The notes under the pieces are model-generated. The model was not told where the DNA came from. It did not search any database and worked only from the letters and a program-made list of their open reading frames with translations. Shown piece after piece: positions 1-64,000 of a DNA stretch of 64,000 nt. This DNA comes from Ferruginibacter sp. (GTDB lineage Bacteria > Bacteroidota > Bacteroidia > Chitinophagales > Chitinophagaceae), in NCBI GenBank assembly GCA_019638525.1, contig JAHBTO010000002.1, forward strand, positions 496,001 through 560,000, written 5' to 3'. Position 1 is the stretch's first letter, and the number at the start of each line of letters is the position of its first letter. Position numbers and translations under genes: made by a program.

Positions 1-185
1 TTATTGATAATGTTACGGATAGCGGTTTGCTCTTCATCGTTCCATTCATGCACTTTTTTGTTATAGTCAATACCTGCTTTATTTAAGATGTATTGTGCAG
101 ATGAACGGCCAATTCCGTAAATATAAGTAAGGCCTACTTCGCCTCTTTTGTTTTTTGGTAAATCTATACCGGCAATACGAGCCAT
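1..185 (-). CDS. rpsM: 30S ribosomal protein S13, N-terminal part (runs off left edge)
   Basis: The minus-strand frame opens with ATG at 185 and reads [18 protein letters not shown] and then [12 protein letters not shown], the unmistakable N-terminus of ribosomal protein S13, which sits in the head of the 30S subunit. About 61 residues are present; the rest, including the basic C-terminal tail, lies outside the window. It follows rpmJ and infA on the same strand, the usual order (infA-rpmJ-rpsM) of the spc/alpha ribosomal cluster. It is therefore almost certainly co-transcribed with them and with rpsK, rpsD and rpoA beyond the edge. Confidence 0.97.
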
Positions 186-245
186 AATATGAATTAAAAA
201 TTAAAAAATTAAATTTAAAAACTATCTCCCTGTGTTATCAAAGGG

Positions 246-362
246 TTATCCTTGCTTTTGTTTAAAGCGTGGATTTTTTTTATTGATTACATACAGCTTA
301 CCTTTCCTTCTCACAATCTTGCAATCAACACTGCGTTTTTTAATAGATGCCCTTACTTTCAT
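246..362 (-). CDS. rpmJ: 50S ribosomal protein L36
   Basis: A 38-codon minus-strand gene beginning [20 protein letters not shown] and ending FKQKQG. This is the small L36 protein of the large ribosomal subunit. The family's usual zinc-ribbon pattern is not complete: only one Cys (in VDC) is visible, as in zinc-independent forms. It lies 60 bp upstream of rpsM and 80 bp downstream of infA, the classical cluster order. The identification rests on full-length similarity to the family as I know it. Confidence 0.95.
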
Positions 363-442
363 AAAACTTGTTTTTTTCTTTAAGTAAACCGTATTTAATG
401 AATCGTGAAAAAATATATTTACGATTCAACTTCTGTCGTTTT

Positions 443-661
443 TTATTTATACCTGAAAATGATCCTGCCCCTTGTTAAATCATAAGGACTCATCTCTACA
501 CCTACTTTATCGCCCGGTAAAATGCGTATATAATGCATCCTCATTTTTCCAGAAATAGTGGCTAAAATTTCATGATCATTCTCCAGCTTAACCTTAAACA
601 TAGCATTGCTCAACGCTTCAATTATTACCCCATCTTGTTTAATAAGTGCCTGTTTAGCCAT
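443..661 (-). CDS. infA: Translation initiation factor IF-1
   Basis: A 72-residue OB-fold protein starting [19 protein letters not shown] and ending [11 protein letters not shown]-1 binds the A site of the 30S subunit during initiation. The frame stays open upstream to 730, but the family begins at MAKQ, so the ATG at 661 is the start. In most Bacteroidota infA follows secY and map. Here the upstream neighbour is an unrelated conserved gene ending in a terminator, so infA appears to head its own transcription unit with rpmJ and rpsM behind it. The 200 bp upstream are very AT-rich and should hold the promoter. Confidence 0.95.
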
Positions 662-865
662 AATTTTTGGAGCGCAAAGATAGGAGGATTTATTTAAATA
701 ACAGCAAAAAACAGTTCTAATTACCAACAATTGAGGGGTTTTTCCACAAAAAACTATCTATATAACACTTTTATTTAATTTAAAAAAGAGTTTTTTGTTT
801 AAAATTGTGAAAACCTGTGCTTACTATCAAAATAAAAGAATTCACATTCTTATATCAAAAACAAT

Positions 866-895
866 AAATGGCTCCCATTAATAAAGGAGCCATTT
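866..895 (-). terminator. Rho-independent terminator after the 920-1327 gene
   Basis: A perfect 10-bp stem (AAATGGCTCC / GGAGCCATTT) with a 10-base loop, 25 bp past the stop of the minus-strand gene at 920. In the minus direction it is followed by a T-rich stretch (ATTGTTTTTG). It separates that gene from the infA unit. Confidence 0.75.
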
Positions 896-919
896 GTTTT
901 ATAGATTTTTTATTATGGA

Positions 920-1327
920 TTAATCAAACTTTTCGTCATTCAAATGAACTTTGGTCATCTCGTAATAATGATTTTGAAGCTGGTGTACATTGATAGGTTG
1001 CATTATTTTACGATGCTCATCACGGTACCAAATTTCAAACTTTGAAAAATCATTTTTTGCAGGCAGCATCATTCTAAATGCCCCCTTCATATATTTCACT
1101 GTTCCATCTTCATTTTCCTGTTTTTGAAATTGCAATTTCATCAACTGGCTATCATCTAACGGTATCGGGCTAAGTTGCTCTACTTCGTACCAAAATTCCT
1201 GTACACCATTGTCAACACATACCTGTTTTGATCCCAACTCAAGGTTGGTTACTTCTCCTTGCTTTTTATCGCCATCGTTATCTACTATTAAATAATCTCC
1301 TACTTTAATTTCATGAAATTGTATCAT
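920..1327 (-). CDS. Conserved hypothetical protein, 135 aa
   Basis: I do not recognise a named family. The protein starts MIQFHEIKVGDYLIVDNDGD and looks soluble, with no signal peptide or membrane segment. The first ~60 residues form short beta-like runs resembling a small barrel (VGDYLIV, GEVTNLEL, KQVCV). The C-terminal half contains a charged, aromatic region (FEIWYRDEHRK) and a helix-rich tail. The KVGDYLIV opening resembles small YjbQ/SH3-like folds, but this is only a fold impression. It is a single gene with its own terminator. Codon usage and length suggest a real conserved Chitinophagaceae protein. Confidence 0.75.
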   Translation of the reverse strand: MIQFHEIKVGDYLIVDNDGDKKQGEVTNLELGSKQVCVDNGVQEFWYEVEQLSPIPLDDSQLMKLQFQKQENEDGTVKYMKGAFRMMLPAKNDFSKFEIWYRDEHRKIMQPINVHQLQNHYYEMTKVHLNDEKFD

Positions 1328-1415
1328 AGTTTTTTAATTTAAGTAAAAGCAATATAATATTTTTTAAGCAAGAGAACAAAATAGAATAATCGGTTCCTTT
1401 ATAATAAAAATCCTT

Positions 1416-2573
1416 TTATTCTGCCCAACTCATAACATAGCCCTCATTTTCTATATCAAGTGCTTCTTTTGTTAATTGCAACGGGTGAAATGTATCTACC
1501 ATAACTGCCAGTTCTTTGGTTTCCTTAGCACCTATGCTTTTTAAAACAGCGCCGGGGTGTGGCCCATGCGGAATACCTGCCGGATGCAGTGTTATCATGC
1601 CACGGGTTACATGCTTACGGCTCATAAAATCTCCATCTACATAATACAACACTTCGTCGCTATCAATATTGCTGTGGTTATATGGCGCCGGTATGGCCTG
1701 TGGGTGATAATCGTACAGGCGTGGGCAAAATGAGCAAACCACAAAATTATTTGCCTCAAAGGTTTGATGCACAGGCGGCGGCTGGTGTACTCTTCCGGTG
1801 ATAGGCTCAAAATCATGTATGGAGAATGCAAATGGATAGCAGCAACCATCCCATCCTACCACATCAAACGGATGATGGGCATAATGCAATCCATACAAGA
1901 TTCCTTTCTTTTTTGTTTGTATAAGGAAATCGCCGGCTTCATCAATAGTTTGCAGGTTTTGGGGCTGCCTGATATCCCTTTCACAAAAAGGCGAATGCTC
2001 AAGCAATTGTCCCAACTTGCTCATATATCTTTTTGGGTAACGGATAGGACTAAATGATTCAACAATAAACAAACGGTTGTTTTCTGATGCAAATTCTACC
2101 TGGTAAATAGAGCCACGTGGAATTACAAGGTAATCGCCATAAGAAAAATTAAGGTTGCCATATTGTGTTTTTAAAATGCCCGAACCTTCGTGTACAAAAA
2201 TCATTTCATCGGCATCGGCATTTTTATAAAAATAGCCATCCATACTTTGTTGTGGCGCTGCCAGTACAATATGGCAATCGTTATTAACCAGTACTGCCTT
2301 TCGGCTTTTTAAATAATCTTTTTCGGGTTTAATATTAAATCCTTCAAAACTGCGGTGTTTTAGCATTTTTTCTTCTGCAACTTTTGGTTGCACATTTACA
2401 GGGTCATCGGTTTTAATTATTTCTGTTGGCGGATGACAATGATAAAGGATTGAATAATCGTTACTGAAACCTTCGGTAGAAAACAATTGTTCGGAATATA
2501 ACTCCCCATCTGGCTTGCGAAATTGAATATGCCTTTTATGAGGAATTGAACCTAATGTATGATAATGTGGCAT
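1416..2573 (-). CDS. hmgA: Homogentisate 1,2-dioxygenase
   Basis: The 385-residue cupin protein opens the aromatic ring of homogentisate to maleylacetoacetate in tyrosine and phenylalanine breakdown. Visible motifs are the HEGSG strand near residue 128, GDYLVIPRG at 146-154, PYNHSNIDSDE near 297-307, and LHPAGIPHGPHPG near 329-341. His300, His336 and an acidic residue near 304-307 are the likely iron ligands, by analogy with the H/E/H set of the human enzyme. The form is shorter than the roughly 440-residue classical enzyme, as is usual for the Bacteroidota type. The next pathway enzymes are not in the window. Immediately upstream of the start lies a set of AATTGATAAT repeats. Confidence 0.9.
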   Translation of the reverse strand: MPHYHTLGSIPHKRHIQFRKPDGELYSEQLFSTEGFSNDYSILYHCHPPTEIIKTDDPVNVQPKVAEEKMLKHRSFEGFNIKPEKDYLKSRKAVLVNNDCHIVLAAPQQSMDGYFYKNADADEMIFVHEGSGILKTQYGNLNFSYGDYLVIPRGSIYQVEFASENNRLFIVESFSPIRYPKRYMSKLGQLLEHSPFCERDIRQPQNLQTIDEAGDFLIQTKKKGILYGLHYAHHPFDVVGWDGCCYPFAFSIHDFEPITGRVHQPPPVHQTFEANNFVVCSFCPRLYDYHPQAIPAPYNHSNIDSDEVLYYVDGDFMSRKHVTRGMITLHPAGIPHGPHPGAVLKSIGAKETKELAVMVDTFHPLQLTKEALDIENEGYVMSWAE

Positions 2574-2582
2574 GATAGTTAT

Positions 2583-2620
2583 AATTGATAATTTATAATT
2601 GATAATGTAAAATTGATAAT
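2583..2620. repeat. Three-copy AATTGATAAT repeat upstream of hmgA
   Basis: AATTGATAAT occurs at 2583-2592, 2597-2606 and 2611-2620, directly upstream of the hmgA start. The same vocabulary recurs near 53529-53576. It looks like slipped-strand simple repeat DNA lying in the hmgA leader. Confidence 0.7.
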
Positions 2621-2770
2621 AAAGCCAATTTTACTATATGCAAAGTTCCAGGGAAGCAAGCAGGAAAATATATTTCCAGTTACGCTTGTCGATATGATAT
2701 GTAAAGTTGCGATGAAAAGGCATTCGCTTAATTTGTTACTGTAAATTTACGGCTAAATATTGTACAATTC

Positions 2771-3298
2771 ATGACAAGGATTGGATTAATTTCTGATACA
2801 CATAGTTACCTGGACGAATCAGTTTTTGAACATTTTAAAAATTGTAACGAAGTATGGCATATTGGTGATTTTGGCAACATTAACCTTGTACATGAACTTT
2901 TAAATGGTTTAAAAAACAATGCTGCATCAACCGGCCGGCAGGTTGAGTTAAAAGGCGTATATGGGAATATTGACGGGCATGATATTCGGAAATTATTTGG
3001 TGAACAATTGGTTTTTAAGTGCGAAGGCGTGAAAGTGATGATGCGTCATATTGGAGGCTACCCGCCAAAATATAACCCGGCAACAAAAAAAGAGTTGGAT
3101 ATCCATAAACCTCAGCTTTTCATAAGCGGGCATTCGCACATTTTAAAAATTATGTACGATGATAAAATTAACTGCCTGCATATTAACCCCGGAGCTGCGG
3201 GTAAACATGGTTGGCAAAAAGTACGCACCATTGTACGTTTTGTAATTGATGGAAGCAATATAAAAGATGCCGAAGTAATTGAGCTTGGCCACAGATAA
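2771..3298 (+). CDS. YfcE/MJ0936-type metallophosphoesterase
   Basis: This 175-residue protein carries the calcineurin-like phosphoesterase motif set of the small YfcE/MJ0936 group: SDTH (D9, H11), GDFG (D33), GNIDG (N66, D68), a His at 93, and SGHSH (H121, H123). These bind two divalent metals and hydrolyse phosphodiesters. The natural substrate of such proteins is often unknown. No signal peptide is visible, so it is cytosolic. It is transcribed divergently from hmgA and converges on the TolB-like gene, with which it shares the terminator region at 3348-3379. Confidence 0.9.
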   Translation: MTRIGLISDTHSYLDESVFEHFKNCNEVWHIGDFGNINLVHELLNGLKNNAASTGRQVELKGVYGNIDGHDIRKLFGEQLVFKCEGVKVMMRHIGGYPPKYNPATKKELDIHKPQLFISGHSHILKIMYDDKINCLHINPGAAGKHGWQKVRTIVRFVIDGSNIKDAEVIELGHR

Positions 3299-3347
3299 TT
3301 ATTTGAATATTTTGATACCTGGTATTTAAAAATAACAAGCAACAAAA

Positions 3348-3379
3348 AAGGTTCACAACTTTTTAAAATTGTAAACCTT
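3348..3379 (-). terminator. Terminator of the TolB-like gene
   Basis: An 11-bp stem with one mismatch (AAGGTTCACAA / TTGTAAACCTT) lies just past the stop at 3400. In the minus direction it runs into TTTTTTGTTG. It may also stop transcription of the converging phosphoesterase gene, but there is no T-run on the plus side. Confidence 0.65.
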
Positions 3380-3399
3380 CTATATGATATTTTAAATGA

Positions 3400-4509
3400 T
3401 TACTCCACCCAATCGGCAATAAAAATATTGGTATCCCTGGTACCGCCGTTATTACGGTTGCTGCAAAAAATAATTTTCTTTCCATCGGGGCTAAACATTG
3501 GAAAAGCATCAAAACCCTTATCCCTGCTAATTTTTTCCATGCCTTTACCATCAATATCGGTTATATACATGTTGAAGGGGAAACCTCTTTTATACTCGTG
3601 GTTGCTGCAAAAAATGATATGTTTACCATCGGGTGTAAAGTTAGGTGCCCAGTTTGCTTTTTCTAAAAATGTTACCTGGTGTGCATCAGAGCCATCGGCA
3701 TTGGCAATCCATACTTCCATATTGGTAGGGGCTACCAGGTTTTCTTTCAACAGGTCTTTATATTCTTTAATTTCTTCGGGAGTTGAGGGCCTTGATGCAC
3801 GCCATAATATTTTTGTTCCATCCGGGCTAAACCAGGCACCGCCATCGTAACCTAAAGTACTGGTGATGCGTTTTACATTTTTTCCATTTAAATCCATAGA
3901 ATAAAGATCCAAATCACCATCCCTCATAGATGTAAAAACTATTTTATCGCCTTTTGGCGATATGGTAGCCTCAGCATCATAGCCTTTTGTTTTGGTTAAT
4001 TGCTTAACAATCTTTCCATTTAAATCTGCTTTAAATATGTCGAAACTTTCATAAATGGGCCAAATATATTTGTTGCCATGTTTACTGCGGTCGGGCACCG
4101 GAGGGCAATCGGCACTGCCCAAATGTGTAGAGCCATACAATATATGTTTTCCATCAGGATAAAAATAAGCACAGGTTGTTCTTCCCGTACCGGTACTTAC
4201 CAGTTTGGGTTCAAAATTTTCGCCGGGTGCAGGTACTTTACCCATCCATATCTGGTCGCATAGAATGCCTTCCTTAGCATTGGTACGCTGGTAAATGATA
4301 TACTTTCCATCAAAACTAAAATAGGCTTCGGCATTATCGCCTCCAAAAGTAAGTTGGCGGATGTTTGCAAAATGTTTTTCGCCGTCAAAATGTATGGTAT
4401 CGTTAATAGGGTTTGATTTTGCTATTTGCTGATTGTTTAACTTGCCGGTAAACGCAAACAAAGCAACAGTAAAAACGGAAACTGTAATTATAAAAAATAT
4501 TCTCTTCAT
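3400..4509 (-). CDS. TolB-like beta-propeller (PD40/WD40-like) exported protein
   Basis: The 369-residue protein starts with a hydrophobic signal segment (MKRIFFIITVSVFTVALFAF). It continues with repeated blades of the PD40 type: YFSFDGKYIIYQ, YFYPDGKHILYG, TISPKGDKIVFTS, WFSPDGTKILWR, NFTPDGKHIIFCS and MFSPDGKKIIFCS. Each blade ends in the F/W-x-PDG-K-I-F/Y signature. This predicts a six-bladed propeller in the periplasm or outside the cell. Related proteins act as binding scaffolds or, with an added catalytic domain, as S9 peptidases; no peptidase domain is present here. It stands alone and is followed by its own terminator. Confidence 0.85.
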   Translation of the reverse strand: MKRIFFIITVSVFTVALFAFTGKLNNQQIAKSNPINDTIHFDGEKHFANIRQLTFGGDNAEAYFSFDGKYIIYQRTNAKEGILCDQIWMGKVPAPGENFEPKLVSTGTGRTTCAYFYPDGKHILYGSTHLGSADCPPVPDRSKHGNKYIWPIYESFDIFKADLNGKIVKQLTKTKGYDAEATISPKGDKIVFTSMRDGDLDLYSMDLNGKNVKRITSTLGYDGGAWFSPDGTKILWRASRPSTPEEIKEYKDLLKENLVAPTNMEVWIANADGSDAHQVTFLEKANWAPNFTPDGKHIIFCSNHEYKRGFPFNMYITDIDGKGMEKISRDKGFDAFPMFSPDGKKIIFCSNRNNGGTRDTNIFIADWVE

Positions 4510-4594
4510 GAATCTATATTTTAATCTTGCAAAAATAAAAAATGACTATTTGCTTATTGTCAGAAAATTGTCATCTGCTTAACAGTACAGTACT

Positions 4595-4602
4595 TAATTT
4601 TG
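4595..4602 (+). promoter_or_regulatory. Candidate Bacteroidota -7 element (TAATTTTG) for the TPR lipoprotein
   Basis: TAATTTTG matches the Bacteroidota TAnnTTTG consensus and ends six bases before the ATG at 4608. If used, the transcript would start at or almost at the start codon. No clear -33 TTG at ideal spacing was seen. Confidence 0.4.
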
Positions 4603-4607
4603 CAATT

Positions 4608-5405
4608 ATGCTTAAATCATTTTTACTGCCGTTGTTATTTTTATGTTTTGTTGCCTGCATTAATAATTCAAATGAAAATACAGTTAATGCTGCAAAAGCA
4701 AATGAAGCTGAAAAGGCCCTGCTTGATGCAGTGACAAAATTCCCCGATTCACTTTTATTGAGAGAAGAACTGATACAATATTACCGTGATAGCGCTGATT
4801 ACGATAAAGCCATTGCAGCTACTGAAGCCGCATTGCAAAAAGACAGCCTTAACGACCGGCTTTGGAACATTAAAGCCAACCTGTATTTTGAAAATTACGA
4901 TACCCTGAATGCCATAGCAGCATTAAACCGGGCAGCTAATATCAATCCTTTGCCGCAATATATCCTCACACTGGGTTCTATGTATGCACAAAAAAGAGAT
5001 AGCGCTGCATTGCACATTGCAGATTTTTTATTAAAAAAACAACTTACTGATAATACCAAAGATGCATTTTTTATAAAAGGATTGTATTATAATTTTTCCG
5101 GTGATAAATTGAAAGCAATCGGTTTTTTTGATAAATGCCTTAACCTGGATTATAATTATATGTTTGCCTACAGGGAAAAGGCCATTGCCCTGTATGATTT
5201 GGGAAGATACAATGATGCCATCACTGTTTTAGATAAGGCTGTTACCGTACAAACAAGGTTTGATGAAGGTTATTACTGGCTTGGCCGCTGCCTTGAAAAA
5301 ACCGGTAAAACTGCAGATGCCATTGAAGAATATAAAACGGCTTTAAGCATTTCGCCCGATTATGTAGAAGCAAAAGATGCCCTGGCAAGGCTGGGTGTAA
5401 AATAA
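4608..5405 (+). CDS. TPR-repeat lipoprotein
   Basis: From the ATG at 4608 the product has 265 residues. It begins MLKSFLLPLLFLCFVACINN, a signal peptide ending in a Cys that would be lipidated (slightly atypical lipobox FVAC). The rest is a run of tetratricopeptide repeats, for example AALNRAANINPLPQYILTLG, AIGFFDKCLNLDYNYMFAYR, AITVLDKAVTVQTRFDEGYY and AIEEYKTALSISPDYVEAKD. TPR proteins mediate protein-protein contacts. The frame is open 22 codons further upstream (to 4542), but that part has no signal-peptide character, so the later ATG is chosen. It is followed 71 bp later by rpe on the same strand. Confidence 0.8.
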   Translation: MLKSFLLPLLFLCFVACINNSNENTVNAAKANEAEKALLDAVTKFPDSLLLREELIQYYRDSADYDKAIAATEAALQKDSLNDRLWNIKANLYFENYDTLNAIAALNRAANINPLPQYILTLGSMYAQKRDSAALHIADFLLKKQLTDNTKDAFFIKGLYYNFSGDKLKAIGFFDKCLNLDYNYMFAYREKAIALYDLGRYNDAITVLDKAVTVQTRFDEGYYWLGRCLEKTGKTADAIEEYKTALSISPDYVEAKDALARLGVK

Positions 5406-5476
5406 TTTATCTGTTAACTTTACACAATCAATCTAAACATTTCAACTTACATCAGTAAAAAAATAAAATCAATTTC

Positions 5477-6124
5477 ATGGCCATCATCGCACCATCATTA
5501 TTATCAAGTAATTTTTTAAACCTGCAAGCCGAATGCAAGATGCTGAATGAAAGCGCTGCCGATTGGTACCACCTTGATGTGATGGATGGCAGGTTTGTGC
5601 CCAATATAAGTTTTGGGCCTATGTTGGTTGAGTTTTTCAGAAAAGCAACCAACAAAGTTTGCGATGTACACCTGATGATTGAAGAACCCGGCAATTATGC
5701 CGAAGCTTTTAAAAAAGCCGGCGCCGATAATTTAACGGTGCATATAGAAGCCTGCCCCCACCTGCATCGCAACATACAGCAAATAAAAAGTTTGGGTATG
5801 AAGGCCGGTGTAGCCATTAATCCTCACACACCGGTGGTGGCATTACAGGATATACTTGCCGATATTGACCTTGTTTGTATGATGAGTGTGAACCCCGGTT
5901 TTGGTGGCCAATCTTTTATACCGCATACCATTCAAAAAATAAAACAACTGCGAGAAATGATTGATGAACAATTATTGAAAGTAAAAATAGAAGTGGATGG
6001 CGGCGTAACTTTAGAAAATGCCAAATCAATTATTGATGCCGGGGCCGATGTATTAGTTGCAGGCAATACAGTTTTTAAATCGGGCAACCCGATGGCTACC
6101 ATTGCTGCTTTAAAAAATTTATAA
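5477..6124 (+). CDS. rpe: Ribulose-phosphate 3-epimerase
   Basis: The 215-residue TIM-barrel enzyme interconverts ribulose 5-phosphate and xylulose 5-phosphate in the pentose phosphate pathway. Diagnostic segments are IAPSLLSSNF at the N-terminus, LDVMDGRFVPNISFGP (metal-binding His/Asp region), VHLMIEEP, MSVNPGFGGQSFI near residue 140 (phosphate loop) and VDGGV near 175 with the catalytic Asp. Length is normal. A strong terminator follows. Confidence 0.96.
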   Translation: MAIIAPSLLSSNFLNLQAECKMLNESAADWYHLDVMDGRFVPNISFGPMLVEFFRKATNKVCDVHLMIEEPGNYAEAFKKAGADNLTVHIEACPHLHRNIQQIKSLGMKAGVAINPHTPVVALQDILADIDLVCMMSVNPGFGGQSFIPHTIQKIKQLREMIDEQLLKVKIEVDGGVTLENAKSIIDAGADVLVAGNTVFKSGNPMATIAALKNL

Positions 6125-6144
6125 ACTTTCTTTTCTTATATCAT

Positions 6145-6177
6145 AAAAAAAGTTGCGGTACATTCCGCAACTTTTTT
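6145..6177 (+). terminator. Strong terminator after rpe
   Basis: A stem AAAAAAGTTGCGG / CCGCAACTTTTTT of about 13 bp with a 6-base loop TACATT, followed by T-rich DNA on the plus strand. It is symmetrical in A/T content and could also stop transcripts of the converging TonB receptor gene. Confidence 0.85.
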
Positions 6178-6206
6178 ATTTAATCAATTTTTAATTGTTT
6201 TTAAAA

Positions 6207-6317
6207 TCACAATGCATGTATCACGCCTAATAACGAAGCAAGCATCAATACACATTTCCAACAATAAGTCTTGTTCATTTTTTTGTATTTTATAAAAGCA
6301 AAAATATTGTTTACCAT
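6207..6317 (-). CDS. Possible 36-aa small membrane/secreted peptide
   Basis: A short frame downstream of the TonB receptor, same strand, starting 22 bp past its stop. It reads MVNNIFAFIKYKKMNKTYC and then WKCVLMLASLLGVIHAL. The second half (MLASLLGVIHAL) is hydrophobic, like a single membrane or signal segment preceded by positive charges, and contains two cysteines. It could be co-transcribed with the receptor. It may equally be chance in AT-rich DNA. No family is recognised. Confidence 0.25.
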   Translation of the reverse strand: MVNNIFAFIKYKKMNKTYCWKCVLMLASLLGVIHAL

Positions 6318-6339
6318 GTTGTTAACTTGTTAAAGATTA

Positions 6340-8520
6340 CTACAACCTTATCTTGATGCCTCCATTGGTAACAAAGCCTTCGGTATGGTTCCATATCTGG
6401 TCAAAACCGGGATTGTTGTGTGGCGGGTTAACCACAGTTTTATAATTACTCTGCCGCTGGTTGGTAAAGTTTTCAAAATTTATAAACACAGTTACTTTCC
6501 TGAAAGTTTTTTGTGCCATAAAACCAAACTCCCAGTACGATGGTGTTCTGTTTCCATTATCAAGATATTGCCTGTCGGTGAAATAACCTTCAAGCCCTAG
6601 TTTAAAATTATCTTCTTTTTCATACATCAACGTAAGGTTAAGTTTGTTTTTTGGTACCAGGCTTAAAAATTGGTTGCCTGTAAGGTATTTTGCATGGGCA
6701 TCAGTAAAAGTATAACCCACAAACAGTTTCAGGTCGTCTTTAAAAACCAGTTTTAGGTTTGTTTCAAAACCGCTGCTGATAACAGGTTTGGCGGCATTGG
6801 CAAAATTATGGTTACCCAAAATATCGGTATGTAGTACCAATGGCTTATTAATTCTTGTATAAAAAAACATTTGATTAATACTAAAAACAAAATGTTCACT
6901 AATGTTTGTTTTGAAGTTAACATCTGCCGTACCACCCACACTTTTTTCGGCCTGTACATTATTTAATGCCTGTAAATTTTGGTATTGCAGGTTTTCTGTT
7001 TCTTCTGTAAAGGAAGTTGGTATCTTATACCCCAAACCGCCGCCGATTCTTGAACTGAGTTTATGATTTATTTTAAACAAAGCCGATAATCTTGGCAAAA
7101 CAAAAGTTTGATTTTTTGAAAAATTATTGTTCTTGTATTTTACATAATCGGCCCTTAGCCCGCCTTCTAGAATTACCCGGCCTGATATATCCCAGGTATC
7201 CTGTAAATAAATACCGGTAGTAAAAGATTGTGCCGATAATATCTGCATGTTACGATGAGTAAACTTGTCGCTAACGAGGTTCAATCCGCCAATGAAAGTA
7301 TGTTTCTGCTTTGTGGTTATCACCGACAGGTCGGTAAAACTATTGATGTTGTACCCCGAAAAAAAGAAATTAGAAAGGCTGATAACACGGTCAAAATAGC
7401 CCAGGCTCTGCTTTAGTTTAATTTTATTGCCGCTGGCAAATGTTTTATCAATTTCCAGTGTGGTGGTATTTCTTACTGTATTGTTTTCTTCAAAATAAGT
7501 ATGCAGCGAATCGGCTTTGTATTTTATCACTTCCATATCGCCACCCCTGTTATTGCCCCAGGTATAACTATTGCCCAGCATAATGCTAAAAGATGAAGTT
7601 GGGTAAAAGAACAAGCGTGGGTTTATAGTAAAATTGCGGTTCTTAGGCAGTTCCGAAAAACCATCATTATCCACATCATACGCTTTTTGAAAATTTACAA
7701 GCGCCAGCATGCTGTAACCGATTTTTTTAAATTTTTGAGATGCATAGCCGCCGATATTTGTTTGCCCTATATGCGATTGGTTAAACAGAAAATCATACTC
7801 GGCTTTTTCTTTAGGTTGTTTTGAAATAAAATTAACCACACCTGCAATGGCGCCGCCGCCATATAATGTAGATGCAGGGCCTTTAATCACTTCTACCTGT
7901 TTAAGGTCGAGCGGCGGAATTTCAAGTACACTTAAGCCGCTTGCAAAATTTCCAAAATTAGGGTAACCATCTTTCAGTAATTGTGTGTAACGGCCATCGA
8001 GCCCTTGCACCCTAATGCTTGCATTGCCGCTGGTAGCCGATGTTTGCTGCACTTGTATTCCTGTGCTCTCATGCAATAACATACTAACATTTGCAGGCCG
8101 CATATTATTTTTTTCATCCAGTTCCTCGCCATCAATTGTTTCAACCCTTGATGCTGTGTTGCCAATTGTGCGGCTGGTTCGGGTGCTTTGTACAATCACT
8201 TCATCCAACTCATCTTCCATTGAATTTAAAAGGATGATGATTTCGGTATTGCCTGTTATGGGGAAAATAAAATGACGGCTTACAGTTTGGTAACCGGTAT
8301 AACTAAATGTAATAAGTTGTTTACCATTGGGGATATTTATAAGTTTTGCATGGCCAAGCGTATCGGCATGGCCGCCAATGTTGGCAGATGAAATTGTTAC
8401 AGAAGCGCCTGGCAGCGGAGCCTGCGTTTTTTCATCTTTGATAACCACATTAAAAGTATTTTGTGCCTTTGGGGCATATATCAATATTGTTGCCATAAGC
8501 AACAAGCATATTTTTTTCAT
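6340..8520 (-). CDS. TonB-dependent outer-membrane receptor
   Basis: The 726-residue protein has a signal peptide (first ~19 residues), a carboxypeptidase-regulatory-like beta-sandwich (about 22-105), a plug domain (about 115-235, with QVEVIKGPASTLYGGGAIAG), and a beta-barrel ending in the aromatic-rich C-terminus GFVTNGGIKIRL. It imports a bound ligand across the outer membrane with energy from TonB-ExbBD. There is no SusD partner, so glycan uptake is unlikely. The upstream gene (8564-8881) is a His/Cys-rich DUF6660-like periplasmic protein that I associate with metal-related receptors. A metal or metal-chelate ligand is therefore my inference. The two genes are 43 bp apart and likely form one operon. 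Confidence 0.92.
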   Translation of the reverse strand: MKKICLLLMATILIYAPKAQNTFNVVIKDEKTQAPLPGASVTISSANIGGHADTLGHAKLINIPNGKQLITFSYTGYQTVSRHFIFPITGNTEIIILLNSMEDELDEVIVQSTRTSRTIGNTASRVETIDGEELDEKNNMRPANVSMLLHESTGIQVQQTSATSGNASIRVQGLDGRYTQLLKDGYPNFGNFASGLSVLEIPPLDLKQVEVIKGPASTLYGGGAIAGVVNFISKQPKEKAEYDFLFNQSHIGQTNIGGYASQKFKKIGYSMLALVNFQKAYDVDNDGFSELPKNRNFTINPRLFFYPTSSFSIMLGNSYTWGNNRGGDMEVIKYKADSLHTYFEENNTVRNTTTLEIDKTFASGNKIKLKQSLGYFDRVISLSNFFFSGYNINSFTDLSVITTKQKHTFIGGLNLVSDKFTHRNMQILSAQSFTTGIYLQDTWDISGRVILEGGLRADYVKYKNNNFSKNQTFVLPRLSALFKINHKLSSRIGGGLGYKIPTSFTEETENLQYQNLQALNNVQAEKSVGGTADVNFKTNISEHFVFSINQMFFYTRINKPLVLHTDILGNHNFANAAKPVISSGFETNLKLVFKDDLKLFVGYTFTDAHAKYLTGNQFLSLVPKNKLNLTLMYEKEDNFKLGLEGYFTDRQYLDNGNRTPSYWEFGFMAQKTFRKVTVFINFENFTNQRQSNYKTVVNPPHNNPGFDQIWNHTEGFVTNGGIKIRL

Positions 8521-8563
8521 TAAAATTAAATTAGAAGTTGATCAATTGTTTTTTTAAAAAAAA

Positions 8564-8881
8564 CTAACTGATCCTGGGCGGTTGCCAGATATTACCAAAA
8601 TAATTTGAGGGAATTTTATGTTTGGAGTAGTTAAAATAATTATGGTGATTACCTGTATTATTTATAATTACAGCTTGCGATAAAAACTGGTTGACCGTTA
8701 CCACGTGAACACAACAGGTACAGGTGCAAAACGTGCCACAGTCTTCATCTTGGTGCTGCTTGCCGTTTTCAGACTTTGCAGTGCTGTTTTGTATTTCATT
8801 GGCACAGCCAATAGATTGGGCACAGCTTATGCCCGGCAGTGCAAGCAAATACAAACTGAAAAGGAATACGATTATTTTCAC
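8564..8881 (-). CDS. DUF6660-like small periplasmic His/Cys-rich protein
   Basis: The 105-residue product starts with GTG (MKIIVFLFSLYLLALPGISC) and has a clear signal peptide. It has a cysteine cluster (CGTFCTCTCC near 48-57), a histidine-rich stretch (NHHNYFNYSKHK) and ends in FGNIWQPPRIS. The secreted Cys/His-rich layout with a terminal IWQPP motif matches a small Bacteroidota family found next to heavy-metal efflux or TonB genes; the name DUF6660 is from memory. It likely binds metal in the periplasm and works with the receptor downstream in the same operon. Confidence 0.65.
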   Translation of the reverse strand: MKIIVFLFSLYLLALPGISCAQSIGCANEIQNSTAKSENGKQHQDEDCGTFCTCTCCVHVVTVNQFLSQAVIINNTGNHHNYFNYSKHKIPSNYFGNIWQPPRIS

Positions 8882-8959
8882 GTTGCAAATTTAAATGAAT
8901 AGCTGCAGCTTAAAAAAAAGAAGCTGGATTATTATCACAACCTTGTTGCATCAGTTAGT

Positions 8960-9853
8960 TCAATGTATATCATCAATTTTTTTATACATCTGCTCCAGCA
9001 CGGCCAGGTTTAATTTTAGCCAGTTTTGTTCGCCCTTTGGCCATGTGTATTTTATATCCATCAGCTTTTCGGCAATTTGGTATGCCTGCATGGCCTGTTC
9101 TTTGTTGTAAAAACAATTAATCCAGTTTTCTTTAAGTTCTTTTTCTTTTTTTATGAAAATACCACCGCCATACCATTTAAAGCATGAAGGCAGGCCCCAG
9201 AAAGAAACAGATTTTTCGTCCTTAGCTAACACAGATTTGTAAAACAACAAAAAGAAATGCAAGTTATCTTTTAATCGCTGATGTACTTGCTGCTCAGTTT
9301 CTTTTTGTATGGGCTTTATTCGCCACCGGTTATTTTCAAGATAAAAAGGTTCATCTTCGGCATTTTTATACCGCAGGCCTGCGCCAATGAATTTTAAATT
9401 GGTATTACTGTTTACACCTGTGTTTACAAGCACCAGTTCATCAAAAGCCACCCTTGCAATCTTATAAATATCCTTCGTTTTGTCAATTGTATTATTCAAT
9501 GTTATTGTTTTGGAAGCATCATCATAAACCCAGGTTCCATAATCAAAAGTGCTCCTCCAATTTTTAATAAAACTGCCTTTTGTTGAAAAACTGAAACTTC
9601 GGTAAGGTATTTCAAATGCCGAATTTTCATCCATCCCTTCCAAAGCATCAGCATCATCTTCCAATACCCAATCCTGGCATAAAATGTTTTGAATTGATTT
9701 TGCTGTATCAAGGTAAACAATATCACTATTGATGTGCTGCTCCTTTTTTTGTATTGTTTCATCTTCCCTGTCATCAACCTGCTTACTGTTGCCGTCATTA
9801 CAGGCTGCAACAATTAAGGCCATCATACCTACCGTAAAAATTATTCTTTTCAC
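8960..9853 (-). CDS. Hypothetical lipoprotein, 297 aa
   Basis: The start is GTG at 9853. The product begins MKRIIFTVGMMALIVAACND, a lipoprotein signal with Cys18. After a charged linker (KQVDDREDETIQKKEQ) comes a small beta-rich domain. It contains DWVLEDDADALEGMDE, FSTKGSFIKNWRSTFDYGTW and YDDASKTITLNN, which resembles lipocalin-like domains that describe how a variable differs from a default. The C-terminal half is helical with many Lys and Trp. I recognise no defined family. It is followed by the DUF6660-like gene 78 bp on and may be read together with it. Confidence 0.75.
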   Translation of the reverse strand: MKRIIFTVGMMALIVAACNDGNSKQVDDREDETIQKKEQHINSDIVYLDTAKSIQNILCQDWVLEDDADALEGMDENSAFEIPYRSFSFSTKGSFIKNWRSTFDYGTWVYDDASKTITLNNTIDKTKDIYKIARVAFDELVLVNTGVNSNTNLKFIGAGLRYKNAEDEPFYLENNRWRIKPIQKETEQQVHQRLKDNLHFFLLFYKSVLAKDEKSVSFWGLPSCFKWYGGGIFIKKEKELKENWINCFYNKEQAMQAYQIAEKLMDIKYTWPKGEQNWLKLNLAVLEQMYKKIDDIH

Positions 9854-10005
9854 CCTGTTTTTGTTTAAGCTGTAAATTTAGGGTAATGATATATAAATTC
9901 AATACTGAAGGGTTTCATCAATTATCATCATTAAATATAAAATCCTGCATTTAAATTCTGAATGAAATAATTTCGTTGACAGGTTAAAATATTTATCTTC
10001 ATACA

Positions 10006-12507
10006 ATGAGAATTGCCTTTACTTTTCTTTTACTGCTTAGTGCCCTGTCATTATATTCCCAATCAAAATCGGCCAGCATTAGCGGAAAGCTGGTTGATGA
10101 AAATGACAACCCTATTTCAAACGTATCGGTAATGATACTGGGAAAAACAAAAGGCATCACTACAAATGATAGTGGTTATTTTAAGATAAAAGTGGCAGCA
10201 GGCAGGTCGCTTGCTCTTGTTTTTTCGCATGCCGGGTATAATGAAGAACAAAGGAATTTTTTTTTGAGCGAAGGTGAAGAAGAAAAAATAACAGTAAAAT
10301 TGGAACGTGGCAGTAAAACATTAACCACGGTTGTAGTTGGCGATGATAAAGAACATACAGAAACAGGGCTTACAAAAATTAATCCTAAAACAGCCATCAC
10401 CTTACCAAGTACTACAGGCGGTGTAGAAGCAATGATAAAAATACTGGTGGGCAGTAACAACGAACTAACATCGCAATATAGTGTACGTGGCGGTAATTAC
10501 GATGAAAACCTGATTTATATTAATGACTTTGAAATCTTCAGGCCCTACCTTGTTCGCAGCGGGCAGCAGGAAGGCCTCAGCTTTATTAATCCCGAACTGG
10601 CAAAAAATGTTAATTTTTATACAGGCGGTTTCCAGGCAAAGTATGGCGATAAAATGAGCAGCGTATTAGACATTCAATATAAAAAGCCCACAGCTTTTGG
10701 AGGTTCGGTATATATCAGTTTGCTTGAACAGGGCCTTCACCTGGAAGGCGCATCAAAAAAAGGAAAAGTTACTTACCTGGTGGGTGTACGCAATAGAAGT
10801 AATAAAAATCTTTTAAAAAGCCAGGAAACAACGGGTTCTTACATTCCATCTTCAACCGATGTGCAGGGCTTAATCACATACAAGATTAATGATAAAATAC
10901 AATTGGAATTACTTGGCATTTATTCAGTAACAAAATTTTCGTTGTATCCCGAATCGGCTCAAAAAACAACTTCGGTGTTTTCTCCTTTATTTACAGCTAA
11001 CCTGGGTTTGGATATTTTATTTGAAGGACAGGAAAAAGATGGTTATAAAACCAACCTTGTTGGGCTTAGCATTGTACATACGCCTAACAAAAGATTAAAA
11101 CTAAAGTGGATGGCAAGCCGGTTTCAAAATAAAGAAAATGAAAACTTTGATATAGCCGGCAGTTATCTTTTTGGCGACCGTGATTTTGACCGTACCAGCA
11201 GTACATACGGGCAAATTATAAATCCGTTGGGTGCAGGTTATTATCAAAATTATGGCCGCAACCAATTAAATATTGATGTGTATAATGCATCGCTGAAAGG
11301 CTCTTATGCTGCCGGCAAACATTTTATACAGTTTGGTAACAGCTTTGAGCAAACCAATATTGCCGACCGCCTTAAAGAATGGGAATACCAGGATAGTGCA
11401 GGTTATTCGCTACCCTACAACCCGGCTAATTTAAATTTATTTAATTATTTAAATTCTAATGCAAACCTTAGCATACAAAAATACAGCGGTTATGTGCAGG
11501 ATAACATACGCCTTGGTAAAAACGGCAACGATATAAGTTTGCAGGCAGGCTTGCGTTATAACTATAATTCGCTTAACAAAGAATTTTTATTAAGTCCACG
11601 CATGCAAATAAGCATTAAACCCAACTGGAAAAAAGATGTGGTGTTAAAACTTGCCGCAGGCATTTACGACCAACCGCCATTTTACCGTGAACTTAGGCGA
11701 TATAATGGTACATTAAATACAAATGTGAAGGCGCAAAAAAGTTTGCAGTTTGTAGCGGGGGTTGATTATAATTTTAAAGGTATTGAAGGCAGGCCTTTCC
11801 GTCTTTCAACCGAAGCATATTATAAAAGTATGAGCAGTGTGGATGTGTATGATATTGACAATGTAAAAATCCGTTATGCCGGTAACAACGATGCCAAAGC
11901 TTATGCCACAGGCTTTGAGGCTCGCTTGTTTGGTGAGTTGATTAAAGATGCACAAAGCTGGCTTAGTATAGGAATTATGCAAACAAAAGAAAACCTCAAC
12001 AATGATTTTTATTACCAGTATAAAAATGCTGCCGGGGAAATTATTACAGCGCAAAGCACCGACCAGGTGGTAGTTGATAGCATAAGAAACGAAATGGGTT
12101 ATGTACGCCGCCCTACCGACCGATTAATAACTGTAGGTTTATATTTAGAAGATTACCTGCCCACCAATAAAAATTTTAAGTTTCATTTAAACTTGCTATA
12201 TGGCAGTAACATGAGTTACAATATACCCAACAGCGTAAAGTACCGCAATGCATTAACCATTGAACCTTATATAAGAGTTGATGTTGGTTTTAGCGCACAA
12301 CTGCTTAGTGAAAAAAGTAAGCGCCGCAGCCACAGCCCTTTTAGAAGTTTTGAAAACATTTGGGCCAGTTTTGAAGTTTTTAATTTGATTGACAGGCGCA
12401 ACACTATCTCTTACCAACTAATAAAAGATTTTGCAAACAATGTGTACAGCATCCCCAACAGGCTTACGCCAAGGCTGGTAAATTTTAAGATTGTTGGGAG
12501 GTTTTAA
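10006..12507 (+). CDS. TonB-dependent receptor with carboxypeptidase-like N-terminal domain
   Basis: The 833-residue protein has a signal peptide (MRIAFTFLLLLSALSLYSQS) and a carboxypeptidase-regulatory-like domain (about 24-100, ISGKLVDENDNPISNVSVMI). The plug follows (about 110-230, including SQYSVRGGNYDENLIYINDF), then a long barrel ending NFKIVGRF. No SusD partner and no diagnostic ligand gene is adjacent, so the substrate is unknown. Upstream at about 9975-9999 lie a TTGAC and a TATCTTC, spaced like a Bacteroidota promoter. A weak 9-bp stem at 12565-12598 may be its terminator. Confidence 0.92.
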   Translation: MRIAFTFLLLLSALSLYSQSKSASISGKLVDENDNPISNVSVMILGKTKGITTNDSGYFKIKVAAGRSLALVFSHAGYNEEQRNFFLSEGEEEKITVKLERGSKTLTTVVVGDDKEHTETGLTKINPKTAITLPSTTGGVEAMIKILVGSNNELTSQYSVRGGNYDENLIYINDFEIFRPYLVRSGQQEGLSFINPELAKNVNFYTGGFQAKYGDKMSSVLDIQYKKPTAFGGSVYISLLEQGLHLEGASKKGKVTYLVGVRNRSNKNLLKSQETTGSYIPSSTDVQGLITYKINDKIQLELLGIYSVTKFSLYPESAQKTTSVFSPLFTANLGLDILFEGQEKDGYKTNLVGLSIVHTPNKRLKLKWMASRFQNKENENFDIAGSYLFGDRDFDRTSSTYGQIINPLGAGYYQNYGRNQLNIDVYNASLKGSYAAGKHFIQFGNSFEQTNIADRLKEWEYQDSAGYSLPYNPANLNLFNYLNSNANLSIQKYSGYVQDNIRLGKNGNDISLQAGLRYNYNSLNKEFLLSPRMQISIKPNWKKDVVLKLAAGIYDQPPFYRELRRYNGTLNTNVKAQKSLQFVAGVDYNFKGIEGRPFRLSTEAYYKSMSSVDVYDIDNVKIRYAGNNDAKAYATGFEARLFGELIKDAQSWLSIGIMQTKENLNNDFYYQYKNAAGEIITAQSTDQVVVDSIRNEMGYVRRPTDRLITVGLYLEDYLPTNKNFKFHLNLLYGSNMSYNIPNSVKYRNALTIEPYIRVDVGFSAQLLSEKSKRRSHSPFRSFENIWASFEVFNLIDRRNTISYQLIKDFANNVYSIPNRLTPRLVNFKIVGRF

Positions 12508-12564
12508 AAAATTACAGCTATAAAATGCCGGGTTCAAATTTCATTAAATCCTGTTTTTGCACAA

Positions 12565-12598
12565 AAAACCAAAAAAAGCCAATAAATGATTTGGTTTT
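12565..12598 (+). terminator. Weak candidate terminator after the TonB receptor
   Basis: AAAACCAAA pairs with TTTGGTTTT over 9 bp with a 16-base loop, 57 bp past the receptor stop, between two converging genes. The loop is long and the stem is AT-rich, so support is modest. Confidence 0.35.
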
Positions 12599-12620
12599 GA
12601 TATTAAACCCGCTTTAATTT

Positions 12621-12866
12621 TTATACTAATTTGTTAGTAAGATAAAAAATGATTAATCCCAATATGGAAGCAAGGTAAACAGCGGCAATCATCAAGCCGA
12701 TTTTCTTTCTGTAGATGGTTCCGTTTAGATAGTCGATAAGACAAACTATTAAAAACACAGGTATTAACCAAAATGAAAAACCAATCAATAAAAATAAATA
12801 AAACGGAAAAAGGCAAATAAGCAAACAAACCAGGAAAATATGAATGTGATTTAATTTTGCCAACAT
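12621..12866 (-). CDS. Small integral membrane protein, 81 aa
   Basis: Almost the whole product is hydrophobic: IFLVCLLICLFPFYLFLL, WLIPVFLIVCLIDYL and GLMIAAVYLASILGLIIFYL form three likely transmembrane helices, with short basic loops (YRKK). No family is recognised. It stands alone between converging and same-strand neighbours. The overlapping alternative frame at 12634-12828 is a shadow. Confidence 0.6.
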   Translation of the reverse strand: MLAKLNHIHIFLVCLLICLFPFYLFLLIGFSFWLIPVFLIVCLIDYLNGTIYRKKIGLMIAAVYLASILGLIIFYLTNKLV

Positions 12867-13011
12867 GGTATGTAGTTTAAATTATCCTATTAAAACTAAT
12901 GCAAATTATCTATAATACAAAATTTTTAATTAAAAAAAATTATAGAAAAGTTTGAGCAAATCAGCAAAATAATAATAACAATACCTGGCTTACAATCAAA
13001 ACACACGGTAT

Positions 13012-13668
13012 TTATTTCTTCTTTTTATCTAATTGTTTTATGGTTCGTAATAATGGTAATTCTTCATATACACAATCCGTTATAATCACTTCCTGCCTTC
13101 GTGTAACAGTGCCACCCATTAAAGAGATTAATTGGTTGTGATAAATAGGGTTTATAATAAAACGTGGGGCATTTATAATATAGTTCCTCCTTTCCCAATC
13201 AGTAGGATACCTGTACGAAATTAAAAGTTCCTGTATTGAATCATTTACCCCGATAAAAAAATGGTCTTTTACATCACGATAATGCAACAATGTAAAATGG
13301 TTTCCTTTATATAGGACTTTTAGCGGGATACGTTCCACATTAAAGCTATCCTTATACATTATTATAAAGTCCATTTTTGTTACATAGGCCATTCCCCTTG
13401 CGCCAAACCAACTTATGTATTGATGATTACCAAATGAAACAGATTTACAATTATCAAATGGCAGGTATTCACTTTGACTGTCAGCCAGGTTTGCCTTGAA
13501 TTGGATATCCGAAAACGTCTTCAAATCCTTTATCTGGAAAAAGCCGGATATGGTATCGCCGCTGTTATTAATATATGAACCTGGAGTAAAATCTTTATCC
13601 TGCGAAACACTTGTAAAACTTAAACCCATCAGTATCAGGGCAAGCAATAAGGGTGAAATTTTTTTCAT
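13012..13668 (-). CDS. Secreted protein, 218 aa, of unknown function
   Basis: A signal peptide (MKKISPLLLALILMGLSFTS, cleavage near SVSQ) precedes the segment FTPGSYINNSGDTISGFFQI. This resembles the opening of many Bacteroidota exported proteins that carry a GYI-x-NGDTI-x-G beta domain, often ahead of an outer-membrane barrel. Here the protein ends soon after that domain with a lysine-rich tail (QLDKKKK), so it is shorter than the two-domain versions I know. Whether it is truncated or a natural short form cannot be told from sequence alone. Confidence 0.7.
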   Translation of the reverse strand: MKKISPLLLALILMGLSFTSVSQDKDFTPGSYINNSGDTISGFFQIKDLKTFSDIQFKANLADSQSEYLPFDNCKSVSFGNHQYISWFGARGMAYVTKMDFIIMYKDSFNVERIPLKVLYKGNHFTLLHYRDVKDHFFIGVNDSIQELLISYRYPTDWERRNYIINAPRFIINPIYHNQLISLMGGTVTRRQEVIITDCVYEELPLLRTIKQLDKKKK

Positions 13669-13765
13669 AAAGAGGTAGATATTGTTACAAAAATAATAAA
13701 CTATATTTTAAAAAGGGTGCAAATTATATTGATTACATTGTTTGAACAATTAAGAAGTTAAGGGG

Positions 13766-13786
13766 CATTAAGGGTTATACTTAATG
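13766..13786. promoter_or_regulatory. CATTAAG/CTTAATG inverted repeat between divergent genes
   Basis: Perfect 7-bp arms (13766-13772 and 13780-13786) separated by 7 bases lie in the 214-bp region between the divergent genes at 13668 and 13883. TTAAG words also occur on both sides. It could be an operator or simply low-complexity DNA. Confidence 0.3.
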
Positions 13787-13882
13787 TTCCTTAATACTTT
13801 AATGGTTAAATTACAAACTGTTTTAGTTAATTTGTTGCCATTCATTTTAGAAAACTAAATTCCAAAATGAAAATGAATTAAT

Positions 13883-14302
13883 ATGCAACCAAAAAACAAC
13901 CTTGAACTTTATTCACTACTTATCGAAGAGGAAAGAATCATGGTAGATGTGCTGCGTCAAATCATCCTCGAAGTTTTGCCGCCACATTGTTATGAAAAAC
14001 TAACCAATAATGTTCCCTACTTTTTTGGCAACAGGCGTATTTGTTTAGTTTGGCCGGCAAGCATTAAAGGCGGAGGAGTAAAGAAGGGCGTGTTATTTGG
14101 CTTTAGCTACGGCAATCGCATAAATGATACAGACGGGTACCTTGAACATGGAACCAATAAAAGAATTTATTACAAAATATTTAAATCGGCTAATGAAATA
14201 AAGATAAGGCCCCTAAAAAAGATATTAAAAGAGGCTGTTGCATTGGATGCTACATTTAGCAAAGCCAAAAAAATATATTCTTCAAGGTATTATAATCATT
14301 AA
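13883..14302 (+). CDS. DUF1801 (YdhG-like) domain protein
   Basis: The 139-residue soluble protein contains LRQIILEVLPPHCYEKLTNN followed by VPYFFGNRRICLVWPA and a late KIFKSANEI-IRPLKKILKEAV. That is the order of conserved blocks in the DUF1801/YdhG fold, a small alpha/beta domain related to iron-chaperone frataxin-like folds. The molecular role is not established in general. It lies 259 bp upstream of the methyltransferase gene on the same strand. Confidence 0.75.
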   Translation: MQPKNNLELYSLLIEEERIMVDVLRQIILEVLPPHCYEKLTNNVPYFFGNRRICLVWPASIKGGGVKKGVLFGFSYGNRINDTDGYLEHGTNKRIYYKIFKSANEIKIRPLKKILKEAVALDATFSKAKKIYSSRYYNH

Positions 14303-14373
14303 AACCTTGTGAGTGCTGCGTAGGTGAAAAATTCTTTAACTTCCTGTTCGCTTACTTCAAATCCTGGTATAAA
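14299..14373 (-). pseudogene. Possible short coding remnant
   Basis: On the minus strand a 24-residue stretch, IPGFEVSEQEVKEFFTYAAL and then TRF, is bounded by an in-frame TAG at its 5' end and TAA at its 3' end. The composition is strikingly protein-like and resembles the C-terminal helix of small DUF433-type or antitoxin-like proteins, but it has no start. It may be the tail of a decayed gene. Support is weak. Confidence 0.2.
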
Positions 14374-14561
14374 CTATACAGGTTCTGCAAAACTGATGTC
14401 GTTGAAATAACACTTTTGTTTACTAAACATAAAGGGTTGTATGGAAAATATTTTTAAATCTTAAACATTTCTCTTAATAAAAATTTTAATGATTACATTT
14501 ATACAGCCTGGTTAAACCTGCCCTTTAAACTGAAAACGAAATTGTTTTAAAAAAATTCAGT

Positions 14562-15044
14562 ATGAGCAACAATATCAACTTGTCTAAAGGCCCGGGTGTG
14601 TATATACCGCCGCCATTATTGTATGTCCTTATTTTCATCGCCGCAATTTTCATACAAAAACAAATCCCTATTGCCGATGAAATTTTTAATACCACCTTGA
14701 TTAAAATTACCGGCGGCGTTTTTTTAATAATTGCCCTGTTTTTTTTGGTAAGAAGCCTGCGACAGTTCTTTATTACAAAAAATACGGTGATATTGATTAA
14801 ACCGGCAACATCTTTACAAACTACAGGCATTTATGCTATTACCTGTAACCCAATGTATGTTGGTTTGGCAATTGTTTATTTAGGCATTACCTGTTTCATT
14901 GGCAACTGGTGGAACATAATCTTATTTCCGATACTCTTACTAATTGTACAGGAATATGTGATTAAGCGTGAAGAAAAATACCTGGAAGCTGAATTTGGGA
15001 AACAATACCTAGAGTATAAAAATAAAGTGAGAAGATGGCTGTAA
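14562..15044 (+). CDS. Isoprenylcysteine carboxyl methyltransferase-like (ICMT/PEMT) membrane protein
   Basis: The 160-residue protein has four hydrophobic segments and the C-terminal signature of the membrane methyltransferase family. That signature is TGIYAITCNPMYVGLAIVYL (the NPMYVG cofactor-binding turn), then EYVIKREEKYLEAEFGKQYL-EY. Family members methylate lipids or prenylated cysteines from S-adenosylmethionine. The bacterial substrate is generally unknown, and this one has no informative neighbour. It is 160 residues, slightly short but complete at both ends. Confidence 0.85.
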   Translation: MSNNINLSKGPGVYIPPPLLYVLIFIAAIFIQKQIPIADEIFNTTLIKITGGVFLIIALFFLVRSLRQFFITKNTVILIKPATSLQTTGIYAITCNPMYVGLAIVYLGITCFIGNWWNIILFPILLLIVQEYVIKREEKYLEAEFGKQYLEYKNKVRRWL

Positions 15045-15117
15045 TTACACTTTCAAAATATACTTTAATGATGTATCAAAAAATCATCATTAAATTTATA
15101 CAGCAAAAATAAATAGC

Positions 15118-15684
15118 ATGAAAACAAACAAGCAGCAGTTAACAAAACAACAAAGTGAAATATTATTACAAACATTAAAAAGCCGTTTCGAAAAAAACAG
15201 TAATCGCCATAAAGATATTGAATGGGATAAAGTGCAAGCCAGGTTGATGGCTAACAAAGCAAAACTCTGGTCGTTAAATGAAATGGAGAATACAGGCGGC
15301 GAGCCAGATGTGGCCGATTATGATAAAAAAACAGGTGAATACATTTTTTTTGATTGCGCCGCCGAAAGCCCTGCAGGCCGCAGAAGCCTTTGCTACGATA
15401 ATGAAGCGTTAAAGAGCAGGAAAGAAAACAAACCAAAAGGCAATGCCATGGATATGGCCACAGCAATGGGTATTGAAATACTTAATGAAGAACAATACCG
15501 TAAGCTGCAGCAACTTTTTCCATTTGATGTAAAAACTTCAAGCTGGGTGCAAACACCGCTACAAATTAGAAAATTGGGTGGTGCTGTATTTTGCGATCGC
15601 CGATACAATACAGTTTTTCTTTATCACAATGGCGCCGAGTCGTACTATGCTGCCAGGGGTTTTAGAGGTTTATTAAAAGTTTGA
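15118..15684 (+). CDS. DUF4256 domain protein
   Basis: The 188-residue soluble protein carries recognisable blocks of DUF4256: LLQTLKSRFEKNSNRH, LWSLNEMENTGGEPDV, YIFFDCAAESPAGRRSLCYD, and a C-terminal RYNTVFLYHNGAESYYAARG-FRG. The function is unknown. The conserved Cys, Asp and Arg residues in FDCAAESPAGRRS suggest an active or binding site, which is my inference only. It follows the methyltransferase gene by 73 bp. Confidence 0.85.
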   Translation: MKTNKQQLTKQQSEILLQTLKSRFEKNSNRHKDIEWDKVQARLMANKAKLWSLNEMENTGGEPDVADYDKKTGEYIFFDCAAESPAGRRSLCYDNEALKSRKENKPKGNAMDMATAMGIEILNEEQYRKLQQLFPFDVKTSSWVQTPLQIRKLGGAVFCDRRYNTVFLYHNGAESYYAARGFRGLLKV

Positions 15685-15730
15685 TATATTATTTGTTGTA
15701 ATAAAATTATTTTCCAATTATATAAAAGCC

Positions 15731-17293
15731 ATGAAATTCTTTAAACTTAAATTTTCCAAATCTTTCTTATTCATTTTTGCTGTTATTACTTCTTCTGCTT
15801 TGGCACAAAATATAAAACCTGTGTTCAATTATACAGTAAGTATGCCATCGCCTTCATCACAGCTTTTTCATGTAGAACTTATAAGCAGTGGTTGGCAAAC
15901 AGGTACCATTAATTTAAAAATGCCTAAGTGGATGCCGGGGTATTATCAATTGATGAATTATGGAAATGAGGTTATTAATTTTTCGGTAAGAGACAAAACG
16001 GGCAAAAGCATCTCTTTCAATAAAATAAATGAAAACACCTGGCAATTGCCAACTAAAGCTGCAGGCAGTTTACACATCAGCTATAATGTAAAGGCTACCA
16101 GGTCATTTGTGGCTACCAATTTTTTAGATAGTTCTCATGCATACATAGTACCAGCAGGCATGTTTATGTATGCAGATGGTTTTATTAAAAACCCGGTATC
16201 GGTTAAAGTTAATTTACCAGGGCAATGGAAAGAAATTGCAACGGGTCTTACCAAAATCAGCGCAAAAGAAAATACATTTACTGCACCAGATTTTGATATT
16301 TTATATGACTGCCCGTTGCTGATTGGAAATCTTGAAGAATTACCATCTTTTAAAGTTAATGGCATTACACACCGCTTTATTGGTTATAAAATGAGCCAGT
16401 TTAACCGGCAACATTTTATGAACAATCTAAAAAAAGTTGTTGAAGCAGCGGTAGCCATCATCGGCGATATACCATACAGGGAATATACTTTTATTGGTAT
16501 TGGCCCGGGCCGTGGCGGAATTGAACACCTTAACAATACAACTGTTAGTTTTGATGGCAGAGGGTTGGATACAGATGAAGGATTAAACAGGACATTGGTT
16601 TTCCTGGCGCATGAATTTTTTCATAACTATAATGTAAAACGCATAAGGCCGCTTGAACTTGGCCCGTTTGATTACGACAAACCAAACCGTACCAACCTGC
16701 TTTGGGTTAGCGAAGGCCTTTCGGTTTATTACGAATATCTTGTTGTAAAACGGGCTGGCTTAATTTCTGAAGAAACCCTTTTTAAAAATTTTGAAAGCAA
16801 CCTTAATGCTACTGAAAATAATCCCGGCCGGTTATACCAGTCATTAATACAATCCAGTTACCAAACATGGGGCGATGGGCCTTTTGGCACACAGGGTAAA
16901 GACCCCGGCAAATCCATTTCTTATTACGATAAAGGGCCACTAATTGGCTTTATCCTCGACTTCAAAATCCGTCATGCAACACAAAACAAAAAATCGCTGG
17001 ATGATGTTATGCGTTACGTTTATAACTACTATTATAAAAAACTACAACGAGGCTTTACCGATGCTGAATTTCAACAGGCTTGCGAAGATGTAGCCGGCAT
17101 TTCGCTGGCGCCTGAATTTGAATATGTATATACAACTAAAGAGCCCGATTACAATCAATACCTTGCTTTTGCTGGATTAACAGCTCAATTTACTACTGAT
17201 GATAAAACCGGTAAAAAGAAATTTATAATTAAAAGGATAGATAACTTAGATTCTTTGCAAACAAATATTTTAAATGACTGGCTTACTCAATAA
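15731..17293 (+). CDS. Peptidase M61 family metallopeptidase, short form
   Basis: The exported protein (signal peptide to about ALAQ, residue 26) has an N-terminal beta domain (about 30-200) and a catalytic zinc domain. The zinc site is LAHEFFHNYNVKRIRP, with His294, Glu295 and His298 as the HExxH site. The downstream WVSEGLSVYYEY supplies the third, glutamate ligand. M61 enzymes are glycyl-aminopeptidase-like. Most relatives are about 590-630 residues and end in a PDZ domain; here the protein stops at 520, soon after VAGISLAPEFEYVYTT, so a full PDZ domain is absent. The end is a normal stop, without sign of a following frame. Confidence 0.9.
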   Translation: MKFFKLKFSKSFLFIFAVITSSALAQNIKPVFNYTVSMPSPSSQLFHVELISSGWQTGTINLKMPKWMPGYYQLMNYGNEVINFSVRDKTGKSISFNKINENTWQLPTKAAGSLHISYNVKATRSFVATNFLDSSHAYIVPAGMFMYADGFIKNPVSVKVNLPGQWKEIATGLTKISAKENTFTAPDFDILYDCPLLIGNLEELPSFKVNGITHRFIGYKMSQFNRQHFMNNLKKVVEAAVAIIGDIPYREYTFIGIGPGRGGIEHLNNTTVSFDGRGLDTDEGLNRTLVFLAHEFFHNYNVKRIRPLELGPFDYDKPNRTNLLWVSEGLSVYYEYLVVKRAGLISEETLFKNFESNLNATENNPGRLYQSLIQSSYQTWGDGPFGTQGKDPGKSISYYDKGPLIGFILDFKIRHATQNKKSLDDVMRYVYNYYYKKLQRGFTDAEFQQACEDVAGISLAPEFEYVYTTKEPDYNQYLAFAGLTAQFTTDDKTGKKKFIIKRIDNLDSLQTNILNDWLTQ

Positions 17294-17322
17294 AAAATGA
17301 ATTTTTTTTGTAAAGTGATTTT

Positions 17323-18339
17323 TTATAGAGAAAGATTATTAATACCCAAACCCGGTGATTGGTTATAAATAATTTTTCCAAAATCAAACTTCACACTTTC
17401 GCCAATATCTTCTGCCAGCAACAATGGTCCGTCCATATCCACATAATTGAGCATAGGCGCCAGTTGGGCAATAGCTGCTGTACCCACCGAACTCTCGTTC
17501 ATACATCCAACCATCACCTGCATACCCAGTTCTTTTGCTTTTGTAATCATTCTTCTTGCCGGTGTAATACCACTGCATTTTGTAAGCTTTATGTTAATGC
17601 CATGAAAATGATTCAGGCATTTTTCAACATCCGTTTCTGCCACACAACTTTCATCGGCAATTAATGGTAATGCAGATTTTTCAAATAAAACTTTCATGCC
17701 ATCCCAATCATCTTTGGCCAATGGTTGTTCTACCAACTCTACTCCCAATTCCTTTAATACAGGTATTTTTTGCAGGGCCTGTTCCAGTGTCCACCCTGCA
17801 TTTGCATCTACTCTAAATATTGCATCGGTATGTTTTCTTAATGCAGCCACCATTTCAAGGTCGCCATCAACACCGGTTTTAATTTTATAAACCGGCCAGG
17901 GTTTTTCTTTCATTTTAGCAACCATTGTTTCAATTGAATCAATAGCAATGGTAAAATCGGTAAGTGGTGCTTTGGAAGTATCCAATTGCCATAATTCATG
18001 CAATTGCTTTCTTTTTAGTTTGCCATAAATATCCCATCCGGCCATATCTAATGCACAAACCAAAAATGAGTTATTAGGAAAAAGATGATGCAGGTAATGC
18101 CAGTAACGTTCGGGATCAGAGAAAGCAAATTTTTCGATGAATATCTTTTTCCTTTCAATATCCTCTACCATTTTTTCAACCGGTATATTATAATAGCTGA
18201 TAGCAGGCGCTTCGCCATAACCTTTTATACCCATAAAATCGAGTTGCACAATTAAAGTAGGCTGGTGCGTTTTTGTGCCTTTTGAAATAGTGAATGGATG
18301 ATGAAAAGGAAGGCTGTATGTTTTATAAGTAAGTTTCAT
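17323..18339 (-). CDS. Dipeptide epimerase (L-Ala-D/L-Glu epimerase type, enolase superfamily)
   Basis: The 338-residue product (ATG at 18339, one codon after a GTG) shows the muconate-lactonizing subgroup pattern. This comprises PVYKIKTG (catalytic Lys), FRVDANAGWT (metal Asp), VELVEQPL (metal Glu), IADES (metal Asp), NIKLTKCSGI (second catalytic Lys) and the C-terminal MVGCMNESSVG. Such enzymes racemise the second residue of dipeptides such as L-Ala-D-Glu released from peptidoglycan, so it probably serves cell-wall peptide recycling. It converges with the M61 peptidase gene at 30 bp and precedes malQ on the same strand by 34 bp. Confidence 0.88.
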   Translation of the reverse strand: MKLTYKTYSLPFHHPFTISKGTKTHQPTLIVQLDFMGIKGYGEAPAISYYNIPVEKMVEDIERKKIFIEKFAFSDPERYWHYLHHLFPNNSFLVCALDMAGWDIYGKLKRKQLHELWQLDTSKAPLTDFTIAIDSIETMVAKMKEKPWPVYKIKTGVDGDLEMVAALRKHTDAIFRVDANAGWTLEQALQKIPVLKELGVELVEQPLAKDDWDGMKVLFEKSALPLIADESCVAETDVEKCLNHFHGINIKLTKCSGITPARRMITKAKELGMQVMVGCMNESSVGTAAIAQLAPMLNYVDMDGPLLLAEDIGESVKFDFGKIIYNQSPGLGINNLSL

Positions 18340-18373
18340 CACCGGTATAATAAATTATAAAAGCTGCCATAGT

Positions 18374-21052
18374 TTACCTGCCGCTTGCCTTTACATTTGT
18401 TTTCAGTTCTTCATTAAATGCTGTTTCTTTCAATAATGTTTCCAGGTTTATGTGCATGCGGTAATTCCAGTAATGCTCGGGGTTTGCCGGGTTGTTAATT
18501 CTTTCTTCTGATGGATTCTCTCTGCGTAAAGTAGCATGCATGCCAAGCAGGTCCTGCATTTGAAACACACTCCATATAGCAGGCGAATACAAGTGTTGCA
18601 GAATAATTTCTTTATTAATCCAGGGTTCGCAATATTTTGGAGGCATACCATGTTGCCCCATAATATGATTATAAAAGCGCCTGGTTTTTTCTGCATCTTC
18701 TTCCCACCATGCCCTGATGGTACTCATATCGTGTGTTGATGGCGATACCACACTTAAATAGGGTGCATCGTTTGGATGAAAAAATTCAATGCCGGTTTTC
18801 TTGGGCATGCGCTGAATTTCCAGGCTTAATATACCCAGCCTTTCCATTACTTCAGGTACGCAATGAGGTACTAATCCTAAATCTTCACCACAAACAAGCA
18901 TATTGGTGTTTTGCTTAAGTCCCGGTAGTTTTTTCATCGCTTCTTTACGCCATAATTCATCCTGGCGATGAAAAAAATAATTCACATACAATTTACGAAG
19001 TGCATCCTGCGAATGATGTTCAAGGTTTTTAAATGAACTGGTTTCTTCCATCGAAAAACGAAAATGGAATTTTTGCCCGCCAAATTCTTCATCATCAAAA
19101 AATATAACATTACTTATAAGGTCAAATAAGCCTAATTTAATTTTATTATCTGGCTCATCAAGCCCTGCAAAATATTCTTCTACTTTACGCTGGGTATCAA
19201 ATTTTGGTTTAAGTTTATCCTTGTCTAAAAATGTTTTTTTAACTTCTTCTTTTTTATCGCCAAATAATTGATTTAATACATCTTCACTAATGAATGGTTT
19301 TGTATAGCGAAACCTTTCAAAAAGAATATTGTTACCGAATATTTCATTGATTGAAACAGGAATTGCCGGCACAAAACGGCCCATGATACCTTCTACGGCA
19401 TGTGATGGTATTGACCAGATACGGAAGAAACCGAGAATATGATCAATACGGAAGGCATCAAAATAATTACTCATTTGCTCAAATCGCCTGCGCCACCAGG
19501 CAAAATCATCTGCCTGCATTTTTTTCCAGTTATAAGTTGGGAAGCCCCAGTTTTGCCCTTTGGCTGTAAAAGCATCCGGTGGCGCTCCTGCTTGTGTATC
19601 CATGTGATACAGTTCTGGTTCCATCCATGCATCCACACTATTTTTGCAAATACCAATGGGTATATCGCCTTTTATAATCACTGCATGTTTATGGGCATAT
19701 TCTGTTGCATCTTTTAGTTGCTGGTGTAAATGATACTGAACAAAATAAAAAAATGCAATCTCATCATGATGGTTTTGCTGCGAACTTATCAATTGCTGTA
19801 TGGCGCTTTCATCATAATTAACATACTGTTTCCACTTTGAGAAATCGGCTGTTTTGTATTTATCTCGCAAGTAACAAAAAGCAGCATAAGGTTCCAGCCA
19901 GTGCCGGTTTAGTTCAAAAAAACTGAAAAATGATGAATCGTTTTTAAAACTATCTTTTTGTTGCCGGTACAATTCTTTCAGTGTATCCAGTTTTATTTTC
20001 AAAACCTGTTCGTAATCAATTTCAGAAAGGTTGTTTAAAACCTTTTTCTTTTTTGCCAATTGTTTTATAATGGATGCACCGTCTTTGCCAGCTACAGCAT
20101 CAAGATTTATCAATAAAGGATGCAGAGCAAAAGCAGAGATAGCAGCGTAAGGGTAAGAATCACGCCAGGTATAAGTGGCAGTTGTATCATTAATGGGTAA
20201 AAGCTGAATCATGCTAAGGCCTGTTTCTCTTGCCCAATCAACTAAAAGTTTTAAATCTGTTATTTCGCCGGTACCCAACCCTTTTTTACTGCGAAGGCTA
20301 AATACCGGAATAGCTACGCCGGCGCCTTTCCAGTTAATATTTTGAAGGTTTGCAAAACCATCGTGTATAATATTGATGGTATTATTAGTTTCGGGCGAAA
20401 GCAATAGCCTGTTATTGCCTTCTTCGTACCTTAAAAATTTTTTATCTTTTTTATTAAAAATACCATATTTATAAGTAAACGGAAATGCTTCAGTGGGTAA
20501 TTGTAGTTTAACCGTAAACCAATCGCCTTCTTTTTTCATGGGCGCCACTTTATCTTCTGCCCAATTATTCAAAACAGCAGCCGAACCTCCAATACATAAG
20601 GTTTCATGCTGCGAAAGTAATGGTGCTTTAACCCTGAATTCGTGTGTAAAATTCTTTAATATCTTGTCTTTGCTTTTTACTGTTGCAGGATATTTAAGCA
20701 AAACATTTTTAAATGGAGAAGAATAAAAAACATTTTCTACCGTACCGGGGTGATTCCAAACATCGGTAAGTACAAGCCTTTGAGCTTTATATTTTGATGT
20801 ATCAATAATGCGGTCATTACCAAATTCGGCTATGTCATCTGCATTTTCTTCCCTTAAGATATATTTATATTGTATTGATTCGCCAATAAACTTCTCATCA
20901 ATCTCCACGTAACCGTGCCAAAACTGGTCGTTTAAATATTCCAGTAAAAAAGCTTTTTTAAAATCGTTATTTCCTAAAGTTTCTGTATTACCCGAAACCA
21001 AGATAGCCTGGCCGTATTTTGTAGAATAACGCAAATAAAAATGTAAAACCAT
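18374..21052 (-). CDS. malQ: 4-alpha-glucanotransferase with N-terminal CBM20 domains (GH77)
   Basis: This about 892-residue enzyme transfers alpha-1,4-glucan segments between maltodextrins. Two starch-binding CBM20-like domains come first: MVLHFYLRYSTKYGQAILVS with GNTETLGNND, then FRVKAPLLSQHETLCIGGSA with AVLNNW. The GH77 barrel follows, with FRIDHILGFFRIWSIP (nucleophile Asp), VCGEDLGLVP (acid/base Glu) and SPSTHDMSTIRAWW. The start is placed at MVLHFYLR (21052) because the family begins there; the frame opens eight codons earlier. The architecture resembles plant cytosolic DPE2. No signal peptide is seen, so it acts in the cytosol, plausibly on oligosaccharides brought in by the system at 57-64 kb. 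Confidence 0.92.
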   Translation of the reverse strand: MVLHFYLRYSTKYGQAILVSGNTETLGNNDFKKAFLLEYLNDQFWHGYVEIDEKFIGESIQYKYILREENADDIAEFGNDRIIDTSKYKAQRLVLTDVWNHPGTVENVFYSSPFKNVLLKYPATVKSKDKILKNFTHEFRVKAPLLSQHETLCIGGSAAVLNNWAEDKVAPMKKEGDWFTVKLQLPTEAFPFTYKYGIFNKKDKKFLRYEEGNNRLLLSPETNNTINIIHDGFANLQNINWKGAGVAIPVFSLRSKKGLGTGEITDLKLLVDWARETGLSMIQLLPINDTTATYTWRDSYPYAAISAFALHPLLINLDAVAGKDGASIIKQLAKKKKVLNNLSEIDYEQVLKIKLDTLKELYRQQKDSFKNDSSFFSFFELNRHWLEPYAAFCYLRDKYKTADFSKWKQYVNYDESAIQQLISSQQNHHDEIAFFYFVQYHLHQQLKDATEYAHKHAVIIKGDIPIGICKNSVDAWMEPELYHMDTQAGAPPDAFTAKGQNWGFPTYNWKKMQADDFAWWRRRFEQMSNYFDAFRIDHILGFFRIWSIPSHAVEGIMGRFVPAIPVSINEIFGNNILFERFRYTKPFISEDVLNQLFGDKKEEVKKTFLDKDKLKPKFDTQRKVEEYFAGLDEPDNKIKLGLFDLISNVIFFDDEEFGGQKFHFRFSMEETSSFKNLEHHSQDALRKLYVNYFFHRQDELWRKEAMKKLPGLKQNTNMLVCGEDLGLVPHCVPEVMERLGILSLEIQRMPKKTGIEFFHPNDAPYLSVVSPSTHDMSTIRAWWEEDAEKTRRFYNHIMGQHGMPPKYCEPWINKEIILQHLYSPAIWSVFQMQDLLGMHATLRRENPSEERINNPANPEHYWNYRMHINLETLLKETAFNEELKTNVKASGR

Positions 21053-21140
21053 CCATGAAAGGGTTAAGAAACGCAAGATAACACTTTACAAAAAAAAATC
21101 GTTGATTAGAATAAAAAGTATAAGATAAAAAGTTCTGCCT

Positions 21141-21148
21141 TATATTTG
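21141..21148 (+). promoter_or_regulatory. Candidate -7 element (TATATTTG)
   Basis: TATATTTG fits the Bacteroidota TAnnTTTG consensus and lies 17 bp before the ATG of the small ORF at 21166. It supports that ORF being expressed. Confidence 0.4.
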
Positions 21149-21165
21149 CTAAAAAAAGTAATAAG

Positions 21166-21324
21166 ATGGAAACAACCAAAAAAAGAACCGGCCTGTATTG
21201 GGTTTTATTTTTATTATCTGTAGTTGGTTTTTTTGCAGTTTTATATTCACCAATTGGCTCTTACTGCTCTATGGTATTACCTTTTAATACTACCTTTTTA
21301 GCCAAGGCGCTTGATTTGTTGTAA
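21166..21324 (+). CDS. Small membrane protein, 52 aa
   Basis: A short gene, reading METTKKRTGLYWVLFLLSVV and on to NTTFLAKALDLL. Basic residues precede one strong transmembrane helix (LYWVLFLLSVVGFFAVLY), then comes a short polar segment with a cysteine (GSYCSMVLPF). It lies in the gap between the divergent malQ gene and the converging outer-membrane protein gene, and has a good -7 promoter element. I recognise no family, but composition, promoter and position favour a real gene. A 7-bp hairpin (21353-21370) follows it. Confidence 0.55.
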   Translation: METTKKRTGLYWVLFLLSVVGFFAVLYSPIGSYCSMVLPFNTTFLAKALDLL

Positions 21325-21376
21325 TTTTTTTCTTTTGTAAAACATATTTTGGCAGGCAGGTTTCTGCCTGTACTTG

Positions 21377-23206
21377 TTAATTACCGCTTACAAAATCGGG
21401 CTTTACACTTAAGTTACCCCTAAATTTAAACCGCAGGTTACTATTCAGTTCCACCTTAAATACATTCATATTACCATTTGTACGGGGAAAATAATACCCT
21501 TTTAATTCAACTGTGCCAAAAACCAGGTTATCGTTTCGGGTGCGTATGCCGCCCCCTATAGCTGTAAAAATATCGCTTTGTTTTAATCCCATTTTTGAAG
21601 GCTTTACTAAAATTCCGTCAGCAAAAACAAACGGGGCAAACCTAAAGCCTAAAATTTTTCTTGTATTATAAAAAACGGCTTCGGTTTTAAGTGTGGCTCT
21701 TAAATCGGATTGAAGACTATCATTATTAAAATAGGGTAAGCCATATTGGCTATTTAAATATAATGGTAAGTTAAGTGCCGGGTTTGCCTGTGCAGCTATG
21801 CCGGTACTTATAAAAAATCGGTTGTACCAGTTTTTTCCAATTTTTTTTAACCTGCTGAAATGATTCATATCAAACAACAGGTCTACATCTTCAAACCGTT
21901 TACGATAATAATAACCACCTAATTTTAAAGTGTAATTATAATATTTTCCCTGCTTTTTAAAATTTGCCAGCGATAATTCTACTCCGCTATAAGGCCTTTT
22001 AAAATTTTGTTTATTGATATAACCTGCGGTTACAACTGCATTAAACCCTTCGGGAACATCTTCTACCACGCCAAACCCGTAAATAAAACTTGTTTTATAA
22101 AATACTTGTTTAAAAATGTTTAGCGATGCTAGGCCTCCTTCATAATCAGCAAAGCCCGGGTTATAAGCCAATTGAGCTTTTGTAGGAATAACCTGGTAAA
22201 ACCTTTTAAAACCTCTTAGTGCTAAAAACCGGTGTACTCTTATTTCTTTATTTGCATAAAGCGCTCGCCTGCTATCTAAACTATAACCAAACCATCCATC
22301 CACAGAGTAAAAGGCATATTTAAAATCAAACTTATAAACCGAGTCGGTAAAATAAACATTTCTTGTACGCTGATAGCTCCATTCAAATGCACCGGTTGTT
22401 GGTTTATAAGCAGTAACCAAAGGTTTCTCCAGTCGTGTGTAAAAAATTGTTTCCTGGTTTCGGTCGCTGCTAAAAGCTTTACTATAGTCCTGGTATCCGG
22501 CAGTAAAATCAAGAAAAGTACCACCTATATTTCTACTAATTAATTCGCCACCAATTCCTCGTGGAGGGTTTCTGCCGGCTTCGTAATAACCACTTAGCAA
22601 CAAACGGGTGCCGGTACCTAAAAAATTTTCTTCCCTTACTTCTCCCCTGCCCCTTGTTGTACTGCTGATATTTAATTTACCCCCAATTGAGAAAACATCT
22701 TTAGTTAATATTATCACATCTACCGAATCGGCAGATGCCTGTACCGAGTCTATAATTATTCTTGCATCTTTTATGTAAGCAAGCTCTCTTAAAAACCTTT
22801 CATTATCTGCCAAAAGATAAGGATACACGGTATCACCTTCTGCAAAAAAAAGATTTTTCCTAATTACATTTTCTCTTGTGTTTTTATGAAACCTTTTCCC
22901 AATTTTTGTACCCAGGTTATCGCTTATACTTGATGTATCATTAATATCATACTCAAAACCAAGTTGGATGGTTTCGATACGACGTATGATTTTTCCTTTA
23001 AATTTCATAAAAGGGTTTTCAATCTTTGCAGGTGTTTGTTCGGGCGGGGTTGTAGAAATACTGCGGCCTATACGGCCTAAAATACCTTTTTTCTTAGCCA
23101 GGAAAAATTCATCGGATTTATGTGTGGTATCCTGTGCGTTTAGCAATGCAGGGAAAATTAAAAAGGCAATACCGGTTAAGCATACATATAAAACCTTTTT
23201 CGTCAT
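21377..23206 (-). CDS. POTRA/beta-barrel outer-membrane protein (BamA/TamA-like)
   Basis: The 609-residue protein has a signal peptide (first ~25 residues). A region follows with POTRA-like features: GKIIRRIETIQLGFEYDIND and NVIRKNLFFAEGDTVYPYLL, then ERFLRELAYIKDARIIIDSV. The remaining ~400 residues alternate polar and aromatic positions as in a membrane beta-barrel. The layout matches the Omp85/BamA-like group but lacks the number of POTRA repeats of true BamA, so it is a paralogue of unknown client. It stands alone. Confidence 0.75.
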   Translation of the reverse strand: MTKKVLYVCLTGIAFLIFPALLNAQDTTHKSDEFFLAKKKGILGRIGRSISTTPPEQTPAKIENPFMKFKGKIIRRIETIQLGFEYDINDTSSISDNLGTKIGKRFHKNTRENVIRKNLFFAEGDTVYPYLLADNERFLRELAYIKDARIIIDSVQASADSVDVIILTKDVFSIGGKLNISSTTRGRGEVREENFLGTGTRLLLSGYYEAGRNPPRGIGGELISRNIGGTFLDFTAGYQDYSKAFSSDRNQETIFYTRLEKPLVTAYKPTTGAFEWSYQRTRNVYFTDSVYKFDFKYAFYSVDGWFGYSLDSRRALYANKEIRVHRFLALRGFKRFYQVIPTKAQLAYNPGFADYEGGLASLNIFKQVFYKTSFIYGFGVVEDVPEGFNAVVTAGYINKQNFKRPYSGVELSLANFKKQGKYYNYTLKLGGYYYRKRFEDVDLLFDMNHFSRLKKIGKNWYNRFFISTGIAAQANPALNLPLYLNSQYGLPYFNNDSLQSDLRATLKTEAVFYNTRKILGFRFAPFVFADGILVKPSKMGLKQSDIFTAIGGGIRTRNDNLVFGTVELKGYYFPRTNGNMNVFKVELNSNLRFKFRGNLSVKPDFVSGN

Positions 23207-23454
23207 TACGGGTAACTATTAATGCCTGTTTTAAAAACTTAAAGATATTAAAGTTATCAACCACAATGCTTTTTGGCAATAAAAATTTAAAGCAATTAAT
23301 TAATAAGAAATAGGTTATAAGCTATACCGTGATATTGAAATGTTTTACCGTTTTTAGTAAAATAAACTAAGCCTATACCGGTTTTAATTTAGTATATACT
23401 GCACTAATCAAATACAAACAAGGTTACATTAATTATAATGAACACTCATTTATT
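23207..23454. other. AT-rich intergenic stretch
   Basis: Nothing coding is supported here beyond the small lipoprotein that follows at 23455. The segment is AT-rich with scattered TATACCG words and no strong hairpin. Confidence 0.6.
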
Positions 23455-23571
23455 TTACCTAACCGCACGGGTGGTTCTGTAATGATTGTTGGCGGCCTGT
23501 TGCATGCTGATATCTGGTGAGCAGGAAGCAAGTAAGCAAATAATAACGAGTAGTGTTAAAATTGTTTTCAT
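23455..23571 (-). CDS. Very small lipoprotein, 38 aa
   Basis: The frame reads MKTILTLLVIICLLASCSPD followed by ISMQQAANNHYRTTRAVR. It has a textbook lipoprotein signal with lipobox LASC (Cys17), leaving a mature peptide of about 22 residues anchored to a membrane. No family is recognised. It is the only coding candidate in the 565-bp region between the POTRA/barrel gene and hutU. Small Bacteroidota lipoproteins of this size are common in such gaps. Confidence 0.55.
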   Translation of the reverse strand: MKTILTLLVIICLLASCSPDISMQQAANNHYRTTRAVR

Positions 23572-23771
23572 AAGATTTCATTTTGAGGATTAAAAACTAT
23601 CACACTATAAATGTAATACAGCAAACAATTTTATATATCAGTGAAACTGCCCTATTTTTAAAGTATATGCACATGTGAATTTTACGAACAGGTTAATTGC
23701 AAACAAAACCCGTATAACCCGTTTTTTATTTTTAACCGGCTGATTTTGTTTGATAAAAATAAATAGTAAGT

Positions 23772-25454
23772 TTACTTTAACCTGCTTTGCAAATCAAGAT
23801 TGAATTTCTTTGCTGTTTCTTTTGCCAGTTCATAACCGGCATCGGCATGCCTGATAACACCCATACCGGGGTCGTTACGAAGCACACGGCTTAAACGGGA
23901 TTTGGCATCATCGGTACCATCGGCTACAATCACCATACCGGCATGTATGCTATAGCCCATACCTACGCCACCACCATGATGAAGGCTTACCCAACTTGCA
24001 CCACCGGCAGTATTCACCAATGCATTCAGAATGGGCCAGTCGGCAACAGCATCGCTGCCATCCATCATTGATTCTGTTTCACGATTGGGCGATGCCACAG
24101 AGCCGGTATCTAAATGATCTCTTCCAATTACAATAGGCGCTTTTACTTTTCCTGTACGTACCAGTTCATTAAAAGCAAGGCCGGCTTTTTCCCTGTCGCC
24201 CTGCCCTATCCAGCATATACGTGCCGGCAAACCCTGGAAAGCAATTTTTTCCTGCGCCATTTTCATCCAACGTATCATGCCTTTGTTTTCGGGAAATAAC
24301 TCCATCATCAGTTTATCGGTAACGGCTATGTCGGCAGGGTCGCCACTTAATGCTGCCCAGCGAAAAGGCCCTTTGCCTTCGCAAAACAACGGACGTACAT
24401 AGGCCGGTACAAAACCGGGAAAATCAAATGCATTCTCAAGCCCTTTTTCTTTTGCACGGGCCCTAATATTATTACCATAATCAAAAGTTACCGCACCACG
24501 TTTTTGTAATTGCAACATCAACTGTACATGCAACAACATACTTTGGTAACTGAGTTCAATATATTCTTCCGGATTTTTTTTACGAAGGATATTTGCCTGT
24601 TCATTATTTAATGTATGCGGCACATAACCTACCAATGGGTCGTGTGCGCTTGTTTGGTCGGTTAATGTATCGGGTGTTATGTTCCTGTCAATTAATCTTT
24701 GTAAAAGGTGAACGGCATTGCATAACACACCAATGCTAATTGCTTTTCCTGCTGCTTTGTATTTTAATGCAGCATCAATGGCTTCATCAATATCAGTGAA
24801 CTTTTCATCAAGGTAACGGGTTTCTATTCGTTTATCAATACGCCACTCTTCCACTTCGGCTACAAGGGCTACTCCTTCATTCATGGTAATAGCTAATGGT
24901 TGAGCACCACCCATTCCACCAAGGCCTGCCGTTACATTTAAAGTATTTTTTAATGTTCCATTAAAATCTTTGTTAGCTGCTGCCAAATATGTTTCATAAG
25001 TGCCTTGTACTATTCCCTGGCTACCAATATAAATCCAACTGCCGGCAGTCATTTGCCCAAACATCATAAGGCCTTTTTTTTCCAGTTCATCAAAATGGTT
25101 CCAATTGGCCCAGTTGGGTACTAACTGGCTGTTGCTGATTAGTACACGTGGTGCATCTTTATGTGTTTTTAAAATGCCAACCGGTTTACCGCTTTGTATC
25201 AAAAGGCTTTCATCGTTCTCTAAAATTTTTAATCCTTTAATGATATTGTCAAGTGCTTCAAAGTTACGGGCTGCTTTTCCACGTCCGCCATAAACAATCA
25301 GTTCATCGGGCCGCTCTGCCACTTCGGGATTAAGGTTATTAAGCAACATACGCAAAGCAGCTTCCTGCACCCATCCTTTACAGCTTAACTGGGTGCCTGT
25401 TGGTGTTTTATATTTTATGGGATCGTATTTTTTTTCTGAGATGGTATTGTTCAT
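23772..25454 (-). CDS. hutU: Urocanate hydratase
   Basis: The 560-residue NAD-dependent enzyme converts urocanate to imidazolone propionate, the second step of histidine degradation. Characteristic segments are [20 protein letters not shown] near the start and the NAD-binding [15 protein letters not shown] near residue 165. [20 protein letters not shown] near 405-425 carries the conserved active-site Cys, and [19 protein letters not shown] is in the C-terminal part. It starts 62 bp after hutH on the same strand, so the two form an operon. The later enzymes hutI and hutG are not in this window. Confidence 0.97.
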
Positions 25455-25516
25455 GATTCGTTTATTTTAATGCCTGGATATACAAGGTGTTTAAAAAATT
25501 ATTTTTTGTGTATGTG

Positions 25517-27016
25517 TCATTCCTGTAGCCAATCGTTTTTAATAAATTCAACTGCCTTTACCATATCATGATGTAAAATACGGTCGGCTTCATTAAAACT
25601 AACCTGTTTCCTGAAAGCCGAAACAATTTCTTCTAATTGTGGAGATGTTTGCATCGGCCTGCGAAACTCAAGTGCCTGTACAGCCGTAAACAACTCTATT
25701 GCCAGAATTTTTTCTACGTTATCAATAACTCTTTTACATTTTGTAGCAGCATTGGCACCCATACTCACATGGTCTTCCTGGTTATTGCTGCTTGGTATAG
25801 TATCAACAGATGAAGGTGTACAAAGTTGTTTATTTTCACTAACAATGCCGGCTGCCGTGTACTGCGGAATCATTAATCCCGAATTAAGGCCCGGGTTTGA
25901 AACAAGAAAAGTAGGCAACCCTCTTTGCCCGCTTATTAACTGATATGTTCTTCTTTCTGAAATACTGCCCAACTCTGCCATGGCAACACTTAAAAAATCG
26001 AGTGTAATGGCCAATGGTTGCCCATGAAAATTTCCGCCACTGATAATTAAATCATCTTCAGGAAAAATATTGGGATTATCTGTAACCGAATTTATCTCTT
26101 TAATAAAAACACTTAACACATAATCGAAACTATCTTTACTGGCACCATGCACCTGTGGTATACATCGGAATGAATAAGGATCCTGCACCTGTTGTTTTTT
26201 TGAAGCAGCTATCTTACTACCTTGCAATAATTGGCGCATGGTAGCGGCTGTACTTACCTGCCCATTATGTGAGCGTATGGCATGTATGTTTTGGTGAAAA
26301 GGTTCGGTAGTACAATCAAAAGCATCAAAGCTGATGGCAGCAATGATATTGGCCCAATTCATCAGCCGGTTGCATTGTACAAGGTTGTACATGCCATAAG
26401 CCGTCATAAATTGAGTGCCATTTATTAAAGCCAAACCTTCTTTGCTTTTTAATTGCAAAGGTTGCCAATTGTATTTTTTTAACGCTTCTGCTGCAGGCAT
26501 TTTATTATTATCAACATAAACCTGGCCCATACCAATTAAAGGCAAACTTAAATGGCTAAGCGGCGCCAAATCGCCGGAGGCGCCTAAGGAACCCTGTGTG
26601 TACACCACCGGAAGCACATTATTGTTATACATGTCCACCAATCGTACAACCGTATCAGTATGCACACCCGAATATCCGTAACTAAGTGATTTTATTTTAA
26701 AAGCCATCATCAGTTTTACAATATCGGCAGGCACTTCATCACCCATGCCACAGGCATGAGATTGGATAAGGTTGCTTTGTAATTGCTGTAATTGTGTTTT
26801 ATCTATTTGTACATTTTGCAGGTAGCCAAAACCGGTGTTAATACCATAAAACAAGGAGCCTGATTCATTCATTTTATCATCTAAAAAACTTCGGCACTTT
26901 TTAATACGCTCAAATGCAGCCGGGGTAATTGAAACAGGTTGCCTGTGTTTTAATAAATTTTTTACCTGGTTAAATTCTGTTGAATTTTCATCTAAAAGAA
27001 AATAGTTATGACTCAT
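25517..27016 (-). CDS. hutH: Histidine ammonia-lyase
   Basis: The 499-residue enzyme removes ammonia from histidine to give urocanate. The triad Ala-Ser-Gly in GSLGASGDLAPLSH (residues about 146-148) forms the self-made MIO cofactor. Other family blocks are YGINTGFG, QDPYSFRCIPQVHGA, NPNIFPEDDLIISGGNFHGQ and NNQEDHVSMG. The start is the ATG at 27016; a TTG lies one codon upstream. It is the first gene of the hutH-hutU operon and is divergent from the PrsW gene. Confidence 0.97.
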   Translation of the reverse strand: MSHNYFLLDENSTEFNQVKNLLKHRQPVSITPAAFERIKKCRSFLDDKMNESGSLFYGINTGFGYLQNVQIDKTQLQQLQSNLIQSHACGMGDEVPADIVKLMMAFKIKSLSYGYSGVHTDTVVRLVDMYNNNVLPVVYTQGSLGASGDLAPLSHLSLPLIGMGQVYVDNNKMPAAEALKKYNWQPLQLKSKEGLALINGTQFMTAYGMYNLVQCNRLMNWANIIAAISFDAFDCTTEPFHQNIHAIRSHNGQVSTAATMRQLLQGSKIAASKKQQVQDPYSFRCIPQVHGASKDSFDYVLSVFIKEINSVTDNPNIFPEDDLIISGGNFHGQPLAITLDFLSVAMAELGSISERRTYQLISGQRGLPTFLVSNPGLNSGLMIPQYTAAGIVSENKQLCTPSSVDTIPSSNNQEDHVSMGANAATKCKRVIDNVEKILAIELFTAVQALEFRRPMQTSPQLEEIVSAFRKQVSFNEADRILHHDMVKAVEFIKNDWLQE

Positions 27017-27094
27017 CAAATTGTTCTATAAGTTTGGGCAATCGTATAAAAAAATTAACTTGGGCAAAAGTAACACAAAAACCGCTTTTTATTT

Positions 27095-27811
27095 ATGGGT
27101 TTATTAGCACTTGCCATTGCTCCCGGTATAGCCATCTGCTTATTTATTTATTATAAAGACAGGTATAATAAGGAGCCAATTGGCTTACTGTTCCTAAGTT
27201 TTATATTGGGTATGCTTAGTACAATACCTGCTATCATAATACAGGTTGTTTTAACCAAGCCTGTAGAGAAATTAATGGGCGAAGGAATACCCTATACGCT
27301 TGTATTTGCTTATTTGATAGTTGCCCTAAGCGAAGAAGGCAGTAAATTTTTATTTGTACGAATAGCGCCTTACAGGCGAAAATCTTTTGACGACCCTTTT
27401 GACGGTATTGTTTATGCCGTAATGGTAAGTATGGGTTTTGCAACACTTGAAAATATAGGCTATGTGTATCAACATGGTATTGCCACCGGAATAATGAGAA
27501 TGTTTTTATCGGTACCGGCGCATGCTACCTTTGGCGTATTGATGGGATACCATATGGGGCTTGCAAAATTTGATGCTGCCAACAGGGAAAAATTCATGTT
27601 TCTGGCCATTTTTTGGCCGGTTGTTTTTCATGGCACTTTCGATTTCTTTTTATTTTTAGGAAACACATGGTTGCATTTTGGCGGTGCTATCATATCTTTT
27701 TTTGTTGCGGTACGTTTATCTTTAAAACTTATCAGGCGCAAACAGCAACTTTCACAATCGCATTTTATAAATAATGGTAGTGATGCCGGTAACAACTACG
27801 ATACACTTTAA
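27095..27811 (+). CDS. PrsW family intramembrane metalloprotease
   Basis: The 238-residue polytopic membrane protein has at least seven hydrophobic segments and the conserved PrsW motif set: ALSEEGSKFLFVR (EExxK), SVPAHATFGVLMGYHMG (His) and VVFHGTFDFFLF (H-x-x-x-D). These are the putative zinc-binding and catalytic residues of this CPBP/ABI-related superfamily. The Bacillus PrsW cleaves an anti-sigma factor; the substrate here is unknown and no anti-sigma gene is adjacent. The Ycf48-like gene follows 10 bp later and is co-transcribed. Confidence 0.9.
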   Translation: MGLLALAIAPGIAICLFIYYKDRYNKEPIGLLFLSFILGMLSTIPAIIIQVVLTKPVEKLMGEGIPYTLVFAYLIVALSEEGSKFLFVRIAPYRRKSFDDPFDGIVYAVMVSMGFATLENIGYVYQHGIATGIMRMFLSVPAHATFGVLMGYHMGLAKFDAANREKFMFLAIFWPVVFHGTFDFFLFLGNTWLHFGGAIISFFVAVRLSLKLIRRKQQLSQSHFINNGSDAGNNYDTL

Positions 27812-27821
27812 ATTTTATTAG

Positions 27822-28832
27822 ATGAAAAAAAATATCTTTCAAATAATGGCAGTACTGCTGCTAAACTTGTTTAGCATTGAAATAGCTGCACAAACAATAA
27901 AGATGCTTAACAGCAGCAGCAAAGTATCGCTGCGTGGGTTAAGTGTTGTTAGCGATAATGTGGTTTGGGTAAGTGGTAGTGGCGGCACTGTTGGCCGTAG
28001 TATTGATGCTGGTGAAAGTTGGGAATGGACTACCGTAAAAGGATTTGAGAAAACTGATTTCAGGGATATTGAAGCCTTTGACAAAAATACTGCCATCATT
28101 ATGGGTATTGCATCGCCTGCCTATATTTTAAAAACCACCGATGGCGGCCAAAACTGGAAGGTAGTATATGAAAATAAAGATAGCGCTATGTTTATGGATG
28201 CTATGGAATTTTGGAACGAACAAAGTGGTATTGTTATTGGAGACCCCATTGGCGATAAAATTTTTATTGCCCGAACTTTTGATGGTGGAGAAACATGGAG
28301 AGGGATACCCGAAACAAATATTCCAACGGCAGAAAAAGGAGAAGCATTTTTTGCAAGCAGCGGAACCAATGTTAGAAAACTTAGTAAAAGCGAGGCTGTA
28401 ATAGTTAGTGGAGGGCTACGCAGCCGGCTTTTTATGAGAGATAAAAAAATTGACTTACCTATTATACAGGGTAAAGAAACCACGGGTGCTAATTCAATTG
28501 CAGTAAAAAACAAAAATTGTATGATAATTGTTGGCGGCGATTTTAATGCAAAAAATGACACTACAAAAAATTGTGTAATTACTTTAGATGCCGGTAAAAC
28601 TTTTACTGAACCCATTATTGGGCCACACGGTTATAGAAGCTGTGTAGAATATCTTGGAAAGAAAAACTGGATTAGCTGCGGATTGAACGGTGTTGATTAT
28701 AGCAGCGATGAAGGACAACACTGGCAATGGATAAGTAATGAGAGTTTTCATGCAGTACGCAAGGCTAAAAAGGGCAAGGCGGTTTATTTTTCTGGTGGTG
28801 GTGGAAGGATTGGGAAATTAATTTTGAATTAA
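27822..28832 (+). CDS. Ycf48-like exported beta-propeller protein
   Basis: The 336-residue product has a signal peptide (MKKNIFQIMAVLLLNLFSIE, to about AAQ). A propeller with Asp-box-like blades follows: SIDAGESWEWTT, TTDGGQNWKVVY, TFDGGETWRGIP, TLDAGKTFTEP and SSDEGQHWQWIS. This is the pattern of Ycf48/photosystem-II-assembly-factor-like proteins and sialidase-type propellers in non-photosynthetic bacteria. The role is probably a binding scaffold in the periplasm. It lies in an operon with the PrsW-type protease. Confidence 0.85.
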   Translation: MKKNIFQIMAVLLLNLFSIEIAAQTIKMLNSSSKVSLRGLSVVSDNVVWVSGSGGTVGRSIDAGESWEWTTVKGFEKTDFRDIEAFDKNTAIIMGIASPAYILKTTDGGQNWKVVYENKDSAMFMDAMEFWNEQSGIVIGDPIGDKIFIARTFDGGETWRGIPETNIPTAEKGEAFFASSGTNVRKLSKSEAVIVSGGLRSRLFMRDKKIDLPIIQGKETTGANSIAVKNKNCMIIVGGDFNAKNDTTKNCVITLDAGKTFTEPIIGPHGYRSCVEYLGKKNWISCGLNGVDYSSDEGQHWQWISNESFHAVRKAKKGKAVYFSGGGGRIGKLILN

Positions 28833-28936
28833 GGATGGTTAATTGTGAATTAGGAATTTTGATTGATGGAATAAAAAACTTGCATTTATACCAAAGTATA
28901 AACACCGTAAGATATTTAGAAATGGTTAAAAAAAAA

Positions 28937-29206
28937 CTAACTACGCTTTCTGCCAAAAATTATATTGATGATAGCCAGTAACACTACAGCACCAATGGCG
29001 GCTGTTATTAAATAATTAAGCCAACCTGTACCGGTATTAATATGTACACCTAATTTAGGTAATAACCAGTAACCAATAAAACCGCCAACAATACCAACAA
29101 CAATATTGCCTATAAGGCCAAGTCCGCCTCCCTGGAAAACCAAGCCGCCAAGCCAGCCGGCCACTGCCCCTAAAACAAGAACGATAATGATTGATGATGC
29201 ATCCAT
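28937..29206 (-). CDS. GlsB/YeaQ/YmgE family membrane protein
   Basis: The 89-residue protein is a glycine-rich membrane protein with the Transglycosylase-associated (GlsB/YeaQ/YmgE) pattern. It shows GAVAGWLGGLVFQGGGLGLI then GNIVVGIVGGFIGYWLLPKL, then a third hydrophobic helix and a basic tail (GRKRS). Family members are stress-induced small membrane proteins of unclear mechanism. It is a single gene between the Ycf48-like gene and smc. Confidence 0.9.
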   Translation of the reverse strand: MDASSIIIVLVLGAVAGWLGGLVFQGGGLGLIGNIVVGIVGGFIGYWLLPKLGVHINTGTGWLNYLITAAIGAVVLLAIINIIFGRKRS

Positions 29207-29276
29207 GATTTTAGTTTTTTGATTTTAGTAATAAAGCCCTGTATATTTTTACCTGGCAAAATAAATATACAAATAA

Positions 29277-29303
29277 AAAACCTGATTGTAGAAACCAGGT
29301 TTT
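29277..29303 (-). terminator. Terminator after smc
   Basis: AAAACCTG pairs with CAGGTTTT over 8 bp, with an 11-base loop, about 20 bp past the smc stop. In the minus direction a TTTTTTATTTG run follows. Confidence 0.75.
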
Positions 29304-29323
29304 AAAAAAAATATTTGATATGA

Positions 29324-32300
29324 TTAATTAAGGCTTCTAAAATCAACCGGCACCAGTTTACTTACACCTGCTTCCTGCATAGTAACCCCATAAATTACAT
29401 CTACCGCACTCATGGTCATTTTATTGTGGGTAACAATGATGAACTGGCTGTTTTCGCTGAACTTTTTAATCATTTGCGTAAACTTGCCAACGTTTGCATC
29501 ATCAAGCGGAGCATCCACCTCATCTAAAATACAGAATGGTGCAGGCTTAATTAAATAAATGGCAAACAGCAATGCTGTAGCAGTTAACGTTTTTTCGCCA
29601 CCGCTTAACTGGCCAATTGATGAAGGACGTTTGCCTTTTGGTTTGGCTATGATGTCAATATTGGTTTCGGCCAGGTTTTCTGGGTCAACCATTATCATAT
29701 CGGCCATATCATCTTCTGTAAACAAGGCTTTAAATACTTTCTGAAAATTATCCCTCACTTTATTGAAGGTATCCAAAAACTGCTGGTTGGCGGTAGCTTC
29801 CACTTCCTGTATGGTTAGCATCAGGCTTTCTCTTGCAGTTACAAGATCGTTCTTTTGCTCCAGTATAAAATCATACCGTTTTTTCATTTCGGTATAGGCT
29901 TCTATGGCAGTAGGATTAATCTCTCCAATATTTTCAAGGCGCTTACGCTGTTTTTCATTTTTTTCTTTCAGTTCTTCAAGCGGTGTGTCGGTTGTTCTTG
30001 GTTCATCAATAATCACATCCAAATCAACTTTAAACTCTACGTTCAACCGCTCCTTCATACCGGCAAGTTGCAGTTTAAGATCGGTAAGTTTATCTTTTAT
30101 TTCTGTAAGTAGTGTATCAATCCCTTCTTTTGATTTGTGTTTGCTTTTTAGTTCGCTTTCTTTTTCGGTAAGTGAATTACGCAGGTTGTAATATAATTGG
30201 TCAGCCTCATTTAAAGCTCTTTCTTCTTTTTCTTTATTTTGAAGCATGGCAATCACTAATGCTTCAAGTTCTTTCAACTGTTGTGCTGTTTCTGCAATAC
30301 TTGATGTAGCTTCTGCAAGCTGTGTATTACTATTTTCAACCTGGGCTTTTAAATCGTTTAGTTGGTTTGTTTTAAATTCAAATTCCTGTTTTAAAGAAAC
30401 CACTTTACTTTGTTGCTTTGTAAACTGCAGGTTAGTTTCGTTAAAGGTATGTGTGGCTTTATTATAATCTTCTTCGGCAGATGCATAATCACCTTCTATC
30501 AACTGCATCTTTTGCGTAAGCTCATTTATCTGTGTATTATAATTGTTTAGCATTTCCCTGGTACTGGCAATTTCGCTGTGGTTGTTTTCCAGTTGCTTTT
30601 CAAGGTCGGCAATTTTTGCAGTGCTGGTTTCTTCTAAATGAGTAAGGTTTTCAATTTTGTTTTGTAATGAAAAAACAAGGTTGGTAAGGTTATTAATATC
30701 CTGTTGCAGTTGTTTCATGGCATCTTCTTTCAACTGCTCATTATACGCTATTACATCGTTGTGATGACTTTGAATAGCTGTTTTTAAATTATTAACCACT
30801 ACTTCCTGTGTAGTAATCTCTTCAATTAATTTTTCAAGGTTTTTTGCCCGACCAATCTTTTTTCCTTCAAACAAACCAACACTGCCACCGGTTAAAGAAT
30901 ATTTTCCTTTAACGTATTTACCAGTTTTTTCTAGCACAACTGCTCCATTACTATTGTGTAATGCATCATCGTTTTCGGCAATAAAAACATTACCCAGCAA
31001 GTGTTTGGCAAGATTTAAATATTTATTGTCTATTTCCACCACACTAAGTGCGGCAATTGTGCCCTGGGGTTGGTGCTGGCTTTCAAAGTCATTAAATTTA
31101 TCCAGCAAAAAGAAATTGGCTTTCCCTTTTTTATTATCATCCAGCAAATGAATAGCCTGTAAGCCTTCTTCTAAATTATTTACTACATAATAATTAAGGT
31201 AAGGCTCCAATACATTTTCAACGGCAGCCCGGTATTCTTCCTTTACATAAATTATATCGCTCAGTAATGGTGCTGTATGGTTCCAGGCAGGGTTGTTGTG
31301 TAAAAACTTAACGCTCTCGGGATAACCATCCATCGAGTCGATAAGGCTTTTCAAAAGGTCGTGCTCATTTCTCCTGCTGTCTAAAGTGCGGCTTTCTTTT
31401 GCCAACTCATTTCGCAGGCCTTCCATTTTATTCTGCGATTGCAGAATCTGTTCTTTGGTAAACTCATGATGATCCTGCAATTGTTGCAGTTCTGCTTTTT
31501 TTTGTTCCAGTTCTGCTTCCCTGGTAGCTTTTTCGGGCTGCAGTTGCTGCAACTGGTTTTGTCTTTGTACTTTTTCTTCTTGTATTTGGGTTACAGTTCG
31601 TTGTAAATTTTGTATAGAAGTATCGGCCACCGCAACTTTCTTTTCGGCCTCAAACTGGTTTCGTTGTATTTGTTGGTTTTGCTTACGCAGTTCATCAATA
31701 AGGCTTCGTTTATCGTCAAATACTTTTCGTTTTTCTTCTACTTCGTTTTTAAGATTGTTTAGTTTGGCTTCAAACTCCTGCAATTGTAATTCATCATCAT
31801 TAATCTGGTTTCCCGTAAACTCTATACTTTCGTGAAGGCCTTTTAACTGGCTGCCGGCTTTTTGTATAAAATCATTCAGCCCGGCCTCTCTTTCTTTTAA
31901 ATATTGAAGGCGCTGCCCACTTAAACTCTTTTCATTTTCTTTACTACGCACTGCATCAAGCATTTCGTTAAAAGCATGCTGCATATTTTGCAGGGCTTTT
32001 TCTTTTTCAATTAAACCAAGTTTTTCCTGCTCAAGCAATGCTTCTTCTTTAGCAATGGCAGTTTCCAACTCAATACGTTTATCAACTTCGTTTTTTTGCT
32101 GTTCATTCAGTTCGTGATAAGTAATATTAAAACCTTCCAGCGCCGCTTTGGCCAGCTCGATACTTACTTCTTTGTATTCTTTTTTTATCTCAAAATATTT
32201 CTCGGCTTTTTTTGCCTGGCTCTCTAAGCTTTTTAGTTGGTTGTTGATTTCAAAAAGAAGGTCTTCAATACGGGCAAGGTCCTGCTCGGCAGCATCCAAC

Positions 32301-32839
32301 TTAAGCTTGGCTTCTTTTTTACGGGTTTTGTAGATGGAGATACCGGCTGCCTGTTCAAGCATTTTACGGCGGCTGAAATCTTTGTCTTTGATGATATCAT
32401 CTACCATACCTAATTCAATAATGGCATAGCTGTCGTTACTAACGCCTGTATCCATAAACAGGTTGTGAATATCTTTAAGGCGACAGGCTACATCATTAAG
32501 GCGGTATTCGCTTTCGCCGCTTTTATAATATTTACGGGTAACTGTTACCGTGCTAAACTCGGTGGGTAACAGGTTTTTGGTATTATCAAACGTAAGACTT
32601 ACTTCGGCAATGCCGCTTGCACTACGGGTTTTACTGCCATTAAATACAAGGCTCTCCAGGTTTTCGCTGCGCAGGTTGCTAATTTTATGCTCTCCAATCA
32701 CCCATCGTATGCTATCTACAATGTTGCTTTTACCACAGCCATTGGGGCCTATTACCCCGGTAATGCCTTCATCAAAATTAAGTACGGTTTTATCGGCAAA
32801 ACTTTTAAATCCTTTAATTTCTAAACTCTTTAAACGCAC
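29324..32839 (-). CDS. smc: Chromosome segregation protein SMC
   Basis: The 1171-residue ATPase starts with GTG and reads MRLKSLEIKGFKSFADKT. Visible domains are the N-terminal head with Walker A GPNGCGKSNI (about 32-41), a long coiled coil, and a hinge near 510-660 (DSMDGYPESVKFL ... GGSVGLFEGKK). A second coiled coil follows, then the C-terminal head with signature LSGGEKTLTATALL and Walker B PFCILDEVDAPLDDAN. It entraps and organises chromosomal DNA together with ScpA and ScpB, which are not in the window. It is a complete, normal-length protein. Confidence 0.97.
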   Translation of the reverse strand: MRLKSLEIKGFKSFADKTVLNFDEGITGVIGPNGCGKSNIVDSIRWVIGEHKISNLRSENLESLVFNGSKTRSASGIAEVSLTFDNTKNLLPTEFSTVTVTRKYYKSGESEYRLNDVACRLKDIHNLFMDTGVSNDSYAIIELGMVDDIIKDKDFSRRKMLEQAAGISIYKTRKKEAKLKLDAAEQDLARIEDLLFEINNQLKSLESQAKKAEKYFEIKKEYKEVSIELAKAALEGFNITYHELNEQQKNEVDKRIELETAIAKEEALLEQEKLGLIEKEKALQNMQHAFNEMLDAVRSKENEKSLSGQRLQYLKEREAGLNDFIQKAGSQLKGLHESIEFTGNQINDDELQLQEFEAKLNNLKNEVEEKRKVFDDKRSLIDELRKQNQQIQRNQFEAEKKVAVADTSIQNLQRTVTQIQEEKVQRQNQLQQLQPEKATREAELEQKKAELQQLQDHHEFTKEQILQSQNKMEGLRNELAKESRTLDSRRNEHDLLKSLIDSMDGYPESVKFLHNNPAWNHTAPLLSDIIYVKEEYRAAVENVLEPYLNYYVVNNLEEGLQAIHLLDDNKKGKANFFLLDKFNDFESQHQPQGTIAALSVVEIDNKYLNLAKHLLGNVFIAENDDALHNSNGAVVLEKTGKYVKGKYSLTGGSVGLFEGKKIGRAKNLEKLIEEITTQEVVVNNLKTAIQSHHNDVIAYNEQLKEDAMKQLQQDINNLTNLVFSLQNKIENLTHLEETSTAKIADLEKQLENNHSEIASTREMLNNYNTQINELTQKMQLIEGDYASAEEDYNKATHTFNETNLQFTKQQSKVVSLKQEFEFKTNQLNDLKAQVENSNTQLAEATSSIAETAQQLKELEALVIAMLQNKEKEERALNEADQLYYNLRNSLTEKESELKSKHKSKEGIDTLLTEIKDKLTDLKLQLAGMKERLNVEFKVDLDVIIDEPRTTDTPLEELKEKNEKQRKRLENIGEINPTAIEAYTEMKKRYDFILEQKNDLVTARESLMLTIQEVEATANQQFLDTFNKVRDNFQKVFKALFTEDDMADMIMVDPENLAETNIDIIAKPKGKRPSSIGQLSGGEKTLTATALLFAIYLIKPAPFCILDEVDAPLDDANVGKFTQMIKKFSENSQFIIVTHNKMTMSAVDVIYGVTMQEAGVSKLVPVDFRSLN

Positions 32840-33006
32840 GGTTTTCTATATTTTATGTAAGACGGCAAATATAAACTAATGAAGCTTTAGAAAATTGTGA
32901 ATTTTTACAGCAAAAATGCTTAGTTATTCACAGTTGTAATTTTGTTTGTTACAGGTTAATTGCATTATTGATAAATAATATTATTTTTAATATTAAACAT
33001 TTTGCT

Positions 33007-33498
33007 ATGCTGAATAAAATAATTATAACAGCTTTTGTTATTGTTAGTATTGCATCCTGTAAAGGAAAAGATGCCTTTAATTACAGCCAGGATTTTGTGA
33101 AAAAAGAAAAAAGCCTGATACCTGCCATAACCGAAACTGAACAAAATGTAAAGCGGTATATGGATAAGGAACAATACGACAGTATTGCTATAGCGGGCGA
33201 AAAAATGGAAGTATTGGTTAATAGTAAAATAAAAGAAGTAAGAGACGAACCTGCACCCTCAGTTAAAGAAGGCGAAAATTTTAAAGAAGCCTGTGTACGT
33301 TATTTTGAATTTATAAAAAGCATGTACACCGGTTATAAAAATTATGGTAAAGCAACCACTAAAGAACAAAGGAGTGCAGAAATGGAAAAGCTGTTAGAAA
33401 TAACTAGCAAAAAGAAAGATGCCATCAATGCCATTCAGCAGGCACAGCAAAAATATGCCGATGCTAATGGTTTTAGGTTAGAGAATAGTAAAAATTAG
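33007..33498 (+). CDS. Hypothetical lipoprotein, 163 aa
   Basis: From the ATG at 33007 the product begins MLNKIIITAFVIVSIASCKG, a lipoprotein signal (lipobox IASC, Cys18). The mature part is mostly alpha-helical and highly charged (ETEQNVKRYMDKEQ, KEQRSAEMEKLLEITSKKKD, IQQAQQKYADANGF), as in helical-hairpin periplasmic lipoproteins. The frame is open 13 codons further upstream, but the signal sequence fixes the start. A TAATTTTG promoter-like element sits near 32937. No family is recognised with certainty. Confidence 0.75.
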   Translation: MLNKIIITAFVIVSIASCKGKDAFNYSQDFVKKEKSLIPAITETEQNVKRYMDKEQYDSIAIAGEKMEVLVNSKIKEVRDEPAPSVKEGENFKEACVRYFEFIKSMYTGYKNYGKATTKEQRSAEMEKLLEITSKKKDAINAIQQAQQKYADANGFRLENSKN

Positions 33499-33598
33499 TA
33501 TCCCCTTCTACTAAATTTTTATAGTTAAAATTTTTACAAACTTAAAATAGAATATTGTATTTACGAACATATTCGTATTTTGTAGAAAAAATAGCACT

Positions 33599-34444
33599 AT
33601 GAAAAAAATAATTACACTTGTTTTATTATTACCAGCTTTGGCCAGCTATGCACAACCAAAAATTATTACCCAGGCTATTGTAAACACCAAAACAACAGTT
33701 GTAGTACCCGAAGGTGAAGAAGACCAAACCAGGACATTTACTACGGAAGACGGGCAAGAGAGAGTTGTGCGATTTAATATAGGTAATGGCGAAACCAAAT
33801 CTGTTACTACGCTTAAAAATGATAAGGTAAAAACATTTACAGAAAATGAATCTAGCCGTACAACATTAATAAGAGACAATGCTAAAAAAACTTCAACCAC
33901 TATTTTAGAAATGATGGGTAAAAAAACCGGGTTTATTGCCACTGATGAAGAGCAGGCACAGGCGGCAAAACGTATTGACAGTATGATGCAAAGCAGGAAT
34001 GATCAAGGAAATTTTAGACAAAGATCTACTCCTGTTTTTTCAACTGAATATATAGATGAAACTAAAAAGATAGCCGGTTATACATGTAAAAAGGCATTGG
34101 TTATTGGTACTAACGATAATAAAACTGATACCACTATAGTTTGGTATTGCCCCGATTTTAAATTACAAAATATAACAAGTACCGGCGGCATTGCAAGTGG
34201 CTTTGCAGGAATGGTAGCCGTTGCCCGGCCAAATGGAATGGAAAACCTGGATGGGTTTCCGATGCAATACGAAAAAAATTTAAGCCGTGGCAGAAAAATG
34301 ACTGTACAGGTTACCAAACTTGTTATTGATAAAGATGTAGCCGATAAAGAATTTGAAATTCCAAAAGATATTGTATTAAAAACTTTAAAAGAAATGGAAA
34401 ATAGCGGCAGCCCCGGAAATATTAGGATTGTTGTAGGAGGATGA
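33599..34444 (+). CDS. GLPGLI/DUF4412-type exported protein
   Basis: The 281-residue protein has a signal peptide (MKKIITLVLLLPALASYAQ) and the segment DETKKIAGYTCKKALVIGTN, TTIVWYCPDF and DGFPMQYEKN. This order (IAGYxCKKA, then W-Y/T-x-D, then GFP-x-x-Y) is shared by Bacteroidota GLPGLI and DUF4412 proteins, which are periplasmic or outer-membrane associated and of unknown function. It follows the helical lipoprotein gene by 100 bp and may be read with it. The protein ends in a glycine-rich IRIVVGG. Confidence 0.75.
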   Translation: MKKIITLVLLLPALASYAQPKIITQAIVNTKTTVVVPEGEEDQTRTFTTEDGQERVVRFNIGNGETKSVTTLKNDKVKTFTENESSRTTLIRDNAKKTSTTILEMMGKKTGFIATDEEQAQAAKRIDSMMQSRNDQGNFRQRSTPVFSTEYIDETKKIAGYTCKKALVIGTNDNKTDTTIVWYCPDFKLQNITSTGGIASGFAGMVAVARPNGMENLDGFPMQYEKNLSRGRKMTVQVTKLVIDKDVADKEFEIPKDIVLKTLKEMENSGSPGNIRIVVGG

Positions 34445-34479
34445 TATGTGTTTTATTAGAATAATAGAATTTTATAATT

Positions 34480-34710
34480 TCACTTAATTAGTTTCCTGAT
34501 TCCTAAAATTATATAGATGAGGCCGATAGATGAAAACAAAATTGTTACGCCTGTTTTTCCTAAATAGCGCAGCAGCCAGTTCATATCCTGTACCCTTGAT
34601 GAATCTGAATTAGGATAGATAACATGAGCTACAAAGTAAACGTATAACCCTGCAGCAATAAGTATTAAACCAATAACCAAATAAAATATCGCTGTCCAGG
34701 TATTTTTCAT
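34480..34710 (-). CDS. Small two-helix membrane protein, 76 aa
   Basis: The product has two hydrophobic helices, IFYLVIGLILIAAGLYVYFV and VTILFSSIGLIYIILGIRKL. They are separated by a polar loop with YPNSDSSRVQDMNWLLRYLG, and the C-terminus is basic. No family is recognised. It converges on the GLPGLI-type gene and lies downstream of the serine hydrolase start region on the opposite side, without clear operon partners. Confidence 0.6.
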   Translation of the reverse strand: MKNTWTAIFYLVIGLILIAAGLYVYFVAHVIYPNSDSSRVQDMNWLLRYLGKTGVTILFSSIGLIYIILGIRKLIK

Positions 34711-34786
34711 TAGCTAAAAATAAGGAAAGATGTTTTAAGAAGATGTTGGCTTTACAGTTTATAATTGTAATGTTTAGGTTGGTGAG

Positions 34787-35944
34787 TTAAGTACCCATGC
34801 GATTATTACCGGTAATAAAAAATGCATCAGTTTTGTCTAACAATCTTTCATCTTTCATACCCGACCTGTTAAACATTATAATACTTCCAACACCCAATTG
34901 GGGATAAACTCGAAGTTCAACATAGTAGCCTCCACCACCTCCTGCATGGCAGAAGTATTTATTTCCTTTTAAGGTTCCGGTAAACCAGGATAGTGACATA
35001 CCTGTTTTTCTATCATTCACAGTAGTTTCAGTAAACAGTAAGTTTTTATAATAATCGTTAATAAGTATCGAATTGTTTGGTAATAGTGCCTGTGCATATT
35101 TAATCAAACCGGAAGCTGATCCAAACATGCCACCATAAGCTATACCGTTGTTATAGAAATATTTAAAGGGTTTCCACTTCCCTTCTTTCTTCCCCATGAA
35201 CTTTTCTTTGTTAATAAGTAACCCAAATATTGCATTAGTTAGCGACCACCACTTGTGGTATCCTATAGCATGTGATGTTGGTTCAATCTGAAAACTCAAT
35301 TCTGTTGAAGCAATACCACTTGGTTTGATAATATTTTCCGTTACATAATTTTCAAAAGTTGTTCCTGATACACGTTCAATAAGCTGTCCCAGTAAAACAT
35401 ATCCTAGATTACTATACTTTAAACCAGTATTAGGGTCAAAACAAAGCTTCGGGTTTGTACTGAATATTTTAGCAAAAAATTGGTCACGACTAAATGTATC
35501 ATGTTCAATATCCAGGTGAATCCATTTTAATGGCAGCGGATTTGGTATACCTGATGTATGACTCAGTAATTGTTTCACGGTAATTTCTCTTGAATATGGA
35601 AATTCCGGTAGATATAAACTTACAGGCTTGCTTAGTTCTATCTTTCCCAGTTGTGCCAGTTGGAGCACAGCCAAAGCAGTAAATGTTTTTGTTACAGAAA
35701 ACAAATGATACATAGTAGTTTCATTAACCGGCTCATTATATTTAATATTCTTTAATCCATATTTCATTTCATAGATAATACTATTTGTATCAAAAAATGC
35801 GTAATTAACAGAAGGTGTTTGATGATTTTCAACCTGATCCTTTAAGAAACTGTTTATATTTTTCATGTTGTAAGATTTAATATTGATAAGGGTTAATATT
35901 GATATTACCATTATAGTAAAAGCAAAAAAGAATAATGATTTCAT
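34787..35944 (-). CDS. Class C beta-lactamase-like serine hydrolase, membrane-anchored
   Basis: The 385-residue protein begins with an uncleaved-looking hydrophobic anchor (MKSLFFFAFTIMVISILTLI) and carries the penicillin-binding fold motifs. These are SVTK at 83-86 (nucleophile Ser83), YSN at 177-179, and HAGGGGGY near 340 in place of KTG. Family members are beta-lactamases, D,D-peptidases and esterases; motifs cannot tell them apart. A Crp/Fnr regulator gene lies 127 bp upstream on the same strand. This suggests the pair could be one unit controlled by that regulator (inference). Confidence 0.85.
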   Translation of the reverse strand: MKSLFFFAFTIMVISILTLINIKSYNMKNINSFLKDQVENHQTPSVNYAFFDTNSIIYEMKYGLKNIKYNEPVNETTMYHLFSVTKTFTALAVLQLAQLGKIELSKPVSLYLPEFPYSREITVKQLLSHTSGIPNPLPLKWIHLDIEHDTFSRDQFFAKIFSTNPKLCFDPNTGLKYSNLGYVLLGQLIERVSGTTFENYVTENIIKPSGIASTELSFQIEPTSHAIGYHKWWSLTNAIFGLLINKEKFMGKKEGKWKPFKYFYNNGIAYGGMFGSASGLIKYAQALLPNNSILINDYYKNLLFTETTVNDRKTGMSLSWFTGTLKGNKYFCHAGGGGGYYVELRVYPQLGVGSIIMFNRSGMKDERLLDKTDAFFITGNNRMGT

Positions 35945-36071
35945 AAATGCAAATGATTTTTTACAATTTTTAGAATGGTTAACTATAAGGCAAAGAAACT
36001 AAGAAGAAATCTCAAACCGATTATCAATTGATAAGAAGTGTATTATCAAATGATAATAAATAATTGTGGGT

Positions 36072-36662
36072 TTATTTTTTAACTAACTCGTTTCGTAAAC
36101 GACTAAATGAAACAGGTGTAATTCCCAGAAAGGAAGCAATAATGGTGTGAGGAATAATATTCTCTAAAAGGGGGTAATTTTTTCTGAAATAGATTAACCT
36201 TTCCTTTGCATTGTGGGAACGGAAAAGCACTTCGAAATTTAAGTTTCTTATAAACTCCTTTTCAACAACTGCTCTACCAAACATTTTTATTGGTAGATTT
36301 TGGTCACTTATTTCCCTGAATATACCTGCCGGAATTTTTAAATAATGACATTCGGTTAAAGCTTGTAAAGAAAATATACTCTTATCATTTGTAGTTCTGG
36401 TAAAATGTGGAGTAATAACTATTTCATTTTGATAAATACCAGTTGTAACAGTTTGCATATCCGTATCAACATTAAAACGGTGTGAAACTCCTATTAACTG
36501 AAAATATTCAAATGCATTGATTTTTTTTTCATGAAAAATAATATCATCTTTTCTTACAACCTCTATACTGCCATTATTGAATATCAACTCAGCATCAGTT
36601 TGTCCCAATGGCGAATAAGTATTCAATATTCTATTAAGGATTATAATGTAGTCATTATGCAA
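36072..36662 (-). CDS. Crp/Fnr family transcriptional regulator
   Basis: The 196-residue product has an N-terminal cyclic-nucleotide-binding-like beta-roll (about 20-120, with VVRKDDIIFHEKKINAFEYF). A helical linker with RSHNAKERLIYFRKNYPLLE follows, then a C-terminal helix-turn-helix (IIPHTIIASFLGITPVSFSR). That is the typical short Bacteroidota Crp/Fnr-like form. No Fe-S cysteines for oxygen sensing and no full cAMP pocket signature are visible. The apparent start is TTG at 36662, since the nearest ATG is out of frame and a stop lies a few codons upstream. Confidence 0.85.
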   Translation of the reverse strand: MHNDYIIILNRILNTYSPLGQTDAELIFNNGSIEVVRKDDIIFHEKKINAFEYFQLIGVSHRFNVDTDMQTVTTGIYQNEIVITPHFTRTTNDKSIFSLQALTECHYLKIPAGIFREISDQNLPIKMFGRAVVEKEFIRNLNFEVLFRSHNAKERLIYFRKNYPLLENIIPHTIIASFLGITPVSFSRLRNELVKK

Positions 36663-36999
36663 AACCGCTAACTGATTTTAAATTGAATAATAGCTAAATT
36701 AATGAACTGTATTTAAATTAGAAAAGAATATGATAAATTGGATTACTACTTACTTCATAGCAACTTATCTCCCTGGGTTTTGTGTGCAAGCAGAAACGTT
36801 GCGTCAATATAACAAATAAAATATAATGGATAAACTGGCACTACGTACCGGCTATTAAACAGGGCTTTCGGAGAGTTGTTCCTGAAGAAAAAATCAATAC
36901 CCATGGATACTATCTGCACCAATAACAAAGAAAAGGAATGTAACTGGCTGTAATTTCTCCGAATTTTCCGATTCATAGGAAATGAATTATTTTTATTGC
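36663..36999. other. Intergenic region of 337 bp with a segment shared with 46.85 kb
   Basis: No gene is supported. The minus-strand frame at 36755-37054 lacks family features. The part 36831-36881 matches 46851-46903 imperfectly (both contain ACAGGGCTT after CCGGCTAT). The rest should hold promoters for the divergent regulator and secreted protein genes. Confidence 0.5.
36831..36881. repeat. Dispersed imperfect repeat, copy near 36.8 kb
   Basis: The segment starts TAAACTGGCACTACG and continues CCGGCTATTAAACAGGGCTT. Its counterpart at 46851-46903 reads TAAACTGCCACAAC and CCGGCTATCACACAGGGCTT. Both lie between genes of the accessory region. The origin is unknown. Confidence 0.5.
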
Positions 37000-37506
37000 A
37001 TGAAAAAGATTCTGATATGGCTCCTGTTATTTTTTTCATGTGCTGCGTATTCACAAAAAAAGCCTCTGCCTACTAATTGTTCCGATCTACAACAAAAGCT
37101 GGCGCAGATAAAAAAATCTTTTAACAACCTACAGCAATTTAAAAAAGAATTATTGCCAGGCAGTACATATAAATATGCCACCACAATTACTCTCTGTAAT
37201 GAAACAGGTGAATTGGAGTTATATGAAGATGGTGGCGGAGCAGTAATGATTTTTAAATTCACCGGACAAAAATTCACTGATAATGATGGAAAACTGACGG
37301 CTGCTTTCGTGGCTAAATTCCGAAAATCTGTAAAAGCAATATTTGGCAACAGCTATGAAGAAACCTATGGTAAAGATGAAGATGAATTGTGGGGCGCATA
37401 TGAATATTACGAATACAGACCCTATTCAGCATCTTACCCTTTTATACGTATTGATTTCCCGTTTGCTGATGATCTTATCTGGATAAGTTTTGAGTATGAA
37501 AAATGA
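37000..37506 (+). CDS. Secreted protein, 168 aa, of unknown function
   Basis: From the ATG at 37000 the product begins MKKILIWLLLFFSCAAYSQK, a signal peptide probably cleaved after Ser or Gln near 19. A helical region with two cysteines (LPTNCSDLQQKLAQIKKSFN) precedes a beta-rich, acidic domain ending FPFADDLIWISFEYEK. An upstream in-frame ATG (36982) would add six residues without signal character, so the later start is preferred. No family is recognised. Its neighbour on the far side is a serine hydrolase on the opposite strand. Confidence 0.65.
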   Translation: MKKILIWLLLFFSCAAYSQKKPLPTNCSDLQQKLAQIKKSFNNLQQFKKELLPGSTYKYATTITLCNETGELELYEDGGGAVMIFKFTGQKFTDNDGKLTAAFVAKFRKSVKAIFGNSYEETYGKDEDELWGAYEYYEYRPYSASYPFIRIDFPFADDLIWISFEYEK

Positions 37507-37702
37507 GTACCCTTGGTTTTGTGAGTGCAGGAAAGTTTCATGAATGTAGTAATCATTGATTATATCAATGGCAATTGATAAAGAAAGGAGAATATTAAAG
37601 TAAAACTGATGCAAAACCCCAGGAAAATTACACCGGCCCCGGGGTTGATGTTGCTGGTAAAAAGAAATTCAATTCTTCATTCGATTAATTAACAGGTACA
37701 GG

Positions 37703-38764
37703 TTAATTGATTACAGCATTTATTTTTGCCCATAACTCATTATCGAAACCCGAAGATGCAAATGAAGGGTTTGCCAGGTCAGATACTTTACCCATCCTTA
37801 CTATCACCATTTTTTTGCCCGGTATAACATATAATTTTTGATCGGCAGCACCCAGGGCTGCAAACATATCGGCCGGCGCATTGGGAATTAAATTGCCTAT
37901 ATATACTTTTTGTGACCCCGGCAGCATATAACTTGTTTTGCCATTAAGCCAGGTTAAATAACCATACGATGGGTTGTTGGTTTGAGAAGGGTTAACACTT
38001 TCATTAAAGTAAGCTTCATTTAAAATTTGTTCATTGTTCCATTTCCCTTTATTTATAGCCAGCAGCCCAAAACGTGCCATACTACGGGCAGTACTGTGGT
38101 AAATGGTAAAGATGGGTCCCTTGTTCCAATATCCATCCATGCCAATTTTATTTTTAAGTTTTTCATTAAAGTATGTTTCAAAATCTTTCCCGCTTGCTGC
38201 AGCCACCACGTCAAACATTTTTTGAAACACATTACTGTACGACCATCTTGTACCTGCATCGGCCACATACGTGAGATTTGATTTTTTTATCCATTGCTTT
38301 TGGCTGTTTATGCCCGATGTCATACTTAGCAGATGCCTGCAAGTGATGAGGTTTTCTTTATCTAACGGTTCACTCGTCCAGCCTGTGCCAATGTAATCAG
38401 ATACTTTGTTTTTGATATTGAGCAAGCCTTCCTGCTGTGCAATGCCTGTGGTAAAACCTAACAAAGTTTTGCCTGCGCTGTTCCATTGCCAGTGGGCATT
38501 GGCAGCATGGCCATTAAAATATTCTTCTATTACAATTCTTCCATTCACTAAAATTATAAATGCCTTTGTGTGTGTTTTATCAAGAAATTTTTTTAAATCT
38601 TCCAGGGCATTCATATTCCACCCAAGTTCGGCAGGAGATGTAGTTTGCCACTCAGCGCCTGTGATAGGAGGAAAATACATTGAAGAACCGGCACGGTTTG
38701 GTAGTTGGCTGTACCCATTACTTACACTAAAAATGAAGAAGATAAAGTATAAAAGAAAGCGCAT
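37703..38764 (-). CDS. Exported class C beta-lactamase-like serine hydrolase
   Basis: The 353-residue protein has a signal peptide (MRFLLYFIFFIFSVSNGYSQ). It carries SAGK at 96-99 (nucleophile Ser96), YSN at 176-178 and the LLSMTSGINS strand typical of the family. The third motif is replaced by GAADQ near the C-terminal strand (AALGAADQKLYVIP), so a classical KTG is absent, as in the esterase-like branch. Substrate unknown. It is not closely similar by eye to the other serine hydrolase at 34787-35944. No operon partner is obvious. Confidence 0.87.
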   Translation of the reverse strand: MRFLLYFIFFIFSVSNGYSQLPNRAGSSMYFPPITGAEWQTTSPAELGWNMNALEDLKKFLDKTHTKAFIILVNGRIVIEEYFNGHAANAHWQWNSAGKTLLGFTTGIAQQEGLLNIKNKVSDYIGTGWTSEPLDKENLITCRHLLSMTSGINSQKQWIKKSNLTYVADAGTRWSYSNVFQKMFDVVAAASGKDFETYFNEKLKNKIGMDGYWNKGPIFTIYHSTARSMARFGLLAINKGKWNNEQILNEAYFNESVNPSQTNNPSYGYLTWLNGKTSYMLPGSQKVYIGNLIPNAPADMFAALGAADQKLYVIPGKKMVIVRMGKVSDLANPSFASSGFDNELWAKINAVIN

Positions 38765-38961
38765 GCTGTTTTATTTATATTTTTTTGACTTGCTATTAAG
38801 TTGAAAGTTAAACAGTAGTTCAATTTTTTCTGAAAAAATAAAATACAATGTAGCCTGGCTTATGGCGCAGGAAATTTGCCTTGTAAATATATATGGCAAA
38901 ACACCAACAACGGCGAAGAAGATTGCAGTACAATGTTTAAAAATATAATCAAAAAAAATCA

Positions 38962-39216
38962 TTATTTCTCTTCATAAACAATGGCATCATTTACAATAGA
39001 AATAGGTATTTTATTAATAGCACACCATTTTGAACATTCATCATAAAATACTTTCCATTTATCTTTAGCCCAGTCCGGTACAGCATTCTGCCATCTTTGT
39101 TCGGCCGGGAAGTAAACATGATAAGTTCCCATTGTTAATTCAAAAATCAAGGTACCTTCTTCGCTAACCGCAACTAATTCTTCTCTCCAGCGGGGCGAAA
39201 ATGTTATCTTATTCAT
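38962..39216 (-). CDS. Small soluble hypothetical protein, 84 aa
   Basis: From the ATG at 39216 it reads MNKITFSPRWREELVAVSEE followed by GTLIFELTMGTYHVYFPAEQ. The rest is a Trp-rich helix region (WQNAVPDWAKDKWKVFYDEC-SKWCAIN). No signal or membrane segment is present. An earlier in-frame codon (39240) would overlap the upstream gene. It lies 7 bp past the stop of the membrane-protein gene at 39224, so the two are probably co-transcribed. No known family. Confidence 0.65.
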   Translation of the reverse strand: MNKITFSPRWREELVAVSEEGTLIFELTMGTYHVYFPAEQRWQNAVPDWAKDKWKVFYDECSKWCAINKIPISIVNDAIVYEEK

Positions 39217-39223
39217 ATAAAGT

Positions 39224-39502
39224 TTACTTATAATCGCCAAAAATCATATTCAGGAACAGGAATACAATGATGAGTATCCATGGTGCAATGCTTATCCAAA
39301 AACTTAGTCTTACTTTTTTTTCAATGAAAAGAAAATAAAATCCAACAAGTACAAGCGCCAGGAAAATGATAGCATAAACCAATGTGGCAGTTTTAGAATA
39401 TTTACTTGTTTGAAGAATGTGAAAAACATTTAAGATAAACCTCAATCCTACATAAGAATTAATACTTAATAAAACCAGGGAGAATATTTTTTGAAATGTC
39501 AT
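39224..39502 (-). CDS. Small three-helix membrane protein, 92 aa
   Basis: Hydrophobic segments are IFSLVLLSINSYVGLRFILN, TATLVYAIIFLALVLVGFYF and LSFWISIAPWILIIVFLFLN, with basic loops between them. No family is recognised. It is the first gene of a probable two-gene unit with the soluble protein at 38962-39216. Confidence 0.6.
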   Translation of the reverse strand: MTFQKIFSLVLLSINSYVGLRFILNVFHILQTSKYSKTATLVYAIIFLALVLVGFYFLFIEKKVRLSFWISIAPWILIIVFLFLNMIFGDYK

Positions 39503-39743
39503 ACAGATTTATTTTGGAATATTTAACCAAACTTAATAATTCTCTACCTTAATTAATTATAGTTTATACTAATAATTTCTAACAAAAATTTCCAATCACA
39601 AATAATAAAATATCCAATGTACTGCTTTTCAAACAACATCTCTCCTTGTGTTTTTGTGGTGGTAAGCATACTGTGCGCATGTGAGTTATAACGTGTAGCC
39701 TTCCATCAAATCTTATGGGGATGTGTTACAGGGAAAAACAACA

Positions 39744-40147
39744 TTATTTTTTATTATTTTTTTTTCGTTTTATCCATTTATACACTTCATACCATAAAAC
39801 CGAAATGACTGCAATAGAAACTGATATTGCTAAATTTTGAAAACTTATATTGCTAACCTGGAAAAAGGAAGCAAAAGACGGAATATATATAATTGCAAAA
39901 AGCAACAGCAAAGTTATCAATATAATAAATGTAAATAGATGGTTTTTGTATCTAAAACTGCTAAAAACACTATAAAACGGAGAGCGATTTACCAGGCTTA
40001 GAAATATGTTAGCAAAAATTAAGTCAGCACCACATACCAGGTATTTTTTTTAATGCCACTGGTTTGATTGTACCCAAATTTTTTCCTGGAAATTCTTAAT
40101 TCTTCATCGGTAAGACCAGTTAGAAATTTTGGGATATTATACTGCAT
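39744..40147 (-). pseudogene. Internally deleted cation-transporting P-type ATPase relic
   Basis: Two parts of one family are fused out of frame. From 40147 the frame reads MQYNIPKFLTGLTDEELRIS, then RKKFGYNQTSGIKKNTWYVV, the cation-ATPase N-terminal domain, and stops at 40019. In the next frame, from about 40018 to the stop at 39744, it reads LIFANIFLSLVNRSPFYSVF and IILITLLLLFAIIYIPSFAS, ending VLWYEVYKWIKRKKNNKK. That is the last transmembrane helices and basic tail of the same ATPase family. The whole centre is missing: TGES loop, phosphorylation DKTGT motif, nucleotide-binding domain and most helices. It cannot pump ions. Confidence 0.85.
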
Positions 40148-40439
40148 CTGTTGTGAAGCATTTATTTGATTTAATAGTAGCAGGTTATTTTGAAAGTGCC
40201 TTCTCTTTATATCAGAAAATTCAGTAATTACAAATCCTGCAAAATGAAAGTTAATGATTATTGGCAACCTGTTAATTAATTTCTACTTAGTCATTTTGTT
40301 TTGCAAGATCATTTCCTTAAGATTCAATTATTTTTAAATTTTTGCTGCTTTTTAAAACCGTAACTTAAGTTTACAGGTAATTGCCAAATATCTTTTAGCA
40401 TAAGCATACGCTTCCAAAAAAAGAAAGGTTATAACCAAG

Positions 40440-40640
40440 TCAATCTGTTTTCTCAAGTTGAAAAATTATTTCTACTGGTGTTCCAAACACTTTAGCCATT
40501 TTAAGAGCTAATACAGTTGAAGGCACAAACTTTCCTGTTTCTATCGAATTTACAGCTTGCCTTGATACACCAATCTTGTCTGCAAGATCAGCTTGTGTCC
40601 AATTTTTTTTTGCTCTTTCTACCTTAATCGTGTTTTTCAT
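40440..40640 (-). CDS. XRE-family small HTH regulator
   Basis: The 66-residue product (ATG at 40640) is one Cro/CI-type helix-turn-helix: IKVERAKKNWTQADLADKIG then VSRQAVNSIETGKFVPSTVL and ALKMAKVFGTPVEIIFQLE. Such stand-alone regulators are widespread and often sit directly behind a small membrane protein, as here: its start overlaps the 3' end of the 40624-41037 gene by 17 bp. Translation is likely coupled. The regulator probably controls this two-gene unit. Confidence 0.9.
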   Translation of the reverse strand: MKNTIKVERAKKNWTQADLADKIGVSRQAVNSIETGKFVPSTVLALKMAKVFGTPVEIIFQLEKTD

Positions 40641-41037
40641 CTTCAATATTATATTTCCGTTTTGAAATAAAAAGTCCTATAAAGTAAAATATAGCGAAAC
40701 AGGGAACTAAGTGCCTATAACTCCAATCCTCTTTATTCAATACAATAACAAGGTCCAGCAACCCCAATATCATAAGCATAAATAAACCCAACAAAAAAGC
40801 AATCACAATTGCTTCCATTTGAACTTTTATTTGTACTTCGTCCATAAAGAATATGTTCCTGTAATACTTATAAGTAAAAACTACAAATGCCAATGCAGTA
40901 ATAACAGTTAGCACTATTCCTACTTCTATAGGGAGTGCAAATGATTTAAGAACAAATAAACTACCTGCATAGCTTATTACCCATATAACTGCATACACTA
41001 AAACACGGTGACTTAAATGATTTTTTTGTCTGTTCAT
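40624..41037 (-). CDS. Four-helix membrane protein paired with XRE regulator
   Basis: The 137-residue protein has four hydrophobic segments (VLVYAVIWVISYAGSLFVL, EVGIVLTVITALAFVVFTY, IVIAFLLGLFMLMILGLLDL and LVPCFAIFYFIGLFI) and a charged C-terminal tail (SKRKYNIEDEKHD). It resembles the DUF2178-like membrane partners of XRE regulators, but the family name is uncertain. It is co-transcribed with, and overlaps, the regulator gene. Confidence 0.7.
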   Translation of the reverse strand: MNRQKNHLSHRVLVYAVIWVISYAGSLFVLKSFALPIEVGIVLTVITALAFVVFTYKYYRNIFFMDEVQIKVQMEAIVIAFLLGLFMLMILGLLDLVIVLNKEDWSYRHLVPCFAIFYFIGLFISKRKYNIEDEKHD

Positions 41038-41300
41038 AACATTATATTTAATTATTTTTCACAAGATAAGTAAACTTTTCTAAATGTCAAGTATTTTTGT
41101 CTTTTTGAAAACTATATATGACTATTTTATTTGAAAAAATGGTGATTTCCATTTAAATAATTGATTAAACACTTAATGAAAAATAACTTGTAATAAAGTT
41201 AGTACTGAGTTGTTTATAAAGACTTAGTGTTTATAAAATGCAGAAAATGCATTTATAAAACAAACAGGCACCCGTAAATTTTTTCATAATTTTTTTGCCC

Positions 41301-41687
41301 CTATTTATTTCTTATAATATAATATATATAGGGTAAAATAAACAGGCAGAAAAGAAAAAGCAGCCAAAGTCGTCCGGCAAAAATATTATAGTCTCTAAAA
41401 AGATACTCCCACGATTTATTTGTCAGGCGCCCTAATGAAAATTCAAAAGCAACCGTTAACAACACCCAAACAATTCCAATTGCAAAAGCCAGTTTTGAGT
41501 TATGAATATTTAAAACCGGAAACACAAACCAAATGTATACTGAACAAAGAATTATTAAAGTTAATGTTGACAACTGGTGGGCTCTAAATTCACTAAAATA
41601 TTTTACAAACACTATTTCTCGTAGCGTAGCATTGGCAAATGCAATAATTATCATTGGCAGCCATAGTACAAAATGTTTAAAGGTCAT
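41301..41687 (-). CDS. Membrane protein, 128 aa
   Basis: Four hydrophobic segments are visible (FVLWLPMIIIAFANATLREI, STLTLIILCSVYIWFVFPVL, LAFAIGIVWVLLTVAFEFSL and LWLLFLFCLFILPYIYYII), with a conserved-looking LREIVFVKYFSEFRAHQLST near the first loop. No function is known to me. It is the last of three overlapping or nearly adjoining membrane genes; its start lies within the 3' end of the 41677-42078 gene (11-bp overlap), so it is translationally coupled. Confidence 0.7.
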   Translation of the reverse strand: MTFKHFVLWLPMIIIAFANATLREIVFVKYFSEFRAHQLSTLTLIILCSVYIWFVFPVLNIHNSKLAFAIGIVWVLLTVAFEFSLGRLTNKSWEYLFRDYNIFAGRLWLLFLFCLFILPYIYYIIRNK

Positions 41688-42078
41688 ATTTTTTAAGTTG
41701 TGTTGTTAGCAAAATAATAATAACCGCTGCTATTGCTGTTGATGGCTGCATCCACGAAACATACCCTATGATGGTTACCTGAATTAATAGCCATAAAAGT
41801 ATAATGGTACCACTAACATAAGCAGCTTTTAATGCCAGGCGATGATGCCTGAATATGAAAATAGCAGCAAGCAGGGCCAAACCACCTACAACAATAAAAA
41901 GAAATAAACCCGGTATAAAATAGTTACTAAAGGGGCTGCCTCTCAACCATTCTGTAGGAACATTTTTTGCGCCTGCTATTGCATAGTAGCCCCCGGCAAA
42001 TGCATTAATGGCAACCAGCAAAAGTAATATGCCCAACGTATAACGAATAATATTTTCAGGCAGTTTTTTACTGTTCAT
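41677..42078 (-). CDS. Membrane protein, 133 aa
   Basis: Four hydrophobic segments are present: IRYTLGILLLLVAINAFAGG, YFIPGLFLFIVVGGLALLAA, AAYVSGTIILLWLLIQVTII and STAIAAVIIILLTTQL. The YTLGILLLLVAINAFAGGYY opening resembles DoxX-like or DUF4149-like small membrane proteins, without certainty. It is the middle gene of the 41.3-42.7 kb membrane operon: 3 bp after the upstream gene and 11 bp overlapping the downstream gene. Confidence 0.7.
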   Translation of the reverse strand: MNSKKLPENIIRYTLGILLLLVAINAFAGGYYAIAGAKNVPTEWLRGSPFSNYFIPGLFLFIVVGGLALLAAIFIFRHHRLALKAAYVSGTIILLWLLIQVTIIGYVSWMQPSTAIAAVIIILLTTQLKKYDL

Positions 42079-42081
42079 ATC

Positions 42082-42699
42082 TTAGTTTAAGTTTCTTTTA
42101 AACAAAAGTGCAAGCATCAGCATTGCTAAAGGTGCTGTAATACCCCATGGAAAACCCAAAAAAAGTAACTTATTTGAAAACGCAGGATAGAAATATACGA
42201 ATGTAATTAATGGGGTAACAAGCGCATTCGCCAAAAAAGATATTCGTACCCATTTTTGAAAACCTTGTTTTTTAAATACAGGAATAGCTACAAACATTGC
42301 TAACCCCATAAATATATATCCCAAAGCATCAAAATCCCAAAACATTGAATGAGGCGTTTGTTCAAGAATACGAATCTCGTCTGCAGCGCCATTTAACTTC
42401 ATTGGAACTACTGTAGCCAATTGAACAACATAATTGGCAGTTACAAATACTGAATAGATTATTGAAAAGATTAGGGCAGCATGACTCCAAAACTTTTTTT
42501 CATCGGGTGTAATATAATGCAGCGCAAGTATTTCAATAATAAATGGTATAACAATGCATAACGATGTTCCGTAAATTAAAATCTCATCAAGCGGAAAATG
42601 AAGTACACCTAACACTTGCAAAACCTGTACAATAACAAAAGATACAGTTGATACAAAGGCTAAAATTCCTGCCCAAAATCCAACTTTGTTGATTATCAT
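42082..42699 (-). CDS. Six-helix membrane protein, 205 aa
   Basis: This is the first gene of the three-gene membrane operon. The hydrophobic segments include VGFWAGILAFVSTVSFVIVQ, ILIYGTSLCIVIPFIIEILA, SHAALIFSIIYSVFVTANYV and GYIFMGLAMFVAIPVF, then two more near the C-terminus. The order of segments and TPHSMFWDFDALGYIFMG resemble a Bacteroidota DUF4386-like family, but I am not certain. Upstream, between it and the glycosyltransferase gene, lies an ACTGCTAACG word also found at 47604-47613. Confidence 0.65.
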   Translation of the reverse strand: MIINKVGFWAGILAFVSTVSFVIVQVLQVLGVLHFPLDEILIYGTSLCIVIPFIIEILALHYITPDEKKFWSHAALIFSIIYSVFVTANYVVQLATVVPMKLNGAADEIRILEQTPHSMFWDFDALGYIFMGLAMFVAIPVFKKQGFQKWVRISFLANALVTPLITFVYFYPAFSNKLLFLGFPWGITAPLAMLMLALLFKRNLN

Positions 42700-42859
42700 C
42701 TTTACTTGGTTTTAAATTTCATTAATGCTGTTAATACCATATAGCTGCAATTTTCCTCTTTAAAGTTACTCTTAAAATTAAACTTAATTTACTTTTTGTT
42801 ATTTTAATTTACCTATTTTATTCTTGTAAAACTGTCGTCATAGCTTGACTGCTAACGTT

Positions 42860-43009
42860 TTACTTAATGGCGATGACAGGGCATTTGAAAAACTTCATCT
42901 CAACTTTTGCACAAATACCCAATAGAATTAGAAATGTTGAGTTAATAACGGTCAGCCCTGCTATTAACAATACGATGTCAGTGGTAGTTTTTCTTTTCGT
43001 CAATTTCAT
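42860..43009 (-). CDS. Possible 49-aa membrane peptide overlapping the glycosyltransferase end
   Basis: A minus-strand frame starts ATG at 43009 and reads MKLTKRKTTTDIVLLIAGLT then VINSTFLILLGICAKVEMKF, ending in CPVIAIK. It overlaps the last 32 bp of the glycosyltransferase gene in another frame. A basic N-terminus followed by one long hydrophobic helix looks like a genuine small membrane protein. It may also be a chance frame, and an older long frame from 43054 extends it without gain. No family. Confidence 0.3.
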   Translation of the reverse strand: MKLTKRKTTTDIVLLIAGLTVINSTFLILLGICAKVEMKFFKCPVIAIK

Positions 43010-44501
43010 CTTTAATTCTTTGCCTAATGTCAATTTTTGCACCTGTGAAAACAATTATGCCTGTCCCAAATTCTCTAGCATATCGGTTAGTTACAGAGTC
43101 AGCAAGTGTAGAATTTTGAAAAAAAGGAGAGGTTTCTTGTAATGCTGCATTTACTTCTTTTGCTTCCTTTACTCTAATTATATTTTCATATTTTTTAGTT
43201 AAATCAAACCAATCTATATAATCAGCATTGAATGAAACAGCTTTTAGATTTTGTCTTGTATAGAAGTTTATTGCCCCGGCCTGTCCATAATTATCGCATA
43301 GAATAAGTGTATTATTCTTATTTGGTAGTCTTAAATAAGCACTATCAACTTTTAATGCTAATTCTTTCCACCCAAGCATATCTGCAAAATCCTGTGGCAA
43401 CAAATGGTCTTTGCCATCTTCCCAACGAAGCAAACCTAATTTTTTGTAGTTTTCTGAATGCTGAACAATGTATTCTGGGCTTTTATTTGGGAATGCAACA
43501 TTATAAATTGGTATAAATAATAATAGAGGAACTGCAATTGCCACAGGTTGTAAATATTTTTTCCACCCATCTTTTAAAACATGTGCAAGATAAACAGAAC
43601 CAAAGGCAATGTAAATTGGATAAATACCAATAGCATAATAATCTTTTGCCTTAAAGTAAAGAAAGGCTGTTAAGGTAAAGAGAATAGAAAAAAAGAAAAG
43701 CCTGTATTTTTGAAATGGTTTATAGAAGAGCAACGCATAAAATGATGAAAGGATAACGATTAATGAACCTGCAAAAAAGAGTAACTGATTTTTTAAAAAG
43801 TCAAATCTATTTACATTGACTAATTGAGTATCGGCCAATTCTTTTAAGTGGTGAAAGACCGGGAAATTGTTATTGTATTGCCAAACAAGATTAGGCAAAA
43901 TTAAAAGCAAACCCACTAAAATAGAAAAATACAAAGTGGGTTTTAAAAATATTTTCCTGTGCTCTGTAACCAATAAAGAAGGTAAAAGGCCTATCAATAG
44001 AAAAACAATGTTGTATTTATTTAAAAAGCCAATTGCAAATACGGTGGCACCAACATACAACCATTTTGAATCATCAGTTTTGATATATTTCAGTAAAATA
44101 AAATATAAAGCCGTCCAACTTAATACATCAAAAGAATTGGGTTGATACAGCATATTAAGTCGCAGTAGTGTTGAAAATAAAACGCAGGTTGCGCCTAAGA
44201 TCAATGCAAAAAGATTTCCATTTAATTCTTCTATGGCTTTCCAAACTATATAAATTGTTAATGCGCCATACAAGGCTGGAAAGAACTTAATCCAAAAAAT
44301 TGAATTGCCGAGTAATTTAATAATATAAGATGTCCAAGAAGTAAAGGGTGGAACCGAAACATAACCCCAAGCCAAATGATTTGCCTGGTCAAGATGCAAA
44401 TATTCATCTCGTTGCAATTCATATTCACTGCTTAATAATAAAAATTGCAGCAAGAATTTAATTCCAATGAAACCAATTAAAATGGTTGTCTTTTTTGTCA
44501 T
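42978..44501 (-). CDS. ArnT-like glycosyltransferase family 39 membrane protein
   Basis: The 507-residue protein is a polytopic membrane enzyme of the PMT/ArnT type. QRDEYLHLDQANHLAWGYVS near the start contains the catalytic Asp of the first external loop. About ten transmembrane helices follow, then a C-terminal soluble domain (from about 350) ending KDEIDEKKNYH. Such enzymes use polyprenyl-phosphate sugars as donors to glycosylate lipids or proteins outside the membrane. There are no sugar-lipid synthesis genes nearby, so the acceptor is unknown. The gene sits in the repeat-flanked accessory region, with repeat copy A just upstream of its start. Confidence 0.85.
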   Translation of the reverse strand: MTKKTTILIGFIGIKFLLQFLLLSSEYELQRDEYLHLDQANHLAWGYVSVPPFTSWTSYIIKLLGNSIFWIKFFPALYGALTIYIVWKAIEELNGNLFALILGATCVLFSTLLRLNMLYQPNSFDVLSWTALYFILLKYIKTDDSKWLYVGATVFAIGFLNKYNIVFLLIGLLPSLLVTEHRKIFLKPTLYFSILVGLLLILPNLVWQYNNNFPVFHHLKELADTQLVNVNRFDFLKNQLLFFAGSLIVILSSFYALLFYKPFQKYRLFFFSILFTLTAFLYFKAKDYYAIGIYPIYIAFGSVYLAHVLKDGWKKYLQPVAIAVPLLLFIPIYNVAFPNKSPEYIVQHSENYKKLGLLRWEDGKDHLLPQDFADMLGWKELALKVDSAYLRLPNKNNTLILCDNYGQAGAINFYTRQNLKAVSFNADYIDWFDLTKKYENIIRVKEAKEVNAALQETSPFFQNSTLADSVTNRYAREFGTGIIVFTGAKIDIRQRIKDEIDEKKNYH

Positions 44502-44529
44502 TTAGAAGGTTCATTTAAAATTACAGATA

Positions 44530-44650
44530 ACCCTCAGATTGCCGCAACTTCTATTTTTTAATTGCTAAATAAATTTTTCTCTCTAACTACAATTTACATT
44601 CATTTACCATTCAAAAAAAATCCTGACAATATTTTTGAAATGAGTGAGCC
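44530..44650. repeat. Dispersed ~100-bp repeat, copy A
   Basis: Core words CTCTCTAACTACAATTTACA and TTCATTTACCATTC are shared with copies B (46741-46832) and C (50761-50862). An A-run plus TCCTGAC corresponds to half of the dnaK terminator stem, and AGTGAGCCA is shared with B. It lies just upstream of the glycosyltransferase start. Confidence 0.8.
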
Positions 44651-44722
44651 ATGAACCGATATGAAAAGAAAAAAAATAAATAATGCCCATCAATTATACT
44701 TGGCTTGTGGGAGACGGTGATG

Positions 44723-44742
44723 AAAAAACTACTTAGTTTTTT
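44723..44742 (-). terminator. Candidate terminator at the end of the PLP decarboxylase gene
   Basis: AAAAAACT pairs with AGTTTTTT over 8 bp around an ACTT loop, touching the stop codon of the gene at 44741. The T-run is within the stem itself, so strength is uncertain. Confidence 0.4.
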
Positions 44743-46183
44743 ATTGTTTGTTGCTTTGCAATACAATTTTTAAACAACGAGCAATCATTTCAACTGCCTC
44801 ATCAATCGTTTCTTTTTTTGTTCGGAATGCTAAAATTGCTATCCTAATAACAAATTGATTATTTATTATTGAAGAACTTAAAAAAACCGAACCATCCTTA
44901 TGAATCTCGTTCATCAGTTGTTTGTTTTTTTCATCAGCATCGGTTTCAAAAGGATACCAAAAATAGCTTACAGACAAGTCGGGTTCGGGGCCAAGACAAA
45001 AGCCAATTTCGTATAGCTTATTTCTAAAATAGGCTATAAGTAATAATTTCTCTTCCAAACAAGAAATAAATGGTTCTATACCGTGCAATTGTAAAGGCAA
45101 CCATACTCGTAAACCTCTGAAATGCTTAGTAAGTTCAGGTGATAAATTAGCCGGGCTGCTTAGCAGTTCTTCATTATGGCCATCCTGCATATAGTTGGCA
45201 GTATAATAATTAGAATGAAGTACAGCATTTGCATCCTTTACCAATACAGCTCCCACTCCATAAGGTAAAAACAACCCTTTATGGGGGTCAATAATTAAAG
45301 AATCGGCTCTTTGTATTCCAAGAAACAAATCCTTGTGTGAAGTCAAAATGAAAAAGCCACCATAAGCGCCATCAATATGATACCATAATTTGTGCATTTC
45401 TGCTACATCGGCAATGTCATTCAAAGGGTCAATTGTTCCGGTATCGGTGGTTCCTGCCGTGGCAATAATCAGGAAAGGATTTAGTCCGTAAGATTTATCT
45501 GTTTCGATGAGTTCGTGTAATTTTTTAGGGATGATCCTGTGATTGATGTCTAAAGGAATATACCTGATTATCACATCTTCCAACCCGATAATTCGTAAAG
45601 CTTTTTGGGCAGAATGATGCGCTTGTTTGCTTAAGTAAACAACAGTTTTGGGAATCAACTCATTTTTTATTTTGTATTTATCTCTTGCAGCAGTAAAAGC
45701 AATTAAAGTTGATATTGAACCTCCTGAAGACAGGTTTCCTACTGAATTAGGCGGAAATGAAAAAACAGATTTCAGCCAATTAATAACTTCGTTTTCTATA
45801 GTTGCTGCACCTGGCGAAGCAAAATAAGCACTTGCAAAAGGGTTAGTAACAGCTGCAATAAAATCGGCAAGAGCAGCTGTAAACACACCTCCACCCGGGA
45901 TATAGCCCAAATGTTTTGGAGAAGCAGCATTTATTCCGGATTCAGCAACTTCCTTTTGATATTTATTTAAAAGGCCGGTAAGCGATGATTTGTTTTTTTG
46001 GATTGCCAAATTCCCAATTTCTTTCTTTTCATATCCTTTGGTTTTGTTTAAACCATTAATAAATGTATTGGTATAATCAACCACCTGGTTAACCATCTCC
46101 CTGCGCTGCAATTCGGGAATATCCAATTCACTGCTGAAAATATTTAACTGTTCAAGTTTTCTAATTATCTCGTCTGTATTCAT
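44741..46183 (-). CDS. PLP-dependent aromatic-amino-acid/group II decarboxylase
   Basis: The 480-residue enzyme has the group II decarboxylase pattern: SSGGSISTLIAFTAARD, a His pair near 189-190 stacking on the cofactor, HIDGAYGGFF (Asp271), and Lys302 in IDPHKGLFLPYG binding pyridoxal phosphate. Related enzymes decarboxylate aromatic amino acids or glutamate-like substrates; the substrate here cannot be named. The carboxymuconolactone/AhpD-like gene precedes it by 27 bp on the same strand and is probably co-transcribed. The length fits the family. Confidence 0.88.
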   Translation of the reverse strand: MNTDEIIRKLEQLNIFSSELDIPELQRREMVNQVVDYTNTFINGLNKTKGYEKKEIGNLAIQKNKSSLTGLLNKYQKEVAESGINAASPKHLGYIPGGGVFTAALADFIAAVTNPFASAYFASPGAATIENEVINWLKSVFSFPPNSVGNLSSGGSISTLIAFTAARDKYKIKNELIPKTVVYLSKQAHHSAQKALRIIGLEDVIIRYIPLDINHRIIPKKLHELIETDKSYGLNPFLIIATAGTTDTGTIDPLNDIADVAEMHKLWYHIDGAYGGFFILTSHKDLFLGIQRADSLIIDPHKGLFLPYGVGAVLVKDANAVLHSNYYTANYMQDGHNEELLSSPANLSPELTKHFRGLRVWLPLQLHGIEPFISCLEEKLLLIAYFRNKLYEIGFCLGPEPDLSVSYFWYPFETDADEKNKQLMNEIHKDGSVFLSSSIINNQFVIRIAILAFRTKKETIDEAVEMIARCLKIVLQSNKQ

Positions 46184-46210
46184 TTGATGTGTGTCTATAA
46201 AATAAAATTA

Positions 46211-46648
46211 TCAGTCTAAAGGAGTTTGCAAGGTAATGGCTATTCTGTTCCAACCATTTATTGCTACTATGGCCATTATTACAGAAGCGATTTCTTTGTC
46301 GGATAAATGTTCTTTTGCCGTATTGTAAATTTCATCAGAAACAGGGTTACCTGCAATTAAAGTCATTGCTTCAGTCAACATCAAAACAGCTTTTTCTTTA
46401 ACAGAGAAAAGGTCAGATTCCCTCCACGCATTTAATAAGAACAGTCGTTGTGCCGATTCACCTATTTTTAATGCATCACGAGTATGCATATTGATACAAT
46501 AAGCACAACCATTTATCTGGGATGCACGGGTTTTGATGAGTTCAAATAGTTTTTTGTCTAAACCACTATCGGCAAGATATTTTTCTAAACCCAACATTGC
46601 CTCAAAGGATTTGGGGTCGGCTTTTAATAAATTTAATCTCTCTTTCAT
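46211..46648 (-). CDS. Carboxymuconolactone decarboxylase family (AhpD-like) protein
   Basis: The 145-residue protein contains INGCAYCINMHTRDA with Cys48, Cys51 and His55, the CxxC-x3-H redox site of AhpD-like proteins. LRDESDLF-type and MTEAMTLI helices follow. Members are alkylhydroperoxidase-type antioxidant proteins or lactone decarboxylases. It is the first gene of a two-gene unit with the PLP decarboxylase. A GTTTAGC/GCTAAAC hairpin sits 29 bp upstream of its start, and repeat copy B lies beyond that. Confidence 0.9.
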   Translation of the reverse strand: MKERLNLLKADPKSFEAMLGLEKYLADSGLDKKLFELIKTRASQINGCAYCINMHTRDALKIGESAQRLFLLNAWRESDLFSVKEKAVLMLTEAMTLIAGNPVSDEIYNTAKEHLSDKEIASVIMAIVAINGWNRIAITLQTPLD

Positions 46649-46676
46649 TTTTGTGATTTTAATTTTTAAACATAAC

Positions 46677-46696
46677 GTTTAGCCATGCAGCTAAAC
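46677..46696. other. GTTTAGC/GCTAAAC hairpin
   Basis: Perfect 7-bp arms around CATGCA lie 29 bp upstream of the AhpD-like gene. It may be a cassette-type recombination relic or an operator. Confidence 0.4.
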
Positions 46697-46740
46697 CCAT
46701 GATAAGTGAAACAACTACTTTTAAAAATACTCTAACTGCC

Positions 46741-46832
46741 AATTGTTAAATAGAATTTTCTCTCTAACTACAATTTACATTCATTTAACTTTCAAAAAAA
46801 ATCCCGTCGAATTTTTAAAATTTAGTGAGCCA
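46741..46832. repeat. Dispersed ~100-bp repeat, copy B
   Basis: It shares TCTCTAACTACAATTTACAT and TTCATTTA with copies A and C. Its A-run and TCCCGTC are closer to the dnaK terminator of copy C, and TTTAGTGAGCCA matches copy A. It lies within the 408-bp gap 46649-47056, which contains no gene. Confidence 0.8.
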
Positions 46833-46850
46833 CAAAAAAGGCGAAGCGTA

Positions 46851-46903
46851 TAAACTGCCACAACACCCGGCTATCACACAGGGCTTATGAGAGGCTTTGC
46901 TGG
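46851..46903. repeat. Dispersed imperfect repeat, copy near 46.9 kb
   Basis: TAAACTGCCACAAC followed by CCGGCTATCACACAGGGCTT matches 36831-36881 with few differences. It directly follows repeat copy B. Confidence 0.5.
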
Positions 46904-46934
46904 GAAAATGGAAGACTTACATCTTTTAAGATTT

Positions 46935-46957
46935 TCGTTTCGTGAGACACGAAACGA
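46935..46957. other. TCGTTTCGTG/CACGAAACGA palindrome
   Basis: Perfect 10-bp arms with a 3-base AGA spacer lie 100 bp downstream of the SHOCT gene stop. There is no T-run, so it is not a typical terminator. It is GC-richer than its surroundings. Confidence 0.6.
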
Positions 46958-47056
46958 GGCAAATGTCCACATCGTTGAAGTAATTGTATTGTTTGTCCCA
47001 AAATTTCAACTCGTCTTGTATTGTCTCGCTAAGATTTTGTTAGTGGTAGTACCAAA

Positions 47057-47575
47057 TCATTGTTCTAGCAATTTCTTTTTTCGAGCTTCAAATTCTTCTT
47101 TACTAATAACACCATCTTGATAGAGCTTATAAAGTTTCACTATTTCATCTGCAGCACTATTTTGTGATTTGTTTTTGAATTCTTCAGGAACTATTAATTC
47201 GGGAGCCATTCCTTGAAATCCCTCGATTGCCTTGTCAAATGCTAAATTGAAATTTATTCGTTTTCTTTTGCCATTATTTGTGGTAAGTTCGCCATGTATA
47301 CGGATCCAAACATTACCAAGTCCTGAAATTTTAAAATCTGAAACTTCCTCAACAATGACGGCTTTATTCGCTAAAATGCCAGGAGCATCATTTCCTCTGA
47401 TCTTAGCAAATCTAAAATTCCCATTTTTGCCTGTTCCTTCTGCAAATACTAATATTTTCCCTTTATAAATTTTATAACCGCCGGAAGTATACAACGTGTC
47501 GTTTTCGAATTTTGGATTCCTCTGCGCTAATATTACTAAAGGGCACAAAAGCAAAATGAATATTATCTTTTTCAT
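47057..47575 (-). CDS. Exported protein with C-terminal SHOCT domain
   Basis: The 172-residue product starts with a signal peptide (MKKIIFILLLCPLVILAQRN). A beta-rich middle region follows (YKIYKGKILVFAEGTGKNGN, KISGLGNVWIRIHGELTTNN). It ends in a SHOCT motif (EIVKLYKLYQDGVISKEEFE, ARKKKLLEQ), a short helical module that usually mediates oligomerisation. Its function is unknown. It lies between repeat copy B and an attC-like site. Confidence 0.8.
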   Translation of the reverse strand: MKKIIFILLLCPLVILAQRNPKFENDTLYTSGGYKIYKGKILVFAEGTGKNGNFRFAKIRGNDAPGILANKAVIVEEVSDFKISGLGNVWIRIHGELTTNNGKRKRINFNLAFDKAIEGFQGMAPELIVPEEFKNKSQNSAADEIVKLYKLYQDGVISKEEFEARKKKLLEQ

Positions 47576-47717
47576 GGTATGTAGTTGAAATGTGTAATGT
47601 ATTACTGCTAACGAACAGGGCTTTATGCAGATTGGGAAATAGAATTCCTGTCCACCGGAACTGCTGCCTGGCTTTTTGATAAAGATAAATAATAAGTGCT
47701 AAAGCTAATCTTTATTC

Positions 47718-47754
47718 GTCAAGCCCCACCTTGGCAATACCAATGTTGGGGTAG
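47718..47754 (-). repeat. attC-like site 1, 3' of the nuclease gene
   Basis: In plus orientation GTCAAGCCCCACCTTGG, CAATACC, AATGTTGGGGTAG lies directly past the stop of the 47762-49498 gene. CCCCACCTTGG and CCAATGTTGGGG form an imperfect hairpin. The site aligns with 49685-49723 after the next gene. Confidence 0.6.
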
Positions 47755-47761
47755 CCTTTCA

Positions 47762-49498
47762 TCACTCAAACACAAAGTCTGTTACATCTCCTTTTTTGGT
47801 CTTTGCCAATACTGTGTCTAAGTCACCACGAGGGTCGCCATTCCAATTGAAGTATTTAATTCCACTTGCAAAATGTCGCACCTGCGGTAGTTCTTTTACT
47901 AATGTATGCCATGATAAGTTCCAAATGTTCGGTGTGTCTGTGGTGTGTGGATGTTGCAGAATAATGTCTGGCTTGAATTTTTTGCAAAGTTTTCTAAACT
48001 TCTCAGACGTTTTTCCTTTCCAACTGTCTGCACGTGCTACTGCTTGTCCACGAGGGTTGAATACACTCAAATCGTGGCAACCAAGAATAACCACATTTTG
48101 GTTGTTTAGTTTTAAAAAATGCGAATTAAGGTCGTTGATTTTTACTAAGTCTCTTTTTTGGTTTTCTGTAGGATAAAACTTTCCTGTCCAATTCACTATT
48201 ATCTCTTTGTGTAAATCGTAAACTGCAACCAATTCAATATGATGGTAGTTCCCTGGATTGTGTCCATCAATTCCGATAGTTAAATAGTCGGCAGTTTTTT
48301 GAAGGTTTTTAAAGGTGTTTCGGTTGATGCTTGCTAAAAACTTTTTAATAGTACTTTCTGCTTCTGCTTGAAATGCAGGAATATGTTTTTGCTCTAACTC
48401 TTCAACTTCAATTCCTTTTTGCAAATTTTTCGGAAACTCAAATTTTAAAAATCCACCAGGTGTAACAACAAATTCAAAATGTTGCTTATCATTTGTTATG
48501 GCAACGAATTTCTCAAATACCCTTTCAAGTTTGGAGTAATTCGGTAAGCCATTACTGTAATATTGCTTGCCCGTTACAATCAGCCTTGCAATTTTATGTT
48601 TAGATATCCCTTTGGTGTTACCTGCTCTATAAGCTGAAAATAAATCTTCAAGATGCTGTTCTGCATATGGAGCTTCCCAATCAACATCACCATGTTTTAT
48701 TCTTATTAAAGTGTAGCCATTTTTATATGCTTCTATATCTCTTACAGTATCGTAGTAGGCTCTTCGTTCATCTCTATCAATGGGTGAGTTATCTTTTGCG
48801 TTTATCTTTTGGCAGGCAGAAATCCATGCTTGTTTTGAATAAGACAATTTGATAGATAAAGGATAGCATTCAAGGCAAATTTGTCTGGCTAAACTAAAGT
48901 GCTGGTTTTCGTCGTATTCAATTATAAGCTTTTGATCGTCCAAGACTATGTCACATGCAAGCAGGTAGTTTGGTTTTAGAAAGCCACCTTGGTTTCGGTA
49001 CTTCAAAAGATTGTCTGCTATTTGAGTGTATTCCTTTGGTAAATTATTCGGGTCAGGCGTTTTAAGCCAAGGAAATTTTTTTTCTATCTCTATACAACCA
49101 TAGTGTTTCTGAAGAAGTTTTTGTAAGGCGTTCTTTTGCGAAACGACACTTAACTTTCCGCCTTTAAGGCTCGGTGTTTCCCTACTGGCAACAACAGGTT
49201 GAACATCACCATTTGCTATTTGCTTTGGTGCAATAGTGTTTTTTTTATACTCTACTGTAAACCCAAGTTTTCTGAAAAACTTAGCAGTTTCTTCACCGCC
49301 ATTATAGTCGTCCTTAGAAATCTCTTTCTTATTTGCAATTTTATAGGCAAGTCCACGAATGTGTTTTGCGGGATATTTTTTTTTGTTATGCAGTAGAAAA
49401 GTGTTTTTGGGTTTAGGGTAATTGTCCCTTAGTCTGTCAAACAGTGCAATTGCTTGTAAGACGTCTTTAGATGTTACGTTTTTCCAAAGTTTGCTCAT
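47762..49498 (-). CDS. ScoMcrA-like head domain + PD-(D/E)XK-like nuclease protein
   Basis: The 578-residue protein (ATG at 49498) has three parts. Residues about 8-85 (SKDVLQAIALFDRLRDNYPK, then FLLHNKKKYPAKHIRGLAYK) resemble the ScoMcrA N-terminal head. Residues about 175-275 carry a restriction-like core: CDIVLDD, LIIEYDENQHF (Glu194, Asp196, Gln199, His200), and later YDTVRDIEAYKNGYTLIRIK. Residues about 405-578 form an unfamiliar domain (VVILGCHDLSVFNPRGQAVA and PDIILQHPHTTDTPN). This suggests a DNA-recognising restriction or defence nuclease (inference). The frame is open 57 codons further upstream, but that part is a non-coding leader. Confidence 0.7.
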   Translation of the reverse strand: MSKLWKNVTSKDVLQAIALFDRLRDNYPKPKNTFLLHNKKKYPAKHIRGLAYKIANKKEISKDDYNGGEETAKFFRKLGFTVEYKKNTIAPKQIANGDVQPVVASRETPSLKGGKLSVVSQKNALQKLLQKHYGCIEIEKKFPWLKTPDPNNLPKEYTQIADNLLKYRNQGGFLKPNYLLACDIVLDDQKLIIEYDENQHFSLARQICLECYPLSIKLSYSKQAWISACQKINAKDNSPIDRDERRAYYDTVRDIEAYKNGYTLIRIKHGDVDWEAPYAEQHLEDLFSAYRAGNTKGISKHKIARLIVTGKQYYSNGLPNYSKLERVFEKFVAITNDKQHFEFVVTPGGFLKFEFPKNLQKGIEVEELEQKHIPAFQAEAESTIKKFLASINRNTFKNLQKTADYLTIGIDGHNPGNYHHIELVAVYDLHKEIIVNWTGKFYPTENQKRDLVKINDLNSHFLKLNNQNVVILGCHDLSVFNPRGQAVARADSWKGKTSEKFRKLCKKFKPDIILQHPHTTDTPNIWNLSWHTLVKELPQVRHFASGIKYFNWNGDPRGDLDTVLAKTKKGDVTDFVFE

Positions 49499-49684
49499 GA
49501 TACAGTGTCGCTTTAAGGTTGCCCACCAACGTTCGAGTATTTGCGAAGGCAGGGAATTCATTGTTCGTCCAGCTCGGTACAAATGCCCAATTGAAAATAT
49601 GCGGTTGAAGTTATGAACTATAGTTGAATAATGAACGTCCAGCCGGAATCGCTGCTGATAGTAGCACATAGCTGATGTTACATT
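49499..49684 (-). other. Conserved-looking leader ahead of the nuclease gene
   Basis: The reading frame stays open here, but its product (MCYYQQRFRLDVHYSTIVHN and beyond) is not part of the domain that follows. Parts (CAGCAGCGATTCCGGCTGGA) resemble 47640-47680 after the gene (GGCAGCAGTTCCGGTGGACA in minus orientation). GCCCACCAAC lies at 49521-49530. Best read as a repeated intergenic element. Confidence 0.5.
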
Positions 49685-49723
49685 GTCAAGCCCTGCTTTT
49701 GCAAATACTTTTGTTGGGCGTAG
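49685..49723 (-). repeat. attC-like site 2, 3' of the 49724-50737 gene
   Basis: In plus orientation GTCAAGCCCTGCTTTTGCAA, ATACTTTTGTTGGGCGTAG. It shares GTCAAGCCC, GCAA-TAC, TGTTGGG and GTAG with 47718-47754, including order and spacing. GTTGGGC fits the GTTRRRY core of integron attC sites. Confidence 0.6.
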
Positions 49724-50737
49724 TTATATTTTCACGAGTTGTGTCAAAGCTGCTGTATAATTAACCATTGTCAAAAGTAAATCTTGTACTTTTTCTTTAG
49801 TTACTTTTTTACCTGAGTCGTGTGACAACTCATTCGATAGTCGTATGATTTTGTTCAAAGTTTGTTTCTCATCGTCTGTCTTTATTTTTTTGAGAATATT
49901 TACTAAGTCTCCTAATACAATGTCCGAATAACTATCCTTAAAAATAAAATCTCTCGAATCAATTTCATCGCAAAAAAGGATTTCATAATTCAATTGTCGA
50001 TGATAACAGCATTCTATCTTTAAAACAAATTCAAATATTCTTCTAATGGAATTTGCCTTTTCGCAAAGTTCATCCTCGTCAAGGTCTTGAGTAAGAATTG
50101 ATTTATCAACTTTTTGTATTCTCCGCTTACAATTGTCATAATTATAAAGAAAGAGAATTTTCATAGATAGTCCTGTGTGGCTTGCCGTATCTTTTGGAAT
50201 AATTAATATTGAATAAATTGGCGTATCGTGACTGTAACAATCTTCTATGTAGTTACCTCTGTCAATTTGAAAAAGATTATAAAAGTTTGCTCTGTCTTCT
50301 TTTAAATATTTCGCATTGGGGTCTATTGTTTTAAAATACTTCAAAGTGTCTTTTTCTTTTAAAGCGTAACCTCTTAATGTTATAAATGGAAAATTTTTAA
50401 GTTTTACAATTTTTAGCTCCTTAAAATGAAGCATTAAAGTGCTTATACTTGGCTTGTATTGGGTTTCAGTTACAAAAGAGTTTATGTCATTTGTTCCAGT
50501 ATAGTGATGCCAATTAAAAAACAAAAATTCGTTATCATAGTCAATTGAAAAACTGCCAAAACAATCCCAATTGCCAGCATCCATAAAATCAAATATCACA
50601 AGACCTTTTGTGTCAGCAAGTAGTCTGTTTAAAAACTTGTCTAATAAATGTAAGTCGGTAATTTCAGCAACGCCAAAGTCGTCGAATATTTTCGATATAA
50701 TTTTGCTGCCGTCTCTTACAATGTCCATTTCATTCAT
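49724..50737 (-). CDS. Hypothetical protein, 337 aa, with HEPN-like C-terminal helix
   Basis: I do not recognise a family. The soluble protein begins MNEMDIVRDGSKIISKIFDD. An alpha/beta region with aromatic strands follows (LVIFDFMDAGNWDCFGSFSI, NEFLFFNWHHYTG), then a basic linker and a helical C-terminus. The last 44 residues include IIRLSNELSHDSGKKVT (Asn302, Ser305, His306), an N-x-x-S-H pattern like the helix of HEPN or RloC-type partners. That link is speculative. The gene fills a unit bounded by a 15-bp inverted repeat (49713-49727 and 50746-50760), is the first gene beyond dnaK, and precedes the nuclease gene on the same strand. Confidence 0.65.
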   Translation of the reverse strand: MNEMDIVRDGSKIISKIFDDFGVAEITDLHLLDKFLNRLLADTKGLVIFDFMDAGNWDCFGSFSIDYDNEFLFFNWHHYTGTNDINSFVTETQYKPSISTLMLHFKELKIVKLKNFPFITLRGYALKEKDTLKYFKTIDPNAKYLKEDRANFYNLFQIDRGNYIEDCYSHDTPIYSILIIPKDTASHTGLSMKILFLYNYDNCKRRIQKVDKSILTQDLDEDELCEKANSIRRIFEFVLKIECCYHRQLNYEILFCDEIDSRDFIFKDSYSDIVLGDLVNILKKIKTDDEKQTLNKIIRLSNELSHDSGKKVTKEKVQDLLLTMVNYTAALTQLVKI

Positions 50738-50745
50738 AGTGCTGA

Positions 50746-50760
50746 ATAATTACGCCCAAC
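50746..50760 (-). repeat. Inverted-repeat boundary upstream of the 49724-50737 gene
   Basis: ATAATTACGCCCAAC is the reverse complement of GTTGGGCGTAGTTAT at 49713-49727 with one mismatch. It lies 9 bp before the start codon, while its partner overlaps the stop codon. Confidence 0.75.
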
Positions 50761-50862
50761 TCTCAGATTACCCCAACCTCTACTTTTTAATTACTACATA
50801 AATTTTACTCTCTAACTACAATTTACATTCATTTACCATCCAAAAAAAAATCCCGTCAAAAA
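50761..50862. repeat. Dispersed ~100-bp repeat, copy C, fused to the dnaK terminator
   Basis: It shares CTCTAACTACAATTTACATT and CATTTACCATCC with copies A and B. It starts at the inverted-repeat boundary and ends inside the left arm of the dnaK terminator. Copies A and B keep only that arm. Confidence 0.8.
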
Positions 50863-50883
50863 TTTTTTTTTTTGACAGGATTT
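50848..50883 (-). terminator. dnaK terminator
   Basis: A 15-bp stem with one mismatch (AAATCCCGTCAAAAA / TTTTTGACAGGATTT), 38 bp past the dnaK stop, is followed in the minus direction by GGGATTTTTTTTTGG. Confidence 0.8.
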
Positions 50884-50920
50884 AGTATTTAGAATTTTAT
50901 TTGTCTTTACAAAAACAGCA

Positions 50921-52834
50921 TTACTTCACTTCTTCAAAAGGCACATCTTCTACTTTGCTTTCGCCATTTGCATCGGGGGCAGGGCCGTTGCCTGCGGCAT
51001 CGGCGCCGGGTTGTTGTGCTCCGGCCTGCTGCTGTGTAGCCTTGTACATGTCTTCGCTGGCAGATGTCCAGGCAGCGTTTAATTCAGTCATGGCTGTATC
51101 AATGGCTGCAAGGTCTTGTGTTTTGTGTGCATCTTTTAATTTGGTTAATGCAGCTTCAATAACTGTTTTTTTATCGGCCGGTATTTTATCGGCATACTCC
51201 TTCAGTTGTTTTTCTGTTTGAAAAATAAGGCTGTCGGCTGCATTTACTTTATCCACTTTTTCTCTTTCTCTTTTATCGGCTTCTTCATTGGCTTTGGCAT
51301 CGTTCTTCATCTTTTCAATTTCTTCTTTGCTTAAACCACTGCCTGCTTCAATGCGTATTTTTTGTTCTTTGCCGGTGCCTTTATCTTTGGCAGTAACATG
51401 TAAAATACCGTTGGCATCTATATCAAATGTTACTTCAATTTGCGGTACGCCACGTGGTGCCGGTGGTATGCCATCAAGGTTAAAAGTTCCCAGGCTTTTG
51501 TTTTGGCTGCTCATTGGCCGCTCGCCCTGCAATACATGTATTTGCACGCCGGGCTGGTTATCGCTGGCTGTTGAAAACACTTCCGATTTTTTTGTTGGTA
51601 TGGTGGTATTGCTGTCAATTAGCCTTGTCATTACGCCACCCATGGTTTCAATACCCAGGCTTAGCGGGGTTACATCCAGCAGCAATACATCTTTAATATC
51701 GCCACTTAATACCGCACCCTGTATGGCTGCACCTACGGCTACCACTTCATCGGGGTTAACACCTTTGTGTAATTTTTTTCCAAAAAATTTCTCTACTATC
51801 TCCTGCACTTTAGGTATCCTTGTGCTACCGCCTACCATTATCACTTCATCAATATCCGATGTACTCATGCCGGCATCTTTTAATGCCTGTTCGCATGGTT
51901 TTAAACAACGGTCGAACAATTTATCGGCCAGCGATTCAAATTTTGCACGGCTTAGTTTTTTTACCAAGTGCTTGGGCACTCCATCCACTGCAGTTACATA
52001 AGGCAGGTTAATTTCTGTTTCGCTTGAAGATGACAGTTCAACTTTTGCTTTTTCTGCTGCTTCTTTTAAACGTTGCAGCGCCAGTGGGTCTTTACGCAGG
52101 TCAATACCTTCATCGTTTTTAAATTCATCGGCCAGCCAGTCCATAATCACTTTATCAAAATCATCGCCACCCAGGTGTGTATCACCATTGGTGCTTTTAA
52201 CCTCAAATACGCCATCGCCCAATTCTAAAACTGATATATCAAAAGTACCGCCACCAAGGTCAAACACGGCAATCTTATGGTCTTTGCCTCCTTTATCGAG
52301 CCCGTAAGCCAATGCTGCGGCTGTAGGTTCGTTTACAATACGGCGTACATTAAGGCCGGCAATTTCACCAGCTTCTTTGGTAGCCTGGCGTTGGCTATCG
52401 TTAAAATAAGCAGGTACGGTTATCACCGCATCTGTTACCTCCTGGCCTAAGTAATCTTCGGCAGTTTTTTTCATTTTTTGCAGTACCATAGCGCTAATTT
52501 CCTGTGGCGTATATTGCCTGCCATCTATGTCAATACGAACCGTATTATTGTCACCCTTAACTACTTTATAGCTCCAATGGCTAATCTCTTCGGTTACTTC
52601 ATCAAAACGGCGGCCCATAAAACGTTTTACACTGCTAATGGTATTTTGCGAATTGGTAATGGCCTGGCGCTTGGCAGGATCGCCCACTTTACGTTCGCCA
52701 TTTTTAAGAAAAGCCACCACCGACGGGGTTGTACGGCGGCCCTCTTCATTGGCTATAACCACCGGCTCGTTACCTTCCATTACAGAAACGCAACTATTGG
52801 TGGTACCTAAATCAATTCCTATTATCTTTCCCAT
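50921..52834 (-). CDS. dnaK: Molecular chaperone DnaK (Hsp70)
   Basis: The 637-residue chaperone binds exposed hydrophobic peptides using ATP, with DnaJ and GrpE. The N-terminal ATPase has [53 protein letters not shown] and [11 protein letters not shown]. The substrate domain follows ([16 protein letters not shown]), and the C-terminal tail is Gln/Gly/Ala-rich ending [10 protein letters not shown]. The two partner genes are not adjacent. No CIRCE element was found upstream; a 17-bp inverted repeat sits at 52866-52882. A strong terminator follows. Confidence 0.98.
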
Positions 52835-52865
52835 AAATTAAAATTTTTAATGTTTGATGTTGAAA

Positions 52866-52882
52866 TGGCAATGATTATGCCA
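52866..52882. promoter_or_regulatory. TGGCA/TGCCA inverted repeat upstream of dnaK
   Basis: Perfect 5-bp arms with a 7-base spacer lie 32 bp upstream of the dnaK start. It could be a regulatory site or a leader hairpin. It is short, so chance is possible. Confidence 0.35.
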
Positions 52883-52928
52883 ATGGAGCGATAGGTGAAA
52901 TTTTGGCAGTAGTTTACAACCGGCTTAT

Positions 52929-53405
52929 TTATTTCTTTACTTTAAAGCTGAAATGCCTTTGGCTTAAATAACTGATGGTGATAATGATACAGGTGGTAAT
53001 GCACTGACTTAAAAATGCTTTCCAGCCTAATACTTCTACAAATAATTTTAACAGGAAATAATTGAGTATAAGGTTAAATACAAAAGCCAACCCGTAGCGA
53101 AACAACTGTATCCTTCCTTTAAGGTTTGAATCTACAAAAACTACATACTTCATCAGGATAAATCCCACCAAAAAATTTACAATAAAAGATATGAACAGGG
53201 CAGCATTGTGTGGTTTTAAAGTATAAAAACCCAGCTCTACATTTTGATTTTTAAAAACATATTCAAGCAGGATTTTAAAAAGCGCCAGGCCCAGCAATGT
53301 ATTGGCACCACCACAGGCTGCATAACGAAAAGTTTGCTCCGGCATCAGCTTACGAAACGGCGGGTAAAAAAAATCGATGAATGATATGATGATGTTTTTG
53401 GGCAA
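52929..53405 (-). CDS. GtrA-like membrane protein
   Basis: The 158-residue protein has four hydrophobic helices and the GtrA opening FRYAACGGANTLLGLALFKI. NAALFISFIVNFLVGFILMK and a basic C-terminus (LSQRHFSFKVKK) follow. GtrA-like proteins help move polyprenyl-linked sugars across the membrane. The best start is TTG at 53405, since ATGs upstream are out of frame and the internal Met21 would drop conserved residues (FFYPPFRKL). The region just upstream is repetitive (GAATTAT units), lying between it and the ABC-F gene. Confidence 0.85.
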   Translation of the reverse strand: MPKNIIISFIDFFYPPFRKLMPEQTFRYAACGGANTLLGLALFKILLEYVFKNQNVELGFYTLKPHNAALFISFIVNFLVGFILMKYVVFVDSNLKGRIQLFRYGLAFVFNLILNYFLLKLFVEVLGWKAFLSQCITTCIIITISYLSQRHFSFKVKK

Positions 53406-53414
53406 AAGCTTTTT

Positions 53415-53490
53415 TGAATTATGAATTATGAATTATGAATTATGAGTTATGAATTATGAGTTATGAATGTTGAATTATGAATTTTGAATG
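53415..53490. repeat. GAATTAT heptanucleotide tract
   Basis: About ten copies of GAATTAT or near variants (GAGTTAT, GAATGTT) lie directly upstream of the GtrA-like start. They occupy most of the space to the ABC-F gene. Confidence 0.8.
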
Positions 53491-53528
53491 GTAAATTTCG
53501 TCTTTTGATTTTTGCCTTTTGATTTTTG

Positions 53529-55278
<1,750 letters not shown>

Positions 55279-55338
55279 TTAATTTTATTGATTCTTCCCT
55301 TCAAAAAATCAAACATTAAACTGCAATAGCTTATTATT

Positions 55339-55346
55339 TATCTTTG
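55339..55346 (+). promoter_or_regulatory. Candidate -7 element (TATCTTTG) for argS
   Basis: TATCTTTG matches TAnnTTTG and ends four bases before the argS ATG (55351). The transcript would then have almost no leader. A -33 element was not clear. Confidence 0.5.
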
Positions 55347-55350
55347 CGCC

Positions 55351-57141
55351 ATGTCAATAATTAACAACATACAAAATAATACGATAGATAGTTTAAGGGC
55401 TTTATATAACAAGTCGTTCACTGAAAAAGATTTCCAGGTAAACCAAACCAAACCTGAATTTGAAGGCGATTATACCGTGGTGATGTTTTCGCTGCTGAAG
55501 GCATTACAATTATCGCCTGATGTTATTGGCAAACAATTGGGCGAGCATTTAATAAAAAGCTATCCTGAAATTTATACCGGGTACAATATCATAAAAGGAT
55601 TTTTAAACCTAAGCGTTGCAGATGATTATTGGATAAACCTGCTCTATAAAAATTACAACGACATCTGTTATGGCAAAAAAGAAATGAATGGCAAAAAGGT
55701 GATGGTGGAGTATTCATCGCCCAATACCAACAAACCGCTGCACCTTGGCCATTTACGCAATATTTTTTTAGGATGGAGCTATGCCGAAATTTTAAAAGCC
55801 AACGGGTACCAGGTTATTAAAAGTTGCATTGTAAACGACCGTGGTATTCATATTTGCAAAAGCATGATTGCCTGGCAAAGATTTGCAAACGGCGCTACGC
55901 CGCAAAGCACCGGTATTAAAGGCGATCATTTTGTTGGCGATTATTATGTAAAGTTTAATGATGCTTATAAAGATGAAGTGGCCCAACTGATAGCCACCGG
56001 CAAAACAAAAGAGCAGGCAGAAAAAGAAGCTCCCATTATGAAAGCCACACAACAAATGTTGCTTGATTGGGAAAATGGAAAGCCAGAAGTGATGGAGCTT
56101 TGGAAAAAAATGAACAGTTGGGTGTACGAAGGCTTTGATTTTACTTACAAAAATATTGGAGCCGATTTTGATAAAGTGTATTACGAAAGTGACACTTATC
56201 TTTTAGGAAAAGATATTGTGAAGCAGGGGCTGGAAAAAAATGTTTTTTATAAAAAAGATGATGGCAGTATTTGGATTAACCTGCAAGCCGATGGGCTGGA
56301 TGAAAAGATTGTGCAGCGCAGCGATGGCACATCGGTGTATATAACACAAGATATAGGCCTTGCCTTACAAAAATATGAGCAGTACAAGATTGACCAAAGC
56401 ATTTATGTAATTGGTAACGAGCAAAACTACCACATGAAAGTGTTGCAGCTTATCAGCAAAAAACTGGGTATGCCCAATGCCGAAAACATTTACCATTTAA
56501 GTTATGGCATGGTAGAGCTTACTACCGGCAAAATGAAAAGCCGTGAAGGTACGGTGGTGGATGCTGATGATATTGTTGATGAAATGATAACCACATCTAA
56601 ACAACATACCGAAGCATTAGGCAAAGTGCAGGATTTTACAAAAGAAGAATTGCAAGATCTTTATAAAACCATCGGCATGGGCGCCATGAAATTTTATTTA
56701 CTAAGAGTTGACCCAAAGAAAACAATGGTTTTTAACCCGGCAGAGAGTATAGACTTTCATGGCTTTACCGGACCATTTGTACAATACACTTATGCAAGAA
56801 TAAAAAGTATTTTAAGAAAGTTGGAAACTGCTGATACTGCCCTCAACCAACAACAATTAACTAACAGTGGTTTACTAAAACTTGAAAAAGAGCTCATCAT
56901 CGCAGCAGAACAATACCCAATAGTTTTGGAACAAGCCTGTACCGAGCACAACCCTTCATTAATTGCCAATTATATTTTTAACTTGTCTAAAACTTTCAAT
57001 TCTTTTTACAGCGAGCATTCTATAGCCAAAGCCGAAACAGAGGAGAAAAAATATGTACGTGTAAAACTTGCTATGTTTACTGCCAATATTATTAAAAGCA
57101 GTATGCAGTTGTTAGGTATTGCCGTGCCCGAAAGAATGTAA
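55351..57141 (+). CDS. argS: Arginyl-tRNA synthetase
   Basis: The 596-residue class I synthetase charges tRNA-Arg. It shows the class I HIGH-type motif in NKPLHLGHLRNIFLGWSYAE (near 130), QDIGLALQKYEQY, VIGNEQNYHMKVLQLISKKL, and a KMSKS counterpart in GKMKSREGTVVDADDIVDEM. The C-terminal anticodon-binding helices end GIAVPERM, matching the usual end of the family. It converges with the GH13 lipoprotein gene at only 3 bp spacing. The presumed leaderless promoter element sits just upstream of its start. Confidence 0.97.
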   Translation: MSIINNIQNNTIDSLRALYNKSFTEKDFQVNQTKPEFEGDYTVVMFSLLKALQLSPDVIGKQLGEHLIKSYPEIYTGYNIIKGFLNLSVADDYWINLLYKNYNDICYGKKEMNGKKVMVEYSSPNTNKPLHLGHLRNIFLGWSYAEILKANGYQVIKSCIVNDRGIHICKSMIAWQRFANGATPQSTGIKGDHFVGDYYVKFNDAYKDEVAQLIATGKTKEQAEKEAPIMKATQQMLLDWENGKPEVMELWKKMNSWVYEGFDFTYKNIGADFDKVYYESDTYLLGKDIVKQGLEKNVFYKKDDGSIWINLQADGLDEKIVQRSDGTSVYITQDIGLALQKYEQYKIDQSIYVIGNEQNYHMKVLQLISKKLGMPNAENIYHLSYGMVELTTGKMKSREGTVVDADDIVDEMITTSKQHTEALGKVQDFTKEELQDLYKTIGMGAMKFYLLRVDPKKTMVFNPAESIDFHGFTGPFVQYTYARIKSILRKLETADTALNQQQLTNSGLLKLEKELIIAAEQYPIVLEQACTEHNPSLIANYIFNLSKTFNSFYSEHSIAKAETEEKKYVRVKLAMFTANIIKSSMQLLGIAVPERM

Positions 57142-57144
57142 AGG

Positions 57145-58497
57145 TTATTTATAATCGTACACAAGATAATTCCAGGGCGCTAATGAAAAAGTTTCTTTTT
57201 CAGAAAGTTTCTCCGGCTTACCCAGGAAAACATTTTCTGGCTCTCCATTTATAGCAGCATCGTTTATATAAAATTTTTGTGGCTTGTTGCTAAAGTTTAA
57301 AACAACCAATAATTTGTGGCTATCGCTTTTGCGCAGGTATGCAAACACTGCTGTATCGCTACTGGTGCTTAGTTTTTTGTATGCTGCATCATAGGCTAGT
57401 GCCGGGTTTAATTTGCGTAAGTGCAAAAGTGTTTTGTAAAAAGGCGTCATGGCATATTGCTTCCATTCAATAGTATCTTTCACAAAAAATTTCAATCTTT
57501 TTTTATTAGGTTCTTCCTGCCCGCTGTATATAAGTGGAATGCTTTGATAAATTGTTTGTGTAAATACTGCAAATGCTTTTGCGGCATCGCCATACTTTTC
57601 ATACTCGGTACCGTTCCAGCTATTTTCATCATGGTTGGTTGTAAAATACAAGCGAGCTGCATTTTTAGGATAGATGGACATATTATGCGTAAGCACCGAA
57701 TCGAAATATGATAATGATTTTTTTCCTTCATACAGTTCTTTCATCAGGTGCATATTTTGCCAGGCATAAGTTTCATTAAAGCCAGCTTCGTGCAGCCAGG
57801 GCTTTTCACCTTCGGCCAGCATAAAAACATTTTTTATTTTACGCAACGAGTCGATGCATTGTTTCCAAAAATCCTGCGGCACTTCTTCAGCCACATCGCA
57901 ACGGAAACCATCAATACCGGTTTCGGTAATCCAGTACTTCATGGCAGCAATCATACTGTCACGCATTTCGTTGTTGTTGTAATCAAGTTTATATACATCA
58001 GTCCAATCAAATGGCGAAACCATTTTACCGGTTGAATCTTTTACATAAAATCCGGGATGCGTTTGTACCCAGGGATTATCTAATGCAGTATGATTGGCCA
58101 CCCAATCGGTTATCACTTTAAAACCCATGCCCTGTGCTGTTTTTACAAGCGCCTTCCATTCATCCATGGTGCCAAACTCTTCATTCACCGCTTTATAATT
58201 TCTAACGGCATAATAACTTCCCAAATCTGCTTCAGTCATCTTACGGCCTTCGATACCGATTGGTGTAATTGGCATAAACCATAATATTTCTACACCCATA
58301 TCTTTTAAGCGTGGAAGGCTTTTTGCAAAATCGGTAAACGAACCCGAAGCGGTATATTGCCGCAGGTTTACTTCGTAAATATTAGTTTGTTTGCTCCAGG
58401 CTGTTTCATCTTTTGTTTTGCTTTTTATTGGGGCAGTACATGCCTGCATTATAAAAAACAGTGTCACAATAAAAAAAGAAATTCGTTTATTAAACAT
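57145..58497 (-). CDS. GH13 alpha-amylase-family lipoprotein
   Basis: The 450-residue protein has a lipoprotein signal (MFNKRISFFIVTLFFIMQAC, Cys20). A full GH13 catalytic set follows: DWVANH (Asp131), GFRCDVAEEV (nucleophile Asp201), AEGE (Glu229) and TNHDEN (Asp290). The C-terminal beta domain closes with LAPWNYLVYDYK. It is membrane anchored and would act on alpha-glucans or maltodextrins in the periplasm or on the outer surface. It is the last gene of the glucan module, 12 bp after the SusA-like gene, and converges on argS. Confidence 0.9.
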   Translation of the reverse strand: MFNKRISFFIVTLFFIMQACTAPIKSKTKDETAWSKQTNIYEVNLRQYTASGSFTDFAKSLPRLKDMGVEILWFMPITPIGIEGRKMTEADLGSYYAVRNYKAVNEEFGTMDEWKALVKTAQGMGFKVITDWVANHTALDNPWVQTHPGFYVKDSTGKMVSPFDWTDVYKLDYNNNEMRDSMIAAMKYWITETGIDGFRCDVAEEVPQDFWKQCIDSLRKIKNVFMLAEGEKPWLHEAGFNETYAWQNMHLMKELYEGKKSLSYFDSVLTHNMSIYPKNAARLYFTTNHDENSWNGTEYEKYGDAAKAFAVFTQTIYQSIPLIYSGQEEPNKKRLKFFVKDTIEWKQYAMTPFYKTLLHLRKLNPALAYDAAYKKLSTSSDTAVFAYLRKSDSHKLLVVLNFSNKPQKFYINDAAINGEPENVFLGKPEKLSEKETFSLAPWNYLVYDYK

Positions 58498-58509
58498 CTG
58501 CCAATATTT

Positions 58510-60381
58510 TTATTTTATCAATTGGTACACTACGGTTTTATAAGAGCCAATATTAAAATCTGCAAGTGTACCTGTTTCTTTAGTAATTACATTTTTAAAT
58601 GTTGTAAACCCACCGGTTCTTTCTTTATAATTATCAATACTCACTTTTTTTTCCACTTTAGCGGTATTCATCACCACCATTATTGTTTGCTCATTATCGT
58701 ACCTGAAATAAACATACAACCCATCATCGGGTAAATATTGCATCATTTTTCCGGTAGTTAATGCCGATGAACTTTTTCTGAAATTAGCCAGTGTGGCCAG
58801 GTGCTGAAAAATTTCCTGGTCGGTTTGTGTGCGTCCTTCAATAGTAAATTTATTTACAGGATCATTTTTCCATCCTCCCGGAAAATCTAACCGTACATAG
58901 CCATCATTGGGGCTTGTGGTGCCTGTAGTGGCCAGTTCATCGCCATAATACATTTGCGGAATGCCCCTGCAGGTAAGCAACCAACTTAATGCCGATTTGT
59001 ATTTATCCATGTTTTGGTTTACTACAGAATAAAAACGAGCCATATCATGGTTATCAAGAAAAATAACATTACGGGTTGGATCTTTATAAACAAAATCCTG
59101 GGCAAGTGTTGTGTATAAACGGTTCACTCCATCGGTCCAGCCAAAATCTTTTGTCATGGCATCGGTAATACCCCATAATGTTTGAAAATCGGTTGGCGCC
59201 TGTAGGTTACTTTTATAAGGTAAATTGTAATTGTTTTGTACAAAATACGATTGATTGGGAACACCATGAACCCAAGTTTCGCCAAACATAGTCAGCCCTG
59301 GATATTCATCCATCAGCGCTTTGTTGCAGCGGTTCATAAATGCAAGGTCGTTGTAAGCATAGGTGTCGATGCGCCAACCATCAATGCCAAAATTTTCAAC
59401 CGTCCATAAAGCATGTTGGATTAAGAAATTTGCCACAAAAGGATTTTCCTGGTTAAGGTCGGGCATTTGAGGTGTAAACCAACCTGCTTCCATTTGTTTT
59501 ACATCTTTTTTACTTGCATAGGGGTCAAACAATACCTGGTCTTTGTAAGTGGTATTGGTGTAAGCAGGCCACTGGTGTAGCCAGTCTTTCATGGGCATAT
59601 CCTGCACGGTAAAATGATACAAGCCTACATGATTATATACAGCATCTTGTATCATCTTCATACCTTTTGCATGGGTTGCATCAATTAATTGCTGGTAGGC
59701 TTTATCGCCACCTAGCCTGGCATCTACTTTATAATGATCGGTAAATGCATAACCGTGTTCGGTACGGTTAGGCATATCGTTTTCAATAACCGGGTTAAGC
59801 CAAATAGTTGTTACCCCCAGCTTATATAAATAATCAAGATGATTTTGAACACCCAGTAAATCGCCGCCATGGCGGTTAAAAACAGTATCCCTGTTTAGCG
59901 ACTGGTCTCGCATGCCGGCTACACGGTCGTTGCTTTCATCGCCATTACTAAACCTGTCGGGCATTATCAGGTAAATAAAATCTTTAGCCGTTACGCCTTG
60001 TGCAAATAAAGTTCCATTGCCGGGGCGGCGTGGTTTTAATTCGTAATTCAGCGAGAAGCAATCATTCAAATCAATAAAAACAAAATCAATTTTAAAAGTA
60101 CCGGGTTTTGTATTGGCTGCAATTTCAAGGTCAATAAAAATATAATTTCGATTTTCGGGCTTGTGAATATTTACAATTTTTACGCCGGGATATTTTATTT
60201 GTACAGTAGATTTATCGGCCCAAACATGTTTGCCGTTTTGGCCATGAACCATTAACTGGAGTTTATTCCATTTCATGCCTACCCACCAGTTGGTTGGATA
60301 ACATTTAAAATCGCCTGTTTGCGCAAATGATGTTACAACAAAAAACAAAAAGCAGGTTACAAAAAGAACGTTTTTTTTCAT
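58510..60381 (-). CDS. Neopullulanase/cyclomaltodextrinase-type GH13 (SusA-like)
   Basis: The 623-residue protein (ATG at 60381, giving signal MKKNVLFVTCFLFFVVTSFA) has an N-terminal CBM34-like beta domain (about 22-130). The GH13 barrel follows, with DAVYNHVG, GIDGWRIDTYAYND (nucleophile Asp), MFGETWVHG (Glu) and FLDNHDMARF (Asp). The C-terminal domain ends GSYKTVVYQLIK. Such enzymes degrade cyclomaltodextrins, pullulan and short maltodextrins in the periplasm. An earlier in-frame codon (60405) overlaps the upstream gene and is less likely. The MFS gene precedes it by 10 bp, so all three minus-strand genes form one operon. Confidence 0.9.
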   Translation of the reverse strand: MKKNVLFVTCFLFFVVTSFAQTGDFKCYPTNWWVGMKWNKLQLMVHGQNGKHVWADKSTVQIKYPGVKIVNIHKPENRNYIFIDLEIAANTKPGTFKIDFVFIDLNDCFSLNYELKPRRPGNGTLFAQGVTAKDFIYLIMPDRFSNGDESNDRVAGMRDQSLNRDTVFNRHGGDLLGVQNHLDYLYKLGVTTIWLNPVIENDMPNRTEHGYAFTDHYKVDARLGGDKAYQQLIDATHAKGMKMIQDAVYNHVGLYHFTVQDMPMKDWLHQWPAYTNTTYKDQVLFDPYASKKDVKQMEAGWFTPQMPDLNQENPFVANFLIQHALWTVENFGIDGWRIDTYAYNDLAFMNRCNKALMDEYPGLTMFGETWVHGVPNQSYFVQNNYNLPYKSNLQAPTDFQTLWGITDAMTKDFGWTDGVNRLYTTLAQDFVYKDPTRNVIFLDNHDMARFYSVVNQNMDKYKSALSWLLTCRGIPQMYYGDELATTGTTSPNDGYVRLDFPGGWKNDPVNKFTIEGRTQTDQEIFQHLATLANFRKSSSALTTGKMMQYLPDDGLYVYFRYDNEQTIMVVMNTAKVEKKVSIDNYKERTGGFTTFKNVITKETGTLADFNIGSYKTVVYQLIK

Positions 60382-60391
60382 AATCGTTTTT

Positions 60392-61714
60392 TTAATCTTT
60401 ATCACTTATTAGAAAAAAACAAATCAGTGCAGCAATAATCATAAGCACACCGCCAATTTGCACGGCAGCAAGCCTGTCGTTGTTTAAAACATTTTTCATT
60501 ATCCATCCAAAACCAAGCGATGCAATAATTTCGGGCAATACAATAAAGAAATTAAATATACCCATATACACGCCTATCTTATTTTGCGGTAACACGCCAC
60601 TAAGCATTGCATAAGGTAATGAAAGTATACTTGCCCATGCAATACCAACACCCGTCATACTTACAAACAGCATGTATTTATTTTGTACAAAAGCCACACT
60701 TATCAACCCGATGGCGCCTGCCAACAGGCAAACACTATGGGTTAACTTGTTGCCCAGTTTTTTTGCAATGAAAGGAAGAATGAATGCAAATAAAAAAGTT
60801 ACTACGTTATAAAATGAAAGTGTGAGGCCGCCAAAATTAGTACCCTGCCCGTATAATGGGTCTGTTTCGCTTGTTGCATGAAAAACATTACGGGCCACAG
60901 CGGTATTATAATAAAACCACATCAGGAATAAACCCGGCCAGGTAAAGAACTGTACCAGCGAAAGCACTTTCATTTTTTTGGGCATGTTGGTAATAGCTTC
61001 ATATATTTCTTTTATTCCACCACCAAATCCTTTGTTTGATTCTTTTATTTTTTCTTTAAAGCCGATGTCTTCAGGCGGATATTCTTTAGAAGTAATAACA
61101 GTATATAACACCGCAGTAAAAAAGAAAAACGCACCAATATAAAAACTCCATTTAACATTATCCGGAATAATACCGCTTGCAGCCGTGTTGCTGAAATTAA
61201 ACCAGTTTGTCATCATCCATGGCAGGGCCGATGCAATACTACCGCCCAAACCTATCATGAGGCTTTGCATTACAAAACCCTGTGTTCGCTGTTCTTCATT
61301 AAGTTTATCGGCTACAAATGCACGAAAAGGCTCCATTGCCACATTACCAAATACATCCATCACCCAAAGCAAACCTGCAGCCATCCATAATACGCTGCTA
61401 TGCGGCATAAACACCAGGGCAATGGCACTTAAGATAGCACCTATTAAAAAATAAGGCCGCCTTCTTCCAAGCGTAGGATGCCAGGTACGGTCGCTCATAT
61501 ACCCAATAATAGGTTGTACAATTAAACCAGTTAAAGGCGCAGCTAAAAATAATAAGGGTATATCATCTGCATGAGCATGTAAATGTTCATAGATAGGCCC
61601 CATGTTGGCACGCTGCAAATCCCACCCAAACTGGATTCCGAAAAAGCCAACACTCATATTGATGATTTGTGATAAACTTAGCCTGGGTTTTGCTGTGGCC
61701 TGTATGTTTGTCAT
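60392..61714 (-). CDS. MFS sugar transporter (maltose/SLC45-like)
   Basis: The 440-residue protein has twelve hydrophobic segments and a GPIYEHLHAHADDIPLLFLA-type opening. GYMSDRTWHPTLGRRRPYFL is the loop 2-3 motif of glycoside-pentoside/SLC45-like MFS sugar porters. In Bacteroidota glucan loci such proteins carry maltose or maltodextrins across the inner membrane. It heads the operon with the two GH13 genes and is divergent from the large amylase; the 156-bp region between them holds two inverted repeats. Confidence 0.88.
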   Translation of the reverse strand: MTNIQATAKPRLSLSQIINMSVGFFGIQFGWDLQRANMGPIYEHLHAHADDIPLLFLAAPLTGLIVQPIIGYMSDRTWHPTLGRRRPYFLIGAILSAIALVFMPHSSVLWMAAGLLWVMDVFGNVAMEPFRAFVADKLNEEQRTQGFVMQSLMIGLGGSIASALPWMMTNWFNFSNTAASGIIPDNVKWSFYIGAFFFFTAVLYTVITSKEYPPEDIGFKEKIKESNKGFGGGIKEIYEAITNMPKKMKVLSLVQFFTWPGLFLMWFYYNTAVARNVFHATSETDPLYGQGTNFGGLTLSFYNVVTFLFAFILPFIAKKLGNKLTHSVCLLAGAIGLISVAFVQNKYMLFVSMTGVGIAWASILSLPYAMLSGVLPQNKIGVYMGIFNFFIVLPEIIASLGFGWIMKNVLNNDRLAAVQIGGVLMIIAALICFFLISDKD

Positions 61715-61743
61715 AGCAATCGTTTAATTATCAATTATTTTTT

Positions 61744-61758
61744 GTGTAAAAAATACAC
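61744..61758. promoter_or_regulatory. GTGTA/TACAC inverted repeat (site 1)
   Basis: GTGTA, five A bases, TACAC lies 29 bp upstream of the MFS start. It shares TGTGTA/TACAC half-sites with site 2 and could be bound by the same regulator. Confidence 0.4.
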
Positions 61759-61835
61759 GCTGCTAAAAATACAATAAATAATCTGTTGACAAAATTTTGA
61801 AAATTCTATTGTGTATTTTTTGGATTTAATTATAT

Positions 61836-61856
61836 AATGTGTTTAATTTACACATT
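61836..61856. promoter_or_regulatory. AATGTGT/ACACATT inverted repeat (site 2)
   Basis: AATGTGT, TTAATTT, ACACATT is a 21-bp near-palindrome 14 bp before the large amylase start. It overlaps the region where the transcription start would lie, fitting an operator of a glucan-responsive regulator. Confidence 0.5.
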
Positions 61857-61870
61857 AAATTGCATGCTAC

Positions 61871-64000
61871 ATGAGAAAACTCGTATTTTTCTGCCTGGTA
61901 ATTTTTTGTGGATTCACTGCAAATGCACAGCGTTTGCTAAGCTGGCTGCCCGAGTTTGCAACAGACAATACATCACTAAACATAACTGTTGACTGTACAA
62001 AAGGCAACCAGGGCTTGTTAAATTTTGAAGGCGGCAATTCGAATAATATATACGTACATGTAGGCGTAATTACCAATTTAAGTACCGGCCCCAACGATTG
62101 GAAATATGTTAAGTTCACCTGGGGTTCTACCGACCCCGCCGCACATGCTACTGCACTGGGCAGCAACAAGTATCAATATTCAATCAGCAATATCCGTACA
62201 TTTTTTGGTGTACCTGCCGGTGAAACTATAAAAAAAGTGGCTATTATTTTCCGCAATGCATCGGGTAATCTTAAACAGGTTAACTCTGATGTAAGCGATA
62301 TGTATATACCTGTATATGCAAATGCAGAATATGCCGTACGCCTTAACCTGCCTCCGTTTGAGCCCAGGTACATACCCTGGATAGAGCCGATAAATATAAC
62401 CGTTGGCGGCAGTATAAACATAACAGGAGTAGCATCGGCCAACAGTAACCTTACTTTAAAATTAGATGGTAGCAATATTAACACAGCATCAAATGCAAAT
62501 ACCATTTCGGCCACTCCTACTATCAGTACTGCCTGTGCCCACCAGGTTTTTCTAGAAGGCAATAATGGGTCGGTAACTGTAAAAGATTCTTTTAGTTTTT
62601 ATATTGCTCCTACTGTTACTGTTGCAGCTTTACCAACAGGTGTACAGGAAGGGATAAATTATAATGCCAACAATACCTCTGTAACTTTGGTACTGTTTGC
62701 CCCCAATAAAAACAATGTACAGGTGATTGGTGATTTTACAAACTGGACTTCAGATTGTGCATACCAGATGAAGAGAACACCGGATGGAAATTATTACTGG
62801 CTTACCATCAACGGGCTAATACCCGGTACCGAATATGGGTACCAGTACCTGGTTGATAACAGTATTAAAATTGCCGATCCTTATTCACAAAAAATATTAG
62901 ACCCCGATAACGATCAGTACATTAATTCAACCACCTACCCTAACCTTAAACCTTATCCAACAGGGTTAACAACAGGACTAGTAGGTATACTGCAAACTGC
63001 TGAACCTGCATACACCTGGCAGGTAAATAATTTTACAAAGCCGGATAAAAGAAACTTAATGGTGTACGAATTGCTGATAAGGGACTTTACTGCCGAACAC
63101 AGTTACCAGTCGTTGATTGATTCGCTTCAATATTTAAAAAATATTGGCATCAATGCCATTGAACTAATGCCTATCAATGAGTTTGACGGTAATGAAAGCT
63201 GGGGTTATAATCCTTCATTTTATTTTGCGCCTGATAAATATTATGGTACAAAAAATAAGCTGAAAGAGTTTATTGATAAATGCCACCTTAACGGTATAGC
63301 CGTAATCCTGGATGTAGTATATAATCATTGCACAGGTAATGCGCCGCAGGCGAAATTATATTGGGATGCAGCCAATAACAGGCCTGCAGCCAATAATCCC
63401 TGGTTAAATGTAACGGCACCACATCCATATAGTGTATTTAATGATTTTAATCATACATCTACTGCCACACAATACCTGGTACTTCGTTCGCTTAATTTTT
63501 GGCTGGATGAATATAAGATTGATGGATACAGGTTTGACCTGGCAAAAGGTTTTACACAAACAGTAAGCAATACCACCACTGTTGAAAATTATGATGCAAG
63601 CCGTGTTGCCAATTTAAAAAGATACTATGATGGGGTTGTGCCCAGCCATCCTAATACCTATATGATTTTAGAATTTTTGGGCACTTTACCTTGCCAGGAA
63701 GAACAAGAATATGCTGCACATGGCTTTATGCTTTGGGGCAACAATAATGCAACCTACAACCAGTGTACCATGGGTTATGTATCTAATTCTGATATTACAC
63801 CTATTGTATACAGCAGTGCGCAAAAAGGTTATAACAACCCTGCCGAAGTAGGATATATGGAAAGCCATGATGAAGAACGCACCATGTATAAAAACCTTAC
63901 GTACGGAAACTCTTCAGGTTCGTACAATGTAAAGAACTTAAATACTGCGCTTGCAAGAGAAGAAGCAGCCGCTACTGTTTTCTTCACTGTACCTGGGCCC
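61871..64000 (+). CDS. Large secreted GH13 alpha-amylase, 3' end outside window
   Basis: The first 710 codons are present. A signal peptide (MRKLVFFCLVIFCGFTANAQ) is followed by two beta-sandwich domains: about 25-220, and a CBM48-like NVQVIGDFTNWTSDCAYQMK near 275-340. The GH13 barrel has DVVYNH (Asp481), GYRFDLAKG (nucleophile Asp556), MILEFLG (Glu601) and ESHDEER (Asp667). It would cut starch outside the cell, feeding the divergent operon. Bacteroidota relatives often end in a type IX secretion sorting domain; that end is not visible here. Site 2 inverted repeat lies just upstream. Confidence 0.9.
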   Translation, partial: MRKLVFFCLVIFCGFTANAQRLLSWLPEFATDNTSLNITVDCTKGNQGLLNFEGGNSNNIYVHVGVITNLSTGPNDWKYVKFTWGSTDPAAHATALGSNKYQYSISNIRTFFGVPAGETIKKVAIIFRNASGNLKQVNSDVSDMYIPVYANAEYAVRLNLPPFEPRYIPWIEPINITVGGSINITGVASANSNLTLKLDGSNINTASNANTISATPTISTACAHQVFLEGNNGSVTVKDSFSFYIAPTVTVAALPTGVQEGINYNANNTSVTLVLFAPNKNNVQVIGDFTNWTSDCAYQMKRTPDGNYYWLTINGLIPGTEYGYQYLVDNSIKIADPYSQKILDPDNDQYINSTTYPNLKPYPTGLTTGLVGILQTAEPAYTWQVNNFTKPDKRNLMVYELLIRDFTAEHSYQSLIDSLQYLKNIGINAIELMPINEFDGNESWGYNPSFYFAPDKYYGTKNKLKEFIDKCHLNGIAVILDVVYNHCTGNAPQAKLYWDAANNRPAANNPWLNVTAPHPYSVFNDFNHTSTATQYLVLRSLNFWLDEYKIDGYRFDLAKGFTQTVSNTTTVENYDASRVANLKRYYDGVVPSHPNTYMILEFLGTLPCQEEQEYAAHGFMLWGNNNATYNQCTMGYVSNSDITPIVYSSAQKGYNNPAEVGYMESHDEERTMYKNLTYGNSSGSYNVKNLNTALAREEAAATVFFTVPGP

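What the first reader, a model, noticed from the sequence alone, without database searches (positions are those of the whole stretch)
47762..50737. Candidate two-gene defence unit: McrA-head/PD-(D/E)XK nuclease plus unknown partner
The 578-aa protein joins a ScoMcrA-like head (seen in modified-DNA-dependent restriction enzymes) to a restriction-type core (CDIVLDD ... EYDENQH) and a C-terminal domain with GCHDLSVFNPRG that I cannot place. An unknown 337-aa protein with an N-x-x-S-H C-terminal helix precedes it on the same strand, and both sit beside dnaK in a repeat-bounded accessory stretch. The fold calls are from motif reading; the combination and the defence role are inference. The third domain may be new.
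Basis: partly seen in the sequence, partly recalled or inferred. Interest (0 to 1): 0.8.

Follow-up and report, generated by a model that had tools for sequence, protein, structure and literature searches.

The report
Restriction-type nuclease carrying a nitrilase-fold domain
One bacterial gene encodes a protein that joins a small domain shared with the restriction enzyme ScoMcrA, a predicted DNA-cutting domain and a domain predicted to have the fold of nitrilase enzymes; it likely cuts invading phage DNA, and the neighbouring gene is probably an unrelated passenger, not its partner.

The parts
47762..49498 (-). 578-aa three-domain protein: ScoMcrA-like head, PD-(D/E)XK core, nitrilase-fold C-terminal domain
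   Evidence: ORF, 371 homologues, conserved start, AlphaFold2 model mean pLDDT 87.6, pTM 0.62
49235..49498 (-). residues 1-88: ScoMcrA-like head domain
   Evidence: profile A10 of 37 heads hits PDB 5zmm_A residues 4-92, E 5.1e-7
49160..49225 (-). residues 92-113: flexible linker
   Evidence: pLDDT under 50
48620..49147 (-). residues 118-293: Vsr/DUF559-like PD-(D/E)XK core (Pfam DUF7255)
   Evidence: DUF7255 E 1.6e-5, 25 bits, below its 27-bit cut-off; PF23913 precomputed on 106 of the 120 listed homologues; hhalign to DUF559 E 1.3e-4; Foldseek rows to viral restriction endonucleases with probability 1.00 but E 2.5e-3 to 9.2e-3
48911..48952 (-). predicted catalytic stretch D183 ... E194-x-D196
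   Evidence: invariant in 19 of 19 aligned cores; census of 111 rows
47765..48604 (-). residues 299-578: nitrilase-fold domain
48455..48457 (-). G348, at the place of the nitrilase catalytic Glu
   Evidence: Gly in 175 of 176 rows with a letter, Ala in 1; place assigned from strand order and from non-significant profile alignments, not from a superposition
48179..48181 (-). K440, at the place of the nitrilase catalytic Lys
   Evidence: K in 172 of 172 rows with a letter
48077..48079 (-). C474, at the place of the nitrilase nucleophile (GCHD)
   Evidence: C in 172 of 172 rows with a letter; Ser in one archaeal locus, L028, i.e. C in 28 of 29 in the locus alignment
47945..47953 (-). H516-P517-H518 motif, absent from the canonical nitrilases aligned in A6
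   Evidence: 171, 172 and 172 of 172 rows with a letter; 29 of 29; compare
49499..49723 (.). 225-nt dispersed repeat between the two genes, cassette-site-like
   Evidence: 10 matches in the own genome, this one included; 19 of 40 genus genomes, the own included; terminal inverted repeat
49724..50737 (-). 337-aa neighbour: unplaced N-terminal part plus HEPN-like C-terminal domain; judged not part of the system
49727..50185 (-). residues 185-337 of the neighbour: HEPN-like helical domain

Best explanation
The 578-aa protein is predicted to be a single-gene restriction factor that would cut foreign DNA with its PD-(D/E)XK core once its nitrilase-fold domain has, in my inference, recognised or acted on an amide- or nitrile-bearing group, the ScoMcrA-like head probably helping it to find or hold DNA. 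Shown by computation: the head homology, the conserved PD-(D/E)XK residues, a predicted nitrilase fold with invariant Lys and Cys and a missing catalytic Glu, the shuffling of the three modules, and nitrilase-fold genes lying next to separate DNA-nuclease genes in a few loci. Inferred: DNA cleavage, the trigger, the coupling between the nitrilase-fold domain and the nuclease, and the phage-defence role. The 337-aa HEPN-like neighbour is most likely a separate acquired gene.
Against: No sequence-profile support for nitrilase homology: hhalign E 0.2-0.67 against canonical nitrilases, no Pfam CN_hydrolase match to the window protein at E <= 1 nor to six divergent members at E <= 0.1. The catalytic Glu is missing, so hydrolysis may be lost; L028 has Ser for Cys, L024 and L025 Asn for H475. 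pTM is only 0.62 and domain placement is unknown. The head's function is unknown even in ScoMcrA (PMC6224610). 8 of 10 neighbours scanned one by one had no PADLOC hit; the PADLOC tally counts models, not genes, and its control is one genome. 20 of 176 homologues have head and C-term but no core, 45 the C-term alone, so the C-terminal domain does not need this nuclease; in 26 of 29 such loci no core gene was found. Fold support for the core is indirect: restriction-endonuclease rows have E above 0.001 and no printed range. No match in 72,556 plasmid or 50,697 phage records. Metabolic genes also neighbour some loci.
Confidence: 0.5

Rival explanations
1. The nitrilase-fold domain is the effector: once triggered it hydrolyses an essential amide-bearing metabolite and stops the cell, as proposed for the RT-nitrilase DRT1, and the nuclease or head is the sensor or regulator.
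For: DRT1 is a phage-defence protein with a nitrilase domain, abortive infection and an unknown substrate (PMC13275509, abstract and passages). 65 of 176 listed homologues carry the C-terminal domain without the core, and its Lys and Cys are invariant in rows with a letter.
Against: The catalytic Glu position is Gly in 175 of 176 rows with a letter, whereas the DRT1 nitrilase is described with a catalytic tetrad. The nuclease core keeps its predicted catalytic residues, which a mere sensor would not need.
Confidence: 0.2
2. The C-terminal domain is a catalytically dead nitrilase scaffold used for dimerisation or DNA holding.
For: Missing Glu; no profile homology to active nitrilases.
Against: K440, C474, D476 and the HPH motif are kept in every row with a letter except one H516, more than a dead scaffold needs; but homologues were found by shared words and loci by GCHDL/HPH patterns, which biases this count upward.
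Confidence: 0.15
3. One reading: the HEPN-like protein and the nuclease act together.
For: Same strand and adjacent; HEPN-like domains are common in toxin and defence proteins (established knowledge; fold rows).
Against: No neighbour homologue in 48 nuclease-family loci, no nuclease module in 6 neighbour-family loci (12 of the 48 loci are under 8 kb). The neighbour family was found in 1 of 395 phylum and 1 of 294 family genomes, the own one each time. The gap is a dispersed repeat.
Confidence: 0.05
4. A Vsr-like DNA-repair endonuclease with a housekeeping role.
For: The core is Vsr/DUF559-like and JGI names some homologues 'very-short-patch-repair endonuclease'.
Against: Sporadic presence, a restriction-type head, and a methyltransferase or other defence-model matches near some relatives.
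Confidence: 0.07

Closest known systems
ScoMcrA (PDB 5zmm, type IV modification-dependent restriction enzyme)
   Same: N-terminal head domain by sequence; modular head-plus-nuclease plan
   Different: No modified-base reader (SBD, SRA) and no HNH matched in the window protein (Pfam at E <= 1); PD-(D/E)XK core and nitrilase-fold domain instead
DRT1 and related RT-nitrilases (class 3 defence-associated reverse transcriptases)
   Same: A nitrilase-fold domain in a multidomain protein of (here presumed) phage defence
   Different: No reverse transcriptase matched; nuclease instead; catalytic Glu replaced by Gly; no direct comparison with a DRT1 sequence was made
DUF7255 (PF23913) and DUF559/Vsr-type PD-(D/E)XK nucleases
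   Same: Core residues and profile match
   Different: Fused to head and nitrilase-fold domain; no paper with the word DUF7255 in the held library
Head + (core) + CN_hydrolase proteins of Clostridia (L014, L017, L043-L045)
   Same: Same head and, in L014 and L017, the same core; nitrilase-fold domain behind them
   Different: Canonical Glu-Lys-Cys and, in the three scanned, a Pfam-recognisable nitrilase, plus a further C-terminal region; no detectable sequence similarity of that domain to the window's

Membership tests
ScoMcrA-like type IV restriction enzyme | ScoMcrA head domain | tested here: met
   E 5.1e-7 to 5zmm_A residues 4-92
ScoMcrA-like type IV restriction enzyme | SBD or SRA modified-base reader and HNH nuclease | tested here: not met
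   Pfam scan at E <= 1 gives no such domain (the 'SRA_like' row, E 0.12, is a ribosome factor); the model's three domains fill the chain
ScoMcrA-like type IV restriction enzyme | Cuts only modified DNA | not testable with these tools
   Needs an enzyme assay
PD-(D/E)XK nuclease, Vsr/DUF559 type | Conserved D ... E-x-D ... H ... R/D catalytic core | tested here: met
   19 of 19 aligned cores; census of 111 rows
PD-(D/E)XK nuclease, Vsr/DUF559 type | Restriction-endonuclease-like fold | tested here: inconclusive
   Five named viral restriction enzyme/endonuclease rows with probability 1.00 but E 2.5e-3 to 9.2e-3, low TM-scores and no printed ranges; hhalign to DUF559 1.3e-4, probability 54, over 31 columns. 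Leans to met; the core was not folded alone
PD-(D/E)XK nuclease, Vsr/DUF559 type | Cleaves DNA | not testable with these tools
   Needs an enzyme assay
Nitrilase (CN hydrolase) superfamily | Nitrilase alpha-beta-beta-alpha fold | tested here: met
Nitrilase (CN hydrolase) superfamily | Catalytic Cys and Lys | tested here: met
   C474 and K440 in 172 of 172 rows with a letter; place assigned by strand order, not by superposition
Nitrilase (CN hydrolase) superfamily | Catalytic Glu | tested here: not met
   Gly 175, Ala 1 of 176 rows with a letter; canonical relatives keep Glu in 12 of 12 and 5 of 5
Nitrilase (CN hydrolase) superfamily | Sequence-profile homology (PF00795) | tested here: not met
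   No match at E <= 1; hhalign E 0.2-0.67. Therefore filed only as nitrilase-fold
Class 3 DRT (RT-nitrilase) | Reverse transcriptase domain | tested here: not met
   No RT in Pfam, PADLOC and NCBIfam scans
HEPN RNase (the 337-aa neighbour) | HEPN helical fold | tested here: met
HEPN RNase (the 337-aa neighbour) | Conserved R-x4-6-H motif | tested here: not met
   H306 invariant in 35 sequences; R299 (R-x6-H in the window) is not conserved, read by eye from the alignment
Integron cassette (the repeat 49499-49723) | attC-type inverted core sites and hairpin; integrase | tested here: inconclusive
   Terminal inverted repeat and fold z -2.3; flank complementarity not above permutation, 1985 of 20000; integrase model matches only below cut-off, as in all 14 controls

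The most novel reading that the evidence does not exclude
The nitrilase-fold domain is a new kind of modified-DNA reader or de-modifier: it binds, and perhaps covalently tests through Cys474, nitrile- or amide-bearing phage bases such as 7-cyano- or 7-amido-7-deazaguanine, and licenses the fused nuclease to cut that DNA. It would be the first restriction enzyme to use a nitrilase fold for target recognition, and a counter to 7-deazaguanine shielding of phage DNA that reads the shield itself.
Probability: 0.12. Interest if true: 0.87.

Novelty: new variant of a known kind. Interest (0 to 1): 0.62.

Why it matters
The 2026 DRT1 paper says that nitrilases are not common in phage defence and leaves the DRT1 nitrilase substrate open (PMC13275509, passages). 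Here is a second architecture, with a nuclease instead of a reverse transcriptase, in loci titled as many phyla, in which the nitrilase fold has lost the textbook Glu but kept Cys and Lys and gained an HPH motif. If it is a defence protein, it makes 'what does a nitrilase fold do in immunity?' testable in a single-gene, 578-aa system with obvious point mutants. It also gives a predicted fold to a domain with 809 homologues at E <= 0.001 that has no Pfam annotation in the 120 rows listed. And it warns that gene adjacency in this genome can come from a dispersed repeat rather than from shared function.

Tried and rejected
Two-gene unit: rejected for lack of co-occurrence and because of the repeat between the genes.

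Sequence proof of nitrilase homology: tried with 14- and 29-sequence profiles and an A3 slice against 12 canonical nitrilases and 5 head-linked CN_hydrolases; none significant. The best local alignments to canonical nitrilases put the first Gly of PGG opposite the Glu, the TGK Lys opposite the Lys and the GCHD Cys opposite the Cys; a hint only. PDB sequence searches with the full-protein, core, C-term and neighbour profiles gave nothing credible. PADLOC, NCBIfam and PHROGs gave no useful match to either gene.

attC proof for the repeat: the flank test failed (permutation 1985 of 20000), and consensus folding showed 2 of 34 pairs with a kept change on both sides; hence 'cassette-like' only. Empty-site test in G301 failed because its contig ends at the repeat. 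PF26345 could not be searched (not in the library), so the head was tested through PDB instead; that PF26345 is the head family is recalled, no call names it. Plasmid and phage collections gave no match. The VIA lists for both models were filled by one domain each, so the core and the neighbour's first 180 residues were barely tested there and no fold is excluded by them.

Limits: loci were collected with patterns that include the GCHDL and HPH motifs and homologues by shared words, 7998 candidates scored each time, so invariance counts are biased upward. The census used the 176 listed homologues (120 of 371 and a further 56 of 809), 178 rows, rows with a gap set aside. The neighbour tally used 145 of 151 candidate genes (6 genes of L046 and L047 dropped for the size limit). 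The control used 135 of 227 genes from 16 stretches of one genome and happens to contain DISARM-like and methyltransferase genes. The model alignment used 82 rows. The flank test used 10 of 11 repeat copies, one missed by the pattern. In the C-term locus alignment L027 lacks the Glu-position region. Some of the 29 loci without a core are fragments at contig ends or split frames (L020, L027, L037, L041, L042, L047, L049).
Full report
Observation. The two genes lie at the stated coordinates on the - strand next to dnaK. The nuclease's conserved start gives 578 aa (47762-49498); the longer 635-aa frame starts inside the repeat 49499-49723. The genome is a 3.4-Mb assembly. G008, which the genome tool puts in the same family, is identical over the 2500 bases compared to a named Flavipsychrobacter MAG locus (Chitinophagaceae, Bacteroidota), so the window is presumably from that family.

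Domain 1, head (residues 1-88). A profile of 37 heads from the window and related loci finds ScoMcrA (5zmm_A, residues 4-92) at E 5.1e-7, the next PDB hit being at 0.2. In the ScoMcrA paper the head is small, flexibly attached and of unknown function, beside SBD, SRA and HNH domains (PMC6224610, passages read). Of 9 head-bearing proteins scanned from related genomes, 6 have MrcB_N (L095, L098), EVE (L084, L101) or HNH (L090, L091) domains; of the other three, L082 showed weak AAA matches, L079 a weak TPR1-like match and L097 nothing.

Domain 2, core (residues about 118-293). 106 of the 120 listed homologues carry Pfam DUF7255; the window's own score is just under the cut-off (25 against 27 bits). 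In 19 aligned cores D183, E194, D196, E197, Q199, H200, R205, R242, R246, D250 and D254 are invariant. Profile comparison with 16 DUF559 domains gives E 1.3e-4 (probability 54, 31 columns), aligning D183, D196 and H200 with DUF559's conserved D, D and H; the same profile against nitrilases gives 0.56. Foldseek of the whole model against viral proteins lists restriction endonucleases, a DUF559 and a DUF2726 protein, but nearly all with E above 0.001 and without aligned ranges. The restriction-type reading is supported by motif and profile; its fold is only indirectly supported.

A further argument comes from domain swapping. In L014 (Candidatus Faecousia) the same head and core are followed by a Pfam CN_hydrolase (E 1.5e-9); in L043 and L045 (Clostridia, Lachnospiraceae) the head is followed directly by one (1.4e-8, 1.6e-13). 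With L017 and L044, aligned but not scanned, these 5 proteins keep Glu, Lys and Cys. Two nitrilase-fold families without detectable mutual similarity thus follow the same head.

Modules and context. Of the 176 listed homologues, 104 have all three modules, 45 only the C-terminal one, 20 head and C-term, 7 core and C-term. Of 48 loci (46 genome; 2 viral) 12 encode all three in one protein, 29 have the C-terminal domain without the core in the same protein, 3 head and core with another C-terminus, and 4 the head without either; in 3 of the 29 a core gene lies beside the C-terminal gene: overlapping in L023, convergent about 60 nt away in L031 and 7 nt away in L036. L009 has an HNH gene 13 nt downstream. 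In L045 a helicase with an HNH-like C-terminus (PDB 4h9d match, E 9e-5) and a 185-aa gene lie directly upstream. In L032 (Archaeoglobus) the C-terminal gene follows, by 1 nt, a protein with AGOG and DUF6884 domains. In L013 a DNA methyltransferase follows the three-domain gene after 151 nt. Among 145 neighbours, the listed PADLOC matches include DrmD, type II methyltransferases and a restriction enzyme, GajB, AbiEi and RT-based models; 396 models are matched against 101 for 135 random own-genome genes. Models are not genes and the control is one genome, so this is only suggestive; 8 of 10 neighbours scanned singly had no PADLOC hit, and metabolic genes are also present.

The gap. The 225 nt between the genes match 10 places of the own genome, this one included, and 19 of 40 genus genomes, the own included. 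In the four copies whose ORFs I listed (window, L127, two in L126) it begins within about 40 nt behind a stop codon. The ends form an inverted repeat, and the + strand folds better than its shuffles (z -2.3; - strand -1.3), as integron attC sites do (established knowledge). Core-site complementarity failed a permutation test and no integron integrase passed its cut-off, so this stays 'cassette-like'. The IntegronFinder 2.0 passages report one complete integron in Bacteroidetes proper, Salinibacter ruber (PMC9024848, passages read).

Mechanism. I commit to a single-gene, type-IV-like restriction factor: the head helps target or hold DNA, the nitrilase-fold domain recognises or acts on an amide- or nitrile-bearing group, and this licenses the PD-(D/E)XK core. 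Basis: the company of head-bearing enzymes, the predicted fold, invariant Lys and Cys, and nitrilase-fold genes sitting beside other DNA nucleases in a few loci. Every functional step is inferred. The main rival is a DRT1-like toxic effector (PMC13275509, abstract and passages read); an RT-nitrilase from P4-like satellites is the other precedent seen (PMC9122126, passages read).

Bolder reading. Phages protect their DNA with 7-cyano-, 7-amido- and other 7-deazaguanines (PMC6884629, abstract read). A nitrilase fold is a natural pocket for a nitrile or amide (inference). That this domain reads or tests such bases is unproven but directly testable.

Novelty. Searches pairing nitrilase with anti-phage/reverse transcriptase, restriction endonuclease/defense island, carbon-nitrogen hydrolase/bacteriophage, nuclease/antiphage and endonuclease domain/immune system, and for DUF7255, listed no title or abstract on a nuclease-nitrilase fusion in the held open library (full texts of the listed papers not read beyond the passages named); subscription papers were not searched.

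Noticed in passing
49499-49723; also C7:1114-1304, C1:559738-559865, C1:84479-84554, C12:62771-62892 of the own genome: A ~220-nt dispersed repeat with a terminal inverted repeat, shortly behind stop codons in the four copies checked (one behind an HNH-nuclease gene), in 19 of 40 genus genomes. It resembles integron attC sites; the flank complementarity test was negative.
   Followed up: partly
44537-44636, 46741-46816, 50766-50866: A ~100-nt repeat upstream of three - strand genes, 84-87% alike; these three were the only own-genome matches among the candidates scored. A same-genus genome (G301) has the dnaK-side copy at a contig end.
   Followed up: partly
47576-47761: The gap downstream of the nuclease begins with a sequence resembling, by eye, the start of the cassette-like repeat, as if decayed; no BLAST match in the stretches compared and no stable fold.
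   Followed up: partly
L014, L017, L043, L044, L045: Clostridial proteins joining the ScoMcrA-like head (with or without the PD-(D/E)XK core) to a CN_hydrolase with intact Glu-Lys-Cys and a further ~200-aa region; a family worth its own study.
   Followed up: partly
L032:51-2259: In Archaeoglobus the lone nitrilase-fold gene follows, by 1 nt, a protein with AGOG DNA-glycosylase and DUF6884 domains, a hint at modified or damaged bases.
   Followed up: no
L050-L055: Distant relatives of the HEPN-like neighbour occur in viral contigs (26-33% identity), one near a sigma-70-like gene (L054) and one beside a topoisomerase gene (L055).
   Followed up: partly
own genome, among L107-L122: The random control genes of the own genome include strong DISARM-like matches (DrmMII 5.5e-167, DrmB 2.2e-78).
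   Followed up: no
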